Virus record (IMG/VR): IMGVR_UViG_3300047373_000289
Coordinates: 1 to 56,363 of that record
DNA: 56,363 nt
From: a virus
Direction: 5' to 3' (one strand)
Position numbers and translations under genes: made by a program. Numbering within the stretch: the stretch's first letter is position 1; the number at the start of each line of letters is the position of its first letter. Shown in pieces: positions 1 through 56,363 of this stretch. A model generated the notes under the pieces. It had not been told where the DNA came from and searched no databases. It saw only the letters and a list, made by a program, of their open reading frames with translations.

Positions 1-1
1 T

Positions 2-187
2 GGAGCAACCGCAGTGACGGACGCAGGCTTACAAACAGACGCGTTCGATTCGCTTGCATTAGGAAGCGGAACTGCATATTTTTTAAACGGTAACATACAA
101 GAGGTTATTATCTACGAAACCAACCAATCCGACTACCGCACCGCCATCGAGGACAACATCAACAACTTCTACAACATCTACTCATAG
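2..187 (+). CDS. Lectin-like (LamG/ConA-like) tail protein, C-terminal fragment
   Basis: This is the 3' end of a gene that starts before the window. It is read in the frame beginning at base 2 and stops at TAG 185-187. The last residues (IQEVIIYETNQ, then NINNFYNIY) have the shape of the C-terminal strand and helix that close concanavalin/LamG-like domains in marine phage tail proteins. The three LamG-like genes at 13.2-15.3 kb end in a comparable way (NYNALKNRF). The role would be binding host surface glycan as part of a tail fibre, by inference. It converges with the minus-strand gene that stops at 182, with a 6-nt overlap. Only about 61 residues are visible. Confidence 0.6.
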   Translation, partial: GATAVTDAGLQTDAFDSLALGSGTAYFLNGNIQEVIIYETNQSDYRTAIEDNINNFYNIYS

Positions 188-598
188 TGAGTTATAGAAA
201 CGCTGTACCGCTAGTCTACCTTTCTGCGATAACGCATATCTTACACGGTAGTTAAACTTGGTTTCGTCTCGGAATAAGTGATCCTCCAGGGTTTGAGACG
301 GTGTTAGCTTATCGAAGTGCTTATACAGATACCCCAAAGACACTAAAGGATATATCATCCTGTCAGCCAGGTTCTTCTTATTCATTCCATATTCTCCCGC
401 TACCCAGGATATAGTAAAGAACTCCAATTCGTAAACGAACAACATAAAGTATAGGTAGCTCTTTGTGATCTCGCTTCCGTCAACAAACTCTTCTGTAGCG
501 CTTTTAAGGTTTTTTAAATAGTTGTTTTTGACGAACCTAGAGGGCATCTTTGAAAAGTCCCTGAACATCCTTGTTTTCTTGATTTGAGACCTAGGCAT
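182..598 (-). CDS. Winged-helix (MarR-like) putative regulator
   Basis: A 138-residue basic protein. The C-terminal part (NYRVRYALSQKGRLAVQRFY) has the beta-wing followed by 'T/S-x-K-G' helix typical of winged-helix DNA-binding proteins of the MarR/PadR kind. The middle (YFMLFVYELEFFTISWVA) is a helical, hydrophobic segment. ATG at 598 is preferred, because the in-frame extension to 625 would need a TTG start inside the promoter. It is the only minus-strand gene on the left side and is divergent from the gene at 635. Back-to-back -7 elements lie between them, so autoregulation or a late switch is possible. Function is inferred from fold cues only. Confidence 0.6.
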   Translation of the reverse strand: MPRSQIKKTRMFRDFSKMPSRFVKNNYLKNLKSATEEFVDGSEITKSYLYFMLFVYELEFFTISWVAGEYGMNKKNLADRMIYPLVSLGYLYKHFDKLTPSQTLEDHLFRDETKFNYRVRYALSQKGRLAVQRFYNSL

Positions 599-607
599 AT
601 TAATTCG

Positions 608-615
608 TATATTTG
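608..615 (+). promoter_or_regulatory. Bacteroidetes-type promoter for the 635 gene
   Basis: The -7 element TATATTTG is preceded by TTTG at 583-586, a spacing of 21 nt. This matches the TTTG / TAnnTTTG promoter known in Bacteroidetes. The start codon follows 19 nt after the element. It would drive the plus-strand genes from 635 onward and overlaps the promoter region of the divergent regulator. Confidence 0.55.
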
Positions 616-622
616 ACTTAAA

Positions 623-630
623 CAAATTTA
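623..630 (-). promoter_or_regulatory. Putative divergent promoter for the winged-helix gene
   Basis: On the minus strand this reads TAAATTTG (630 to 623), a match to TAnnTTTG. It sits 24 nt before the ATG at 598. No clear TTG lies 20-21 nt upstream. It is back-to-back with the plus-strand element at 608-615, so one bound regulator could affect both. Confidence 0.35.
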
Positions 631-634
631 CATC

Positions 635-931
635 ATGAACCCGAAAGACACCCTCTTCTTTGCCGAAATGTATTCCCTCGTCAAAAAGATGGAGGAAACG
701 ATCGAGGAGTTCGAAATGAAAGATCGCACCTTAGCCACTATAGTGGTGGGAGTTATAGACCTTGATGCTGTTGAGGTTGGTGACGAAAGCGCAGAAATGA
801 AAACCATGTACAGCTTTAACCTAGAGAGTAGGGAGGAACTGGAAACAGTTAAGCAAGTAATGGACAGCGCATATCAGGAAGACGACTCATTAGACGACCT
901 GCTTGGTGATTTGGGTATATCCCTAAACTAA
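635..931 (+). CDS. Small acidic protein, unknown function
   Basis: 98 residues, strongly acidic (many E and D; the C-terminus holds DDSLDDLLGDL). The N-terminal third (residues about 8-30) is a likely amphipathic helix or coiled coil (MYSLVKKMEETIEEFEM). I do not recognise a family. It is the first gene after the promoter at 608-615 and is followed 1 nt later by the next gene, so they probably form an operon with the co-chaperonin-like gene. Acidic small phage proteins often bind host proteins or mimic DNA, but nothing in the sequence proves that here. Confidence 0.7.
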   Translation: MNPKDTLFFAEMYSLVKKMEETIEEFEMKDRTLATIVVGVIDLDAVEVGDESAEMKTMYSFNLESREELETVKQVMDSAYQEDDSLDDLLGDLGISLN

Positions 932-932
932 A

Positions 933-1169
933 ATGGAAGGACTTATAAGAAAGATTGTGGTCGGACGAGACCCTAAAAACGGCATGGCTTATTATGTAGG
1001 TATGCGGGCTGGATCTGGGGAGGTATCAGCTATCGTTGAAGACGAAAGACAGCTGCACAAGTTTGGAAAACAGCGATACCTTATATATATTGAAAACGAC
1101 GAAGGCACTATGCTTTGGAAGGCTGTAGATGAAATGCCTTGTGTTCTTGAATTTGATTTAAATTTTTAA
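933..1169 (+). CDS. Small conserved-looking protein, unknown function
   Basis: 78 residues with alternating hydrophobic strands (LIRKIVVGRDP, AYYVGM, RYLIYIE, CVLEFDLNF), suggesting a small beta-barrel or beta-sheet protein. No cysteines pair up as a metal site and there is no membrane segment. The gene begins 1 nt after the stop of the acidic gene and ends 3 nt before the co-chaperonin-like gene, so all three are likely cotranscribed from the promoter at 608. I do not recognise the family. Confidence 0.7.
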   Translation: MEGLIRKIVVGRDPKNGMAYYVGMRAGSGEVSAIVEDERQLHKFGKQRYLIYIENDEGTMLWKAVDEMPCVLEFDLNF

Positions 1170-1172
1170 TGA

Positions 1173-1757
1173 ATGAAGACTTTTAACTTATTTGTAGTCG
1201 AGTTAGAAAAGACTATAGACGACACCATCACAACGAGTGGCGGATTGGAATTATACGTAGATAATAGATTTAATGAATTTGAAAACAGAATTACAGAAGG
1301 CCCTGTCGTGGCTGTCCCGTTTAAGTACGACACTGGTGTCAAGCCTGGCGACACGCTTTACTTCCATCATCTCGTGGTTGTCAATGAAGGTCAGCCACTT
1401 ACTGGTGATGACAATCACTACCTTGTCAGATATGATGAAGATCATGCTATCAATAATCAAGCTATTGCTTTTAAAGACAGTAGTACTGGTAATGTCCACC
1501 CTCTTGCGGGTTGGAGTCTTCTTGAGGCTATTGAAGAAGAAGAAGTTCAAGAATCGAAGATTATCGAGGTTGTCAAGCTTAGCGAGAAGCTACCAACAAG
1601 AGGTAGGGTCGCGTTTTCGTCTTCTGGGATTGAAGAGGTAGGTCTTTCCGTGGGGGATGTGGTTGGATTTAAAGAAAATCGAGACTACAGAATCACCATT
1701 GATGGAAAGGAATATTATAGAACCAGGGTTGAAGACCTGCTTTACAAAGAAGTTTAA
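1173..1757 (+). CDS. Tandem GroES-like (Hsp10) co-chaperonin-like protein
   Basis: 194 residues. The C-terminal half (about 140-194) follows the GroES barrel: RGRVAFSSSG, then LSVGDVVGF, then IDGKEYYRTRVEDLLY. This parallels the GroES stretch 'VGDKVLFSKYGG..VKLDGEEYLILRESDILAI'. The N-terminal half (about 35-105) repeats the pattern (GPVVAVPFKYDTGVKPGDTLYFHHLVV, then a strand, then a helix), so two barrel-like units are fused. Phage co-chaperonins such as T4 gp31 replace GroES on host GroEL to fold the capsid protein. I infer a similar role here. The mobile-loop sequence is not obvious, so it might be a structural homologue only. Confidence 0.6.
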   Translation: MKTFNLFVVELEKTIDDTITTSGGLELYVDNRFNEFENRITEGPVVAVPFKYDTGVKPGDTLYFHHLVVVNEGQPLTGDDNHYLVRYDEDHAINNQAIAFKDSSTGNVHPLAGWSLLEAIEEEEVQESKIIEVVKLSEKLPTRGRVAFSSSGIEEVGLSVGDVVGFKENRDYRITIDGKEYYRTRVEDLLYKEV

Positions 1758-2044
1758 TGGCTAGTAAATTTACTACCGTTAGCGCCGCTAGAAGGCTCAT
1801 GCAGAGCATGGAGATAGCGATCAACAACATGATAGAAGAAGTCAAGAAGCCAGTGGACCCCGAAGCGGGGGGGTCTGCGCGAAAGGCCGAGCTCCAATCC
1901 ATAAAGCAAACTGCTATTGACTGTAAAGAGCTTTTGGTGGAGCGCCAGAGGCTAGAACAAATGGTTAAAGAACTAAACGACAATGGAGAAATCGAAAAAG
2001 ACAAAGACTACTCAGGAGGATTCGCAGAAAGGTTCTCCAAGTAG
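1757..2044 (+). CDS. Coiled-coil protein, candidate small terminase
   Basis: 95 residues, almost all helical: an N-terminal helix (SAARRLMQSMEIAINNMIEEV), a short linker, then a long helix (IDCKELLVERQRLEQMVKEL) and a C-terminal GGFAERFSK tail. Its start overlaps the previous stop (TAATG). Its position just upstream of the tRNAs, zinc ribbon and large terminase, plus its size and helical content, make a small-terminase or packaging role possible. No helix-turn-helix motif is clear, so that is position-based inference. Confidence 0.65.
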   Translation: MASKFTTVSAARRLMQSMEIAINNMIEEVKKPVDPEAGGSARKAELQSIKQTAIDCKELLVERQRLEQMVKELNDNGEIEKDKDYSGGFAERFSK

Positions 2045-2135
2045 CGCGAGCGGACTTATATACTGGGACGACTATAACTTTGACAATCAGTCAGTTACAA
2101 CCGACCACATAAAGGTATACTTTAAGCTCTCTTAG
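1983..2135 (+). CDS. Candidate 50-residue overlapping ORF
   Basis: A short open frame, ATG 1983 to TAG 2133-2135, overlaps the end of the previous gene by 62 nt in another frame and runs 10 nt into the first tRNA. The first half is Lys/Thr/Ser-rich. The second half (GLIYWDDYNFDNQ) looks like real protein and fills the otherwise empty 80 bases before the tRNA. There is no good upstream ribosome-binding cue. It may be a real small gene, a degraded remnant, or chance. Confidence 0.25.
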   Translation: MEKSKKTKTTQEDSQKGSPSSASGLIYWDDYNFDNQSVTTDHIKVYFKLS

Positions 2136-2199
2136 CTCAGTTGGTTAGAGCATCCGACTCATAATCGGCAGGTCCCAGGTTCAAGTCCTGGAGGGAGCA
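2126..2199 (+). tRNA. tRNA with CAU anticodon (Met or Ile2)
   Basis: A 74-nt cloverleaf. The acceptor arms are GCTCTCT (2126-2132) and AGGGAGC (2192-2198), with discriminator A2199. The D arm is AGCTC..GAGC, the anticodon loop CTCATAA carries CAT at 2160-2162, and the T arm is CCAGG-TTCAAGT-CCTGG. CCA is not encoded. Position 27-43 is a U-C mismatch. Body features (C4-G69, a CGACTCATAATCG anticodon arm, TTCAAGT) resemble bacterial tRNA-Ile2, in which C34 is modified to lysidine to read AUA. Elongator Met cannot be excluded by eye. It is not the initiator, because pair 1-72 is G-C. Confidence 0.93.
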
Positions 2200-2202
2200 C
2201 AT

Positions 2203-2276
2203 GCACCAGTAGCTCAGTTGGATAGAGCATCTGCCTTCTAAGCAGACGGTCACAGGTTCGAATCCTGTCTGGTGTA
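2203..2276 (+). tRNA. tRNA-Arg (UCU)
   Basis: A 74-nt cloverleaf. The acceptor arms are GCACCAG (2203-2209) and CTGGTGT (2269-2275), the first pair being G-U, with discriminator A2276. The anticodon stem TCTGC/GCAGA encloses loop CTTCTAA with anticodon TCT at 2237-2239. The T arm is ACAGG-TTCGAAT-CCTGT. CCA is not encoded. It would read AGA/AGG, which dominate arginine codons in many late genes of this window. It lies 3 nt after the CAU tRNA, so the two are probably processed from one transcript. Confidence 0.95.
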
Positions 2277-2294
2277 CGAATTAAATTAAACAAT

Positions 2295-2483
2295 ATGCCC
2301 GATCTAATTTGCGATAAGTGTAAAGCAGAAAAATCTGTAAGAAGCCTAACCATGAAGTTCCGAAATGGTAGTGTCTACTACCCTGAAGGACAGTGTGAGT
2401 GCGGTGAACAAATGGAGATTAAAAACCCTAAAGAAGGCGTACCTTCGCTGGGAAGGATGAACTCACACGGACAGAGTTATTGA
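2295..2483 (+). CDS. Small zinc-ribbon protein
   Basis: 62 residues with two metal-binding knuckles: C-D-K-C near residues 6-9 and C-E-C-G near residues 35-37, separated by a beta hairpin (TMKFRNGSVYYPEGQ). This is the layout of a compact rubredoxin/zinc-ribbon fold. The stop TGA overlaps the terminase ATG (TGATG), implying translational coupling with the packaging motor. Many tailed phages of this kind carry a tiny zinc-ribbon protein just before terL. Its function is not established. Confidence 0.75.
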   Translation: MPDLICDKCKAEKSVRSLTMKFRNGSVYYPEGQCECGEQMEIKNPKEGVPSLGRMNSHGQSY

Positions 2484-4597
2484 TGTCTAATTTAATCGAC
2501 ATAGAAGGTTATGAAGCTAAGGGGATTAAGATCGACCCTAACGGTACAGAAGGAGAAGCTATCGAGCTCCACGGGTTACTCGTGGTACTCCCAAAGAAAC
2601 CGAGTAAATCGGAAATTCTCTTCCATGACCAACCAAAGAGGTTGCAGCTGTGGAAACGCACACCTATGCCAGAGGAAATGCGTAGGATACGCAGTATGGA
2701 TGAGTGGCTCGAAAAACCTGCCGAGTTTCGGAACAAGTTTCGTTCTTACGTCGAACAAGAGTTTCAGCGTAGGCGCGACGGTGTATGGTTTTACAATAAT
2801 GGGGAACCTACGTATATTACAGGGAGACACTATATGTTTCTACAATGGTCTAAAATTGATATCGGATACCCATCATACCTTGCTTTCCAAAAAGACATCT
2901 TTACGCACATGGCTGCTTGTGAAGCTGACCCTCGTTGTTTCGGTCAGCTTTATACTAAGTGTCGTCGTTCTGGCTACACTAACATATGCTCTGCTGTCCT
3001 TGTGGATGAAGCTAGTCAAGTTAAAGAGAAGCTTCTTGGCATACAGTCGAAAACTGGTAAAGACTCGCAAGAAAACATTTTCATGAAAAAGGTGGTTGCG
3101 ATCTTTCGCGGCTACCCATTCTTTTTCAAACCCATCCAGGACGGTACTACAAACCCCCGTATGGAGCTGGCATTCCGTGAGCCGTCCAAGCGTATAACCA
3201 AAAACAATAAAACATCCCATAGGGGTGACGCTCTTAATACGGTTATAAACTGGAAGAACACCACTAATAACGCTTATGACGGGGAGAAGCTCCACATGTT
3301 ATACCTTGACGAGGCTGGTAAATGGGAAAAACCAACCGACATTAGAGAAGCCTGGAGGATTGAGCGTACTTGTTTAATCGTAGGTCGCAAGGTGGTAGGT
3401 AAAGCGATCGTGGGTAGTACGGTAAACCCCATGAATAAAGGAGGTGAGGAATACAAGGGACTGTGGTATGATTCTGATCCTAACGAAAGAAATAATAACG
3501 ATAGGACAAAGACGGGTCTTTATAGAATATTTATCCCAGCCTATGATGCCCTAGAGGGTTTTTTTGATGTATATGGTAACTCCGTTGTAGAAGACCCACC
3601 CCAAGACGTACACATACACGGTATAGACGGGGACCTTATTGAAATTGGCAGTAAGACTTACCTCAAAAATGAACGCAAGTCCTTCAAAGACAACCCATCT
3701 GAATTAAACGAGGTTACTAGACAGTTTCCTTTTACTGAAGATGAAGCATTCAGAGATAGCATTGAGGGCAGTTTATTTAATATAGGAAAGATATACCAGC
3801 AGATAGAGCACAACGAGGAGCTGTATCCTAACCCTGTGGTTACAGGAAACTTTACCTGGAAGGAAAAAGACAAAGAGGTTGTTTTCTCCCCTACGCCTAA
3901 CGGTAGGTTTAGGGTTTCTTGGATGCCTGACCCCTCTGAAAGGAATATTTTGAAAACAGAAAGAGGTAAAAAAATAGCTCCGTTTGCTTCTTATGGCTGC
4001 GGCGGAGTTGACTCCTATGACTTGGATGCTACAGTAGATAATAGGGGATCTAAAGGAGCGCTACACATGTACAATAAGTTTAGTATGAACCGCCCCTCTA
4101 ATATGTTTGTTGTGGAGTATGCATCTAGACCAGACCTAGCGAGTATATTCTATGAGGACGTCCTTATGTGTGCGTTTTATTATGGGTATCCTTTACTTGT
4201 AGAGAACAATAAGTATGGTATCGTAAGGTACTTTGAGTCAAGAGGTTACGATGGATACCTAATGGATAGACCTAGGCATCTCATGAGTAGCTCTTCTCAT
4301 GTAAACGTAAAGACAAAAGGAATACCATCTAACTCCCAGGATGTGATACAGTCTCATGCTCAGTCTATAGAGAAGTATATTCATGATCACGTTGGTATAA
4401 ATCACGAAAGCGGAGAGACTGGCGCCATGTATTTCAACAAAACCCTTGAGGATTGGATTGGATTTAAAATAGACAAACGAACTAAGTTTGACTTGACCAT
4501 TAGCTCAGGGTTAGCTTTACTTGCGGCTCAGAAGGAGAAAGAAAAACCTAAATCTGACTTTAATGAAAAGGTGTTTTTTAGAAAATATAAGGTCTAA
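2483..4597 (+). CDS. terL: Terminase large subunit
   Basis: 704 residues: ATPase plus nuclease of the DNA-packaging motor. The N-terminal segment has the terminase adaptor pattern (YITGRHYMFLQWSKID). The Walker A position holds KCRRSGYT (about 159-166), with tyrosine where lysine is usual. Walker B is MLYLDEAG, with D276-E277 visible. The C-terminal RNase H-like nuclease begins with GVDSYDLDAT (D510 and D514 as likely metal ligands). The start at ATG 2483 is chosen over the in-frame TTG at 2480 because it overlaps the preceding TGA. It is followed by the portal gene, the usual order. The overall pattern resembles terminases of crAss-like and related Bacteroidetes podophages. Confidence 0.9.
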   Translation: MSNLIDIEGYEAKGIKIDPNGTEGEAIELHGLLVVLPKKPSKSEILFHDQPKRLQLWKRTPMPEEMRRIRSMDEWLEKPAEFRNKFRSYVEQEFQRRRDGVWFYNNGEPTYITGRHYMFLQWSKIDIGYPSYLAFQKDIFTHMAACEADPRCFGQLYTKCRRSGYTNICSAVLVDEASQVKEKLLGIQSKTGKDSQENIFMKKVVAIFRGYPFFFKPIQDGTTNPRMELAFREPSKRITKNNKTSHRGDALNTVINWKNTTNNAYDGEKLHMLYLDEAGKWEKPTDIREAWRIERTCLIVGRKVVGKAIVGSTVNPMNKGGEEYKGLWYDSDPNERNNNDRTKTGLYRIFIPAYDALEGFFDVYGNSVVEDPPQDVHIHGIDGDLIEIGSKTYLKNERKSFKDNPSELNEVTRQFPFTEDEAFRDSIEGSLFNIGKIYQQIEHNEELYPNPVVTGNFTWKEKDKEVVFSPTPNGRFRVSWMPDPSERNILKTERGKKIAPFASYGCGGVDSYDLDATVDNRGSKGALHMYNKFSMNRPSNMFVVEYASRPDLASIFYEDVLMCAFYYGYPLLVENNKYGIVRYFESRGYDGYLMDRPRHLMSSSSHVNVKTKGIPSNSQDVIQSHAQSIEKYIHDHVGINHESGETGAMYFNKTLEDWIGFKIDKRTKFDLTISSGLALLAAQKEKEKPKSDFNEKVFFRKYKV

Positions 4598-4608
4598 CGA
4601 CGATTTGT

Positions 4609-4616
4609 TATATTTG
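4609..4616 (+). promoter_or_regulatory. Putative promoter before the portal gene
   Basis: TATATTTG followed by CA, 26 nt before the portal start codon, inside the 45-nt gap after terL. No TTG is seen 19-21 nt upstream. The same TATATTTGCA core recurs before several other structural genes. Confidence 0.45.
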
Positions 4617-4642
4617 CAGAATATGCATAATGCAAGTAAATT

Positions 4643-7087
4643 ATGAGCCTCGATAAAAATAGCAAGCATTCTTTCCCAAACCCTCTAGCGGACGCATCAA
4701 CTAAAGAAAGCATGTCTTATGGGTTGCAGTATGCAAAAGCTATTGAAAACCAGTGGGGCAAGATAAAAGAGTCTACATCCCTTTACGGTAGAAGAAACGC
4801 GATATTCGAAAGAAGCCGAGATTACGCTAACGGTACTCAAGACACCAATATATATAAGAAGCTTCTTCGTTCGCTTAATCCTAACGATGGAGACGGAAGC
4901 TTAATGAATATGGACTACACTCCTGTTCCTATTCTACCTAAGTTTGTTAGGGTTGTTGTAAACAAAATACTTTCTAAAGATCCTTACCCAAACTTAGAAG
5001 CTATTGACCCTCTTTCTTCTTCCGAAAAGAACAACAAGAAAAGAAGGATGGAGATTCAAGTTGAGGCAAAAAAACAATTGCAGCAACTTAAACAGCAGAC
5101 GGGTATGGTAATTGGTGAGGACCCAGATCAACTTCCAGACTCTCTGGAGGAGGCTGAGATCCTTTTAGGTACTAACGTCAAAACTGATGCAGAGATTGCC
5201 GCTCAGATAGGAACTAACATGACCCTTTCTTGGAACAACTTCAATGACGGGACTCTACGGAGATGCGTTAATGACCTCGTTGCTCTAGGTATGTGTGTGG
5301 TTAAAAGAACTAATGATCCTAACCACGGGATTAAGACTGATTACGTAGATCCTTCTACGTTTATTCACAGCCATACAGAGGACCCGTTTTTTGAAGATTT
5401 GATATATGCGGGTCATGTTAAGTCTATCTCCATTCAGGAGTTAAGAAGAATATCTGCTGGTGAGATTACAGAAGAGCAGTTAGAGGAGCTGGCTAAATCT
5501 GTTAAGGGTAAGTACGGTAACAACCCAAGTTCTTTTGGTAAAAACAGCTATAATAACCTGTCCCAAAGGACTGATTATGGTTATGACGAGTACATGGTAG
5601 ACGTTCTTGAATTCGAGTTTATCTCTGTTGACTGTATTTATTTTGAAGAGAAGGAAAATCGTTTTGGTAACGTAAACTTCTTTATGAAGGGATTTGAATA
5701 CTCCGAAAAACCAGGTAGTGTGTATGAAAGAAATCCAGTTAAAATGGATGTCGCTACCGTGTATGGGGGTATGTATGTCATGAACGGATCTAACATCGTA
5801 TTTAATTACGGAAGGTCTAAGAACGTACCAAAAAATATACACGATATATCATCTGTGAGGTTGTCTTACTCTCCAGTGGCTACCAACATTCGGGACATGA
5901 TGCCGAAGTCTATGGTAGAAAGCTGTACTGGATTTGCTGACATGCTTCAGTTGACTCACTTGAAGATTCAGCAGGCTATTGCTAAGGCAAAGCCAGACGG
6001 ATTGATCATTGATATCGAGGGATTGGAGAATGTACAACTGGGTAAAGGCGGAGACCTACAGCCTTTGGACTTGCATGATATCTACGAGCAGACTGGTGTA
6101 TTCTATTATAGAAGTAAAAACCCAGAGGGAGGATTTCAGAACCCTCCAGTAAGAGAGATAGGTAATAGTATTCGGAACATTAATGAGCTGATTGGTCTGT
6201 ACAATCATTATTTAAAAATGATTCGAGACGCTACAGGCGTTAACGAAATGATGGACGCCTCCACACCGAAGGGTGATACCTTGGTGGGTGTTCAGCAGAA
6301 TGCTATCGCAGCAGGTAATAATGCTATATACGATATCACTAATGCGTCTATGATTCTTTACAAAAAGGTTTGTGAAGATATAGTTAAGTGCTTGCAAATC
6401 ATACCAGAAGAGTCTGTTCTTCATGAGATATACAGTAATGCTATAGGCAAAGAAAACATGGCTGTTCTTTCTTCATTCAATGACCTCCCTATGTACAACT
6501 TCGGTGTACAGGTGGTGAAGGAAATGGAAGACAAAGACAAGGTATACTTAGAGCAAAATGTTCAAATGGCTATTCAACAAAAAGAGATAGACCTCGAAGA
6601 TGCGATTGCCATTAGAAACATGAAAGACGTTAACCAGGCTGAAAGGCTTTTGGTGGTAAGACGTAAGAAGCGTATGGCTCAGCAGCAACAAATGGCGGCT
6701 CAAAACTCACAGATGCAAGCTCAGCAAGCGCAGCAAGCCGCTCAAGCCGCTTCGCAGGCTAAGATACAAGAAATGCAAATGGAGGCTCAGCTAGAGGCTC
6801 AGCAAATGCAGCTTAAGACTCAGCTTGAAGGTCAGCTAGAGGAGGTGAGGCATCAGTTTAGGAAGGAAATCGAGATCATCAAAGCTCAGGCTACTCTTGG
6901 TTTTAAGACTGATGATCAAGAGTTTAAGGAAAAACTTGAAGTTTTAAAGGAAGACAGAAAGGACGATAGAGTAAAAAAGCAGGCTTCTGAGCAAAGCAAA
7001 TTGCTATCTCAGCGTCAAGGAAACAGGGGTGAACTCCCAGAGTCAGGGGATAGCGTAGACAATATTGTAAACTCATTATTAGGATAG
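4643..7087 (+). CDS. Portal protein
   Basis: 814 residues, directly after terL. The N-terminal core contains NMDYTPVPILPKFVRVVVNKI, a pattern seen in portals of crAss-like and related podophages. There is a middle wing and crown region, and GLENVQLGKGGDLQPLDLHD is likely stem or clip. The C-terminal quarter (about 665-760) is very rich in Gln/Ala (QAQQAQQAAQAASQAK) and forms a long coiled coil or barrel, as in long-barrel podophage portals. It forms the dodecameric vertex through which DNA is packaged and ejected, by family knowledge. Assignment rests on position, size and the motif. Confidence 0.85.
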   Translation: MSLDKNSKHSFPNPLADASTKESMSYGLQYAKAIENQWGKIKESTSLYGRRNAIFERSRDYANGTQDTNIYKKLLRSLNPNDGDGSLMNMDYTPVPILPKFVRVVVNKILSKDPYPNLEAIDPLSSSEKNNKKRRMEIQVEAKKQLQQLKQQTGMVIGEDPDQLPDSLEEAEILLGTNVKTDAEIAAQIGTNMTLSWNNFNDGTLRRCVNDLVALGMCVVKRTNDPNHGIKTDYVDPSTFIHSHTEDPFFEDLIYAGHVKSISIQELRRISAGEITEEQLEELAKSVKGKYGNNPSSFGKNSYNNLSQRTDYGYDEYMVDVLEFEFISVDCIYFEEKENRFGNVNFFMKGFEYSEKPGSVYERNPVKMDVATVYGGMYVMNGSNIVFNYGRSKNVPKNIHDISSVRLSYSPVATNIRDMMPKSMVESCTGFADMLQLTHLKIQQAIAKAKPDGLIIDIEGLENVQLGKGGDLQPLDLHDIYEQTGVFYYRSKNPEGGFQNPPVREIGNSIRNINELIGLYNHYLKMIRDATGVNEMMDASTPKGDTLVGVQQNAIAAGNNAIYDITNASMILYKKVCEDIVKCLQIIPEESVLHEIYSNAIGKENMAVLSSFNDLPMYNFGVQVVKEMEDKDKVYLEQNVQMAIQQKEIDLEDAIAIRNMKDVNQAERLLVVRRKKRMAQQQQMAAQNSQMQAQQAQQAAQAASQAKIQEMQMEAQLEAQQMQLKTQLEGQLEEVRHQFRKEIEIIKAQATLGFKTDDQEFKEKLEVLKEDRKDDRVKKQASEQSKLLSQRQGNRGELPESGDSVDNIVNSLLG

Positions 7088-7088
7088 C

Positions 7089-7535
7089 ATGGCAGGTAAA
7101 GTAAACTTAGATGTAGCTGAAAAGCTTGACATCACTTGTAGGAGAGGAGACACCTTCTCCATTAGCCTTACGTTAAATGATTCTAGTGGAACCGCTTTAG
7201 ATTTGACTGGATATGAGTTTTTAATGGACGTGAAAACTAATCCCGTTCGATCTCGAACAGGAGTTTCTGAAAGGGAAGTGATTGCTTCTAGCAGTCTTTC
7301 TTCTTCTACCTCGAATGCCAAGGCTTTAAGCGAAGAGCAAAAATCAAAGCTAAGCAATGGCTTTGTGTTTAGCGACGGCACTACTTTTGGTACTGTTACT
7401 GTTTCAGCTTCAGCGGATGTCATGAACGAACTTCCTGTTGGCTCCTTTACTTATGACATTCAGCAAAAAGTTAACGATGTAGTAACTACTATATTAAGGG
7501 GTTCGTTCGCTGTAAACGAAGACATTTCAAGATAA
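7089..7535 (+). CDS. Beta-sandwich fibre adaptor (BppU-N-like)
   Basis: 148 residues. The opening LDITCRRGDTFSISLTLNDS followed by LDLTGYEFLMDVKT is the pattern of small Ig-like or BppU N-terminal-like domains that anchor fibres in many phages. A closing strand (VTTILRGSFAVN) completes the sandwich. The middle is Ser/Thr/Lys-rich and low complexity. It lies 1 nt after the portal stop and 1 nt before the giant fibre gene, so it probably connects the fibre to the tail. No catalytic motif is seen. Confidence 0.6.
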   Translation: MAGKVNLDVAEKLDITCRRGDTFSISLTLNDSSGTALDLTGYEFLMDVKTNPVRSRTGVSEREVIASSSLSSSTSNAKALSEEQKSKLSNGFVFSDGTTFGTVTVSASADVMNELPVGSFTYDIQQKVNDVVTTILRGSFAVNEDISR

Positions 7536-7536
7536 C

Positions 7537-10500
7537 ATGGCTATAACGGTTACAACAAACGGATCTACTTCAGTAACAGTAACGGCTCCAGCCTCAAGCT
7601 CGATAGTAGTAACAGAGAAAGGCATTAAAGGGGACAAGGGCGATACAGGGGACCAGGGCATTCAAGGGGAACAAGGCATCCAAGGCGTCCAGGGGATCCA
7701 GGGAGCTTCATCTTCTCCTTTTTGGTTTTTTGACAATCAGGTTATCAACCCTTATATGGCAAGAGCCTACACAAGGATTGGTTTCGACAAATTTAACATT
7801 GCTGACGCCAATAAGTTTTTTATAAATCACTACTCTTTAGCTGAAGATAATTTTGCTTCTTGGATTGCTAGTTGGGACGACAACATAAACTCAACCAATG
7901 AGATAGGGACGCTTTCTTTGTCTAATGGTACAGACACAATTGTTTATAAGCTTTCTAATCTTGAGTCTCAACGCGGATCAGGTCTTACCCTAACCTCTGT
8001 ATTTGACGCTACCTTTCAGGGCGGTTCTTCAAACTCGTGGACCCACGGAGACAGTATATACATCTCTTTTTCCAAGATAGGTGAGGGGGGTGTTGTAGGT
8101 CCAGGCGTTCCATCAGGGGGCGTCGAAGGGCAGGTTATTGTTAAGCAGAGTGCATCTGATTTCGATACAGCATGGGATTATGTAGAGTCTGTTTATTTAC
8201 AAATTCAAAACAACGAAGGCAGTACTTTGTCAGCTGGGTCTCCTTTATATGTTAAAGGTATTTCTGGGTCAAGCATTCTTGTAGGTGCAGCTGCGTCTAA
8301 CGACGCTTCAAAAATGCCTGTCATCGGTATTCTTTTGGAAGAGACGCTTGATGGTGCAAATGGAGAAGCTATTGTAGCTGGGCTGTTCAACAAGACAATT
8401 TCTGGGCTTACGGGTGTTTCTGTCGGGGATGTAATTTACGTTTCTTCTTCTGGTGTGTTGACTACCACAAAGCCAGCAGCAGCTACCGACCTAATTCAGA
8501 ACGTAGGTATTGTGCTACAGACTAACGGTAGCAATATTCAAAAAATGAAGGTGTCTGCCATTGGTAGAACCAACGATATACCAAACTTAGAGAGTGGCAA
8601 ATTCTTTATTGGAGGTGGGGCCGCTGGTCAAACATCTAATTATACGCTACCTATATCTGATGGAGTCGCAAATCAACTGCTTCAAACCAACGGAAGCGGT
8701 GCGGTAACCTTTTCCACCCCCACAACAGACCATGTGTCTGAAGGATCTAATCTTTACTACACAGAAGCTAGGGTTTCTGCCAACTCCTCTGTAACTACCC
8801 TTGAGTCTGGCTTAGCGTCTGAAATCACGCAACGCGCTTTGGGTGACGCTTTGAACCAGAATGCGATCAATACGCTTAACGGCCAGTTTTCTGTCTTGTC
8901 TTCAGACGTAGCCGCAAACACATTAAAGACATCCTTTCCAGGGTTCGGAACTTCAGCTGGAACAGCACTAGAAGGGGACACAGCGCTTTTTGATGGAAGC
9001 TACACATCGTTGTCTAACGTTCCGTCCACATTTACTCCGTCGTCACACGTACACACGGCTAGTGAAATAACGGACTTCGACACAGAAGTAAGCAACAATA
9101 CGGATGTAGCTGCAAACACAATTAAGGTTGGTTACACAGACGCGGCAGTAGATGCAAGAATATCAGCCGCTAACATAGCTGATCTTAACGATGTTCCAGC
9201 TATAGGGACAGCGGGACAGGTGTTAGTTGTAAACTCAGGAGCCACAGGGTTAGAATACGCTAATCAGACTGGGGGAGGCGCTTCTGCAATAGACGATTTA
9301 ACTGATGTAGACACTAGCACGACAGCCCCTACAAATGGTCAGGCTCTTGTGTGGAATTCTACAAACAATGAGTGGGAGCCTGGAACTGTATCAGGTGGAG
9401 GAAGCTCTCAATGGACAACTACAGGAAGCGACATCTACTACAACACAGGTAACGTAGGTATTGGAACTACGACACCTGCTGAGGCGTTGGATGTTGTTGG
9501 AAAAGTCAACATTACAGACGCTAGTAATAACGTATTAATATCTACAGGGAATAGCACTATTACTGCAAGCAACACAGTAGCAGTAGGCTACCAAGCATTA
9601 ACAGCGCTGACTACAGGTGCTGGTAATACGGCTGTTGGGTATCAGGCAAACGTAACTCAAACTCAGGGATCTAACAATACAGCCCTAGGCTACCAAGCTA
9701 ATGCTGGGGGCGTTTCTACAAGCAATTCCGTTGCGATTGGTCACAACGCTATTGCATCAAATAATAGATCTATAGCTATAGGTAAAGATGCATACGCCCC
9801 TACGTATGACGTTATAGCTATAGGAAATGAAGCAGGACCTCACGGTGGAGGCAATCCAGCACAATCTGTATGGATAGGCAAACTTGCTGGATATAGCAAT
9901 GGAGGGAACGGCAACGGAAATAATGTAGGTGTAGGCCATCAGGCAGGAAGGCTTAGTAACTCTATGTATAATGTTTACCTAGGGACAAATGTTGGCTATC
10001 ATGGCGGTCAAGGATTCAACACCTGGGTTGGCGCTAGTTCTGGCTCTACAAGCGGCAACGCATCTGTAGTTACCCAAAGCGTCGCTGTTGGATACCAAGC
10101 CTCGTCTGGCAACGCTGTAGGAGGAGTCGCTGTTGGATACCAAGCTGGAAATGGATCAGCTACAGCTGACTACACAGTAGCTGTCGGTTACGAAGCATTA
10201 ACAGCGCTGACTACTGGAGCGGGTAATACGGCAGTTGGGCATCAGGCCTCTGATGCAATGACTGTATCCGCTTATACTACAGCTTTAGGCTACGAGGCAT
10301 TAAGCTCTGTTAACGCCGTTGATACAAATGCTGATGGTTCCACAGCCGTCGGCTATCAAGCTTTAACTGCATTAACTACTGGAGCAGGCAATACGGCAGT
10401 TGGTTATCAATCTGGGGCTGCTTTGACTACCGCATCTAACAATACGTTATTTGGTTACTTAGCGGGAAACTCTGTAACCCAGAGTGATAACACATTAATC

Positions 10501-12114
10501 GGTTATCAAGCTGGCAAAGCCCTTGGGTCTACAAGCAGCTCGAATAACGGTAACACCCTTATAGGGGCTAATGCTGGATATTTGTCCCCCTTTCAGACAA
10601 ACAACACATACATAGGCAAAAATGCTGCTAAAGGTAACGCTGGTAATAATAGTTATTCAGCGGTTGTTATTGGAGCTGGTTCGGCTCCCTATACCACATC
10701 AGGGCAGACGCATACGCAGTCCGTTATGGTCGGTGCCGACATTGGCATGTCGTCAGGGAGTCAAGGACAAGTAACACTATTAGGTTGGGGAGCAAACAGG
10801 TTTGGAGGAAGCGGAACTGTAGGTATTGGTCATTCAGCTGCTTATAATGCAGGGGGCAGTAACAACGTAGCCATAGGGCATGGGACTACCCTTGGTGCTT
10901 ACAACACTCCGTCCTCTACAAAAACCTTGAATGTTGTTATAGGTAAAAGTTCGGGTGCCGCCCTTTCGTCGGGGGGCAATAACGTTTTCATTGGGAGTTA
11001 TGCTGGAAGCTCTATTACCTCTGGTTCGTATAACGTTTTCATTGGTGACAATGCTGGAAACTCAGCAACTCCAGTCTCCAACAAACTATACATAGAAAAC
11101 AGCAACTCCACCACCCCGCTTATCTACGGGGAGTTCGATAATGATATCGTTAGAGTAAATGGTACGCTACAGGTAGGCGATCCAGCAGGTACAGGATACG
11201 CCTTACCAGCGGCTACAGGAACTACAGGTCAGATACTTTCGGTAAACGCTAGTGGAGACCTTGCTTTTGCAGCAGCAGGAGGCGGAAGCGGCACAGTTAC
11301 AAGCATTACAGCAGGCACAGGCTTAGACGGAGGAACCATTACGTCTTCTGGAACGATTGATTTAGCTAATACAGCGGTAACAGCGGGAGCCTATACAAGC
11401 GCAAATATCACAGTAGACGCTCAGGGTAGAATTACTGCGGCGGCTAACGGAAGTGGAGGTGGAGGAGGAGGATTAGGCGGTGCAGATCAGACCCTCACGG
11501 CTGACAGAACCATCGACACCAACGGCTTTAATCTCGATATCGAGCTTGACCCAACAGGCACAGCAGATACCTTTACAATCCACGACGGTACTCACGACCT
11601 ATTTCAGGTAGATACCAGCACAAGCGGCACACTGTTTAGTGTAAACGATGTTTCTGGATTGCCTAAGCTCGAAGTAGATGAGACTGAGGGTGTTATTGCT
11701 AAAAGCATTAAAGTAGATGACTCAGCATTAACAGCTGCTGGTCAGTACGGTAAGGGTGCAGAGATTTGGTATCAAGGTACCTCTACCCCAACTGCTGGTA
11801 GTGTTTATTACTTAGATAGCTCAGGGAATTGGGCTAATACAGACGCAAGCGCTGTAGCTACAGCTAAAGGTATGCTGTCGGTTTCGGCAGGAGTAGATTC
11901 AGACGTTGACGGGATGGTAATTAAAGGATTTGTGTACGTAGGTACCGATCCTGGAGGTAGTGTAGGGGATGTTGTTTATCTTAGCGAGACAGCAAACCAA
12001 CTAACTACCACTCCCCCAACAACAGCTTCTGCTGTGGTAAGAGTATGTGGTTATAAAGTAGGGACTAACATAGTCTACTTCGACCCATCTAAAGATTGGA
12101 TAGAGCTCAGCTAA
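7537..12114 (+). CDS. Giant tail fibre with collagen-like and YadA-head-like repeats
   Basis: 1525 residues in visible blocks. A short beta N-terminus is followed by a collagen-like Gly-x-y stretch (29-57: GIKGDKGDTGDQGIQGEQ and on), a beta domain, and phage-fibre linkers (LNDVPAIGTAGQVL, NVGIGTTTPAEALDV). Then come about 500 residues of short repeats of the type AVGYQALTALTTGAGNTAVG, which resemble the left-handed beta-roll of YadA-type trimeric adhesin heads. The C-terminal domain (GDVVYLSETANQLTTTPP.. to DWIELS) recurs in marine phage fibres. No S74 chaperone domain is visible. Probably a trimeric receptor-binding fibre. In contrast to bacterial adhesins, it has no membrane anchor. Confidence 0.85.
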   Translation: MAITVTTNGSTSVTVTAPASSSIVVTEKGIKGDKGDTGDQGIQGEQGIQGVQGIQGASSSPFWFFDNQVINPYMARAYTRIGFDKFNIADANKFFINHYSLAEDNFASWIASWDDNINSTNEIGTLSLSNGTDTIVYKLSNLESQRGSGLTLTSVFDATFQGGSSNSWTHGDSIYISFSKIGEGGVVGPGVPSGGVEGQVIVKQSASDFDTAWDYVESVYLQIQNNEGSTLSAGSPLYVKGISGSSILVGAAASNDASKMPVIGILLEETLDGANGEAIVAGLFNKTISGLTGVSVGDVIYVSSSGVLTTTKPAAATDLIQNVGIVLQTNGSNIQKMKVSAIGRTNDIPNLESGKFFIGGGAAGQTSNYTLPISDGVANQLLQTNGSGAVTFSTPTTDHVSEGSNLYYTEARVSANSSVTTLESGLASEITQRALGDALNQNAINTLNGQFSVLSSDVAANTLKTSFPGFGTSAGTALEGDTALFDGSYTSLSNVPSTFTPSSHVHTASEITDFDTEVSNNTDVAANTIKVGYTDAAVDARISAANIADLNDVPAIGTAGQVLVVNSGATGLEYANQTGGGASAIDDLTDVDTSTTAPTNGQALVWNSTNNEWEPGTVSGGGSSQWTTTGSDIYYNTGNVGIGTTTPAEALDVVGKVNITDASNNVLISTGNSTITASNTVAVGYQALTALTTGAGNTAVGYQANVTQTQGSNNTALGYQANAGGVSTSNSVAIGHNAIASNNRSIAIGKDAYAPTYDVIAIGNEAGPHGGGNPAQSVWIGKLAGYSNGGNGNGNNVGVGHQAGRLSNSMYNVYLGTNVGYHGGQGFNTWVGASSGSTSGNASVVTQSVAVGYQASSGNAVGGVAVGYQAGNGSATADYTVAVGYEALTALTTGAGNTAVGHQASDAMTVSAYTTALGYEALSSVNAVDTNADGSTAVGYQALTALTTGAGNTAVGYQSGAALTTASNNTLFGYLAGNSVTQSDNTLIGYQAGKALGSTSSSNNGNTLIGANAGYLSPFQTNNTYIGKNAAKGNAGNNSYSAVVIGAGSAPYTTSGQTHTQSVMVGADIGMSSGSQGQVTLLGWGANRFGGSGTVGIGHSAAYNAGGSNNVAIGHGTTLGAYNTPSSTKTLNVVIGKSSGAALSSGGNNVFIGSYAGSSITSGSYNVFIGDNAGNSATPVSNKLYIENSNSTTPLIYGEFDNDIVRVNGTLQVGDPAGTGYALPAATGTTGQILSVNASGDLAFAAAGGGSGTVTSITAGTGLDGGTITSSGTIDLANTAVTAGAYTSANITVDAQGRITAAANGSGGGGGGLGGADQTLTADRTIDTNGFNLDIELDPTGTADTFTIHDGTHDLFQVDTSTSGTLFSVNDVSGLPKLEVDETEGVIAKSIKVDDSALTAAGQYGKGAEIWYQGTSTPTAGSVYYLDSSGNWANTDASAVATAKGMLSVSAGVDSDVDGMVIKGFVYVGTDPGGSVGDVVYLSETANQLTTTPPTTASAVVRVCGYKVGTNIVYFDPSKDWIELS
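9565..11090 (+). repeat. Intragenic degenerate repeats in the fibre gene
   Basis: About 500 codons of tandem, imperfect 12-23-residue repeats centred on (A/T)(V/L)GYQA. Three copies remain near-identical in DNA (from about 9588, 10184 and 10348), sharing blocks such as GCATTAACAGCGCTGACTAC. These are protein-level beta-roll repeats that could also allow length change by recombination. Confidence 0.8.
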
Positions 12115-12115
12115 T

Positions 12116-12949
12116 ATGGCTATAGACAAGATATCAGGTACAGCATGGACATCCATATCCAAACTGGGTAGTGTCAGTACAGGAGCAATAGCTAATGTAT
12201 TAGGGCAAACACCTCCAGGCCCTGCTGTGTCTTACCCAACCATAGATTCACATGTAAACACTACATTGGGAAGTGTATCTAGTTGGACTATAAACCATCA
12301 AAACCCTACAGCTGGGCAGCTCATACTCCTTATATGTCTTGGGGATGAAGGTTCATACAACCACACCCTCAACAGCAACTTGACTAATATGACAGCCTCT
12401 GGCTTTACAAGCGAGATAGACAGAGGTTCTTATAATAACTGGCCTGGAATAAGCGTAGAATCTACAATCAATGTACTATGGAAAGTAGCTACAGGAAGTG
12501 AAGGAACTAGCTCTATATCCATGAGTCAAGACTTAGCAAGTTATGTTACTGTATGGTATATACTAATAGATGGAGCTAACACAACAACCCCGATAAATGT
12601 AATTAGCACTGCTAACGCATCTGATTCAGCATCTGTTTATTCTAATCCCCCATCTCTAGCTCATAACGGAATAACAACAACTACAAATGACTCCTTAGTA
12701 TTTGCTGTATTTGCTTCAGAAGGTGCAGGATTTGAACCATTTACTGTCAGTGGGACTGGATGGCCTACATCTTTTACAGGAGAGGCTGACTCCCCAAGCA
12801 GTGGAACAGATTACAATGTAGGTGTCTCTGGGGGTTGGACAACAAAAGTAATTTCTACAGCAGGAGCATCTGGTTCTATAACAGCAACAGGACAGACATT
12901 AGCCGCAGGTGGATACATGCAAGCAGTTTCATTCGCAATACAACCATAA
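12116..12949 (+). CDS. Beta-rich tail/adhesion protein
   Basis: 277 residues, rich in Ser/Thr/Gly and beta strands, with no cysteine pattern of note. The stretch from about 45 (SYPTIDSHVNTTLGSVSSWT) to the C-terminus (YMQAVSFAIQP) looks like a single jelly-roll or beta-sandwich module such as those at tips of marine phage fibres. It starts 1 nt after the fibre stop, so it is probably cotranscribed. Likely a fibre accessory or receptor-binding subunit. No enzyme motif is seen. Confidence 0.65.
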   Translation: MAIDKISGTAWTSISKLGSVSTGAIANVLGQTPPGPAVSYPTIDSHVNTTLGSVSSWTINHQNPTAGQLILLICLGDEGSYNHTLNSNLTNMTASGFTSEIDRGSYNNWPGISVESTINVLWKVATGSEGTSSISMSQDLASYVTVWYILIDGANTTTPINVISTANASDSASVYSNPPSLAHNGITTTTNDSLVFAVFASEGAGFEPFTVSGTGWPTSFTGEADSPSSGTDYNVGVSGGWTTKVISTAGASGSITATGQTLAAGGYMQAVSFAIQP

Positions 12950-12951
12950 TA

Positions 12952-13206
12952 ATGCACTTCGAAAACAGACATTACGTAGTCTTTGACCTCTCAGAGGTAG
13001 ACACGATCGACTTCTCAGAAGTCATGGAGACATCAGCAGACACGCTGAGAAATAACTTGGCTAACACGCAGAGCTTCGTGAAGTACGAAGGGGACCAACC
13101 ACCTTCGGTAGTTGCTCTCACTACAAAGTCACAGGAGTACACTCACGAAGATATCCTTGCGTTGCTCGCTGGAACTGACTGGACTGACCCTAACGCAGAG
13201 ATCTAA
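12952..13206 (+). CDS. Small tail-associated protein, unknown function
   Basis: 84 residues from ATG 12952 (MHFENRHYVVFDLSEVDTIDF). The longer in-frame extension to 12835 would overlap the upstream gene by over 100 nt and has non-protein-like composition. The sequence is acidic with a strand, then helix, then a terminal helix (THEDILALLAGTDW). Similar short proteins with a 'VDTIDFSEV.ETSADTLR' pattern accompany fibre genes in other marine phages, as I recall. The role could be fibre assembly or chaperoning (inference). It lies directly before the LamG-like set. Confidence 0.6.
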   Translation: MHFENRHYVVFDLSEVDTIDFSEVMETSADTLRNNLANTQSFVKYEGDQPPSVVALTTKSQEYTHEDILALLAGTDWTDPNAEI

Positions 13207-13953
13207 ATGGGTGGGTTCGCAAATAACGCACCTATCGTAACCGATGGGCTAGTATTCTATGTAGACGCAGGGAACAGTAAGTCGTATCCTGGTAGTGGGA
13301 CTACGTGGAGTGATTTAGTAGGAGGTAATGACGGCACCTTGACTAATGGGCCCACGTATGACTCTGGTAATGGAGGGAGTGTTACTCTTGACGGAAGCAA
13401 TGATAGGGTAATTTACCCTTTTAATGAGTCTTTAAATCCTCAACCTACAGATGCGTTTTCTGTTTTTGTTTGGTTTAAAGATTTAGATTCAAGTGCTGGA
13501 GCCATATTATCAAACATGAACGTTTCAACTAATTACTCAGGTTGGGATTTATGGAGACAAAGCAGTGGCAAACTCGCGGTTCATATTATTAGTTCCTGGT
13601 CTTCTAATGCATTTAAAATTACAATAAATCAGAATGCATCTTTAGGCACATGGACTTGTTTTGGGTATACTTATGACGGCTCATGTCCTACCACCAACTC
13701 AGACGCTGTAAATTCTATAGATTTCTATAAAAATGGTTTAATCCACACAAGTGGGAAACAACATGTAGGAGGAGGTAATTTCTCCAGCTCATCAGAAACT
13801 ACTAACTATGGAACTCAGGTTTTTGAGATAGGTTCAAGAAACGGCTCACAAATTTGCGGGTCTACAATATCTAATGTAAGCTTTTACAACCGAGCCCTAT
13901 CCGCCTCAGAAGTCCTTCAAAACTACAACGCCCTTAAAAACAGATTCGTATGA
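13207..13953 (+). CDS. LamG/ConA-like lectin tail protein, copy 1
   Basis: 248 residues. The N-terminal block IVTDGLVFYVDAGNSKSYPG then TTWSDLVGGNDGTLTNGP and the C-terminal block SASEVLQNYNALKNRFV are shared with the next two genes. The middle differs between copies. The pattern is typical of concanavalin A/LamG-like jelly rolls on marine phage fibres. There are several cysteines in the middle (TWTCFGY, GSCPTT, SQICGS). It probably binds a host surface polysaccharide. It overlaps the next gene by ATGA, so the three are translationally coupled. Confidence 0.75.
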   Translation: MGGFANNAPIVTDGLVFYVDAGNSKSYPGSGTTWSDLVGGNDGTLTNGPTYDSGNGGSVTLDGSNDRVIYPFNESLNPQPTDAFSVFVWFKDLDSSAGAILSNMNVSTNYSGWDLWRQSSGKLAVHIISSWSSNAFKITINQNASLGTWTCFGYTYDGSCPTTNSDAVNSIDFYKNGLIHTSGKQHVGGGNFSSSSETTNYGTQVFEIGSRNGSQICGSTISNVSFYNRALSASEVLQNYNALKNRFV

Positions 13954-14642
13954 GTTACAAATATGGACCAAGCATAGTGACGGATGGGTTGGTGTTCTAC
14001 GTGGATGCAGCTAACGATAATAGCTATCCAGGGACGGGTACTACGTGGTCAGATTTGATTGGGGGGAATGATGGTACGTTGACTAACGGTCCTACATTTG
14101 ATTCTGCGAACGGTGGTAGTATTGTGTTAGATGGAGCCAATGACTACGTTGAGGCAGGGCCAATTCAGCCCGCGCAGTTTACTTTGAGTTGCTGGTTTAA
14201 AGCAACTGGTGCTCCATCTAACAATGATAGCAATGGGGGCTGTCTTATGGCTTCTGACCCTCAGCTTACTGGGACATTACCGTGGTTTATGAGCCACTCT
14301 TACCTAAACCAAACTTTCACGCTTTATGTTGAGACCCACACCGATCCGTTACGAACCGCTTCCAACTCGGTCGCAAATAATCAAGTTCATTTAGCTACAG
14401 CCACATACGACGGAACAACAGGGTCTATTTATTTAAACGGTCAGTTTTTGGATTCAAAGTCATTTAATACCCCCACATATAACACTAGCGGAAACAATAA
14501 TGTTCAGATAGGTAGGTGGGGATACAGCAGCTATCAAAGGCATCTTAATGGAAATATCTATAATGCCTCCATCTACAACCGCGCCCTTTCTGCCTCCGAA
14601 GTCCTCCAAAACTACAATGCACTCAAAAACCGTTTCGTATGA
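13950..14642 (+). CDS. LamG/ConA-like lectin tail protein, copy 2
   Basis: 230 residues, paralogue of the genes on both sides. It begins MSYKYGPSIVTDGLVFYVDA and ends with the same SASEVLQNYNALKNRFV as copy 1. The ligand-facing core (about 70-190) is diverged, with signature strands TLSCWFKATGAP and VHLATATYDGTTGSIYLNG, which fit LamG strands around the inner sheet. ATGA overlaps at both ends show translational coupling. The role is inferred as host-surface glycan recognition. The tandem arrangement suggests duplication followed by diversification of the binding face. Confidence 0.75.
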   Translation: MSYKYGPSIVTDGLVFYVDAANDNSYPGTGTTWSDLIGGNDGTLTNGPTFDSANGGSIVLDGANDYVEAGPIQPAQFTLSCWFKATGAPSNNDSNGGCLMASDPQLTGTLPWFMSHSYLNQTFTLYVETHTDPLRTASNSVANNQVHLATATYDGTTGSIYLNGQFLDSKSFNTPTYNTSGNNNVQIGRWGYSSYQRHLNGNIYNASIYNRALSASEVLQNYNALKNRFV

Positions 14643-15343
14643 GCGTAAAGAATAGAAATAGTGTCGTTACAGACGGGTTAGTGTTTTATGTAGATGCTGG
14701 GAATGGGGATAGCTATCCTGGATCTGGGACTACTTGGTCAGACTTAGTGGGTAGTAATAACGGTACCTTTTCTGCCACCCCAACAACAGACTCAGGGAAT
14801 GGAGGTAGTATTGTGTTTGATGGGGTTGATGATTATGCCATATCTTCTGATTCTATTTCTTTTACAGATGGGGGTCAACGAAGTTTTGAAGTTTGGATAA
14901 AGCCTTCTTCTCCATATGGTAATACCTGGCAATCTGTCATCTGGACAGGCCAAGTGGCAAACAAAAAAATATTTGAAATCTTATTAGGTCAAAACCATCC
15001 TACAGAAGCAAACTTTAGAGCAGTTGGCCATTATTACGGAGGTGGAAACTCAATGATTGATGTCAACAACACCTATAATGTCGTGCCAAATCAGTGGAAT
15101 CATATTGCATTAACTCAAAGCGACACTACCCATAAGATATACGTTAACGGCTCTCTTACAGCAACCAAAACTGGTACAGATATTACTGATAGTTCTTCTG
15201 GGCAAATACGAATAGCTATAGAAGGGTACAGTGCATTTGATTATTGTAATGCCAGTTATGGGGTTTGCAAATACTACACAAAAGAGCTTTCGGCCACAGA
15301 AATCACCCAAAACTACAACGCGTTAAAGAATAGATTTATTTAA
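14639..15343 (+). CDS. LamG/ConA-like lectin tail protein, copy 3
   Basis: 234 residues. It shares VVTDGLVFYVDAGNGDSYPG at the N-terminus and a slightly altered closing motif (SATEITQNYNALKNRFI). The core (RSFEVWIKPSSPYGNTWQS, WNHIALTQSDTTHKIYVNGS) is a standard LamG strand order and differs from copies 1 and 2. Last gene of the adhesion block. A promoter-like element follows at 15345, so transcription is re-initiated afterwards. Probably a receptor-binding tip, like its paralogues. Confidence 0.75.
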   Translation: MSVKNRNSVVTDGLVFYVDAGNGDSYPGSGTTWSDLVGSNNGTFSATPTTDSGNGGSIVFDGVDDYAISSDSISFTDGGQRSFEVWIKPSSPYGNTWQSVIWTGQVANKKIFEILLGQNHPTEANFRAVGHYYGGGNSMIDVNNTYNVVPNQWNHIALTQSDTTHKIYVNGSLTATKTGTDITDSSSGQIRIAIEGYSAFDYCNASYGVCKYYTKELSATEITQNYNALKNRFI

Positions 15344-15344
15344 T

Positions 15345-15352
15345 TATATTTG
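15345..15352 (+). promoter_or_regulatory. Putative promoter before the 15371 gene
   Basis: TATATTTG followed by CA, 18 nt before the ATG at 15371 and overlapping the end of the LamG block. It matches the Bacteroidetes -7 consensus. No upstream TTG is seen at 19-21 nt. Confidence 0.5.
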
Positions 15353-15370
15353 CACTTATAAAACATCACT

Positions 15371-15643
15371 ATGGCATTTTCATTTCAATCAAAGTCCTGG
15401 TCTATCGAAGGCGAAAAAGAATTCGAGAATCACTTCACGATTCTAAATCCAACCCTATCTGTTATGCAGGTGAGCGTTCATGAAGAGAACGTATACATCA
15501 GCATGAAAGCAGTAGAAAATGGAGGCGTATTCGTACACAACCTAAACGTTCAGTACAATAATGCTGCTGGAGAAACAGATCTCGACGTAATTGTAGATGC
15601 TGCGATTGCACAGGCATTTCCTGAGGCTACTTTAGATAGCTGA
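15371..15643 (+). CDS. Small protein, unknown function
   Basis: 90 residues with beta strands (FSFQSKSWSIEG, VMQVSVHEENVYISMKAV) followed by an acidic helix (DLDVIVDAAIAQAFPEATL). It is monocistronic by appearance: a promoter-like element at 15345 lies upstream and a hairpin terminator at 15668 downstream. No family is recognised. An isolated strong promoter plus terminator suggests abundant expression, perhaps a virion component. Confidence 0.7.
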   Translation: MAFSFQSKSWSIEGEKEFENHFTILNPTLSVMQVSVHEENVYISMKAVENGGVFVHNLNVQYNNAAGETDLDVIVDAAIAQAFPEATLDS

Positions 15644-15667
15644 TAATCAAAACATTAGAAAACAATT

Positions 15668-15692
15668 AAGGCCCTAAGTGGGTCTTTTTTGT
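15668..15692 (+). terminator. Rho-independent terminator
   Basis: Stem AAGGCCC (15668-15674) with GGGTCTT (15680-15686), loop TAAGT, one G-U pair, running into a T tract to 15690. It ends transcription of the 15371 gene. The next promoter-like element follows 7 nt later. Confidence 0.8.
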
Positions 15693-15698
15693 TTTTAT

Positions 15699-15706
15699 TA
15701 TCTTTG
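15699..15706 (+). promoter_or_regulatory. Putative promoter, 4 nt from the start codon
   Basis: TATCTTTG then CAAT then ATG at 15711. The gap of 4 nt would place the transcript start at or inside the start codon, as also seen at 22664 and 24023. Confidence 0.45.
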
Positions 15707-15710
15707 CAAT

Positions 15711-16004
15711 ATGCGCTGTTGCAAGAAATACAGAAAAGGAGGTAATGTAAGCCTCAAAATGGGCAAGCATAAGTCTCGCTCTGGCGGATTGACGGCTGAA
15801 GGCGTAAGAAAATACAACAGAGAAACAGGAAGTAACCTGAAGACTGCTGTAACTACACCGCCGTCTAAACTAAAGAAAGGAAGTAAGGCAGCAAACAGGA
15901 GAAAGTCTTTTTGCGCTAGAATGTCTGGTGTAAAAGGACCAATGAAGAAACCAAACGGTAAACCAACCAGGAAGGCTCTTGCGTTGCGGAAGTGGAATTG
16001 TTGA
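15711..16004 (+). CDS. Small basic protein with RRKSFCARM motif (DUF6321-like)
   Basis: 97 residues, very rich in Lys/Arg. It begins MRCCKKYRKGGNV. The conserved blocks SGGLTAEGVRKYN, NRRKSFCARMSGVKGPM and KALALRKWNC are those of a small family widespread in marine phages, which I believe is DUF6321. Function is unknown. The charge suggests DNA binding or packaging inside the head. The start at ATG 15711 is favoured over 15678, because the extra residues translate the terminator and promoter region. The KY..GG motif recurs in three other proteins here. Confidence 0.7.
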   Translation: MRCCKKYRKGGNVSLKMGKHKSRSGGLTAEGVRKYNRETGSNLKTAVTTPPSKLKKGSKAANRRKSFCARMSGVKGPMKKPNGKPTRKALALRKWNC

Positions 16005-16017
16005 TTAAGATATAGAG

Positions 16018-16227
16018 ATGCCAGATAATATTTCTCATTTTGAATTCCTGCTCGTTGCGGGATCTTTGGTAGGCGGATGGGTGAAGTTTCATTCCGACTA
16101 CAGCAAGCTGTCTACCAGGGTGTCAGCTTTAGAGGCAGATAACGGAGAGTTCAGAGAGGACGTGAAACAGCTTTTAAAAGACATTCAAGAAATCAAGCTT
16201 TTGCTTGCTAAGAATCAAGTTCAATGA
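16018..16227 (+). CDS. Membrane-anchored coiled-coil protein, holin-like
   Basis: 69 residues. One hydrophobic segment near the N-terminus (FEFLLVAGSLVGGWVKF, about 9-25) is followed by a coiled coil (LSTRVSALEADNGEFREDVKQLLKDIQEIKLLL). This is the XhlA-like or small-holin layout of many phages: inner-membrane anchor plus cytoplasmic coil. A second, larger holin-like gene lies at 43517, so this may be an accessory holin or a membrane protein of other use. The end overlaps the next gene by ATGA-type coupling (4 nt). Confidence 0.6.
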   Translation: MPDNISHFEFLLVAGSLVGGWVKFHSDYSKLSTRVSALEADNGEFREDVKQLLKDIQEIKLLLAKNQVQ

Positions 16228-16412
16228 ACGCTGTCAAATACAATAAAGGCGGGAAATTAAAAGTAAGTTCAGCTACTAAGGCTGTTCCTGCTCCTAGTGG
16301 GTTTCATTGGATGGAAGAAAGAGGTAGATACTTTCTCATGAAGGGAGATTACAAAGCTCATCCTGGGGCGGTAAAGGAAGCAAAGTTTAAATTGGTCGGT
16401 CATGAAAGCTAA
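16224..16412 (+). CDS. Small basic protein with KY..GG motif
   Basis: 62 residues. It opens with MNAVKYNKGGKLKVS, a KY..GG motif shared with the genes at 15711, 16402 and 32509. The remainder (PAPSGFHWMEERGRYFLMKG and a Lys-rich tail) is unrecognised. It overlaps the previous stop by 4 nt and the next start by 11 nt, so it is part of a tight cluster of tiny basic proteins. A virion or DNA-condensing role is a guess from composition. Confidence 0.65.
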   Translation: MNAVKYNKGGKLKVSSATKAVPAPSGFHWMEERGRYFLMKGDYKAHPGAVKEAKFKLVGHES

Positions 16413-16794
16413 AAAGAAGAAATTTCCAGATCTAACTGGAGACGGCAAAGTAACTCAGGCCGATATAGTTAGAGCTAGAATAGCGTCAACTAAAAAACAA
16501 AAAGCTATTGCACAGGCAATGGCAGGTGGAGCGGTTGTAGGGGTTTTAGGCGCTACGTCTAAAGTAAACCCAAAGGACTACCCTACAGCTTCTAAAAAGA
16601 AGTATAACAGCGGAGGGAAGGTGAAGTCTCGCGTGAACGAAGCGGGTAACTATACAAAACCTGGAATGCGTAAGCGTTTGTTTAACTCCATCAAAGCGGG
16701 ATCTAAAGGAGGAAACCCTGGTCAGTGGTCAGCAAGAAAAGCACAGCTTCTCGCTTCTAGATACAAGAAGGCTGGAGGGGGATACAAAAACTGA
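16402..16794 (+). CDS. Basic protein: EF-hand-like loop plus GSKGG-type domain (DUF5872-like)
   Basis: 130 residues with three visible parts. Residues about 9-22 (DLTGDGKVTQADIV) match a dockerin/EF-hand calcium loop. Residues about 38-53 are a hydrophobic Gly/Ala segment (MAGGAVVGVLGA). The C-terminal part holds KKYNSGGKV and then NYTKPGMRKRLFNSIKAGSK with GQWSARKAQLLA and YKKAGGGYK, a block I recall from the DUF5872 family of phage and giant-virus proteins. Function is unknown. It overlaps its neighbours by 11 nt and 1 nt. Confidence 0.65.
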   Translation: MKAKKKKFPDLTGDGKVTQADIVRARIASTKKQKAIAQAMAGGAVVGVLGATSKVNPKDYPTASKKKYNSGGKVKSRVNEAGNYTKPGMRKRLFNSIKAGSKGGNPGQWSARKAQLLASRYKKAGGGYKN

Positions 16795-17054
16795 TGCGTC
16801 TTAAGAAGTCACAGAAGAGCCTTAAGGACTGGGGTAGTCAGAAATGGATGACTTCAGGTACTCACGCTAACAAAAAAAGCGGCAAAGGCAAGGAGGTTAA
16901 ATCTGAAGGTAAGAGGCGATACCTCCCTAAGGCGGCTTGGGATGCACTATCATCAGGTGAAAAAGCAGCAACAAATAAAGCCAAGGCTAGCAGCAATAAG
17001 CAGTTCGTTTCTCAACCCAAGGCAATCAAGAAAAAGACCTCTAGATTCAGGTAA
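16794..17054 (+). CDS. Very basic conserved small phage protein
   Basis: 86 residues. It has the recurring marine-phage layout SLKDWGSQKWMTSG, then RRYLPKAAWDALSSGEKAAT, then KQFVSQPKAIKKKTSRFR. About a quarter of residues are Lys/Arg. It overlaps the previous stop (TGATG-type coupling). Homologous-looking proteins occur in phages and some giant viruses, with no assigned function as far as I recall. DNA condensation or internal head packing is plausible. It is the last gene before the promoter-like element at 17066. Confidence 0.65.
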   Translation: MRLKKSQKSLKDWGSQKWMTSGTHANKKSGKGKEVKSEGKRRYLPKAAWDALSSGEKAATNKAKASSNKQFVSQPKAIKKKTSRFR

Positions 17055-17065
17055 TAAATTATTGC

Positions 17066-17073
17066 TATATTTG
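17066..17073 (+). promoter_or_regulatory. Putative promoter before the decoration-protein pair
   Basis: TATATTTG followed by CA, 20 nt before ATG 17094. It matches TAnnTTTG. No TTG is seen at 19-21 nt upstream. Confidence 0.5.
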
Positions 17074-17093
17074 CATTCATATAACTAACACAA

Positions 17094-17498
17094 ATGGCTA
17101 CGACCACTGCAACACTAACACTTTCGAGCGGGGACCTTACGGGTGACGCTCTCGCGCTTTCATCAACTGCAACATTAACCAAAGCTGGCGTAACTACTGG
17201 TCTTGACGAGACTACAGGTGTTTCTAGAAAGACCTTCGGTACTGCACAGACAGCTTACAATCTTGTCGCAGCTGCTGATTACACTACCCCAATCGCCGCC
17301 AAGGTTTACATCAAAAACAACAGCACTACAGCTGCTGAGTTTGTAACTCTTGAGGTTGGAGCTTCTAACACGGTTATTGGTCGCTTGTATGCAGGCGATT
17401 GGACTTTGCTTCCTTGGGACGGAGCTAACGATATTGATATCGACACAAGCGCTGTAAACATGACTGTGGAGTACATGGTCATTTATGAAACTGTATAA
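17094..17498 (+). CDS. Putative capsid decoration/structural protein A
   Basis: 134 residues, beta-rich, no charged helices. The start (MATTTATLTLSSGDLTGDAL) aligns with that of the next gene (MATVRASLSLNSADVLTSAL), and both continue with ALS..A.LT, so they are tandem paralogues. The closing strands (VNMTVEYMVIYETV) fit an Ig-like or beta-sandwich fold. Codon choice is of the highly expressed type. Position before scaffold and capsid suggests a head decoration or fibre-base protein, by inference. Confidence 0.6.
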   Translation: MATTTATLTLSSGDLTGDALALSSTATLTKAGVTTGLDETTGVSRKTFGTAQTAYNLVAAADYTTPIAAKVYIKNNSTTAAEFVTLEVGASNTVIGRLYAGDWTLLPWDGANDIDIDTSAVNMTVEYMVIYETV

Positions 17499-17917
17499 TG
17501 GCAACGGTACGCGCATCACTCAGCCTGAATAGTGCTGACGTGCTTACGAGCGCGTTGGCCTTAAGCACGGTGGCTAACCTCACTTGCGATTCTGGTGCTT
17601 TAATCAGAGCCAAGGTAAAAGGCACCACCCATGATACTAATTCTCTACGTATTTACGCTGCCGATCAGTGCAGTGAAAGAGCCTACGTGTATGTCAAGAA
17701 TTTAGATTCGGAGCTTGAGCAATACGTTTATGTATACAACGACTCTGAGGCTGATGCGCTTGTAGCTAAGATCGGTGGTGGCGAATTTGCCTTTATTCCC
17801 GTTGCAGTGGATAAGGCTTTCGCGGTTTATGCTACAAAGGTAGACACGATGGTAGAGTATGGTGTATTTGGTAACGACAACTCAACTGTTCCGTTTACTG
17901 GAGCTGGAATAGATTAA
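17498..17917 (+). CDS. Putative capsid decoration/structural protein B (paralogue of A)
   Basis: 139 residues, paralogue of the preceding gene at the N-terminus and in overall strand order. It has strands RAYVYVKNLDSELEQYVYVY and GGGEFAFIPVAV, then VDTMVEYGVF, which parallels VNMTVEYMVI in protein A. Its start codon overlaps the previous stop (TAATG). Two cysteines (LTCDSG, DQCSE) are absent from the paralogue. Probably a second virion surface protein that arose by duplication. Confidence 0.6.
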   Translation: MATVRASLSLNSADVLTSALALSTVANLTCDSGALIRAKVKGTTHDTNSLRIYAADQCSERAYVYVKNLDSELEQYVYVYNDSEADALVAKIGGGEFAFIPVAVDKAFAVYATKVDTMVEYGVFGNDNSTVPFTGAGID

Positions 17918-17927
17918 TAAATAAGAC

Positions 17928-18209
17928 ATGGCACATCCTTCAGAAGCTTTACCTAAAAACATGTACATCCTTAACGGGACTAACGATCTTACACTAACTA
18001 ATGGTCGTCATGTTTTTGCTATATACAACCCAACCGCAGCAGCGGTTACAGTGGACATAACTGGTAGTTTATATACTTATCAGACTAATGCATACAAAGA
18101 GCTTTCAACAGAGACAACAGGATTCCCGATTCCTTCTGGAGGAACTCTTTACGGAAGGTTCACCAACGTGGGGTCTTCAGTCGCTAACGTAGTTTGCTAC
18201 GTGGCTTAA
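17928..18209 (+). CDS. Small beta-sandwich structural protein
   Basis: 93 residues made of short strands (NGRHVFAIYNPTAAAVTVDITG, SGGTLYGRFTNVGSS, NVVCYVA), like a minimal head-decoration or spike domain. It lies 10 nt after the paralogue pair, in the same transcription unit, and before the scaffold gene. No motif identifies a function. Virion surface protein is the best guess from context. Confidence 0.55.
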   Translation: MAHPSEALPKNMYILNGTNDLTLTNGRHVFAIYNPTAAAVTVDITGSLYTYQTNAYKELSTETTGFPIPSGGTLYGRFTNVGSSVANVVCYVA

Positions 18210-18233
18210 ATTGAACACAATTAATTAAATATA

Positions 18234-19343
18234 ATGGAACAAAATAACGAAACCATTGCAGGGTTTGAGGTCTTCAGTAACTCTGAGGACCTTGCTGCTT
18301 CTATGAGTAGCACACCAGAACAACCACAAGCCGAACAGGTAACGCCTGAACAGCCTACGGTAGAAGAGACTCCAACGCAAGAAACTCCTGTACAGGAGAT
18401 GCAGACGGAGCAACCAACACAAGAGAACGAGGTTCAGCAGGAAACTGCCGAGCCAACATCTGATACGGAGTATTCAGAAGGCGAACTCGAAGGAGCTGTT
18501 ATGGAATTTCTAAGCAACCGCTTGGGAAGGGAGATCAGTTCTTTTGATGAGTTTGAAAATACTCAACAAGCTGAAGCAAACGCCATTGACGAGCGTGTTG
18601 AAGCCATCGCGAAGTTCGTAGAGGAAACGGGCCGAGCACCAGAGGATTGGTTTAGGTATCAGTCATTGAATCCAGAAGGTATGGATGATATGACGGCTAT
18701 TCGCATTCAAATGGCGAATGAATACCCTAACCTATCTTATGATGAGCTAGACTTACTCGTTAACAGCAAGTACAAGATTGATCCAGACCTCAATACTGAG
18801 GGCGAGGTTCAGCTTGCACAACTACAGCTTAAAATTGATGGTGATAAAGCGCGTCGAGACATAGAAGGGATTAGAGGTAAATACTCTACCCCTGAAGCTG
18901 TCGAGTCAGCGCCTCAATCGCTTATCAATGACGAATGGGTGGCGGCAATGTCTAAGGAAGTTAACGATCTCACAGGTCTAGAGTTTGACCTAGGGAACGA
19001 GAAGACTTTCGAATTTGGCCTTGACGACAACTACAAGTCAGAACTAATAAATAAGAATGCTCGTCTTGACGAGTACTTCGACGATTACGTGCGAGAGGAC
19101 GGAAGCTGGGATTACGACCTGCTGTCTTCGCATAGGGCTTTGATTGATAACATTGACAAAATTGTCAAGTCTGTTTACACCCAAGGGTTGGGTGACGGTC
19201 AAAAAACTATCGTGAACACAGCGGCTAACGTATCTACGCAGACAACCCCTACCACGAATCAAAATCAACAATCTGACCCTTTAGCCGCTCAGCTAAAAAA
19301 CATTATGAGCGGTACTTCAGGTAAGATGACTTTTAACATCTAA
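18234..19343 (+). CDS. Scaffolding protein (putative)
   Basis: 369 residues, acidic. The N-terminal third (about 25-85) is a low-complexity Glu/Gln/Pro/Thr tract (EQPQAEQVTPEQPTVEETP). The middle is helical, with several coil-forming stretches (EGELEGAVMEFLSNRLGRE). The end is Gln/Asn-rich and closes with SGTSGKMTFNI. An acidic, helical, disordered-N protein placed directly before the major capsid gene is the classical scaffold profile. No protease motif is seen, and the window shows no clear prohead protease. Confidence 0.7.
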   Translation: MEQNNETIAGFEVFSNSEDLAASMSSTPEQPQAEQVTPEQPTVEETPTQETPVQEMQTEQPTQENEVQQETAEPTSDTEYSEGELEGAVMEFLSNRLGREISSFDEFENTQQAEANAIDERVEAIAKFVEETGRAPEDWFRYQSLNPEGMDDMTAIRIQMANEYPNLSYDELDLLVNSKYKIDPDLNTEGEVQLAQLQLKIDGDKARRDIEGIRGKYSTPEAVESAPQSLINDEWVAAMSKEVNDLTGLEFDLGNEKTFEFGLDDNYKSELINKNARLDEYFDDYVREDGSWDYDLLSSHRALIDNIDKIVKSVYTQGLGDGQKTIVNTAANVSTQTTPTTNQNQQSDPLAAQLKNIMSGTSGKMTFNI

Positions 19344-19356
19344 AAAATAGAAAATT

Positions 19357-20733
19357 ATGGCAAACTTAGGAACGGTGCCCTCACTTGACGGAGCACCAAA
19401 CAGATTTACATCAAGCCCAGAGAAATACGCAGCTCTCGGCGATCTTTTGAACGCTGCTGCGAGCGGAGTGAATGAATTGGGAAAACCCGACGTAAGCGAA
19501 CTCTTGGTTGAAACATACGGAGACCAAGGTATCACGGGCTTCTTGAAATTGACTGGCGCAATCACTGCTGCTGGTGCTTCTGATCAGATTGAATTCTACG
19601 AAGTAGGTCGTCGTCACAAGACGATTGCTTGGACTGCTGTTAGCTCTTCAACTGACGCGCATACATTGACCGTAACTGGTGACGTGGCTCAGAAGTACGA
19701 CGTTCTCATGGACGTTGCTACTGGTCTTAGATACCTCGTTCAGTCGGCTTCAAACAACTCTATTGTTGTTCACGGCTTGAATGACGGTTCTAGAACTCCA
19801 GCGTCAACTGGAACGTTCGTTGCGATCGGAAACATGTACCCACAGGGCAGCAACCAACCAGGATCCTTCATCGAGCCAGAAGTAAAAAGATACATTAATA
19901 CCTACGCTATTGTAAAAGATAGATTCCAGGTTAATGGATCTCAAGCTACTAACATCGGCTACGTAAACATCGGCAACGGCGATTACAGATGGTTTATGTA
20001 CGGTGAGCAAGAGGCTCGTAAGCGATTCATGGATAAGCGTGAGATGACCATGTTATTCGGTGAGTTGCATGATGGGACTGGCACAGGCGACTTGGGCACT
20101 GGCAACGATATCGCTGGTTCTGAAGGTTACATCACTGCTTTGGAGAGCAGAGGCATCAACGTTACTAATGCTAACGCTAACCCTCTCGATTCATTTGCTG
20201 AATTCGATGACATCATCTTGGAACTCGACAGACAAGGGGCTCCTTCTGAGTACGCTATGTACGTAAATAGAAAGCAAGACTTGGCTATCGACGATATGCT
20301 CGCTTCTGGTATTTCTACTGGTGTTACTGCTGGTTTGGCTGGACAGTTCGGTGCTTTCAACAACAGCGCTGATATGGCTGTGAAGCTCGGCTTTAAGTCG
20401 TTCACTCGCGGTGGTTACACCTTCCACAAGCACGACTGGAAGCTGTTGAATGACCCAACTTTGGTTGGTGCTTCAAACAAGTTCCAAGGTGTTATGTGTC
20501 CATTGACTCAAGTAACTGATGCTCGCTCTGGCATGAAAGCTCCAGCTTTGGAGATGAAGTACAAAGCGTCTAACGGCTACTCTCGTGAGATGGAGCACTG
20601 GGTAACTGGTGGTGGCGTATTGGGTCACAACAACAACGGAGATAATGGTGCTGACGTTGCTACGTTCCACTACCGATCTGAAGTTGCTTTGTTGACTCGT
20701 GCTGCAAACCAACACGTACTCATCAAGGGTTAA
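19357..20733 (+). CDS. Major capsid protein
   Basis: 458 residues. It follows the scaffold by 13 nt and uses the strongly biased codons (AAC, GGT, CGT, CTC) typical of the most expressed gene. The sequence is consistent with an HK97-fold shell protein: an N-arm, a beta-rich P-domain region (GDYRWFMYGEQEARKRFMDKR), a long helix (EFDDIILELDRQGAPSEYAMYV), and a C-terminal strand-rich part ending RAANQHVLIKG. The assignment rests on size, position and codon bias rather than a single motif. A UUCG terminator follows the next small gene. Confidence 0.85.
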   Translation: MANLGTVPSLDGAPNRFTSSPEKYAALGDLLNAAASGVNELGKPDVSELLVETYGDQGITGFLKLTGAITAAGASDQIEFYEVGRRHKTIAWTAVSSSTDAHTLTVTGDVAQKYDVLMDVATGLRYLVQSASNNSIVVHGLNDGSRTPASTGTFVAIGNMYPQGSNQPGSFIEPEVKRYINTYAIVKDRFQVNGSQATNIGYVNIGNGDYRWFMYGEQEARKRFMDKREMTMLFGELHDGTGTGDLGTGNDIAGSEGYITALESRGINVTNANANPLDSFAEFDDIILELDRQGAPSEYAMYVNRKQDLAIDDMLASGISTGVTAGLAGQFGAFNNSADMAVKLGFKSFTRGGYTFHKHDWKLLNDPTLVGASNKFQGVMCPLTQVTDARSGMKAPALEMKYKASNGYSREMEHWVTGGGVLGHNNNGDNGADVATFHYRSEVALLTRAANQHVLIKG

Positions 20734-20761
20734 TTGTTTAATCTTTAAATATTTAGAAGCG

Positions 20762-21043
20762 ATGATTAAATTTGTAAAAGGAGCGGGCTACTACTTTCCC
20801 GTAAACAATTTGCTTGGGATTGATGCTGCGACAGCTACTGTTGTTGACCTTCATTTCCCAACCCTTCAGGGTCTCCTGCAAGATGACAAGTTCGACGTAT
20901 CTGTAACCTCTGGTAAAGAAACGGCTGTTGCTGAAGCGTTGATTGAAGAAATCAACTTTGGCAAGCAGGTCGTGATCGACTGTGGTTCAGGTGGTGCGTT
21001 CGCAGATGTAGACGGTGCGGTTACTGTAACCGAGCACTCTTAA
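20762..21043 (+). CDS. Small head-associated protein
   Basis: 93 residues from ATG 20762. The in-frame extension to 20699 lies inside the capsid gene and is not protein-like. Beta-rich with strands VKGAGYYFPV, TATVVDLHFPT and KQVVIDCGSG. It lies 28 nt after the capsid gene and before a strong terminator, so it is probably made with the capsid. Possibly a capsid-associated or decoration protein. No family recognised. Confidence 0.65.
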   Translation: MIKFVKGAGYYFPVNNLLGIDAATATVVDLHFPTLQGLLQDDKFDVSVTSGKETAVAEALIEEINFGKQVVIDCGSGGAFADVDGAVTVTEHS

Positions 21044-21058
21044 TAACTAATGTGGTAT

Positions 21059-21083
21059 GGCGGGGGCTTCGGCCCCTGCTTTT
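21059..21083 (+). terminator. UUCG-loop terminator after the capsid genes
   Basis: Stem from 60-67 (GCGGGGGC) to 72-79 (GCCCCTGC) of the 21 kb block, closing a TTCG loop (21068-21071), followed by TTTT at 21080-21083. It marks the end of the capsid transcription unit and argues against a start for the next gene at 21057. Confidence 0.8.
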
Positions 21084-21104
21084 ACCCTCTTAAAAACGAG
21101 AAGA

Positions 21105-21719
21105 ATGATTAATACATTATTTGCAAGCAGTGGCTTGTCCACAAAGCTCACGTCTGAGGAGGTTTTCTTTATTGCTGATGCAGCAAAGAATAATCGTCTT
21201 CTTGGAATTAAGGCTGACGATACGAATGATGAACTTAAGATTTATTTCAAAGACAGCGGTAATACAGCGGCTAATGAAGTTCTTACTCTTGATACCGTCG
21301 ATGGTAAGGCAGAAACAGCAGTAGAAGATATTATCGACGCTTTGAATGCAATTCTTAAGAACAGTCAAGTAGTTAAAGCGACTGAAGGTCTAAATAGCGT
21401 AGATGGTGTGAATGGGGTTCAGATGCCTGCCTTTACGGTCACTAATACTGATGTCGCCATTAGCGCTACAGCAACAGATGACTTTACATTTACCTTAGGC
21501 TCTGCTACTATTGGATGTACTTTCTCTGCTGTTTTGACTATGGATGACGACAGTCATACATTTACTAAAACTGGAACTATTGCTACAGCTACTGACGCAA
21601 TTACTTTCGACAGTACAGACTTTAGCGCTGGCGCCGCGACTCTTGTTGTTACTCTGACTAATCCAAATCAGCCAGATGTAACCAGAGTTGTGTCTCAAGC
21701 AGCTACGATTACTTCGTAA
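21105..21719 (+). CDS. Ig-like (BIG-type) domain virion protein
   Basis: 204 residues from ATG 21105. The longer frame to 21057 would translate the terminator hairpin. N-terminal half: mixed helices and strands (ELKIYFKDSGNTAANEVLTLDTV, then AVEDIIDALNAILKN). C-terminal half (about 115-204): regular Thr/Ser/Ala-rich strands (TFTKTGTIATATDAITFDS, VVTLTNPNQPD) typical of bacterial Ig-like domains on phage heads or tails. Likely a virion surface protein. A GGCCC/GGGCC terminator follows. Confidence 0.6.
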   Translation: MINTLFASSGLSTKLTSEEVFFIADAAKNNRLLGIKADDTNDELKIYFKDSGNTAANEVLTLDTVDGKAETAVEDIIDALNAILKNSQVVKATEGLNSVDGVNGVQMPAFTVTNTDVAISATATDDFTFTLGSATIGCTFSAVLTMDDDSHTFTKTGTIATATDAITFDSTDFSAGAATLVVTLTNPNQPDVTRVVSQAATITS

Positions 21720-21741
21720 TCTTACTTCCATAGATGAAACT

Positions 21742-21760
21742 GGCCCTACGGGGCCTTTTT
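21742..21760 (+). terminator. Rho-independent terminator
   Basis: Stem GGCCC (21742-21746) with GGGCC (21751-21755), loop TACG, then TTTTT and a further T-rich run. It lies 20 nt after the stop of the Ig-like gene. A promoter-like element follows at 21770. Confidence 0.85.
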
Positions 21761-21769
21761 CTTTTTTCT

Positions 21770-21777
21770 TATATTTG
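21770..21777 (+). promoter_or_regulatory. Putative promoter before the 21799 gene
   Basis: TATATTTG followed by CA, 21 nt before ATG 21799 and directly after a terminator. It matches the Bacteroidetes -7 consensus. The upstream TTG is lacking. Confidence 0.5.
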
Positions 21778-21798
21778 CAGTAATTAATTTAATTTAAT

Positions 21799-22629
21799 AT
21801 GAATACACCAACTAAAAAGGCTCCTGGACGGCCTAAAAGAGTCCAACCCGACGCTCAAGTAGTGTCTCCTTCCCCAGCTAAAAAGAAGCCTTCTATCAAA
21901 AGAAAAGAGCGGGTAGAATCCAATAAGGAGTTTGAGATCCCCAAGAACGGAGGCGTTGTGTTCTTGCTTCCTCAAAAAGGAGTGACCGTTTACGATAACG
22001 ACAAAGACACAGTTAGAGAGATTCGATACTGCCCCAACGAGCCGTCTATCTATATGGATGAGCAAAGCCAAAACGCTCGTCGTGAGGCCGTCATCTTCAA
22101 TGAGGGTCGAATCTTTGTACCAAAAGATAAGCCTAACTTGCGCATGTTTCTTGAGGCTCATCCATTAAACATGGCAAACGGAGGACAGCTTTTCAAAGAG
22201 GTAGACAAGAAGGTAGAGGCTGAACAGGAGTTGAAGAAAGAGTTCTTGCAAAACGAGGCTATTATGATGGTTCGAGAAAAAAGCATCGAAGAGCTTCTCC
22301 CTGTAGCTATTTACTTTAACGTGAGTATTGACCAACCAACATCTGAGATTAGGTTTAACTTACTTCGGATTGCCAAAAAGAAGCCGTCTGAGTTTATAGA
22401 GGCTTTTGATTCACCTCAGGTTCAGGTGAGATCAACCGTAAAACAAGCTGCTGACTATCAAATAATCAATGTCAAAAAAGACGGCGTTTATTGGTTTGAC
22501 TCTAACGGGCTGATTGTATCTGTGCCTGTAGGTCAAGACCCACTAGATGTAATGGTTAGGTTCTGCCTAACAGAGAAAGGAGCTTCGGTTCTATCATCCT
22601 TAGAAGAAAAGCTAGAGCGTCTAGCATAA
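21799..22629 (+). CDS. Virion-associated protein with AT-hook-like N-terminus
   Basis: 276 residues. The first 40 are Lys/Pro/Arg-rich and contain KAPGRPKRVQ, an AT-hook-like GRP core that could touch the DNA minor groove. The body has a beta domain (GGVVFLLPQKGVTVYDNDKD, EIRYCPNEPSIYM) and helices (AEQELKKEFLQNEAIMMVRE). It is followed by a terminator and preceded by its own promoter. Position between capsid and tail-ring genes suggests a head-completion or genome-contact protein. This is inference, and no family is recognised. Confidence 0.6.
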   Translation: MNTPTKKAPGRPKRVQPDAQVVSPSPAKKKPSIKRKERVESNKEFEIPKNGGVVFLLPQKGVTVYDNDKDTVREIRYCPNEPSIYMDEQSQNARREAVIFNEGRIFVPKDKPNLRMFLEAHPLNMANGGQLFKEVDKKVEAEQELKKEFLQNEAIMMVREKSIEELLPVAIYFNVSIDQPTSEIRFNLLRIAKKKPSEFIEAFDSPQVQVRSTVKQAADYQIINVKKDGVYWFDSNGLIVSVPVGQDPLDVMVRFCLTEKGASVLSSLEEKLERLA

Positions 22630-22635
22630 AGAAAG

Positions 22636-22657
22636 GCCACCTTCGGGTGGCTTTTTT
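22636..22657 (+). terminator. UUCG-loop terminator
   Basis: Perfect 6-bp stem GCCACC (22636-22641) and GGTGGC (22646-22651) around TTCG, then six T. It begins 6 nt after the stop of the preceding gene. Confidence 0.9.
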
Positions 22658-22663
22658 GTTTCG

Positions 22664-22671
22664 TATATTTG
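22664..22671 (+). promoter_or_regulatory. Putative promoter, 4 nt from the start codon
   Basis: TATATTTG, then TTTC, then ATG at 22676. With Bacteroidetes transcripts starting about 5-8 nt after the -7 element, the mRNA would have almost no leader. Confidence 0.5.
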
Positions 22672-22675
22672 TTTC

Positions 22676-24004
22676 ATGGACAGAAAATTCTTCTTTTTCC
22701 GTAGGGAACCAGAGTCAGAGACTAGCACCTCTTTCTCAGACACAGGTGTGGGATTAAGTACTATCGCCATCCCTTCAGAAAACCTCACTTTTATTACAGC
22801 TGGCAAAAAGAAAGTAGTCTTTACGTTCAAGGATTGCAACGGCTTTGATGAGTCTACCCTTCAAGAGGGTGAGTCAATACCTAAAGCAAACATCACCGTA
22901 GCCTGTAAAGAGGGAGATGAGGCTGGGTTGATAGAGGATGTAATCAACTTTATGTCTAGAGACACAGCAAAGAATATCATGAAGTTTGATGTGGTAGAAG
23001 GTAAGTCTACGTTTGACAAGGCTGTAGTAGATACATTAGACGACGTGAGATCTATTATCCCTGCTTCACCAATTAAAACAACCACAAAGGAACTTGCTGT
23101 TGGCGATGAAGCTAAAAAGTTTCAGGGTACTATAGGTGAGATATTCTTCGGAGAGAACCTGCCAGAGTTGGATTACAACCACACAAGCATGGCTGATTTT
23201 GCACACAACGCGGTCTTTAGTTCATTCCCTAATAGAGGAACAGCTGGATCAGCCTATGATTTAAATCAAAGTCAAGGAAGCACAAGAATAAACGACCCGT
23301 CTGATACTAGCGGAGAATCTACTATGGCTAAAAAGGGTGTAAATATAGGAAGTATCAACTCATACAATCTAGCAAGCGAATTTACAATATCCAATGATTA
23401 CACCATTTATGCTGTCTTCAATACTAATGGCATAGCTACCAGTAGCGACTATGGTGTAGGCGCTCTTTATGGAGATTCGGCTGGAGAGGCTTTTGGTTTT
23501 GGCGCACGACCATCGAGCAGCGGACGGGTTACGTCAACAAATAAGGACTTTCACTTATCTAGAAATGTTTTCTGCGTTAGACACTCTGGTTTAAATGGAT
23601 ACCCAGCCTTTGTTGATACAACCTCAACTGCTGATGGAACAAAGTCTTTTGAGATTCCAGATCCAAACCCTACATCACCCTCGTACCAGCCTAATAACGT
23701 TTTTATAATTAGGAGGGACAAAGACTTCAATATGTATCTTCACAACAGAGATGGAGATATAGTAGCTAGAATACCAGCCGTCAACCCTAGCGGGGATCCA
23801 GTATTAGGTGGTAGTGTAACGGATTCTGGAATACCAGGAAGGACTGACGGAGACCTTGTGTTGAATGCTATAGGCGAGACTGGAGGCGTAAGCGTATCTG
23901 GGAAGGTTGTTTTGAATAGGTTTGGTGTTATAAACAGAGACATAGGGGCTAACGAGGCCGCTAACTTAGCCAATCAGCTATTCGCCTTATACCGAGGTAA
24001 ATAA
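22676..24004 (+). CDS. Virion protein with C-terminal LamG-like domain
   Basis: 442 residues. The N-terminal domain (about 20-150) has strands STIAIPSENLTFITAG and KKKVVFTFKDCNG, then a helix, and may dock to the particle. From about 165 onward it reads as a LamG/ConA-like jelly roll: FTISNDYTIYAVFNTNG, RNVFCVRHSG, and the closing VVLNRFGVINRDIGANEAANLANQLFALYRG. It would bind a surface sugar or act as a spike. It lies between head and tail genes, away from the main lectin block. The start codon is only 4 nt from a -7 element and no other Met is near. Confidence 0.6.
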   Translation: MDRKFFFFRREPESETSTSFSDTGVGLSTIAIPSENLTFITAGKKKVVFTFKDCNGFDESTLQEGESIPKANITVACKEGDEAGLIEDVINFMSRDTAKNIMKFDVVEGKSTFDKAVVDTLDDVRSIIPASPIKTTTKELAVGDEAKKFQGTIGEIFFGENLPELDYNHTSMADFAHNAVFSSFPNRGTAGSAYDLNQSQGSTRINDPSDTSGESTMAKKGVNIGSINSYNLASEFTISNDYTIYAVFNTNGIATSSDYGVGALYGDSAGEAFGFGARPSSSGRVTSTNKDFHLSRNVFCVRHSGLNGYPAFVDTTSTADGTKSFEIPDPNPTSPSYQPNNVFIIRRDKDFNMYLHNRDGDIVARIPAVNPSGDPVLGGSVTDSGIPGRTDGDLVLNAIGETGGVSVSGKVVLNRFGVINRDIGANEAANLANQLFALYRGK

Positions 24005-24022
24005 CAGCCTATTTGTTTTTCG

Positions 24023-24030
24023 TATATTTG
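24023..24030 (+). promoter_or_regulatory. Putative promoter, 4 nt from the start codon
   Basis: TATATTTG, then TTTT, then ATG at 24035. The same element and spacing as at 22664 (both preceded by TTCG), so the arrangement is unlikely to be chance. Confidence 0.5.
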
Positions 24031-24034
24031 TTTT

Positions 24035-24802
24035 ATGGTAAGCGTATTACAAGTATATAACGCCGTAAAGGATATCGCCAACAAAGAGCAAAAGGGCTTT
24101 ATTACACCTGGCGTGTTCAATTCCTTTGCCCCTATAGCGCAGATGAATATCTATAATGAGATGTTCTCAGAGCTTGTGGACGCTAAGCGTATAAGCAGGC
24201 AGAACTTCGATCCAGGCAGAGACAAGTCTGTAAGAAAGCAGAAGCTAGAAGACCTTTCTTTTTATCACAGAAGAAAAGGAAATTTGGAGCTTTCTTACTC
24301 TGGTGGGTTGCTTTCAAAGCCTCTTGATCTATCAAGGTTGATATCCGTTTATTGTGGTTTCCCTTTGTCGCCAGTTCAGGTTTCAACCTCATCTGATGGT
24401 GGGGCACTAACCAACTGTGAGATAGTTTACGACCCAGAAAAGATAGATAGAATTATAGGGAGTAATCTTTCTTATCCGACTAATGACTTTCCTATAGCCT
24501 TAGTTTCCGCTATAGATATTGAGATTTTTCCAAGCCCTCAATTTGTGGAGCTAACATATTACGCTAAGCCAACTTCGTTTGACAAGGACGGAAATATAAG
24601 CGAGGGGTCTCCTTATTATGATTATGATGTTGTAAGCTACAATGGAGATGATTTAGAGCTTCCCTCTAGCTCCTGTAGAGATTTCATGCTTCCCCCTCAT
24701 TACCTCAACGAGGTAGTTATGGAGATTGCTAAATTAATAGGTGTTAGGTTGCGAGACCCTAATGTAACTCAGTTCGCAACACAAGAAGAAGCATCTGAAT
24801 AA
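24035..24802 (+). CDS. Putative head-tail connector/ring protein 1
   Basis: 255 residues. Helical N-terminus (VSVLQVYNAVKDIANKEQKG, NIYNEMFSELVDAKR) followed by a beta-rich part with aromatic and Pro-rich turns (ELTYYAKPTSFDKDG) and a C-terminal helix (NEVVMEIAKLIGVRL). The order ring protein, tube A-like, tube B-like matches crAss-like and T7-like podophages. Assignment is from gene order and helix-sheet layout. The end overlaps the next gene by 1 nt (TAATG). Confidence 0.55.
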   Translation: MVSVLQVYNAVKDIANKEQKGFITPGVFNSFAPIAQMNIYNEMFSELVDAKRISRQNFDPGRDKSVRKQKLEDLSFYHRRKGNLELSYSGGLLSKPLDLSRLISVYCGFPLSPVQVSTSSDGGALTNCEIVYDPEKIDRIIGSNLSYPTNDFPIALVSAIDIEIFPSPQFVELTYYAKPTSFDKDGNISEGSPYYDYDVVSYNGDDLELPSSSCRDFMLPPHYLNEVVMEIAKLIGVRLRDPNVTQFATQEEASE

Positions 24803-25668
24803 TGGCACATAATAAAGTAAAGCTAAGTCAAATAATCAGGGACTTCATCATCACGCTTGATGGAGACGACTACGCAAGTAACGCTTCAGACAGCGCTATA
24901 AGAAACTTCGCATTAAGGGGTATTAGAGAGATTGGTTTTGATCTTGGTAAAAAGATAAAATCTTTAAAAAGAGATATACAACCTAATGACACGGTTATAC
25001 TTCCAGAAGATTTTGTTGATTTATTAAAGTTAGGTATTGTTGACGAGGATGGTATCGTGAGGGTGTTCGGAAATAACAAGAACATAAATTATTCGAGGCG
25101 GAGATCTGGAGCTGGCGCTAATATCAATCTTGAGGTTTCTGACACCGAAGACTCAACTACTGGTGAAAGCAATGATGGCCCCTTAAATATTCCAAACAAT
25201 TTTATAAACGATACTGTTGAAAGCAAGAGCTCTACAGGCGCTACAGGGGGTTCTGATAACGACTTTAGTCAATACGTATTCGAGAATTACATCTATCAAG
25301 GTGGTGCAGGAAGACTGTACGGAGCAGGTGGTGGTCACTTAGCTGGAGAGTATAGGCTCAACCTAGATCAAGATAGGATTGAAATAGAGACTAATAGCGA
25401 ATACTCTCAAGTGGTGATAGAGTATATTGCCGATGAAGCCAGGTCAACCGACCCAGAAGTTCATGTGTACGCAGAAGAAGCGTTGAGGTCGTATATGTAC
25501 TACAAGATTATAGAGCGCAAATCATCCGTCCCAGCAAACGAGAAGTCTAGGGCTAGAGCAGAGTACTATAACGAAAGAAGAAAGGCTAACGCCCGATTGA
25601 GCAACTTCACTAAGGAAGAGGCGTTGAAGACGATTCGTAAGAACTTTATGCAAGCACCTAAGTACTGA
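24802..25668 (+). CDS. Putative tail tubular protein A / ring protein 2
   Basis: 288 residues. KLSQIIRDFIITLDGDDYAS and SAIRNFALRGIREIGFDLG form helices typical of T7 gp11-like adaptor proteins. A strand pair follows (SLKRDIQPNDTVILPEDFVD), the form in which these proteins contact the portal. The C-terminal helices (HVYAEEALRSYMYYKIIERK, ARAEYYNERRKANARL) close the family pattern. It lies between the ring gene and the very large tail protein, with 1-nt overlaps at both ends. Identity is by pattern and position. Confidence 0.65.
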   Translation: MAHNKVKLSQIIRDFIITLDGDDYASNASDSAIRNFALRGIREIGFDLGKKIKSLKRDIQPNDTVILPEDFVDLLKLGIVDEDGIVRVFGNNKNINYSRRRSGAGANINLEVSDTEDSTTGESNDGPLNIPNNFINDTVESKSSTGATGGSDNDFSQYVFENYIYQGGAGRLYGAGGGHLAGEYRLNLDQDRIEIETNSEYSQVVIEYIADEARSTDPEVHVYAEEALRSYMYYKIIERKSSVPANEKSRARAEYYNERRKANARLSNFTKEEALKTIRKNFMQAPKY

Positions 25669-28600
25669 TGCCGATAGATAAATTAACCCCAAGACAACTA
25701 GACTCCGACGCCGATAACAAAACTATCAGCAAGGTCTCTATGCTTGATGCTTTGAATCTGTACTCAGGGCCAGACAACGACAGCCTAACCATTGTAGAGG
25801 GTAAGCTAACTAAGTCGGATGCAGGTAACGGAATACTTAAGAACATTAAGGGTAATGAAAAGGTAGAGGGATCGCTTCCCGCTGGTACGAGGGTTATAGG
25901 TGGTATTGAAGACAAGAAGACTCGTATAACATACTTATTTGTTTATCACTCAAATGCCAGCAATCAAGGTGTTTTTGCTTATGACAGCGAAGGTTTGTTG
26001 CCTGGGTCTAATGGACCAACCTTAAGGAAAATATACACAAGCTCTCAGTTTAACTTCCCTCAAAACGGGTTTGTAAAAGCGGATATTGTTTATAGCGCTG
26101 CTGTTAGAACGTTCGAAGAGCTCGGCGAGGACTTTGAGAAAGATGCTATCATTTACTTTACTGATGGGGTAAACGAACCTAGAAAGATAAACGCATATAG
26201 GGCTTTTGAGGTTGGCAGCTCTATACACGGTAACGATGAGTTTGCCGAGGCTGACTTCATTACGGCTTGCCCTAAAACGCAGTTAAAACCTATAACGTTT
26301 CAGTTTGATAATGACGAAACGAGGTCTGTAAGTAATTTCGAAAGAACCGATGGGTTTCAGTTTGCCTATCAAAACATATACGTAGATGGTATTGAAAGTG
26401 CTATATCTTCTTACTCTGATATTGCTTTCCCCCCAAGCGTAATAGACCAAGGTGCTAAAACATATGTTGATCACAGTGCGTACAACAGGTGTGTCTTAAC
26501 CCTTCCTGAGCAAGGACCAGAGATATCTCGTGTAAGGCTTTTGGGAAGGCAAGGGAATAGCGGTTCTTTTTTTATTATCGACGAGTTTTCTGCTGACACA
26601 CTACAGTACGACTTCTATAACGATAAGGTACTAAAAGGTGTTAGCACGGATGAAGTAAATAAGCAGTTCGATTCAGTCCCTAGGACCGCTAAATCCCAGT
26701 CTGTCTCATCTAACAGGCTTATGTACGGGAACTACCTAGATGGGTTTAATAAATCAGGCACTACGGCAACAGCTGAGGTGATTTATAAAGAAAAGCCAGA
26801 GGATTTTATTGGTTTTAATGTGGGGTACGTACCTTCTGTTTTTAACTCTATTGGCGAAGCCGTAGAAAGCCCAGTAGATGGCATTTCTTTCTTTCTAGAT
26901 TTTTCAGAAATGCCTGATTTTTTACCCGCAGAAACACAGGTCAACTTAAGCATTACACTTCGGCCAGATAAAAACTTTCATTACTATAAAGATGGAGGAA
27001 GCGGAATAAGCCAAACCGTTCAAAGGGGTCCTCAAGAGCCATCTAATAACCCCTCTGAAACGACATTTAGCGGAGTAAATTTTCAACAAGCTTTTGCTAG
27101 ACCTACTGGAGATGCTAGCTCTGGCGTTCAAACTGTCGAAGAGACAGACGGTAAAATCTGGGGAAATTATTATGAAAATGATATTACCAGTGCTAGTGGT
27201 GCTGCAATGGAATATTCTTTAGCTTCAAATTGGAAATTAATAGATAGACCCACCATAGAAGGCTCTTCTGAGATGTCTGGTATTCAGGCTGCGCGGTGCG
27301 GATCCTCAGCTGCTAACCCAGTAATAATAAAGGGAGGTCCTTTAACTTTTTTCGCTAAGATTAAAACAACAGGTGATGTTGACAACGCTAGATCGGCATT
27401 AAATCTAGCCGTGCGTGAAGCTATAACAAACACCAATCTAATAATTGGATCAGAATTAACAGACTCGGAAAACAACCCTTTAAACATGCAAGTGCTGGAG
27501 TCTTCTGCCGAGGCTTCACATAGTTTTAACTTACCTCTAAATAGTGGTGATCTTATTCCCCAGGCGGAAATAGGAAACACCCTTGGGGGGCAAACCCTAG
27601 AGTCTTACAATAAGCTTATATGTGCTGTATGGGGCAATAAAGGAACTATGTTTTCTGGTGTTCCTGTCGGTTATTTTATAATAAAAAAGGGAGATTTTAA
27701 GTTTAGGTTAAAACCAATTTCAGATGATAATTATTTTGATCGAGACCCTGGTGTTAATTCGCACTTTGAGCTATGCCTTACGGGTGAATCAGGAGTTGAG
27801 ACTATTACCTGTCTTCATGACACGGCAAACGACGAATTGGAAAGTACAGCCTTATCTTGGATCCTTATATCTAAAGACGATTTAACTGGTGATAATAACG
27901 GTTTTAATGTTATTGAAAACGGAATAGGTGCGTGGCTAGATGCGAACGGCATACAAGGTGTCAGTCTTTACAATAACCCCTTTGGGTCACCTAGTGAAGA
28001 TCGAGTACTTAAAGGTTACGGGTATCAAGTTGGTTATTTAGAGGTAGATGAGGATTTCGGTCTTTTAATGAAAAGCTTTGTTAACCCATCCACCACTGGA
28101 ACTGGTGGGGTCCCCTCTACCCTGCCTGATAATATAATTAACTTTTATTCTTTAATGGACGGAGAGGGAGGTCCAGGTGGCGGTAAAGCCAGAGGCGGAG
28201 CAGGCAACCAGAACAGGTACGATGTAGTCAATATGGACGCTCAAGGATCTGTAACTGTAAATCCTTATGTTAATTTTGATCACCCTAACTTAGCCGTGGG
28301 TGTCCCGTTCTATGATTACGCTCGAACTGTTTTTTACAGTGGTGAATTAATAGCACTGTCTCCAACTAGTGCGTCACAAGTTTTTAGCGGTTCGGATGAA
28401 CCCATACCAACAACCCTGCCTTTTTTACAGTTAACAAGTAATAACTCCTTTTATGAAAACGGTGTTTTAGTTTACGATTTTGAATTCAATTACTTACTGC
28501 CTGAGCCCATAGAGGGTGGGGGTGAGGGTGCTGAATTATCTTCAGAAAGCGTAAACTTCAACAGCGGTCAATCGGTCATAGAGGGGGAGTCACCTGTGAA

Positions 28601-31493
28601 TATATATTCAAACCAGCTGAATGGTGTCGAGTCTTTTAAAACAGAGGCAAATCACGACTTCGGTATTATATACTACGACGAAAGAGGAAGGCACGGATTT
28701 GTAGATCACTTAACATCAAAATTTGTAGAGGGGTACACCAACGAAGAGAGGGGGTCAGGCAAGGGTGCTGTTGAGGTTCATTTAACTTTAAATGGTACTC
28801 CTCCAGAATGGGCTCATAGCTATAAAATTGCTTATGCTAAAAACAGCACGGTTCAAGATTTTATACAGTACACTGCTGGTGGTGCTTTTGTGGGTGGTGA
28901 TTCAGCTAATAACGATGACACAGAGTTAAACAAAAACATATACGTTTCTTTAAACTACCTTCAGGGACACCCTGTGTCGTATGTTAGCTCTTTTGGAGCC
29001 AGAACACCTGAAGGGGGATTAAACCTCTACAAGCATCAAGAGGGTGACAAGCTAAAGGTTATATCTTTTTTTGAGGGAGGAGCAAGAGAGTACACTAACT
29101 ACGAATTTGATGTGGCTGACTTAGTTGACTTAGGTGGCAGCGACTCTAACAACCCTTTGGCTAACGAACCTCAAGAGAGTCAGCAAGGACAGTTTCTTGT
29201 GCTAAAAGACAACGAAAACGCCTCAGGATTCTCTTATGCCTCGGTTGATTCTAACACCCACAACTGGGGCAAAAACTGCGTTATTGAAATTAGAACTCCA
29301 AGAAAATCTGCTGAGATTGACGAGCAGGTCTATTACGAAGTAAGCGACCACTACAAGATTGTAAAGCAAGCTTCTGGTGAGCTAACTCACTCAGTGGGGG
29401 CTAGTGCTAGCGACCCGATTATTCTAACTAAGGGTGACGTCTGGTTTAGAAGGGTTGCAACTAACGTAAGAGATCAGGATTCAAACGGAATATTTATTGA
29501 TATTATTCCCGATGATGACGGAGCAGATCCTTCTCCTGAGTCAAACTTTAAGAGCGTTTACCTAGAAACAGAGTCCGCAACAGACCTGTTTAGATCTAAC
29601 TCTCACTCTTATGGTAGACCAAATGTGATATTTGAGGACGCTTCGGAGACGATCAGGGAAAACACTATCACATATTCAGACCCTAGCAACCCAGAGTCCA
29701 CTAAGTTAAGGTACTCATCCTTCAACTCTTCTCTGGCTAATTTTAAGGACCTCTCAGAGACTTTTGGGGGTATACAGTATATGGGTGACCACGGAGACTT
29801 TGTTGTCGTTATACAGCGAGACAACGTGTCTCTAGTTCCCGTAGGTAAAAACATATTGTCTGACGCATCTGGCAATCAACAGCTTATTGCTTCTAGGGAT
29901 ATACTCAATGAAGCTGTCGTTTATCCAGGAAGGTCTGGTTGCGACATAGACCCCTCTTCAGTGTTTGATTCTGGAACCGAGGTTTTCTTCGCAAACAAGA
30001 ATCTTGGTGAGGTATACAGGTGGAGTAAAAACACAGGGCCTCAGGTTATATCTGATATAGGGGTTTCCTCTGTTCTTAGGGCTATATTTAAAAAGGCTGT
30101 TGAGTTAAACTTGAATACAATATCCCCCAATGAATCAAGGATAGTTGGTGGATGGGATCCGTTTAAGAAAGAATACTTGCTTAGCGTTGTTGATGTTGAG
30201 TCTAAATCAACTATTGGCGTTGTGCTTGCAGATCAACCTAACGCTGATGTTATAGCTCCAGACGGTGCTGGGGGTGACGGAGATGACGGAGGAGACACTA
30301 ACGCGCCTTCAGGGTTGACTGTTTTCCCAACTGATATCGAGTTTGGAGAACTAGAAGTTAATAAGCCAGAAACAAGTGTTGTAAACATAGTAAATAACGA
30401 CCCTGACCCTATCAGCATAACAAGCATTACGTCAAGTAACCCAACTTACGATGTTGGTAGTTTGCCATTCCCTCTTATGTTGTTTGGTGCTGGTTCGGAT
30501 ACATCAAATGAATTTAACCTTACAGTTAATGCTTTAGCTTTAGAGGAAGGCGAACAAAACGGAACGCTAGAAATAAATACAGAAAACTTAGACCAGCCTA
30601 GAGTAACACTTTCTATAACGGGTAGCGCAGTAGTTGCTGAACCTCCAGCAGAAACCCTACACCCATTTACAGTAGCGTACAATGAATACAACAACACATC
30701 TTTAAAGGACGAAGACATGAGCGTAGATTTAGCCATAGAGTACATAACTAGCAGGACGGTTGACACCGAGCCTGTAGAAAACCACCTAACCCCACAACAC
30801 ATAAGGGACTTAATTGACATTGGGAAGGATGGTCATATGTTGTATTTTAAGTCAGATATTACTGGCGATGGAGTAGTTGGCGCCGCAGATCTTTTAGATT
30901 TTCTTTCTGTGTTTAACAGTTTTAACGTACTCGGAGGACCTATGGATCCAAACGTATCTGTTTTGGGCGACGCAGTTGCAATTCCGAGCCCACAAGCCAA
31001 GTCAAGATCAAATCAACCCAAACCGAAGCCCACCACAGAATTCAAAAGTGTTGATGACGCAATAACCTACCTTATAGCTCAAGGAGCCATGACGGTTGGA
31101 GAGTACTTGCAACTAAGAAGCTTTTTACGTCAAGACGTTGCGCTAAACCTGAATGAATCTGGCAATGTTTCAGCTTTTGATCTCATGGAATTCCTTCAAG
31201 TATTTGGAATGGTAACTGAAAACAGTGAACCTGCATTTTTACCTAGCAATCAAGGGGGGCTTCCCATTGGCGTCAGCGCTCAAGAAACAATAAACTGGTT
31301 GATTGATGACGGAACCATGACTATAGGGCAGTATTTTAATTTAGCTCAGTACGTAAGAGTGGAATGCAAAGCAGACTCTGATCAGAATAATTCACTTAGT
31401 ACTAATGACCTACTAAACTTTATTTCTGTCTTTGGTGGCCCTCAGTATGGTGAGGAAGGTTACGGACCAGAAGACCCAGCATTCCAATTTTAA
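25668..31493 (+). CDS. Giant tail hub/tubular protein B-like with Ig-like and three dockerin-like repeats
   Basis: 1941 residues. Residues 1 to about 1540 form the tail-tube B/hub-like body (TRITYLFVYHSNASNQGVFAYD near the N-terminus; VGGWDPFKKEYLLSVVD near its end), as in crAss-like podophages. Residues about 1545-1655 are an ASH/choice-of-anchor-type Ig-like domain (FPTDIEFGELEVNKPETS). The end carries three tandem units of about 55-65 residues, each a helix pair plus an EF-hand-type calcium loop: DITGDGVVGAADLLDFL from D1730, NLNESGNVSAFDLMEFL from N1827 and DSDQNNSLSTNDLLNFI from D1903. Canonical T7-like homologues lack such tails. Pro/Lys-rich linkers separate the units. Confidence 0.75.
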   Translation: MPIDKLTPRQLDSDADNKTISKVSMLDALNLYSGPDNDSLTIVEGKLTKSDAGNGILKNIKGNEKVEGSLPAGTRVIGGIEDKKTRITYLFVYHSNASNQGVFAYDSEGLLPGSNGPTLRKIYTSSQFNFPQNGFVKADIVYSAAVRTFEELGEDFEKDAIIYFTDGVNEPRKINAYRAFEVGSSIHGNDEFAEADFITACPKTQLKPITFQFDNDETRSVSNFERTDGFQFAYQNIYVDGIESAISSYSDIAFPPSVIDQGAKTYVDHSAYNRCVLTLPEQGPEISRVRLLGRQGNSGSFFIIDEFSADTLQYDFYNDKVLKGVSTDEVNKQFDSVPRTAKSQSVSSNRLMYGNYLDGFNKSGTTATAEVIYKEKPEDFIGFNVGYVPSVFNSIGEAVESPVDGISFFLDFSEMPDFLPAETQVNLSITLRPDKNFHYYKDGGSGISQTVQRGPQEPSNNPSETTFSGVNFQQAFARPTGDASSGVQTVEETDGKIWGNYYENDITSASGAAMEYSLASNWKLIDRPTIEGSSEMSGIQAARCGSSAANPVIIKGGPLTFFAKIKTTGDVDNARSALNLAVREAITNTNLIIGSELTDSENNPLNMQVLESSAEASHSFNLPLNSGDLIPQAEIGNTLGGQTLESYNKLICAVWGNKGTMFSGVPVGYFIIKKGDFKFRLKPISDDNYFDRDPGVNSHFELCLTGESGVETITCLHDTANDELESTALSWILISKDDLTGDNNGFNVIENGIGAWLDANGIQGVSLYNNPFGSPSEDRVLKGYGYQVGYLEVDEDFGLLMKSFVNPSTTGTGGVPSTLPDNIINFYSLMDGEGGPGGGKARGGAGNQNRYDVVNMDAQGSVTVNPYVNFDHPNLAVGVPFYDYARTVFYSGELIALSPTSASQVFSGSDEPIPTTLPFLQLTSNNSFYENGVLVYDFEFNYLLPEPIEGGGEGAELSSESVNFNSGQSVIEGESPVNIYSNQLNGVESFKTEANHDFGIIYYDERGRHGFVDHLTSKFVEGYTNEERGSGKGAVEVHLTLNGTPPEWAHSYKIAYAKNSTVQDFIQYTAGGAFVGGDSANNDDTELNKNIYVSLNYLQGHPVSYVSSFGARTPEGGLNLYKHQEGDKLKVISFFEGGAREYTNYEFDVADLVDLGGSDSNNPLANEPQESQQGQFLVLKDNENASGFSYASVDSNTHNWGKNCVIEIRTPRKSAEIDEQVYYEVSDHYKIVKQASGELTHSVGASASDPIILTKGDVWFRRVATNVRDQDSNGIFIDIIPDDDGADPSPESNFKSVYLETESATDLFRSNSHSYGRPNVIFEDASETIRENTITYSDPSNPESTKLRYSSFNSSLANFKDLSETFGGIQYMGDHGDFVVVIQRDNVSLVPVGKNILSDASGNQQLIASRDILNEAVVYPGRSGCDIDPSSVFDSGTEVFFANKNLGEVYRWSKNTGPQVISDIGVSSVLRAIFKKAVELNLNTISPNESRIVGGWDPFKKEYLLSVVDVESKSTIGVVLADQPNADVIAPDGAGGDGDDGGDTNAPSGLTVFPTDIEFGELEVNKPETSVVNIVNNDPDPISITSITSSNPTYDVGSLPFPLMLFGAGSDTSNEFNLTVNALALEEGEQNGTLEINTENLDQPRVTLSITGSAVVAEPPAETLHPFTVAYNEYNNTSLKDEDMSVDLAIEYITSRTVDTEPVENHLTPQHIRDLIDIGKDGHMLYFKSDITGDGVVGAADLLDFLSVFNSFNVLGGPMDPNVSVLGDAVAIPSPQAKSRSNQPKPKPTTEFKSVDDAITYLIAQGAMTVGEYLQLRSFLRQDVALNLNESGNVSAFDLMEFLQVFGMVTENSEPAFLPSNQGGLPIGVSAQETINWLIDDGTMTIGQYFNLAQYVRVECKADSDQNNSLSTNDLLNFISVFGGPQYGEEGYGPEDPAFQF

Positions 31494-31498
31494 GGTAT

Positions 31499-32497
31499 AT
31501 GGCTCAGATAAACATAAACGAAAAGACGTTTGCTTTCTCTACGAGGTCCGACACCTGGACCTCCAGATACAGCTTTGACCCAACGTGTTACATGACTTCT
31601 GGGAATAAAATGCTGTCATCTAAAGACGGTTCAGGCGTGTGGCTTCACGATCAGCTATCTACTAGGAATTCATTCTATGGCAATCCAGCCGCTAAGTCTT
31701 CTATTACGGTTTCCGCTAATCAAGATCCTTCTGCGATTAAGATGTATAAGTCTCTTTCGTTAGAGACAAATACAAAGAATTGGGCGGCAGAGGTTTGCAC
31801 GAACGTAGAGTACGAGGGTAAAGAAAAACAAAAAGGAAGCATAACTTCTTTTGAAAAGAAAGAAGGTTTCCAGTACGCTGAGATGCCAAGGGATGTGCTA
31901 AACTCAACGAGAAACATAGTTGGCAAGCCATTTACCGTTTCTAGCCTTACGGAAGAATATGGCTTTGGGGATGCTTTCGCAATTAGTGGTGATTTTAACA
32001 ATGAGCTACAAGAGGATGGTGTTGGGCTTCCAGACGTAGGGGTTACTTTATTTCCCGTAATTGCTGAAGAGGGTTTTATTCCCGAAGACTACGCGTATAG
32101 TAAAACGCTTAATGTTAGTCTTTACAACGTACAAAACGGATCATTGTTAGAGCTATTTGACGTTCCTCAATCGGTGAACAATCCGCAGTACAATGCCGAT
32201 CCTCTTTCTCTTTATGTTTTGGGATATAAAAATTATGAAGGAAAAGTGCTTTTGATGCTGGCGTATTATTCTATCGCAGAAACGTTCCAGAACAATATAT
32301 TTTTTGATGAAATCTCCCCTTTATACAACAGCCAGCTTGTGTTTGTAGTAAACCCAGAGATTGACGGTGATCAACTGCGAGGCCCTTACGTCAATGTAGA
32401 GATATCCACGCAAACGGATAAGCATGCGGAAATCCACGCAATTAACGTAGATTACGAATTCTCTAAGCTTGACAAGCGTTTAACTCAAAATACTTAA
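31499..32497 (+). CDS. Tail protein, WTS-YSF domain, apparently split from the hub
   Basis: 332 residues. The start (TFAFSTRSDTWTSRYSFDPTCYM, then SKDGSGVWLHD) matches the domain that, in crAss-like podophage tail proteins as I recall them, follows the 'ggyDP..keYllSv' segment within one polypeptide. Here that segment ends in the previous gene and this domain is a separate gene, suggesting fission around the inserted Ig and dockerin-like modules. The rest is beta-rich (LSLYVLGYKNYEGKVLLMLA). Expected to be a tail-nozzle component. Starts 5 nt after the hub stop. Confidence 0.6.
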   Translation: MAQININEKTFAFSTRSDTWTSRYSFDPTCYMTSGNKMLSSKDGSGVWLHDQLSTRNSFYGNPAAKSSITVSANQDPSAIKMYKSLSLETNTKNWAAEVCTNVEYEGKEKQKGSITSFEKKEGFQYAEMPRDVLNSTRNIVGKPFTVSSLTEEYGFGDAFAISGDFNNELQEDGVGLPDVGVTLFPVIAEEGFIPEDYAYSKTLNVSLYNVQNGSLLELFDVPQSVNNPQYNADPLSLYVLGYKNYEGKVLLMLAYYSIAETFQNNIFFDEISPLYNSQLVFVVNPEIDGDQLRGPYVNVEISTQTDKHAEIHAINVDYEFSKLDKRLTQNT

Positions 32498-32502
32498 ATT
32501 TG
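32495..32502 (+). promoter_or_regulatory. Weak putative promoter before the 32509 gene
   Basis: TAAATTTG with 6 nt to the ATG at 32509, overlapping the stop of the previous gene. A match to TAnnTTTG, but AT-rich context makes chance likely. Confidence 0.3.
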
Positions 32503-32508
32503 TAGATC

Positions 32509-33774
32509 ATGGGTAAAGTAAAAAAATATCAGCAAGGCGGATACAACCCGTTTACTGGAATAGACACATCAGGAGCTACAGGTGGATTTAATGAGTTTGG
32601 TCAGGGGATTGCATCCATGATTCCTGGAGGCGGAGCCATTGCTGGTCTAGGTCAGGTAGCTGGAGGTATAGCTGATGTCGTTGGTTCTAAAAAAGAGATA
32701 GAGCGTCAGCGCAGAAAAAGACAAGGGGCTAAAGGAAGGCGCCAAGAAGCACGAGGAGCTCTAGACAGCTTTGAGTTTGATGTTTCTCAAGCACAACGAG
32801 ACTTAGCTACAGCTGGCATTCGACCAACAGACTTGTCACCCATGCAAGGCGTTCAAGCCACAGAGCTAGCCGCTTTATCTTCAGACCCAAGGGCTTTGAT
32901 GGGGGGTATTGGCGCTTCTACAGCGAGAGCAAATCAAGCTATCCAGGCTACACAACAAGCTGACTTGAGCAGAGAGCTTAAGGCTATGGGTAATCTAGCT
33001 AACCTTGAGCAACGTGCTCTTCAGCAAAAGCAGGGCTTGCAACTTGGTCTTTTGCAGTCAGATAGAGATATGGCTATTGCTGATCAGATGCAAGCAGGTA
33101 AAAACATAGAGGCTGCTAGGGCTCAAAGGCGTGAAGGCGTTGGAAACATCGTTGGTGGTTTAGCTAATGTAGGGATGGCGTTCGCTGGGATCCCTGGGGG
33201 CTCTGCTGTTGGTAATGCCATAGCTGGTAATAATTCAGCAGAAAAAGCATTGGCTAGCTCCGCTGGCGGATCTACTTCGAACTTACTTGGTATGCTTAAC
33301 TCTCAAGGAGGGGGGCTATCTAATTTTGTTGATTATTCAGACCCGTTGGCTCTTGGGGCTACTAGAGTTCAGAGCTCTTTTTTGCCCCCAGGAACAAACT
33401 TACTTCCTCAGGTAGAGGTTGATCAGTATAATAAAGAAGGCGGTAGAATTAAATATCAAGAAGGCGGTAAGATGAATAAAGATGTTATGATGCGTATCCT
33501 TGAGGAACAGCGTCCAGTACAGAAGACAGAGGGTGAGTTCAACCACGACACCAATAAGAAGGCTATCGTGGATGAAGAGACAGGGGTGAAGGAAGGCGAG
33601 GCTACAGGAGGCGAGTATATACTCAACCCAGAGCAGGGAGAGGCAATCAAAGTGCAGTACGACGAGATAGCTAGAATGATAGAAGAAGGAGGTGAACCTT
33701 CGTTAGAAGAGTTGCAGAACCTATACGATGCTGTTCACGAGGTGTTTAGTCAACCACAATTTAACGAAGCGTAA
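32509..33774 (+). CDS. Internal virion/cargo protein with KY..GG motifs
   Basis: 421 residues. It opens MGKVKKYQQGGYNPF and has a second copy, IKYQEGGKM (about 317). In between is a Gly/Ala-rich hydrophobic segment (GGGAIAGLGQVAGGIADVVG), then a long Gln/Ala/Arg coiled coil (AQRDLATAGIRP, ELKAMGNLANLEQRALQQ), then another hydrophobic stretch. The C-terminal block (EFNHDTNKKAIVDEETG, EATGGEYILNPEQGEAI) is found in cargo or internal proteins of other Bacteroidetes phages. Probably ejected with DNA, as for T7 gp14-16. Overlaps the next start by TAATG. Confidence 0.6.
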   Translation: MGKVKKYQQGGYNPFTGIDTSGATGGFNEFGQGIASMIPGGGAIAGLGQVAGGIADVVGSKKEIERQRRKRQGAKGRRQEARGALDSFEFDVSQAQRDLATAGIRPTDLSPMQGVQATELAALSSDPRALMGGIGASTARANQAIQATQQADLSRELKAMGNLANLEQRALQQKQGLQLGLLQSDRDMAIADQMQAGKNIEAARAQRREGVGNIVGGLANVGMAFAGIPGGSAVGNAIAGNNSAEKALASSAGGSTSNLLGMLNSQGGGLSNFVDYSDPLALGATRVQSSFLPPGTNLLPQVEVDQYNKEGGRIKYQEGGKMNKDVMMRILEEQRPVQKTEGEFNHDTNKKAIVDEETGVKEGEATGGEYILNPEQGEAIKVQYDEIARMIEEGGEPSLEELQNLYDAVHEVFSQPQFNEA

Positions 33775-35960
33775 TGGCAGTAGCTCCCACACAACAAGGG
33801 GAAAAAAGCTACTCTGACATGGTGAATGAGCAAATAGGTCTCATTCAGCGTCAAAGAGCAGCAAACCTAAATCAAAGGTTAGCCCAGGAGGAAAAGAATC
33901 GGGAGTTTAGAACTAAGCAGTACCAGAACATCTACGACTTCGATGTATCTGGATTGGCTGGAGGGGATGTAGAACTTCTTGGTAAGCTTCAAAAGCAACT
34001 GGCATCTGGATTAAATCCAGACTCAGACCAATCTTACTCAAACTCTCAGGAGCTTGTGGCTGATATAGCCTATATAAACAACGTGTATAACGAAATGAAG
34101 CGTTGGGGAGAGACAGGAATGTCAGGGCGACAGTCTTATCAACAAGGAATTTTACAACCAGACAGAGGCGACGGAACCGTATTCGTTGGAACTGAAGATA
34201 CTTTGTCTGCTAGAAATGCAGCGTGGGAGCAGGGGGCTTTTGCTAATGCTCAAATACTTGGAGGGCCAGGACAGCGACAGATTATAGGGGATATGCTTGA
34301 TCAGGACGGAAACGTAATGAAGCAAGGAATAGACTTCTTTCAAAACGAATGGAGGTCTAGACCCGATATGTTTTGGAGGCCAGAGATTGGAGAAGGTGCT
34401 AAGCTGTTGGATGGCGTTGCTCTCGACTTCTCTAGCAGAAAAGGCGTTGATTCTAGCAACGTGCAAAAGGTAGCTGCCGAGCTGTTTGATTCAGACCCAG
34501 CAACTATAAACAGAATAAGAAGAGAAAGCTTAAGGCAAATAAACCAAGAGAGAGCTGATATTGGCTATGAGCCAATAAGCATGGACGCTGCTGAGTCTAC
34601 GTTTGACAGCCTTGGGTTGGGAGTTAATGAATTAAGACAGCAGTACGTTGATCGAGCTGTAGAGGGGATTGGGTTAAGACCCAAAGCAGCAGGACCTCAG
34701 ACGTTCAGCGGAACTGTATATGACACTCAGTCTGGAGCTAGAGCTATTGGATTGACAAAGCCGATTGAGGTAGTTTCTTCTACGCTTAGCGGCGACGTAA
34801 GTCACATTGCATTGCTTGATGACGAAATGGTTGTTGTCTATGAAGACGCTGATGGGGAACGCCAAGAGCAAGCTGTAAGAGAGGGCAGCGACGCATGGGA
34901 CAGCATAGTAGCTCAGTCTGGAGGGTTAGATGCTTTGGCTAAGATGGTCACAAATAAAAACACTGTGTCTGACAATCAACCACAAGGACAAGGCTCTCCT
35001 TCGGGTGAGGGTGCTACTTCGGGTGAAGATGGAAAAACCGCAGAAGAGAAAATAAACGAGCTAGACAAGCAAATAACGGATGATACGGCACGACTAAATG
35101 AGCTTGAGTCTCAACCTAGAAAAAACAATCAAGCACTCAGGGAGATTGAAAGCCTAAAGCAAAAGCTGAAGAAGGCCGAGGACGAGAAGTCCATTTTAAA
35201 TGAAATGGATCCCGTTGACGCAGAGATTAATGAGTTACAAAGAGAAATCGCCAGCCTCGAAAGGCAACCTGAAGAAAATAGATCTGGATTTACTAAATCA
35301 AGAATCAATCAGTTAAAAGAAGAGGTTATTCAGCTTACCGAAAGCAAGCCTGAACCTGAGCCTGTCAACCCTGAACCCTCTTTTAAAACAGAAAAAGGTG
35401 AAACTTATACCGCTGATCAGCTTGAACCCAACTTAGAGGACTGGGAAAAAAGTCTTAGAGCTGGAGACAAAGGTGTTAAGTCTGGGGTTGCCGTTATAGC
35501 TAAAAACTTTGGTAACCTTAGACCAAATCCAGCTAACCCTTATCGATCTGGCGTCTATGAGGTTTCTTCCGATAATAAATATCAGAACTTTTCTAGCTAC
35601 GAAGATGGGCTGAAGGGATTGATTTGGGATATAAAATCCAAGCAACACAAAGATGGCCTTAGCAGTAATGTTGTCTCTAAGGGGGATTCAATAATGCAGG
35701 CAATAAAAGAATACGCTCCCGCAGCAGACAAAAATAATCCAGAGTCTTACGCTAAGTTTGTGGTTGATTTTGTTAACGAACAAACAGGGGGTAGCTTTAC
35801 CGTTGATAGTAAGGCGTCTGAACTGCCCACTCAATTTTTAGTCGAGGCAATCATCATGAAGGAAGACATAAGCCTTTATAATGAGATGAAAGACAGAGGG
35901 TTTTTTGGAAACAAAATAGCTGGATACAGTCAAGGGATAAGTAAAAACAACTTAGTTTAA
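33774..35960 (+). CDS. Internal virion protein with C-terminal muralytic (lysozyme-like) domain
   Basis: 728 residues. The N-terminal half is helical (QIGLIQRQRAANLNQRLAQE) and beta (SHIALLDDEMVVVYEDADGE). Residues about 425-560 are a coiled coil with Glu/Pro linkers. The last 150 (from AKNFGNLRPNPANPYRSG, about 575) follow the pattern of virion-borne peptidoglycan hydrolases of the 'GN.R....F.S.E.G..A' kind: KYQNFSSYEDGLKGLIWDI, then IMQAIKEYAPAADKNN. It probably cuts the cell wall locally during DNA entry, like the T7 gp16 transglycosylase. The catalytic residue cannot be fixed by eye. Confidence 0.65.
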   Translation: MAVAPTQQGEKSYSDMVNEQIGLIQRQRAANLNQRLAQEEKNREFRTKQYQNIYDFDVSGLAGGDVELLGKLQKQLASGLNPDSDQSYSNSQELVADIAYINNVYNEMKRWGETGMSGRQSYQQGILQPDRGDGTVFVGTEDTLSARNAAWEQGAFANAQILGGPGQRQIIGDMLDQDGNVMKQGIDFFQNEWRSRPDMFWRPEIGEGAKLLDGVALDFSSRKGVDSSNVQKVAAELFDSDPATINRIRRESLRQINQERADIGYEPISMDAAESTFDSLGLGVNELRQQYVDRAVEGIGLRPKAAGPQTFSGTVYDTQSGARAIGLTKPIEVVSSTLSGDVSHIALLDDEMVVVYEDADGERQEQAVREGSDAWDSIVAQSGGLDALAKMVTNKNTVSDNQPQGQGSPSGEGATSGEDGKTAEEKINELDKQITDDTARLNELESQPRKNNQALREIESLKQKLKKAEDEKSILNEMDPVDAEINELQREIASLERQPEENRSGFTKSRINQLKEEVIQLTESKPEPEPVNPEPSFKTEKGETYTADQLEPNLEDWEKSLRAGDKGVKSGVAVIAKNFGNLRPNPANPYRSGVYEVSSDNKYQNFSSYEDGLKGLIWDIKSKQHKDGLSSNVVSKGDSIMQAIKEYAPAADKNNPESYAKFVVDFVNEQTGGSFTVDSKASELPTQFLVEAIIMKEDISLYNEMKDRGFFGNKIAGYSQGISKNNLV

Positions 35961-35964
35961 ATTC

Positions 35965-38900
35965 ATGGCAAACGGCAACGATTACTCTCAGTATACACAA
36001 GGTATGACTGAGGCGCAGGCCAACGAGTTTGCGCGTTTAGCAGAAATATATAACACTCGGTTTCAAAGACAGGGGGCTAGACCAGACATGGAGGGGTTAG
36101 AGGCCGAGGAGCTAACCCTAAGCGATTACAGCCAGGATATACAAAACATACTTAGAGACGATAGATATTCTCAAATAGTAGACTCTTCTAAGAGGAGGGC
36201 TATGGACAAGATGCTTTCTGATTATGGTTTTGAAGCTGCTCCTTACTTTGATGCCAACCCTACTGCGACATCTATAGATGTTATGAGGGCTACAAACTTT
36301 AATGGGTTTGCAGACAAAGAAAAAAGATACTCAGACCCAAGCACCTTCACAAACGAATCGGGCAGATCAAAAGCCAAGGAAGAGCTATACAACGAATACG
36401 AGTCCACATTTCAAAACTCTTTTTTGTTTCCTGAGCTAGGGTCTGGACTTAGAGACATAGTTCCAGACTACATAAAAAACGACCCAGAAAAAATGGCTGA
36501 CTTTGAGTCGGCTTTTTACTATGAGACGGGTGGTGCTAAAATTGACTTTGACGAAAGCGGGAGAATAGGAGGCGTTTACACTGACAGCTCTGTTGGTAAT
36601 TTTATGAGAGAGGGTGGATATAAAGTTGTAGATGTTGGAAATCAATTTGTTGAATGGGCTGCCACAACGTCTAACACGCTGTACTCAATTCTTGGGGGTG
36701 ATTTAGACAAAAAAAATAAAGAGTTTTTAAAGCGTCAAGAAGAGGGTGAAATAGAGACGGAATTTCAACGATTAGAAAGAGGTAGATCCGAAGGTGTTGG
36801 TTTCAACGACCCTATCTTTTGGGCTTCCTTTACAAGCCCCGAAGCCCGACAACAGCTTTTGAGGTCTAGCAGTGGATTAAGGACTGTTGACTTTAACGCT
36901 ATGATGGATCGTGGTGGACCAGACGATGCTGGTCAACTCTTAAGTGTTGGTCTTGATCAAATAATTCAGTCTGTACCATTAATGATAGACCTGGTTGCTG
37001 GTGGGGGTATAGCGAAGGGACTATTAAGAGGCACTTCAAAAAAATTAGCCACAGAAGCTACAAAAAAATCTCTTAAAGCTGTTAACTTGTCTGCTGCAAA
37101 AGTATCAAACCTTATGAATCAGGGTGGTGCTTTTGTAGTGTCGGGAGGCTTAGTTGCTGGTCAAATACATTCAGACAACATAGGTCAGGAGTGGTACGAC
37201 AACCTAAGCGAAGGTGAGAGGTTTAATTATTTAGCTGTTCAAGCTGGTTCTGAAGTTCTTTCTGGAATGGTTTTGAATAGGGCGTTTGCTAGGGGTTTTG
37301 GCAAAAGTGCTATGACTCATAACATATTTAAATCACAGCAAAACGCTGTAAAAGAGTGGGGCAAGAATGCCGCTAGATCAACGTTTCTAGGTATTGGAGA
37401 GGAAAGTATCGCAGAGGCTGGTACGGCTGCCGTTCAGTACTACAACGAAGTAAACGCAAGAAGAGCTGGTGGTGATGAGTCCGCTTACATTGATGGAGAG
37501 GAGTTAAAGCGCAAGGTGTTTGAAGGCGCAGTAGCTGGTATTCTTATGGGGGGTATGGCGGGGGGTCTTAGCGGAACAATAGGCGGTGGAGCTCAAGCCA
37601 CTCTAGCCACCTTAAACGCTAAGGCTGTAGAAAGTAAGAAGAAAGTTGATGAAGCAGCTAAAGCAATGGACGCTGCAAATACATTGACTGGCAAGAAGGA
37701 AGCTATGGAGCGCCTTGAAAGAGAGGTCAAAAGACACTCTGGGGCTCAATCAGCCCTGTCTAGAGCATACAACAGAATTAGAGAAGCTTCTCCAGAAAAG
37801 TTTGAGGAAATAGCCAGGCTACAGGGAGAGATAAATGTAAATGTAGAGAACTACAAAAAGAACACTAACGAAGAAGGTAGAGGAGCTTTATTTCAAGAAA
37901 TAAAATCTCTTGTTGAGAAGAAGCAACAACTTGAAAACGAAGCATTTGAAGGTGACACGAAGTTTGAGGACGTCATAAAAGAAGAGTTTGAAAACGTAGC
38001 AAAAGAAAGAGGGGCTAAGGTCAAGGCTTTTAACGCTTCGATGGAGAGTGACCCAGAGACTTTGGCTCAGAAAGAAATAGCTGGCGAGCTTGAATCTCAG
38101 AAAGCATCTTTAGAAGCAGCTAAAGCTGTTAATGCGCCAGAACAAAACACAGACGACGACACACAAGATCAGCAGGGTGAGACGCAGGAGGATTCAGACA
38201 TGCAAAGAAACCCAGATGCGCCTATCGAGGGGGTGGAGGGTGATGCCAATAACCTCATGAGTCCGACAGATTTGGAAGGTCAACCCCTTGCTGGTAAGTA
38301 TAGAGACATTGTAGGTAGGGTAAACAACCTTCTTAAGGCTTTTAAGCCTTTGGGTATTAACGCTGTTGTACATACTACAGAGCAAAGCTTCTTTAACGCT
38401 ACAGGAGCTACGTCATTAGGTATGTTTAGGCAGGGTAAAACCGTACACATAAACCTAGAAAAAGCCAACGCAGGAACCAACACGGTTAGGCACGAGTTTC
38501 TGCATGCTGCGTTTATGACGCTTACACCCCAGCAAAAGCAACAGTTCTTAGAAGAGCTAAGGTCAATTAGAGGTATTAACGCTAGGAATATCGAAAGGGC
38601 TGTAGAAGAAACTTACTCTGATTACGATTCTGAGAGTCTAATAGAGGAAAAGATAGTTAATATACTAGAGAACGCTCTTGACAGCACCTCCTTAGAGGCT
38701 AGACAGTCAACAATACAGAAGATTGCAAACTTCTTCAGAAGGTTGCTAGGGCTAAAAGAACAGATTACCGAAAGCGACCTGCAAGGCTTTGTGCGTCAAT
38801 TTAGAGCCGCTGAGAGAAGCGGAGTAGAGTTCGAGGGGGGTAGGGCATCCCAAGGGGCTGATATGGACGCAAGGGACCTAGGAATGAACCGAGGAGGTTT

Positions 38901-41900
38901 TAAGTCAACAGCCTACCCAGATCTAATCCGAAAGAAGGTTAGCTATGCTAAAACCTTCCTGAACAAGACGGGTGAACAGTATCAGTTGTTTGATGAGGTG
39001 TTTGTTAATGATTACTGGCACTTCAGAAACTGGTGGATCAGAGAAACAGGCAACGGGAAGAGAGGTGACGTTCTTAGTGATTTTACTTACGAAGGTGAAA
39101 ACGGACAGCGGAAGAAAATTAACCCACCAAGACCTAAAGTAGACAAGTCTACAGGGGAGATTGTTGATATGGAGCCGAAGCTACAGACTCCATTCGAAAT
39201 GAAGTTTGCGGCTAATCAGAGGGCTGCGGGGCGTCGCGACATGTCGGCAGACAGAGATAGCGCTACCGACTCCTTAGTGGGGGGTATACTGGAGGTGGTC
39301 GGGCTAAGCAAAAGAGGAGGCAGGAAAGAAAGCCGAACTGAGTTGTTTGTTGATAGTCGTGGCTCTGAAACAGAAGGTAGGTCTGAGCTGCCAGTAGTGT
39401 TTAGCGACACCATCTTCACAGAGGGGTTGAGAAACATGCAGTTTCAAAACGAATACGGGGATGCCGTTCGTAGCACAATGGAGGACTTTGCTTTCTTAGT
39501 GCCTAAGGATCAATCAGGAGAGTTTGCATACAGCATTCGAAACAACGGTGACGGATCGGTTACTATAGAGGCTCATTCAGATTTTATACCCATTGATCAG
39601 GCAGGCGACGGCGAGAGCGTTGCTCAAGGAAAAACAAACCTATCAGAAGGTCTAGAGGCTCGTGTATTAAACGTAGAGTCAGAAGAGTTTCTTGGAAAAG
39701 AAGCGAATAGAGGTACTATGCAGGCTGATACTCAAAACACTTCAGCTTTCGCGGTAGGCTTTGATCAAACTAAAGATAAGTCTGGGGTTGCAGACTTAGT
39801 AAAAAGAGGTGTTTCCTTGATCTCAGCTCACATAGATAGAGCTAAGGCTGAGGCTATTGAGGCTACGTTAATTAGAATGGCTCTTGAAGAAGCCAAAGGA
39901 ATGAAAGACGGGGACATAGGATACATAACCGTTTATCAAACACTGCTAAGCCCTGACTCAACCTTGGGTAATCCTCTTGTGTTTAGCGATATGTTTTTGG
40001 GTAAATACGAATCCAGAGATGGTTCGTTAAAGCGATTTGTAGAAAAACAAAGGCTTGTTGATTTCTTAAACTCTTCTTTTAAGAAAGACGCACCTCTAAA
40101 GAATAGCGTTCGAAACCTACTTGAAGGAGGAACTGGACTTGAGAGTGTCTTTGATTTAATAAAAACTGGTGAAGAGGTAGTACTTACTGACGAGCAATAC
40201 AATGAAATTTCTCAGCTGATTGGTGAAAATTCCAGGGCTTTTAGCTTCAATCAAAGAACTGAAATAGCGAAGGCTTTGTTTAAAGATCGAAACATTTCTA
40301 AGACGATTTTTCTAAACAAGCACAATGATCCAATATGGCAAAAAGCGGGAGTTGAAAAAGGGGAGATTGTTGCCTATACTGTAATACCATTTAAGTACAA
40401 TAAAAAGGGTAAAACCGACAGGGCTAAAATAGAGGGGTTTATATCCAGAACTGACTCCAATAAAGATAATCCGTTTCAGGGTTTAATTGTTCCTGCTGCT
40501 GTTGTTGACGGAAAGATTGTTGACGGAGCTCAACTAGAAGACAGGGACGGAAACAAAGTTCCATTACCTCAAACTAAGATACCGACTAAAGCTTATCACG
40601 TTACGGAGGTGTTTGGAGGGAAGTATAAGAGACTGTCAAAAGACAAGGGTCAAGGCTTGGTTGATGAAAATGTTGACTTAAGAAAAAAACCTGAAAGCGA
40701 GCAGCAAGGATTGATGAACACACAGGTGGCTATTGGAATTAGAGGCAGGGCTTTTGATCCAGATAACTCCACCGTGCGTATTAACGAGGACAGTGAAGCC
40801 CAAGGTGTTAAAAGTAAAAAACAAACGAAAAAAACCGCTGAGGTAATTAGAGAATCAAGAGATTTAGGGTTGAGCTTAGATAATCAAACTGAACTGCCGT
40901 TTGAGCCTAACAACCTAAACTCATTTCAGGCTTTCATGGCTCGTATGGATCAGCTGTTCGCTAACAAGTATGCTAACGTAATGCGTTTGCAGAAAACCAT
41001 TGAAAAAGCCAAGGGTAAGGTAGTAGACTTGAGCAAGGACTTCATAAATGCTGAGGCTCTTCTTTACGGTAAGACAGCTAACGATCTTGACAAGCTGGAT
41101 GGTAAGGTAAAAGACATCTCTCTAGAGATGAAGGACAAGGGTCTTAACTCCGAGGATGTATCAGAGTATCTCATCGCAAGACACGCAAAAGAGCGTAATG
41201 CTGTCATCTCCGAGCGTACAGAAGGCAAGGACGAGGCTGGCAGTGGTATGACCAACGAGAGGGCTGACGAGATCATGAACAGCCTTTCGCCCGAAAAGAA
41301 AGCTGCTCTTGAGTCAGTAGCCGCTAAGGTTGATGCCATCACAGCAGATACTAGAAAGACTATGGTCGAATTTGGACTCGAAGAGAAGTCTACAATCGAC
41401 GCTTTTGAGGCTATGTTCCAAAACTACGTACCTCTTGGAGGTTTGGCTTTGGATGAACAAAACGCAGATACCTCACTCTACCCAACAGGCGGAGCAGGCA
41501 TGAGCGTATACGGAGATACAACGAAACGAGCTAGAGGTCGTAAGAGCGAAGCACAAAATGTACTCGCACAGGCGATTGCACAGAACGCAGCTGTACACGC
41601 CAAGGCACGTAAGAACGAAGCACTATCATCACTTTACAAGCTCGTAAAGGATAACCCTAACCCTAAGGTATGGAGACTCGCTAAGGAGGTTCCGTTCGAC
41701 GCTCAGAGTGCTGTAGGTGTAAGGGTTAATGGTGAGCAACAGTTTATTGTGTTTGCCAACCCAGACATGGCTAAGTCGTTAAAGAATATGGGGGTTGAGA
41801 AGCTGGACCTTTTCAGTAAGGCTATGCGTAGGTTCTCTGGCTTCCTAAGACGCTCATTCACAACGGCTAACCCTGAATTTATTATCTCCAACTTCGCGAG

Positions 41901-43530
41901 GGACATCCAGTCAGCTATGTTCAACGCTATGGCGGAGGCAGACATTCCAGGCGGTCAGATTCCAGGGCGCCATATCGCGGCCAACGTGATGACCCGTGTG
42001 AAGCAAACCTTACCAGCTCTCCTAAAGAACGCGGTAGGTAAAGACCTCTCTCCAGAGATAGCCGCATACTTCGAAGAATTCAAGGAGGACGGCGGTCAGA
42101 CGGGATGGGGTTTTGTAAAAGACGTAGAGACTATTGCAGCTGAGATAGAGTCAGAGGTAAACGAGAAGAGCAAGGCTAAGAAAGCATCCGAATGGATGGC
42201 TAGAAACAGCATAGAGGTTATTGAGAACGTGAACGATGCGTTTGAGAACTCTGTTCGTCTTGCAGCATACATCGAAGCTAGAAAGGCAGGAGTGAGCAGG
42301 GAGAAAGCAGCAGAGCTTGCTAAAAACATCACCGTGAACTTTAACAGATCAGGAGAGCTCGGACCAATGGCTAACGCATGGTACATGTTCTTCAACGCAT
42401 CTGTACAGGGTACCGTAAGACTTGCTCGATCACTGGGTACCATGAAAGACTTGCGTAAGCCTAACGGAGAGCTTGAGTCAAGATTTAAAAGGCTGAATGC
42501 AGCTCAGAAGATGGCCTTTGGATTATCCCTTACTACTGGTATGCTTACGATGGTAAACATGGCGATGAGTGACGACGACGAGGATGGGGTTTCTTTCTAC
42601 GAAAAGATTCCAGACTACGAGAAGGAGCGTAACCTGATTATCATGTACAGCGGAAAGAACTACTTTAAGGTGCCTCTCCCATACGGCTTTAATGTATTCG
42701 CAAACTTAGGAACGTCTATGGCTGAGACCGCTAACGGTCAGAGAGAGCCACTAGACGCAGGTATGTTCTTGTTGAACTCTGCGTTCAGCTCGTTCTCCCC
42801 GATTAGTTTTGGTCAGTCGAAAGATGCATCCAAGTACTTGGCAAAAGGATTGTCTCCAACTATACTAAAGCCATTCGTTGACATTGCTGTAAATGAAACT
42901 TATTTCGGTAGCTCTGTATACAGGGAGCAGTTCCCAGTAGGCGCACCTAAGCCACAGGCTGAGATGTCATACCGATCACCTGAGGGGGTTAGAAGTTTCT
43001 TCCAGTGGATGAACGAAGCCACAGGTGGAAGTGAGCAGGTACCAGGATCGGCAGACTTCAACCCAGATAAGTTCTGGTACGGATTTGAGTACTACATCGG
43101 TGGTGCTGGTCAGTTCATTACTCGATCACTTGGTACAGGTAAAGACCTCTTCGAAACTATCAAGGAGGGAAAGAAAGTGCCTATGAAGGCTAACGACTTC
43201 CCGTTCTTAAGAAAGCTGTATGGTGAGGCGTCAAAGTACTATGACTCAGACACTTACACGGACAATGCTAATCTAGTTTCTCAACTGTATAAAGAGAGAA
43301 AAGAAGCAGAAGACAAGAATGATAAGCGGTATAAGGGTGTGATGAAGCTGGAGTCTGCTCGAAAAGCAACAGAGAAGAAAATTAAAAGGCTTCGTAAGCT
43401 ACGCAAGGAAGCAAGAGATATCAAGAACTACGTTGAAAAGCAAAACAGGATCTACGAACTCTACGAGAAAGAACGAAGCCTGTTGATGCAGTTTAACAAA
43501 CAATACGAACAGCTACGTGGAAAAGATTAA
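35965..43530 (+). CDS. 2521-residue polyvalent internal virion protein with zinc-protease motif
   Basis: The largest gene here. Residues 1-560 are helical, with Gly-rich hydrophobic segments around 340-360 and 510-545 (possible membrane insertion on ejection). About 560-760 is a charged coiled coil. At 843-847 is HEFLH (an HExxH zinc site) in NTVRHEFLHAAFMTL, followed by a Glu-rich helix. The C-terminal region from about 1650 matches large polyvalent-protein modules (FIISNFARDIQSAMFNA near 1970; VNFNRSGELGPMANAWYMFF near 2115), which I recall as LPD38. Such proteins are ejected with phage DNA and carry effector domains. Codon use changes near base 40,900. Overlaps the holin gene by 14 nt. Confidence 0.75.
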   Translation: MANGNDYSQYTQGMTEAQANEFARLAEIYNTRFQRQGARPDMEGLEAEELTLSDYSQDIQNILRDDRYSQIVDSSKRRAMDKMLSDYGFEAAPYFDANPTATSIDVMRATNFNGFADKEKRYSDPSTFTNESGRSKAKEELYNEYESTFQNSFLFPELGSGLRDIVPDYIKNDPEKMADFESAFYYETGGAKIDFDESGRIGGVYTDSSVGNFMREGGYKVVDVGNQFVEWAATTSNTLYSILGGDLDKKNKEFLKRQEEGEIETEFQRLERGRSEGVGFNDPIFWASFTSPEARQQLLRSSSGLRTVDFNAMMDRGGPDDAGQLLSVGLDQIIQSVPLMIDLVAGGGIAKGLLRGTSKKLATEATKKSLKAVNLSAAKVSNLMNQGGAFVVSGGLVAGQIHSDNIGQEWYDNLSEGERFNYLAVQAGSEVLSGMVLNRAFARGFGKSAMTHNIFKSQQNAVKEWGKNAARSTFLGIGEESIAEAGTAAVQYYNEVNARRAGGDESAYIDGEELKRKVFEGAVAGILMGGMAGGLSGTIGGGAQATLATLNAKAVESKKKVDEAAKAMDAANTLTGKKEAMERLEREVKRHSGAQSALSRAYNRIREASPEKFEEIARLQGEINVNVENYKKNTNEEGRGALFQEIKSLVEKKQQLENEAFEGDTKFEDVIKEEFENVAKERGAKVKAFNASMESDPETLAQKEIAGELESQKASLEAAKAVNAPEQNTDDDTQDQQGETQEDSDMQRNPDAPIEGVEGDANNLMSPTDLEGQPLAGKYRDIVGRVNNLLKAFKPLGINAVVHTTEQSFFNATGATSLGMFRQGKTVHINLEKANAGTNTVRHEFLHAAFMTLTPQQKQQFLEELRSIRGINARNIERAVEETYSDYDSESLIEEKIVNILENALDSTSLEARQSTIQKIANFFRRLLGLKEQITESDLQGFVRQFRAAERSGVEFEGGRASQGADMDARDLGMNRGGFKSTAYPDLIRKKVSYAKTFLNKTGEQYQLFDEVFVNDYWHFRNWWIRETGNGKRGDVLSDFTYEGENGQRKKINPPRPKVDKSTGEIVDMEPKLQTPFEMKFAANQRAAGRRDMSADRDSATDSLVGGILEVVGLSKRGGRKESRTELFVDSRGSETEGRSELPVVFSDTIFTEGLRNMQFQNEYGDAVRSTMEDFAFLVPKDQSGEFAYSIRNNGDGSVTIEAHSDFIPIDQAGDGESVAQGKTNLSEGLEARVLNVESEEFLGKEANRGTMQADTQNTSAFAVGFDQTKDKSGVADLVKRGVSLISAHIDRAKAEAIEATLIRMALEEAKGMKDGDIGYITVYQTLLSPDSTLGNPLVFSDMFLGKYESRDGSLKRFVEKQRLVDFLNSSFKKDAPLKNSVRNLLEGGTGLESVFDLIKTGEEVVLTDEQYNEISQLIGENSRAFSFNQRTEIAKALFKDRNISKTIFLNKHNDPIWQKAGVEKGEIVAYTVIPFKYNKKGKTDRAKIEGFISRTDSNKDNPFQGLIVPAAVVDGKIVDGAQLEDRDGNKVPLPQTKIPTKAYHVTEVFGGKYKRLSKDKGQGLVDENVDLRKKPESEQQGLMNTQVAIGIRGRAFDPDNSTVRINEDSEAQGVKSKKQTKKTAEVIRESRDLGLSLDNQTELPFEPNNLNSFQAFMARMDQLFANKYANVMRLQKTIEKAKGKVVDLSKDFINAEALLYGKTANDLDKLDGKVKDISLEMKDKGLNSEDVSEYLIARHAKERNAVISERTEGKDEAGSGMTNERADEIMNSLSPEKKAALESVAAKVDAITADTRKTMVEFGLEEKSTIDAFEAMFQNYVPLGGLALDEQNADTSLYPTGGAGMSVYGDTTKRARGRKSEAQNVLAQAIAQNAAVHAKARKNEALSSLYKLVKDNPNPKVWRLAKEVPFDAQSAVGVRVNGEQQFIVFANPDMAKSLKNMGVEKLDLFSKAMRRFSGFLRRSFTTANPEFIISNFARDIQSAMFNAMAEADIPGGQIPGRHIAANVMTRVKQTLPALLKNAVGKDLSPEIAAYFEEFKEDGGQTGWGFVKDVETIAAEIESEVNEKSKAKKASEWMARNSIEVIENVNDAFENSVRLAAYIEARKAGVSREKAAELAKNITVNFNRSGELGPMANAWYMFFNASVQGTVRLARSLGTMKDLRKPNGELESRFKRLNAAQKMAFGLSLTTGMLTMVNMAMSDDDEDGVSFYEKIPDYEKERNLIIMYSGKNYFKVPLPYGFNVFANLGTSMAETANGQREPLDAGMFLLNSAFSSFSPISFGQSKDASKYLAKGLSPTILKPFVDIAVNETYFGSSVYREQFPVGAPKPQAEMSYRSPEGVRSFFQWMNEATGGSEQVPGSADFNPDKFWYGFEYYIGGAGQFITRSLGTGKDLFETIKEGKKVPMKANDFPFLRKLYGEASKYYDSDTYTDNANLVSQLYKERKEAEDKNDKRYKGVMKLESARKATEKKIKRLRKLRKEARDIKNYVEKQNRIYELYEKERSLLMQFNKQYEQLRGKD

Positions 43531-43942
43531 AGACACCAATCTAGGAGGGTGGTTAAAAACCAAAGCTCCAGGCGTTTTAAGCATTGTAGGAGACCTCTTA
43601 CCAGACAAAGGGGGTCTTGGTATTGTGAAGAACTTATTGAGCAAGGAGAAGGGCGTAGATCCAGCAGAAGCTAAAGCAGCTATACAGGCTGAGGTTGAGT
43701 TTCAGAACAACGTATCTAGACGCTGGGAGGCTGATATGGCTAGCGATGTTAAGATCGCTAAGATTATTCGTCCAGCAACTATGATCGTTCTTATGCTGTT
43801 CTTTATGGTTATGATGATATGGGATGGGCTTGATGAAAGCTTTATGCCTAAGGAGAGTTATGTGTCTCTGTTAGAAATACTTATGCTTACAGTTTTTGGT
43901 GCGTACTTTGCGGGAAGAACTATCGAAAAAACCAAACGATGA
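43517..43942 (+). CDS. Holin-like protein (GTA/3TM type)
   Basis: 141 residues, GTG start inside the end of the giant gene (14-nt overlap). An amphipathic N-terminal region is followed by VSRRWEADMASDVKIAKIIR, a helix leading into hydrophobic segments (TMIVLMLFFMVMMIW about 90-104; LLEILMLTVFGAYFAGRTI about 118-136). The 'RRWE.DM.SD....K..RP' preamble plus two or three TM helices is the holin family seen next to lysis genes in many phages and gene-transfer agents. It would permeabilise the inner membrane at lysis. Overlaps the protease gene by ATGA (4 nt). Confidence 0.75.
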   Translation: MEKIKDTNLGGWLKTKAPGVLSIVGDLLPDKGGLGIVKNLLSKEKGVDPAEAKAAIQAEVEFQNNVSRRWEADMASDVKIAKIIRPATMIVLMLFFMVMMIWDGLDESFMPKESYVSLLEILMLTVFGAYFAGRTIEKTKR

Positions 43943-45072
43943 AACATCTAGCCCTCATACTATGCCTGCTCTCACAGCAAGTGATTGTAGGACAGGATTC
44001 CTGCGTTGTATTTGGAAACGAAAACATTCAACCTAGGATGATGGGGTACGTCCCAGAGCCGATGCAGTGGGAAGAGATAGATTACGTCTACCACATACAC
44101 TACACCGACAGCTTTCCAGATAGCTACATACCTGAGGATATCATTATGGATGCTCACCAGCATCTGAACGAGGAGTTCGACGAGGCTATGCTCAACTTCG
44201 ATCTAGTAGATATCGTGTACCACGACTTTGATGAGTTCTGGGGTGCTCCTGTGATCCTAGAGCAAAATAACATATGCGTACCGTATAGCCAGAGCGGGTT
44301 CCAATGGATGGATGCCTACGTAGAGGATCTGGTGTGGGACAGAGAGATATACATGAATGTCCATATATTCCCCACCTTCTGCAATGGGATACTTGGATTT
44401 GCCTGGACATCATACACAGCAAGCACTGAGCTTGAAGGGGTGTGGGTTAGGTCCGATGTGTTCGGCAACTATGGACCACAGCTAGCTTTCGACGATAGAG
44501 ATCAAAATAAAACATTAATACACGAAGTAGGACACTACGTAGGGTTGAAGCATGTGTTCCAAGGCGTAGAATTTTGCGGTGAAGACCTAGGGCCTTGCGA
44601 AGAAACAGGAGACTTTGTTTGTGATACCCCTCCCACCAAGGTGAACTGGAACTGTGTGAATCCAGTATGTCCACCAGGGCTGTACGGCTATGAGCCAAAC
44701 AATCACATGGATTACTACGTGGATTCCTGTAGGACGAACTTCACCCCTGGTCAAATAGAACGGATGCATTACATCCTGCCTATTGCTAGGCCAGGTATTA
44801 CTGATCAAGACCCGTACTGCTTAGGCGATTTAAACGGAGACCACGTAGTGGGTATGGTAGACCTTATGCTTATGCTTGCTAACTGGGAGGATCCCACTTG
44901 GGCAGCAGGAGATCTGAATGGTAATGGATACTTTAATGTGATAGACTTTTCAGTCTTCCTAGGTCAGTGGGGCACAATATGTTACGGTGCCGAACTTGAT
45001 CCTTTTTATAGGGAGGAGCCACTACCAGTCTTGAAACTAGAAAGGGGCCGAAGCCCCTTTCCATTCAAGTAG
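43939..45072 (+). CDS. Secreted M43 (pappalysin-type) metalloprotease with dockerin-like pair
   Basis: 377 residues. A signal peptide (MKHLALILCLLSQQVIVGQ) directs export. The zinc motif HEVGHYVGLKH is at 195-205 and the Met-turn NHMDYYVDSC begins near 255, with FTPGQIERMH after it. The Cys pattern around FCGEDLGPCEETGDFVCDTPP fits M43 pappalysin/cytophagalysins. Residues about 293-347 hold two EF-hand/dockerin-type loops (DLNGDHVVGMVDLMLML and DLNGNGYFNVIDFSVFL). ATGA overlap couples it to the holin, where an endolysin would be expected. It probably degrades cell-envelope or matrix proteins at lysis. No T9SS C-terminal domain is visible. Confidence 0.85.
   Translation: MKHLALILCLLSQQVIVGQDSCVVFGNENIQPRMMGYVPEPMQWEEIDYVYHIHYTDSFPDSYIPEDIIMDAHQHLNEEFDEAMLNFDLVDIVYHDFDEFWGAPVILEQNNICVPYSQSGFQWMDAYVEDLVWDREIYMNVHIFPTFCNGILGFAWTSYTASTELEGVWVRSDVFGNYGPQLAFDDRDQNKTLIHEVGHYVGLKHVFQGVEFCGEDLGPCEETGDFVCDTPPTKVNWNCVNPVCPPGLYGYEPNNHMDYYVDSCRTNFTPGQIERMHYILPIARPGITDQDPYCLGDLNGDHVVGMVDLMLMLANWEDPTWAAGDLNGNGYFNVIDFSVFLGQWGTICYGAELDPFYREEPLPVLKLERGRSPFPFK
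45040..45061. terminator. Shared bidirectional terminator between late and early blocks
   Basis: Perfect 9-bp stem GAAAGGGGC (45040-45048) and GCCCCTTTC (45053-45061). The loop reads CGAA on plus and TTCG on minus. It lies inside the last codons of the protease gene and 46 nt beyond the stop of the minus-strand reductase gene, so it can stop both convergent transcripts. The stem's own A and T blocks supply the U tract. Confidence 0.7.
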
Positions 45073-45106
45073 TACAGCTGGGATATCCAGCATTGATCTA
45101 GCCGCT

Positions 45107-46999
45107 TCATCGAACTGGGCATGCGCCCCCTTCGCAGTCATCAATCTCTACCTCATCTAATCCTAGCTGGGCAATTGATGTGATTGGAGTTACTGTCTTG
45201 CGCATCTCTAAGTATGTGCCTTCGTCAATCTCCTCCAGAGGAGCCTGCTTGAACCCGTGCTCGTTATGAAGCAAGAATGATACAGACTTTACATTCTTGA
45301 AGTTCTTGTCGAGCCACTCCTTGATACCATCTAGCTCTTCTTTACGGTAGTAAATAGTAACCGATACAGCATTGTCAGACCACTCAGCTTGCAGACGCTT
45401 GATCACTTCTAATTGATCCAAGGCTGTCATGTCGTTAGCGAACATGGTTCCTTTAGGGAACTTGCAAGGGAAACTTACAACGATAGTAGACTTATCTTCT
45501 GTGCCGTCAAAGTTCAACACGAATTCCACAGGGTACCCGTGCTTCCTGGCGGCATGTGCCAGACTGCTATCAGCTGACATGCGGATTCGTCGGATATAGT
45601 ACTCGCTGTATCCAGGGTGAGCTCCTGGTGTAACGCCAGCAAGAAGACTAAGCGTTCCAGATGGCTTAACTGTTGTAAGCTTAATGGATGCTGGATATCC
45701 TGCCAGTTCAGAGTATTCTTTGTCATATGATCGTAGGTAATCATAGCAGTCAGCTAACCAAGAGCGCTGTTCTTCAGTCGCTTGCAAGTATCCAGTGACT
45801 CCGATACCCATACGCATATTCTTGTGTACGATATCCTCAGTCTCCTTTACAGCACATTTGATAGCCAAGCTATGCTTGTTAATTCTATAAAGATAACGCG
45901 CAACTTTCTTAAGCTCTTCGTAATGCTCAATGTTCGGAAGATAAATCTCAGCCAAGCAGCACGTCTCGAAGTTCGCTAGAGATTGCTCAGCACAAGGATT
46001 GAATCCCTGTACATCTGGATCTGGGTACTCAACCTCAAAGGTGCGCCCCATTCGGCGTGATGCCTCAAGGTTAATAAGTCCGTAAGGCTCTCCGTTACCG
46101 TTGTATCCTTCCCAGAACTCAGCAGGCAGCTTCGAGATATCATCACAAACGACAGAATTATTACTCATCGCTCTCCAGTTGGGGATACCTCCTAAGTCCC
46201 AACGCTTTGCTTGCAAGTACTCTACATCATCGCAGTCTCCGATAGCAATCTGTGCTGACCTGCGAACGTTACCAGCAACTACGATTCTACCAATGATGTT
46301 CATCACATCAAGACAGTCAACAGGGCTGAGGCGCTGACCTGATTTCTTGTTTAAGATTTCATTGATCTCTTGCATACCCCAGACCAGATCCTCAGGTCCT
46401 GAAGCTGTTCCTCCGAATCCTTTAATGGCAGAGCCCTTGGATCGAATGAGATGTGTAGCATATGTAAAGTCCTCACCTGTAACGAATGAAGCCTCTAGGA
46501 CTCGCTGTAGAAGCTCTACCCATCCCTCACGGCTATCAGGCACAATGAAGTCTGCATCGTTTTCATCTATACGCTCTACCTTAACTCGGTTCTTAACCTT
46601 TGGTAGTTGGTATACGTTCTCTCGCTGGATGTTAAATCCTACACCTGAACCAAGCATAAGCATTTCGAATGCCCATGTGAATGGACGAATCGGATCATCT
46701 ACTACGACAAATGCGCAGTTTTGTAAGGAAGGCAGACCCAATCGGTCAACTGTTTTAGTACCTAGTTGCCAGAGAAATCGCCCTGCCACGGTGCCTTTCA
46801 GCTCCATCATTATCTTCTTCAGCTCTCCCTCTTCGAATTGGGAAAAGCCTACATTGAGTTGGTCACGACACGCATCAATCACACGATCAACGGTGTCCTC
46901 CCACTCTTCTGTTTTGCCATCGGCAGTTTGTCTGGAATAGGTACGCTTATAGACAGCATACCCTACCTCGCCCCAAGGGACAAGTGAAGGATCATACAT
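45107..46999 (-). CDS. nrdJ: Class II (adenosylcobalamin-dependent) ribonucleotide reductase, monomeric type
   Basis: 630 residues: converts ribonucleoside triphosphates to deoxynucleotides. Visible hallmarks are a redox Cys in LQNCAFV (C95), the NPCAEQSL active site (N334, C336, E338), a partner Cys in FETCC (347), glycine-rich ASGPEDLV, VVAGNVRRSAQIA and the KPSGTLSLLAGVTPGAHPG barrel motif, and a C-terminal thiol pair C622/C627 in CEGGACPVR. Length and layout fit the monomeric class II enzymes (Lactobacillus leichmannii type, usually 700-740 residues), shorter in the regulatory part. It needs host B12. It is the last gene of the early block and overlaps nothing. A T-rich hairpin precedes it. 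Confidence 0.9.
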   Translation of the reverse strand: MYDPSLVPWGEVGYAVYKRTYSRQTADGKTEEWEDTVDRVIDACRDQLNVGFSQFEEGELKKIMMELKGTVAGRFLWQLGTKTVDRLGLPSLQNCAFVVVDDPIRPFTWAFEMLMLGSGVGFNIQRENVYQLPKVKNRVKVERIDENDADFIVPDSREGWVELLQRVLEASFVTGEDFTYATHLIRSKGSAIKGFGGTASGPEDLVWGMQEINEILNKKSGQRLSPVDCLDVMNIIGRIVVAGNVRRSAQIAIGDCDDVEYLQAKRWDLGGIPNWRAMSNNSVVCDDISKLPAEFWEGYNGNGEPYGLINLEASRRMGRTFEVEYPDPDVQGFNPCAEQSLANFETCCLAEIYLPNIEHYEELKKVARYLYRINKHSLAIKCAVKETEDIVHKNMRMGIGVTGYLQATEEQRSWLADCYDYLRSYDKEYSELAGYPASIKLTTVKPSGTLSLLAGVTPGAHPGYSEYYIRRIRMSADSSLAHAARKHGYPVEFVLNFDGTEDKSTIVVSFPCKFPKGTMFANDMTALDQLEVIKRLQAEWSDNAVSVTIYYRKEELDGIKEWLDKNFKNVKSVSFLLHNEHGFKQAPLEEIDEGTYLEMRKTVTPITSIAQLGLDEVEIDDCEGGACPVR

Positions 47000-47000
47000 A

Positions 47001-47050
47001 GTAAAAAAATTAAAAAATTAAAAACGGACTACTAAGATAGTCAATAGTCC
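47001..47050 (-). terminator. Putative terminator/attenuator before the reductase gene
   Basis: On the minus strand GGACTA (47050-47045) pairs with TAGTCC (47031-47026) around a 13-nt loop, followed by GTTTTTAATTTTTTAATTTTTTT to about 47002. The stop codon of the upstream nuclease lies within it, and the reductase ATG is at 46999. A 6-bp stem is weak, so it may attenuate rather than stop transcription. Confidence 0.4.
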
Positions 47051-47565
47051 TTAAAATACTTCCACACCCTGTACGTTTCTAAAGACCTGAGGTCCAACAA
47101 GTTAAGTGTTGTTATGACATCCTCTCGATCTTTTCGAGTGTACTTTTTCTTGTATGAATCTCGCTTATGCGACACAAATACATCTTCCACATTCTCCTCG
47201 CAGTAAGACACTAGGTCTTCTCGATCTACGATACTGAATCCACCCTCCTCAGGCATGTCGAATGCTATAATCTTAGCACCACCATACATCCATCCTGGGT
47301 TGCCAGCTACGTTCTTAAACTCACACCAAATCTCATCTGGTAGGTTATTGCCCTTTACATCTACACCCCACTTACCCTCGATGCCTTCATACTGCATCCA
47401 GAAGTCAACATGCATATGCACATCATCTTTTCTGCCTGACTTCACGACCTGAAGACCTAAGTCTCTTGCCGCACGTTCGAAGCGTACTTCAGCTACCCTT
47501 CCTGTTGAGAACGAATATCGTTTCCTGCTTTGACTTTGCATCTTGGTTTGCTTCAGAATGTTCAA
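47041..47565 (-). CDS. PD-(D/E)XK nuclease-like protein
   Basis: 174 residues, ATG 47565 (or 47541, MQSQSRKRYSF, giving a shorter overlap). The catalytic pattern reads HVDF (D54), then GVDVKG (D69-x-K71), with a preceding helix Glu (E26/E30 in AEVRFERAARD). This is the D-(x)n-(D/E)xK core of restriction-like folds. It is probably a structure-specific or degradative endonuclease used in host DNA breakdown or replication-end processing. The start overlaps the upstream gene by 77 or 53 nt in another frame. The precise family is not identified. Confidence 0.6.
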   Translation of the reverse strand: MNILKQTKMQSQSRKRYSFSTGRVAEVRFERAARDLGLQVVKSGRKDDVHMHVDFWMQYEGIEGKWGVDVKGNNLPDEIWCEFKNVAGNPGWMYGGAKIIAFDMPEEGGFSIVDREDLVSYCEENVEDVFVSHKRDSYKKKYTRKDREDVITTLNLLDLRSLETYRVWKYFKDY

Positions 47566-47773
47566 ATGAAGCTTCCTTTACAAGGTCTAGCTCCTGGTTC
47601 ATCATTATGCGAATACCAGCAACCATATTGGCTATGTTGCCAGAGTCCTCACGTGGATCTCCGTTTTCATCGAATAGCTCTTCGAAAAACTCATCAATGA
47701 GTTCATGAAGCCTTACGGTGGCTATCCTGTAGCTAGCTCCTAGCTGTTCCTTTGTTAACTCGTTTTTTGCCAT
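47489..47773 (-). CDS. Small helical early protein, unknown function
   Basis: 94 residues, mainly helical and acidic (RLHELIDEFFEELFDENGDP, then NIANMVAGIRIMMNQELDLV). It overlaps the stop of the upstream nuclease gene by 41 nt and the downstream nuclease gene by up to 77 nt. The tight overlaps place it in the early replication operon. No family is recognised, and there is no membrane or metal motif. Confidence 0.6.
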   Translation of the reverse strand: MAKNELTKEQLGASYRIATVRLHELIDEFFEELFDENGDPREDSGNIANMVAGIRIMMNQELDLVKEASFEHSEANQDAKSKQETIFVLNRKGS

Positions 47774-48221
47774 ATCCTAGTTCTTTAAGTTTTACTATAG
47801 CCTGCTCAATCTGATGTTTGTTTTTACAGATGAACAAAGCGGGGACTGGTTCTCCTGAGTCTATCAAGTGCTTAAGGAACAACTTCCAACGCATCGGAAA
47901 GTCATGATGCGAAGGAGTGTACCCTTTGGTTTCGATAATCCATTCTCCGTTTGGTCCTACGAAGTCTGGAGTGTATTTAATGGGAAGGACTATCGCACCG
48001 CTACGATCCGACAAGTCTTTCCGCTTAGTAGTCATTTTCAGGTAAGTTCCTGGATACCTAAACTTCTCCACGAGCATATACTCATGGGTCTCGTAGGTGA
48101 AGCTGATCTTATGCTCAGACAATAAGTCCGCACATGTCTTCTCTAATCCGCTCTTATACTTACCTAAATTGCGTTTTTTAGCTGATTTACGCTTAGGAGT
48201 TCCGCTTTTCTGTCGTTTCAC
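47733..48221 (-). CDS. PD-(D/E)XK endonuclease (T7 endonuclease I / DUF1064-like)
   Basis: 162 residues with a Lys-rich N-terminus. The catalytic series is E27 (KSGLEKTC), D86 (YTPDFVGP), E97-x-K99 (WIIETKG), then FPMRWKLF. This is the order found in T7 endonuclease I and DUF1064-type phage junction resolvases (E-D-ExK). It would resolve branched recombination or replication DNA before packaging. It lies 17 nt downstream of the primase-helicase stop and overlaps the next gene by 41 nt. Strong motif match by eye, but DUF1064 versus endonuclease I cannot be decided. Confidence 0.75.
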   Translation of the reverse strand: MKRQKSGTPKRKSAKKRNLGKYKSGLEKTCADLLSEHKISFTYETHEYMLVEKFRYPGTYLKMTTKRKDLSDRSGAIVLPIKYTPDFVGPNGEWIIETKGYTPSHHDFPMRWKLFLKHLIDSGEPVPALFICKNKHQIEQAIVKLKELGYGKKRVNKGTARS

Positions 48222-48238
48222 TTAGGCTAAGTTACAGC

Positions 48239-50056
48239 CTAATTCTCTAAAAAAGAAGAGTTTATAGGAAATACAAAGGGTTCTTGCTTTCCACCCTCTA
48301 AATCAACAGACTCAAACATCATTTTCTGAGTCTTAAACGCACGGAATCCAGTTCTCGATGTGTTCATTTCAAATCGGAATGGCTCTTCTAGCGGAGTAGG
48401 CTCACCACCTGTCTCAACGTCACGCACCTTACGTACATGGAACTCTGTGATCTTGCGTTCCGCAGGGATTGGATGCTGTACCTTTCTGTGTATAGTCAAG
48501 AACGAATCTGCTCGATTGACGAACTTACCTCCACCCTCAGTGTCCTCGGCATAGGGAGCTACAGGTAGCCCATCCTCACCTTTGATGCGCTGTGAAGCTG
48601 TAACAGCGTGCATGTTTAACCATACCGCGATGTTATTTGCTGTAGAGAATGTAAGGAACTCAGATGCCGCCTCGTAGTGATACTCGTGTACACCAATACC
48701 TGACTTACCCATGTCGAGCTTAAGGCTGTTGTACGGGTCGATAAATACAGCATCTACCTCCTGTTGCTTCATTACTTTCTCAAGGAACACAATAATATCT
48801 GAGTAGCTGTACACTTGTTTGTTACTGATTACAGTAAAGTACTTGCCAACCCACTCGTATGCCTTCTTGCGCTCCATGTAATTCATAGAACTGATTGGTT
48901 TGTTAAGAGCGAATTGTATAAGGCTCATCTTTAGCGAGGCTGTACGATTCTCTGATGAGTACACAACCCACTTCCAGCCATGCCGCACGGTAGCGTTGAC
49001 CATAAGATACAGAGCCATAGTAGTTTTACCCACGTTGCTGTGCCCATTGATGATAGTGAACTCTCGCTTGTACCTGAAGTATTGGTCTAGATCGGTATCT
49101 CCTGTGTCTAAACCTACAGGTATACGTCCGTTTGCGTAGTCATCAATCCATCTGAAGTCCTCGTCATCTGACGATATGAAAGACATATCCCCATCATTCA
49201 CCAACATCTCACGCTGTGCCTTCTTCTCGTCGTCGATAGTAGTTCGGATAGGGTCTTGCTTGCCCTTCTCGATAGCGTCTCGGATGGTGTTGATGGTGTG
49301 CTTCTCGTCATCTACATCACGCTTGAGTATCTCACGAGTGAGTACACGGACTACCTCGTCCTCCTCCATACGCCCAGCAGCTACATACCCGCCACACAGC
49401 CTAGCAGCACGAAGAAGGGTAGCATGTTTCTCCCCGTCATCGCACTGACGTATCATACGCGCAGCTAGATTTAACTTTAAGTAATCGGTGTAAACTCCTG
49501 ATTGTGAGACAGCTACCTGTGATTCACTCTTCTCGGTTGCGAATGCCCCGAAGGCGGATGATTCATCTTTGATGATGATGTCTGGGTCATATGACTCGAA
49601 GCATGCACGGGATTCGTTAATGCCCGATTCATCTACCTCTAGGTCATACTGCTTACTGAAGTATGTACGTAATGCACGGAAGTGATCGCGGTGTCGTTCA
49701 GGATGGGTTATCCTGACTAACGCCTTGAGCCCATCACCTGACGGAGATACCCAACAGCTGTATACATACGGGTCGGTACTGAGAAGAGCCTTGGATACAT
49801 TAACATCAATGTGATCGAAATCCAGAACAATGAATCCGCTATGCTTCTCAATTGCTTGGTCTTTCCTGTCGCCAAACTCACCGCTGAATAATACAACGGG
49901 TAGGCTCTTTTTGAAATCTTTTTCTCCACCACGAACAGCTTCAATCGTTGGCGCAGAAATCCCCTCCTGTATTCTTTTGAGGGCAGTCACAATCGGAATC
50001 ACATGGGCATCCGCCTTGGACTTTTTGTACAGGTCTTTGTATATCGTTACGTTCAT
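48239..50056 (-). CDS. Primase-helicase: BT4734-like N-terminus plus DnaB/RecA-type helicase
   Basis: 605 residues. The N-terminal 170 residues (MNVTIYKDLYKKSKADAHV, then SGFIVLDFDHID, then WVSPSGDGLKALVRI) match the BT4734-like/VirE N-terminal domain of Bacteroidetes, an archaeo-eukaryotic primase-polymerase relative (DFDHID as metal site). A helical linker follows. The C-terminal RecA-like motor has Walker A GHSNVGKTT (338-346), Walker B AVFIDPY (D440), and DnaB-like loops (VAPYAEDTEGGGKFVNRADS). It probably primes and unwinds the phage replication fork. The first 116 nt overlap the DUF3310 gene in another frame. Confidence 0.85.
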   Translation of the reverse strand: MNVTIYKDLYKKSKADAHVIPIVTALKRIQEGISAPTIEAVRGGEKDFKKSLPVVLFSGEFGDRKDQAIEKHSGFIVLDFDHIDVNVSKALLSTDPYVYSCWVSPSGDGLKALVRITHPERHRDHFRALRTYFSKQYDLEVDESGINESRACFESYDPDIIIKDESSAFGAFATEKSESQVAVSQSGVYTDYLKLNLAARMIRQCDDGEKHATLLRAARLCGGYVAAGRMEEDEVVRVLTREILKRDVDDEKHTINTIRDAIEKGKQDPIRTTIDDEKKAQREMLVNDGDMSFISSDDEDFRWIDDYANGRIPVGLDTGDTDLDQYFRYKREFTIINGHSNVGKTTMALYLMVNATVRHGWKWVVYSSENRTASLKMSLIQFALNKPISSMNYMERKKAYEWVGKYFTVISNKQVYSYSDIIVFLEKVMKQQEVDAVFIDPYNSLKLDMGKSGIGVHEYHYEAASEFLTFSTANNIAVWLNMHAVTASQRIKGEDGLPVAPYAEDTEGGGKFVNRADSFLTIHRKVQHPIPAERKITEFHVRKVRDVETGGEPTPLEEPFRFEMNTSRTGFRAFKTQKMMFESVDLEGGKQEPFVFPINSSFLEN

Positions 50057-50282
50057 CCGAGTATTTGTATTCGAGTAATAAATTTAGGTAGTGGATAGCC
50101 TTAAGCACATCCTCCTTGCCGTTCTTGAATTCGTGGCGGCATACGTACTTAATTACATTCCCCTCTATGAAGGGTATGTTATTGGCGGCTATGAAGTCAG
50201 TGGGTTGAATCTTCATTTCCTTGTAGTGCTTGCCTCCTACTTGTTTGTCGCTATGTTTCATTTGGTCGTGATGTTGTTCCAA
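49941..50282 (-). CDS. DUF3310 protein with Cys-rich C-terminal extension
   Basis: 113 residues. SDKQVGGKHYKEMKIQPTDF, then FIEGNVIKYVCRHEFKNGKE and DVLKAIHYLNLLLEY are the DUF3310 family pattern common in phages (small nucleotide-metabolism or regulator-like proteins). The C-terminal 38 residues (CPCDSDCDCPQK) are read in a different frame from the primase-helicase N-terminus, a 116-nt overlap. The extension exists because no stop occurs earlier in this frame. Cys pairs might bind a metal. The start at 50282 overlaps the upstream gene by 32 nt. Confidence 0.75.
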   Translation of the reverse strand: MEQHHDQMKHSDKQVGGKHYKEMKIQPTDFIAANNIPFIEGNVIKYVCRHEFKNGKEDVLKAIHYLNLLLEYKYSDERNDIQRPVQKVQGGCPCDSDCDCPQKNTGGDFCAND

Positions 50283-50499
50283 CTTGTTTTATCGAAGTTA
50301 TGGAATCAATCACAATGGTCTTGTTCTTAGCCTTGGCTGTGAATAGTTCCCTCTCAAGCCTAGACATTGTTTTACCATCGTTCTTCATGATGTCCATAGG
50401 TTCGTTGTACTGGCTTACGATCCACACGTTTCTAGACTGTGGTCGCTTATTCTTAATAGTAGTGACCTTTGCGGTCATGGAGTATATAGGTCGTCCCAT
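50251..50499 (-). CDS. Small basic early protein, unknown function
   Basis: 82 residues (an internal ATG at 50478 is possible). The body KNKRPQSRNVWIVSQYNEPM and KNKTIVIDSITSIKQVG contains two strand-like segments split by a charged helix. The reading frame overlaps the DUF3310 start by 32 nt, in the same operon. It lies just downstream of the hairpin at 50518-50541. No family is recognised. Confidence 0.5.
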   Translation of the reverse strand: MGRPIYSMTAKVTTIKNKRPQSRNVWIVSQYNEPMDIMKNDGKTMSRLERELFTAKAKNKTIVIDSITSIKQVGTTSRPNET

Positions 50500-50517
50500 A
50501 ATATTAGAGGGAAGAAA

Positions 50518-50541
50518 GGGGTAGAGCTTTCACCCTACCCC
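50518..50541 (-). terminator. Early-operon hairpin terminator (minus strand)
   Basis: On the minus strand GGGGTAGGG (50541-50533) pairs with CTCTACCCC (50526-50518) around a 6-nt loop, one pair being G-U that would be A-C on the plus strand, followed by a U-rich TTTCTTCCC. It lies between the SSB-like gene and the 82-residue gene. It could lower expression of the downstream replication genes relative to the SSB-like protein. Confidence 0.6.
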
Positions 50542-50562
50542 CATCCCTGATAAAGCAATCTA

Positions 50563-50865
50563 TTAGAATGGAAGGTCAGAAGACCCTTCGGATTTAGTTG
50601 CTGTCCGACGCTCTTGCGCCGCTTCACTGTTAGGATCCCATACGCTCAGGCATGGCTTGCCATTCTTCGACATGAATAGTCGAAATCTAACGTTGCCGCC
50701 CTGACCCTGTGCATCACGCTTGGTGGTGTACTGGTCGATGGCATCCTTAAGCTCGTTGTCCTTGAGGCGGAAAGACCACCCCATCAACTCGCCATTGTCA
50801 TTGTAGCTTGGCTCATCGGCCCAGCCTACTAGTACGCTTTCGTACTTCTTTGTTTGTTCACTCAT
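50563..50865 (-). CDS. SSB-like single-stranded DNA-binding protein (putative)
   Basis: 100 residues. A beta-barrel-like core (YESVLVGWADEPSYNDNGELM, then GGNVRFRLFMSKNGKPCLSVWD) is followed by a Ser/Thr/Gln tail ending SSDLPF. That acidic-hydrophobic tip is the partner-binding signature of SSB proteins (DDDIPF). It would protect ssDNA and recruit the exonuclease and annealing protein encoded next to it. The match in the OB-fold itself is weak by eye. The upstream 29-residue ORF overlaps it by ATGA, and a hairpin terminator follows. Confidence 0.65.
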   Translation of the reverse strand: MSEQTKKYESVLVGWADEPSYNDNGELMGWSFRLKDNELKDAIDQYTTKRDAQGQGGNVRFRLFMSKNGKPCLSVWDPNSEAAQERRTATKSEGSSDLPF

Positions 50866-50951
50866 TTGTAGAGAAAGTTAGTAAATAAGACATGAAAAAT
50901 AATTGCACCTGCAATAAGAAAAGTTCGTTTGATTAATTTTTTATACTTCAT
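50862..50951 (-). CDS. Candidate 29-residue membrane peptide
   Basis: An open frame from ATG 50951 to TGA 50864-50862: basic N-terminus (MKYKKLIKR) then one hydrophobic helix (TFLIAGAIIFHVLFTNF). Its stop overlaps the start of the SSB-like gene by ATGA, and it fills the otherwise empty 75-nt gap before it, with a short overlap of the exonuclease stop. The coupling and clean TM profile support a real gene. Early small phage membrane peptides often inhibit host functions, but no function is shown here. Confidence 0.45.
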   Translation of the reverse strand: MKYKKLIKRTFLIAGAIIFHVLFTNFLYK

Positions 50952-51723
50952 AGTTTAGGTAATCTGTTTGTGGATTATAGTCTTGCTCAAGGAAGTTTGT
51001 GATACGCTTGAGAGCGTCATGAAACTTCATCTCTCCTGTAAACAGGGTGGAGTCAGAGCATTTAACGAGGGCAGGAAGGTACGGGTAAGTTTTCTCTTGT
51101 ACAACCCAATAGAAATCTTTTATTCCAAATACTTGTGTGTAGATGTAAGCTTGGATGTCATATGAGAAGTCCTTGATAGCATACCGAAACTTCTCTGAGC
51201 TACGTGCTGACTTACTATCGCTAATGAATCCATCGCCTAAGCAGTCGAGGAATCCCTTCACTTGTATGCCATGTAGCTCTTCGAGGAATCCTACCTGATA
51301 ATCACCCTTGAGGTGAGAGTCAAGCAAACCACATGTGGCTAGCCTGTCGATCATGTCGTTAGCCATCTTCCACTCATCTCCCGACACTATTGTCTTCCCT
51401 TCCTCAGCCGCTTCCTCTTTGATTTCCGTTAGCTTAGCCTTGTACTCGGCAGTAAGTGTAGGTTTCTTAGAGGCTTGAGCCTTGTCTGACAGCGTGTTTA
51501 CGATAGCAGATGGAGACATGACTGTGTACTTCTCGAATGCTTTGTCCCGTTCGAACAACAGCATATCGTACATGGTGCCGAACTCTAGCGCATCTGATTT
51601 GTATTTGACTTCACCCTTCATGTAGCGATCGAACTGAGCCATATCGCCTAGGGCTTGCTTGAGAGACGAGTACGACAAGTGAGACTTGCCGTACCGCTCC
51701 ATTAATTTATCTGATATATTCAT
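50941..51723 (-). CDS. PD-(D/E)XK 5'-3' exonuclease (RecE/lambda-exo/PDDEXK_1-like)
   Basis: 260 residues. ALEFGTMYDMLLFE (about 45-58) is motif I, then GFLDCLGD with D160, D169-S-K171 in place of ExK, and SYDIQAYIYTQ with Q191. This is the pattern of RecE/exonuclease VIII-type recombination nucleases (DUF3799 group). Such enzymes resect double-strand ends to feed an annealing protein, encoded two genes upstream here. The Ser in DSK is a mild deviation. The start overlaps the previous gene by ATGA. Confidence 0.75.
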   Translation of the reverse strand: MNISDKLMERYGKSHLSYSSLKQALGDMAQFDRYMKGEVKYKSDALEFGTMYDMLLFERDKAFEKYTVMSPSAIVNTLSDKAQASKKPTLTAEYKAKLTEIKEEAAEEGKTIVSGDEWKMANDMIDRLATCGLLDSHLKGDYQVGFLEELHGIQVKGFLDCLGDGFISDSKSARSSEKFRYAIKDFSYDIQAYIYTQVFGIKDFYWVVQEKTYPYLPALVKCSDSTLFTGEMKFHDALKRITNFLEQDYNPQTDYLNYEV

Positions 51724-52028
51724 TGGTCTTCGTATAATGGTGTGCCGTCTTCAAGCATGTACTCATAGGTTTCTATCTCAGCCCAGTGTGTGGGATTACC
51801 AGCAGTACACCAAAAGGCTTTACCCTTTTTGTTGATGTGATACTCTGCGATGTCTACATCACCTAAGAAGTCCTTATGCTTAATGAAGTAAAGCCCAGTA
51901 CATAGTGGTTTCTCATCGTCATTATCAACCCATCTCTTGGGCATCTTAGAGTTCAGACATTGAGTGCGAAACCTGTGAAACGTAGCTATGTTGGTAAGCT
52001 TCCGATTCATTACTGGGTACTTGCTCAT
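51720..52028 (-). CDS. Small early protein between annealase and exonuclease
   Basis: 102 residues (FHRFRTQCLNSKMPKRWVDN, then PLCTGLYFIKHKDFLGD, then FWCTAGNPTHWAEIETYEYM). Repeated strands with Trp/Tyr, no recognised motif. Its 5' and 3' ends overlap the annealing-protein and exonuclease genes by ATGA (4 nt), so all three are translationally coupled. This makes a role as accessory to recombination plausible but unproved. Confidence 0.6.
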   Translation of the reverse strand: MSKYPVMNRKLTNIATFHRFRTQCLNSKMPKRWVDNDDEKPLCTGLYFIKHKDFLGDVDIAEYHINKKGKAFWCTAGNPTHWAEIETYEYMLEDGTPLYEDQ

Positions 52029-52591
52029 CGTACAAACTTCTGCAAGCCAGACATTTGCTTGTCTGTAAGGCTTTCACCGTACTTACCTACGATTGATTCA
52101 TAAGCTTTCTTCTTGTCGGTCTGCGACTTGATGTAAGCAACAGCCTTGTCCATGATATTCTCAGGCGGGTCAGTATCAAACTTCTCCTGCGCTTTCTTAA
52201 TCATCTTCTTAGCCTTGGTAGGTTCGGCAGTCTCTTGCTTAGCGATAGCATCTGACACCTCGTTAGCTGAAGCGATTGATGTGTCAATACCAATCCCTAA
52301 CATAGCCAATGCACGACCGATAGCTGATGTCTCGCAGTTCTCTACGTAGCTAGTCTTGTTGATGTTGCTACTGCCCTGCACTTCGTGTGCATGACCTACT
52401 GATATGATGCGATGTTCGGGATCAGCAATGGACGCCTTGCATACACATTGAGCATCGTCTAGCACAGTAAACTCTGTGATAAGACTCCAGTTCTTGTACT
52501 GCTCCTCCTGTCGGAAGAACTTGATTCGTTCGTTGACCTCAACGTACTGCTTGCCACGAATGTTCGTGGTCTTGAATTTGTAATTACTCAT
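52025..52591 (-). CDS. ERF/Rad52-like single-strand annealing protein
   Basis: 188 residues. YVEVNERIKFFRQEEQYKNW, then ITEFTVLDDAQCVCKASIAD and ISVGHAHEVQGSS, and especially KTSYVENCETSAIGRALAML are the pattern of ERF/Rad52-like phage annealases. The C-terminal 60 residues are a Lys-rich linker plus a small helical tail (KAYESIVGKYGESLTDKQ). It would anneal complementary strands during phage recombination, paired with the exonuclease downstream. Overlaps its neighbours by ATGA at both ends. Confidence 0.8.
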   Translation of the reverse strand: MSNYKFKTTNIRGKQYVEVNERIKFFRQEEQYKNWSLITEFTVLDDAQCVCKASIADPEHRIISVGHAHEVQGSSNINKTSYVENCETSAIGRALAMLGIGIDTSIASANEVSDAIAKQETAEPTKAKKMIKKAQEKFDTDPPENIMDKAVAYIKSQTDKKKAYESIVGKYGESLTDKQMSGLQKFVR

Positions 52592-52956
52592 ACGAGTTCT
52601 TGTTTTAGATTTTCAGCTAGACCCTCTAGCCTTTTGATTTGGATTCGAATTGTTTTTAGTTTGTCCTCAATGCTGTTGTATCGGAGGTGCATATTGCACA
52701 GCCTTACAGCTAACAGGTACTTGTCTTCATACCCATCCCATGAGAATAAATTGGCTTCGTGCTGACCAGTGTGGTGTACTACTGTGCTGTGGTCTTTACC
52801 AAAGCTTTTGCCTACTTCCGTCTTGGTCATGTGCTGAGCCATAGCAACCATTAGTGCGGCTCGTGCCTGAACTTGTGGTGCTTCTCTAGATGTATTGGGG
52901 GTGAGGTTGAGGGTAGCATAGTACTCCTCTTGTAGCCTTTTAATGTCATCATTCAT
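52588..52956 (-). CDS. Stand-alone DnaA domain IV-like DNA-binding protein
   Basis: 122 residues. Residues about 30-80 match DnaA domain IV: QARAALMVAMAQHMTKTEVG, then SFGKDHSTVVHHTGQHE, with the DnaA signature DHSTV-x-H. The usual ATPase domain is absent. The C-terminus is a coiled coil (DKLKTIRIQIKRLEGLAENL). Such domains bind DnaA-box-like DNA, so it may recognise a phage origin or regulate early genes. It is the first gene after the promoter at 52971-53001 and is coupled to the annealase gene by ATGA. Confidence 0.75.
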   Translation of the reverse strand: MNDDIKRLQEEYYATLNLTPNTSREAPQVQARAALMVAMAQHMTKTEVGKSFGKDHSTVVHHTGQHEANLFSWDGYEDKYLLAVRLCNMHLRYNSIEDKLKTIRIQIKRLEGLAENLKQELV

Positions 52957-52970
52957 TCGATTTGCTGGTT

Positions 52971-53001
52971 CAAAGTTAAAGTTTAATTGTGATTAATGCA
53001 A
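52971..53001 (-). promoter_or_regulatory. Early promoter for the recombination/replication operon
   Basis: On the minus strand TTG (53001-52999), 20 nt spacer, TAACTTTG (52978-52971), then 14 nt to ATG 52956. It matches the Bacteroidetes -33/-7 pattern with the same 20-nt spacing as the promoter at 56208-56238. Confidence 0.65.
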
Positions 53002-53003
53002 GG

Positions 53004-53100
53004 AAAGGAGAGACTTTGTTTCTCAATGCTCTCAATGGTGCTTATCGCTAGGCAACTGGCACGTTGCAGGATCTCCCTGCACACCATCCGTCTCTCCCCT
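53004..53100 (-). ncRNA. Candidate structured RNA in the early block
   Basis: In the 145-nt gap between genes, the minus-strand RNA folds into nested stems. AGGGGAGAGAC (53100-53090) pairs with GTCTCTCCTTT (53014-53004). GATGGTGT (53088-53081) pairs with GCACCATT (53041-53034). A TGCAGG/CCTGCA hairpin sits at 53081-53065, sharing its first base, 53081, with the end of stem 2. Several G-U pairs exist only on the minus strand (they would be A-C on plus), so selection acts on the minus-strand transcript. No known RNA family is recognised. Confidence 0.45.
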
Positions 53101-53102
53101 TG

Positions 53103-53417
53103 TCAGCGTTCTGACAATGCCATGTCGTAACTGCTGAGGATTTCGTAGAACTTAACGTAGTAATACATAGACCTTGACACTTCGGTAAGGCTATTGGCTA
53201 CACGCTCCACAGATATACTATCTTCTTTGAGAAGGTCTTCGACCAAACTCTCTGCGATATCAGGGAACTGAGGTAGATACTCTGACACATCTTTGCTTAG
53301 CCATACGTCAATATCTGCTTCAAGTATATCGTCGCAAGCATACGTGGCTGCTAAACGTTCTGCGTTAGATGGTTCTTTGTTTTTCAATACAATTTGAATT
53401 GCTTGTTCGTTAGTCAT
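53103..53417 (-). CDS. Early protein of unknown function
   Basis: 104 residues, helical and acidic (SNAERLAATYACDDILEADI, then FPDIAESLVEDLLKEDSISV, then RSMYYYVKFYEILSSYDMAL). No recognised motif. The start ATG overlaps the end of the 47-residue ORF upstream (ATGACTAA), indicating coupling. It is followed by the structured RNA region and the recombination promoter. It may be an anti-host or regulatory early protein (context only). Confidence 0.6.
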   Translation of the reverse strand: MTNEQAIQIVLKNKEPSNAERLAATYACDDILEADIDVWLSKDVSEYLPQFPDIAESLVEDLLKEDSISVERVANSLTEVSRSMYYYVKFYEILSSYDMALSER

Positions 53418-53553
53418 ATGTAATGTTTAATACCAGTTGTATGTTAGTCCCTGTCTTCTCAGCGTATGCACCAGACGGGGTGTAGTATGTCTTACCGTCT
53501 CGCTCATAACTCCATAGCTGTTGTGTAATTTCAGAATCCGTATTCCATCCCAT
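53410..53553 (-). CDS. 47-residue early protein (short)
   Basis: Runs from ATG 53553 to TAA 53412-53410. Protein-like sequence with two strands (QQLWSYERDGKTYYTPSGAY, then TNIQLVLNIT). The start overlaps the end of the 60-residue gene by 23 nt, and the stop overlaps the next start (ATGACTAA). It fills what would otherwise be a 113-nt gap. No family is recognised. Confidence 0.5.
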   Translation of the reverse strand: MGWNTDSEITQQLWSYERDGKTYYTPSGAYAEKTGTNIQLVLNITYD

Positions 53554-53713
53554 CTTCGTATAATTTTTTAAGTTTAATGTCTAGTGTTCCGTCGTAGTAG
53601 TCAGCTTCGGGTGACCTCATCACCTCCATGAAGCTTTCAAATAGTTTCTCTGCGTCGGCTTGCCTAGCTAGCTTCCTGTGTACTTCAGGGTATTCTTTTT
53701 CTAGTGTTGTCAT
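53531..53713 (-). CDS. 60-residue early protein, unknown function
   Basis: A small helical, acidic protein (EYPEVHRKLARQADAEKLFE, then SFMEVMRSPEADYYDG). Charged amphipathic helices may form a dimer or bind a host target. It lies within the tightly overlapping early operon, between a 22-codon ORF and the 47-codon ORF. Not recognised. Confidence 0.6.
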   Translation of the reverse strand: MTTLEKEYPEVHRKLARQADAEKLFESFMEVMRSPEADYYDGTLDIKLKKLYEDGMEYGF

Positions 53714-53778
53714 TTGTTTCCGTTTTTAAAGAACCATCCAAACTTGTTGTTAAACCAAGTCGGAAGATCCACACTCAT
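53710..53778 (-). CDS. Candidate 22-residue peptide
   Basis: ATG 53778 to TGA 53712-53710. The peptide is aromatic-rich (MSVDLPTWFNNKFGWFFKN). Its stop overlaps the next start by ATGA, and the frame bridges the 36-nt gap between two genes, as in the other coupled small ORFs. Too short to be confident. Confidence 0.3.
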   Translation of the reverse strand: MSVDLPTWFNNKFGWFFKNGNK

Positions 53779-54157
53779 AAGCCTCACCAACCACCCATAG
53801 AGTCCTGTCATTTGTGAAAAGTATTTCGTATTCGTTACCGCTTACGATGTTATTGTATCCGTCAGTCCAGTTAGGACTTTGACGCGGGTTGAACTTGATG
53901 CGGTAGTCTTGTTCATTTGGCTTGAGTCGATTGACCTCCAGTACTTGGACAGCCTCGCACTCTATCCATGCACACACAGTCTTATTCGCACCGTCGTGAA
54001 TCTTCTTAGCCGCTGTTGGTTGCAAGCTTAACTTACAGCCTAACATAGCCAATTGATTATCCTGTGGGTCTACGTAGCTAACTACGCCTTCATCCGACTT
54101 TACTTGCCAGTGCATGAAGTTCTTACCTCGTCCGAGGTGGAATCTAACTTTGTACAT
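53750..54157 (-). CDS. Early beta-rich protein, unknown function
   Basis: 135 residues, starting MYKVRFHLGRGKNFMHWQVK, with strands SYVDPQDNQLAMLGCKLSL and NKTVCAWIECEAVQV, and ending with a possible Cys/Asp tail (YECGSSDLV). The first 90 residues resemble a small conserved protein of T4-like and other phages as I recall, with no known function. It sits in the overlapping early gene array. Confidence 0.6.
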   Translation of the reverse strand: MYKVRFHLGRGKNFMHWQVKSDEGVVSYVDPQDNQLAMLGCKLSLQPTAAKKIHDGANKTVCAWIECEAVQVLEVNRLKPNEQDYRIKFNPRQSPNWTDGYNNIVSGNEYEILFTNDRTLWVVGEAYECGSSDLV

Positions 54158-54276
54158 GAGATTTTTGATTTATAATTCTGTTTAACTTGATTGAATGTAT
54201 ACTCCGCCCACTCATTGAAGTCCTGTGTTGGGTTGACGTGTACACTTGATCGGACACACACTAGCGTCTGCCCCAT
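54100..54276 (-). CDS. Candidate 58-residue overlapping ORF
   Basis: ATG 54276 to TAA 54102-54100. The first 40 residues (LVCVRSSVHVNPTQDFNEWA) read like a globular protein, while the last 18 overlap the neighbouring gene by 58 nt. It overlaps the upstream 58-codon gene by 16 nt. It fills a 100-nt stretch between genes. Plausible but not certain. Confidence 0.4.
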   Translation of the reverse strand: MGQTLVCVRSSVHVNPTQDFNEWAEYTFNQVKQNYKSKISCTKLDSTSDEVRTSCTGK

Positions 54277-54437
54277 TGTTTATCTCTTGGTTCTTCATCG
54301 AAGACCACCATGCTGTCGTCATTGCTTGGTGTGTTCTTCACGATAGTCTGTGCTTGTTCTCGTGTGAGTCCATTCATTAGGACTTGTGGTCGCTTCTCCC
54401 AGTCACGGAAGACGCGGTATACTGCGTAGTTACTCAT
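54261..54437 (-). CDS. 58-residue early protein
   Basis: ATG 54437 to TAG 54263-54261. A compact sequence: VYRVFRDWEKRPQVLMNGLT, then REQAQTIVKNTPSNDDSMVV, then VFDEEP. The pattern strand, 'GLTREQAQ' helix, strand 'SMVVF' is a small alpha-beta protein that recurs in phages as I recall. The start overlaps the previous stop by 4 nt (ATGA). It was missed by a 60-codon cutoff. Confidence 0.6.
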   Translation of the reverse strand: MSNYAVYRVFRDWEKRPQVLMNGLTREQAQTIVKNTPSNDDSMVVFDEEPRDKQWGRR

Positions 54438-54568
54438 TGCTCTTTAATTTTGATTTGGTTTTCTTCGGTTCTCTTTAACCTCCGTCTTTTCTCCCTTGCT
54501 GACTCAAGCCGCTTAGTTACTCCAGCTTGGGTAATCGCAATGTGGGTTGTGTATCCGTTTTTAGTCAT
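54434..54568 (-). CDS. 44-residue basic early protein
   Basis: ATG 54568 to TGA 54436-54434. MTKNGYTTHIAITQAGVTKR then a Lys/Arg/Glu helix (LESAREKRRRLKRTEENQIK). Basic helix suggests nucleic-acid binding. The stop overlaps the next start by ATGA. There are 21 nt to the upstream gene. Confidence 0.5.
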   Translation of the reverse strand: MTKNGYTTHIAITQAGVTKRLESAREKRRRLKRTEENQIKIKEQ

Positions 54569-54589
54569 TGCTTTTTAATTTAAGTTCAC

Positions 54590-55159
54590 TCATAACAGGG
54601 ATTCGAGATACTTGATTCGTTTTTGCTCGTTCCTGATTCTGTGTTTCAACCGATGCATTTCTGAATCAAAAAATAATTTGAATGTGTCTTCACTCTCGCT
54701 TTTTTTAGTGAAACTCCATTCTTTCTTGAAGTCCTTGAAGCTGTCGTTTTCGAGGCGCTCTACATAAGCAAGTTCGCTTAAGCAATCGTCTTCGTGTTCT
54801 TTGGTTAGCTCTACCATAGCCGCATGGACTAGGCTCTGGATTTCTTTCCAGTCAATTTCTTCAGCAGGAAATAAATTGTCGAGGTCTTCTCTTTCTTCTG
54901 GGCATAGCTCCTCAGTCAATTGATTTAAGTATTCAGCAGAGGAAGGAATGGGTTCGTTAATTATAATCATCTCTGCTGGAGTGCTATCCATAGTTGCGTC
55001 TCCAATCATGTCTATAAGAAACTCTAAGAATGTCCCGTTAAGGCGTTTCTCGCTCCATTCCTTGTTCTTAGACCTTTCGCATCTGTCTCTAGTTGATTGT
55101 GACCAACTCCCCATAGGGCTGTTGATGAATGTTTGTGTTTTATTGTTCATATTAGTCAT
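54590..55159 (-). CDS. Early acidic helical protein
   Basis: 189 residues from ATG 55159 (MTNMNNKTQTF), favoured over 55192 because it overlaps the upstream stop in the ATGACTAA pattern also seen at 53417. Central acidic stretch (EELCPEEREDLDNLFPAEEI), helices toward the C-terminus, and a long charged coil (FKLFFDSEMHRLKHRIRNEQ). No motif is recognised. Perhaps a DNA-mimic or host-interacting early protein, by composition only. Confidence 0.6.
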   Translation of the reverse strand: MTNMNNKTQTFINSPMGSWSQSTRDRCERSKNKEWSEKRLNGTFLEFLIDMIGDATMDSTPAEMIIINEPIPSSAEYLNQLTEELCPEEREDLDNLFPAEEIDWKEIQSLVHAAMVELTKEHEDDCLSELAYVERLENDSFKDFKKEWSFTKKSESEDTFKLFFDSEMHRLKHRIRNEQKRIKYLESLL

Positions 55160-55553
55160 TGATGTTAGGGTTTTGTTCGAGGAAAGCATCAAAGATTTGT
55201 CGTGCCTTGTGCTTGGCGTATGTGTCCTGTTGTGTCATAGTACCTGTCCTCTGTGGTACAGGTAAGTCTTCAATCCTGAAGTTGTCAGTTACATACCCTG
55301 ATGCTCCGTCGTTGATGCAGAAAGCTAGGTTGCGTATGTGTTCTTCTTTGCGTTCGTGTGTCATGGTGTTAGAGTTTTGAATATCTCGCATCAGTGCTTC
55401 TGATTCATCCCAACGGCGAGTGATCTCGATGGGTACGTGGTAGTGGGTATCGGTAACGGGGTCATGCCAAGTCTCCAATTCACCTGCATACGTTTCCTCT
55501 ACGTATTCGAGGCGGTTAATGATTTCTTTTTTCATGTGATATTTCTTGTTCAT
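55152..55553 (-). CDS. Early protein, unknown function
   Basis: 133 residues. Mixed charged helices (EIINRLEYVEETYAGELETW, then EITRRWDESEALMRDIQNS, then KARQIFDAFLEQNPN) with a His-bearing centre (HDPVTDTHYHV). Coupled to the 34-residue zinc protein by ATGA at its start. No family is recognised. Confidence 0.6.
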   Translation of the reverse strand: MNKKYHMKKEIINRLEYVEETYAGELETWHDPVTDTHYHVPIEITRRWDESEALMRDIQNSNTMTHERKEEHIRNLAFCINDGASGYVTDNFRIEDLPVPQRTGTMTQQDTYAKHKARQIFDAFLEQNPNIND

Positions 55554-55654
55554 TGTTCATTTTCTTCGCGGCAATCGCCACATATGTCACAGAAGTGATG
55601 GTCTTCCTCGGTCATTTGCTTATCGCAAAACCCGCAGTTGTATTCCTCATTCAT
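55550..55654 (-). CDS. 34-residue zinc-knuckle protein
   Basis: ATG 55654 to TGA 55552-55550. It has CGFC near residues 7-10 and CDICGDC near 22-28, separated by a His pair (EEDHHF). A minimal four-to-five-ligand zinc ribbon or knuckle. Both ends overlap neighbours by ATGA, strongly supporting a real gene. Possible nucleic-acid or protein contact. Confidence 0.7.
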   Translation of the reverse strand: MNEEYNCGFCDKQMTEEDHHFCDICGDCREENEQ

Positions 55655-56172
55655 AGTGTGTCTGATTTAGGGATTCGAAAGAAGTGGATGCACACATCGT
55701 CTGCATCAAGCATGGCTTCACCTCGGTAGTAGATACCACCAACAAAGTCAGCCCACTCATCCATCGGCATCGACTCAGTAGTTCCATGCAGGGCATCGGT
55801 AGCTTCCTTGATACACCCCATGTCTGTGGGTAGGTACTCACCATCGTACATGGCTTCGCAGTCCATCTGATTCCACATCAACCACTCTCGTGTACTGCTG
55901 TTAGCAGGGTTGAAGTGGTCTGTATCCCATAGTGGGTTGACCTCAATTATCTTGAGTATCTCATGTTCACTCTCTAGGTCATTCATGACGATGATGTCCT
56001 GTGTGCCGTCTGTATGGGTGATTATCTCTTCGTGTTCTTCCTTCATCAGGAGGGCAAGAAGCCTAGCCTTGTGTTCCTTGGCTTGTTCGAGTGTCTTAAA
56101 GAACTGAACCGTGGTATCGGAGTAGCCCTCGGCTAGTCCACATACTCCATGTAGGGATGCATATAATTTCAT
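55651..56172 (-). CDS. Early protein, first gene after the leftward promoter
   Basis: 173 residues from ATG 56172 (MKLYASLHGVCG). ATG 56199 is also in frame, but it lies about where transcription should start. It has an acidic helical body (FFKTLEQAKEHKARLLALLM, then EHEEIITHTDGTQDIIV). Directly downstream of the promoter at 56208-56238. Function unknown. Probably among the first proteins made after infection. Confidence 0.6.
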   Translation of the reverse strand: MKLYASLHGVCGLAEGYSDTTVQFFKTLEQAKEHKARLLALLMKEEHEEIITHTDGTQDIIVMNDLESEHEILKIIEVNPLWDTDHFNPANSSTREWLMWNQMDCEAMYDGEYLPTDMGCIKEATDALHGTTESMPMDEWADFVGGIYYRGEAMLDADDVCIHFFRIPKSDTL

Positions 56173-56207
56173 TAGATTGAGATTTTGATTTGGCAACATT
56201 GCCGATA

Positions 56208-56238
56208 CAAAGATAAGACTTAGTTTTCAGAATTCCAA
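56208..56238 (-). promoter_or_regulatory. Leftward early promoter
   Basis: On the minus strand TTG (56238-56236), 20 nt, TATCTTTG (56215-56208). The same spacing as the promoter at 52971. It would transcribe the array of small early genes from about 56201 downward. Confidence 0.65.
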
Positions 56239-56363
56239 ATTTCATCTGTAACTAACTGAAAATCAATGTATTTGAATAGTAGTTCGCTTGCTTCTTTTAA
56301 TTCCTTTCGCAGTTCAGGTGAGTCATTCTCCATGACCACGGGACAGATTGAATCAAACTTAAG
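56220..56363 (-). CDS. C-terminal part of a minus-strand gene (truncated by window end)
   Basis: An open frame runs from the window edge to TAA 56222-56220, 47 residues, protein-like and acidic (NDSPELRKELKEASELLFKY, then DFQLVTDEIWNSEN). The reading frame includes no stop up to base 56363. It is the last visible gene upstream of the leftward promoter, so the early minus-strand block continues beyond the window. Not recognised. Confidence 0.55.
   Translation of the reverse strand, partial: LKFDSICPVVMENDSPELRKELKEASELLFKYIDFQLVTDEIWNSEN

Follow-up and report, generated by a model that had tools for sequence, protein, structure and literature searches.

The question raised by this locus is what is encoded in the gap that separates the leftward ORFs 53103-53417 and 52588-52956 (both on the minus strand) in the window, that is, the whole 56,363-nucleotide stretch of viral DNA that was analysed. 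A preliminary description, which gave the coordinates and the sequence of the gap correctly, had proposed a junction-like structured RNA specific for the minus-strand transcript. The gap does encode a structured RNA on the minus strand, and it is near certain that this RNA is a three-way junction and one member of an undescribed family of ~80-nt RNAs, situated here inside a leftward gene array. A covariance model of the family (R1), built on 102 sequences, has a single match in the window, 53003-53098 on the minus strand (53.2 bits, E 4.5e-15) [Table 1].

The junction is formed by a closing stem, P1, which is variable in sequence, a hairpin, P2, with a GAGAN loop, and a second and variable hairpin, P3. 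The junction strands AUGGUG, AC, and UGAAACA are near-invariant across the family. The P2 loop resembles a GNRA loop, and the 3′ G of the GG in AUGGUG and the C of the AC strand form a covarying pair (G-C, A-U, or C-G). Two of the helices drawn in the preliminary description are present: the 11-bp outer stem AGGGGAGAGAC / GUCUCUCCUUU, including its two G-U pairs, and the 6-bp hairpin, which is P2. The window sequence does allow the 8-bp inner stem GAUGGUGU / GCACCAUU, but this stem has no comparative support. It was rejected, as it shows no compensatory change among 19 clade relatives and a particular G-C pair is disrupted in 12 of 16; its 3′ side is missing from three to four relatives in the clade. 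The supported third helix, which replaces it, is the GUGC/GCAU pairing of P3. The accessory hairpin that precedes P1 is confined to the phage clade of the window, where variants (in L037, L065, and L111) have changed yet complementary stems around the same AACG loop. The DnaA-like stretch of the downstream ORF scores 28.9 bits against PF08299, just below the curated cut-off of 31.5.

Table 1. Parts of the RNA element and its flanking ORFs, in window coordinates.
Feature	Position	Strand	Basis or remark
Whole RNA element	53003-53098	-	Covariance model R1
P1 5′ arm, GGGGAGAGAC	53090-53099	-	Pairs with 53005-53014
P1 3′ arm, GUCUCUCCUU	53005-53014	-	Pairs with 53090-53099
Junction strand AUGGUG	53082-53087	-	At least 90% conserved in alignment A1, partly fixed by the search patterns
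P2 hairpin UGCAGG-GAGAU-CCUGCA, GAGAN loop	53065-53081	-	Pairing across 102 sequences
Junction dinucleotide AC, between P2 and P3	53063-53064	-	Conserved
P3, GUGC (53059-53062) / GCAU (53026-53029), interior variable	53026-53062	-	Covariation in the clade and the family
Junction strand UGAGAAACAAA, family consensus UGAAACA	53015-53025	-	Near-invariant columns
Accessory hairpin UGUCAG-AACG-CUGACA	53101-53116	-	Directly 5′ of P1; overlaps the upstream ORF's stop codon
Upstream ORF, 104 aa, no family match	53103-53417	-	Stop codon adjoins the RNA element
Downstream ORF, 122 aa, DnaA C-terminal helix-turn-helix-like stretch	52588-52956	-	PF08299, sub-threshold

Folding of the single sequence gives -34.7 kcal/mol on the minus strand (z -2.8, moderately above chance) and -33.4 kcal/mol on the plus strand (z -3.5). 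Since the two strands fold about equally well, a structured RNA cannot be proven, nor its strand chosen, from the single sequence. Comparative data allow both. Across the 102 diverse sequences, pairing amounts to 99.3% in P2, where four pairs are doubly changed, and to 81% in P3, where this holds for all four pairs; each of the nine counted P1 pairs is likewise doubly changed, 71% of the P1 cells being paired when register shifts are included. Shuffled and slid controls showed far lower pairing. In 19 sequences, mostly from the clade of the window, the three helices are 99.1% paired with 11 doubly changed pairs. P1 keeps 99% of its counted pairs in these relatives (six of eight doubly changed), and within the clade P3 is 98.6% paired with three doubly changed pairs. 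Hence P1, P2, and P3 all covary, both family-wide and inside the clade. The preliminary description had named stems missing from relatives and a lack of covariation as grounds for discarding the RNA. When this was examined, the RNA was found to be retained in relatives with covarying helices, and its junction-like character is borne out by the covariation and the covariance-model family, with no significant match in Rfam.

Read on the minus strand, G-U pairs outnumber A-C combinations 31 to 4 in P2 and 55 to 17 in P3, and the minus strand is therefore the functional one; P1 (75 versus 67) is uninformative in this respect because of its register shifts. The minus-strand specificity claimed earlier thus stands on these family-wide counts, while the single-sequence argument offered for it is weak. 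Conservation of the core letters is partly by construction, because the search patterns fixed them. Those patterns have no bearing on the covariation seen in P1, in P3, and in the variable pairs of P2, and model R1 later found family members with altered core letters.

At least 119 stretches of IMG/VR contigs contain a match to the P2 18-mer, GTGCAGGGAGATCCTGCA; read side by side, they have a common layout in unrelated phages. A pattern that leaves P1, P3, and four P2 pairs free, TGGTGNNNNGGGAGATCCNNNNACN{6,36}TGAAACA, matches at least 120 viral stretches and 23 genome loci, the latter in thaumarchaeal MAGs, Terriglobus, Luteolibacter, Verrucomicrobia, Planctomycetota, Streptomyces, Nocardia, and others. 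There are ~180 distinct viral loci among the matches listed. The carriers are many uncultured phages together with a few bacteria and archaea. A phage usually has one or two copies of the RNA; two are found in 10 of 40 phage records, in tandem or further apart, some by >10 kb. Three classes were sampled because each holds a carrier, and the element is present in 1-3% of their genomes: three of 250 in the class of the thaumarchaeal MAG, eight of 285 in that of Luteolibacter, and six of 250 in that of Terriglobus. Several bacterial copies have phage-like surroundings. Sequenced isolates with the element include Terriglobus albidus DSM 26559, Luteolibacter pohnpeiensis KCTC 22041, Streptomyces indicus, and Nocardia suismassiliense, which makes the family directly testable. 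A blastn search with the core against named phages and plasmids returned no good member, apart from one divergent 27-bit match with changed core letters in Microcystis phage Mwe-Yong1318-1 (L410:2984-3062, plus strand), at an intergenic site 5′ of the gene for the small terminase subunit. In three loci of the Verrucomicrobia class (L313, L314, and L328), the element lies within longer inverted repeats of the GGCGGTCAGAGACCGCC type, resembling repetitive palindromes. Genes at L208 and L328 looked transposase-like by eye, a label that is not claimed here; Pfam gave no match for L208.

Where do the copies lie relative to genes? With ORFs called by a simple script, not a gene finder, the upstream gene within 300 nt of intergenic copies is on the same strand in 71 of 107 non-redundant cases and on the opposite strand in 16 of 107, and the spacing from stop codon to AUGGUG is commonly 11-30 nt. 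The RNA is thus sense to its neighbouring genes and follows their stop codons. The flanking genes on both sides are of mixed functions and no particular gene is associated with the family, which speaks against the origin-linked transcript suggested at first. Intergenic copies are found at 13 convergent operon ends versus five divergent positions. A same-strand tRNA gene lies within ~150 nt of four copies, one of which is between two tRNAs. Where a phage has a second copy, this is in several cases flanked by a stop codon on one side and an intrinsic terminator on the other, and in some phages the element stands just before an intrinsic terminator with further same-strand genes beyond. Some copies precede helicase genes. 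In the L036-L109 phages, where copies lie 5′ of a helicase ORF, the P1 5′ arm could pair with a preceding GCGGC (GCGGC...GCCGC), giving a possible alternative hairpin.

The element itself was also considered as an intrinsic terminator and rejected, as it has no GC-rich stem followed by a T-run. T5 follows P1′ in seven of 129 copies versus six and five in control stretches, despite the terminators or hairpins that follow a minority: a strong hairpin lies within 100 nt downstream of 11 of 131 copies (controls, 0-1 further downstream and seven just upstream). The region of the window has no minus-strand terminator-like site, and the terminator-like role put forward for it was given up.

In archaea, one thaumarchaeal genome (G002) has 18 copies. 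Approximately 11 of these lie 80-145 nt downstream of PQQ-dehydrogenase genes (PF01011) and one more ~300 nt downstream; the genome has, by an inferred count, ~35 such genes in all. Many archaeal copies (L239-L299) have an A/T-rich, TATA-like stretch at a fixed distance, ~42 nt before TGGTG. This would fit some archaeal copies having their own promoter, with a start near the 5′ end of P1, a signal that is not independent from copy to copy because some are recent duplicates.

The element is also found inside genes. In the terminase large subunit (phrog_38), it is recognisable and in frame in 15 of 80 loci, at an acidic loop that in most relatives is replaced by a short linker. An alignment of 11 of these copies shows 96% pairing in P1 and 100% in P2, with a total of 12 doubly changed pairs, and resolves P3 poorly; the RNA structure and the open reading frame are thus kept together. 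In-frame copies were also identified in a portal gene of the Mu type (L175, PF06074), in a group of ~12 related ORFs without an assignment, and in one unassigned ORF of 764 aa, while L301 was dropped as an in-gene copy since its P2 does not pair. The in-gene copies are read in different frames, and therefore the RNA, not a peptide, is the conserved entity. A natural loss event is seen in the L340 terminase gene, where the element has decayed and its core is lost, with the P1 arms and the reading frame kept. The peptide remaining in frame despite the decayed RNA looks translated, not spliced. An intron was rejected on this ground and because stop codons directly precede the element. Its presence inside translated genes also means that the action of the RNA must be compatible with translation.

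What might such an RNA do? The reading that we favour, with a probability of roughly 0.38, is that of an RNA module that acts in cis at the end of a coding segment, irrespective of the gene. The RNA would fold in the mRNA directly downstream of a coding segment and alter the fate of its own transcript, most likely decay or 3′-end processing, either through its compact fold itself or by binding a broadly conserved cellular factor. No particular neighbouring gene would be needed. Both the cis action and the target, decay or processing, we infer from the arrangement of the copies: such a module is favoured by gene independence, sense orientation, a location where coding segments end, and the tolerance of copies within genes. 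Covariation of all three helices, the same-strand upstream genes with their short spacing from the stop codon, and the mixed flanking genes are consistent with it, as are the copies at convergent operon ends, those between stop codons and intrinsic terminators, and the many archaeal copies downstream of PQQ-dehydrogenase genes. The same holds for the terminase copies that keep their pairing in an open frame. However, ribosomes would unfold the in-gene copies, a poor fit to a decay barrier, and one or two copies per phage are few for a general stabiliser. Moreover, the TATA-like stretch of many archaeal copies fits a separate promoter and a small RNA.

The latter feature leads to the first alternative, a stable small RNA, which had already been suggested and is possible, if on the unlikely side. 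It would act in trans, be processed from or transcribed beside phage genes, and bind a factor of the host or the phage. A number of one or two per phage, in varied places, would suit it, and so would the copies neighbouring same-strand tRNA genes and the archaeal TATA-like stretch. The in-frame copies within terminase and portal genes, the constant sense orientation directly after stop codons, and the 18 copies in a single archaeal genome are difficult to reconcile with such an RNA.

A new class of small self-cleaving ribozyme would account for a compact junction with many near-invariant unpaired bases and variable helices, as well as for the patchy distribution in phages, bacteria, and archaea, the lack of gene preference, and the tandem copies. 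We consider it doubtful, as the element is intact in terminase and portal genes that stay open, and cleavage there would break up the mRNA; this argues against efficient self-cleavage. Searches for circular permutations, including a P3-open form, gave ten pattern matches, all of them tandem copies or chance, and Rfam models of the known self-cleaving classes matched neither the window copy nor four relatives. Improbable, too, is a nascent-RNA antiterminator that, by analogy with HK022 put, would modify RNA polymerase without a dedicated protein. It could act from inside a gene because it would fold during transcription, and gene independence, sense orientation, a length of ~80 nt, and often one or two copies per phage fit this model; HK022 likewise has two put sites (PMC9378689), and the phages in which the element stands just before an intrinsic terminator with same-strand genes beyond could be understood in this way. 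On the other hand, read-through would be harmful at the convergent operon ends where some copies lie, archaeal copies would face a very different polymerase, and put has two stem-loops where this RNA forms a three-way junction.

That the RNA is a metabolite riboswitch controlling the gene downstream is highly improbable: the junction is aptamer-like and some copies precede helicase genes, yet the downstream genes are incoherent, the position follows the upstream stop codon, and there are copies within genes and where convergent operons end. Scarcely credible, too, is a site that works as DNA (in recombination, in packaging, or as a single-strand origin) and folds by chance. It would explain the many kinds of place, genes included, but P2 and P3 have many more G-U than A-C combinations when read on one strand, and the orientation follows transcription.

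Irrespective of mechanism, so much conserved structure in many phages and archaea with no Rfam entry points to a sizeable function. The in-frame presence in terminase and portal genes with covarying helices is very unusual and constrains the mechanism. We tentatively raise the possibility that the family constitutes a new autonomous class of functional RNA, catalytic or controlling RNA polymerase or a nuclease without a dedicated protein, which would be common to phages, bacteria, and archaea, horizontally spread, and able to work within translated genes.

How does the family compare with known systems? It apparently belongs to no known RNA class and is apparently undescribed. Across the whole window, Rfam 15 gave only tRNAs above the gathering threshold, and when the window copy and four relatives were searched at relaxed settings, all matches were below threshold and attributable to chance. 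A pair of adjacent tRNA genes lies at 2126-2276 on the plus strand. In the open-licence literature, no paper on the family was found, and an earlier description may exist elsewhere. Reverse transcriptase (PF00078), which would suggest a link to a DGR, a retron, or a group II intron, was found in none of 40 phage records, some of them fragments.

Small self-cleaving ribozymes of phages (hammerhead, twister, pistol, hatchet, and HDV-like), some of which lie near tRNA genes, are likewise short, patchy, and gene-independent, with variable helices around a conserved core. The present RNA differs from them in being kept in frame in essential genes, in matching none of their models, and in showing no circular permutation. 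Y RNAs, which are bound by Ro60 and some of which are phage-encoded, also have a closing stem made from the two RNA ends. In contrast to what would be expected of Y RNAs, a Ro60 (TROVE) domain is encoded in just two of 40 element-bearing phage records, and a host-encoded partner would be possible. In the phage records of L067 and L102, a Ro60-like (TROVE) protein is encoded ~2 kb downstream of the element.

The HK022 put RNA is ~70-80 nt long, consists of two stem-loops, is present at two sites, and acts without a dedicated protein (PMC9378689). The present RNA is similarly phage-encoded, ~80 nt long, and usually present in one or two copies per phage. Unlike put, whose two-stem-loop structure is not seen in the comparative fold of this family and whose sites lie near early promoters, it is a three-way junction that follows genes and is also found in archaea. 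Finally, viral exoribonuclease-resistant RNAs (xrRNAs) are compact junction folds in 3′ untranslated regions, sometimes in tandem and also within coding RNA (PMC6299227). They share no sequence or model match with the present family, which nevertheless resembles them in being a compact junction fold after genes, sometimes in tandem and also within coding RNA.
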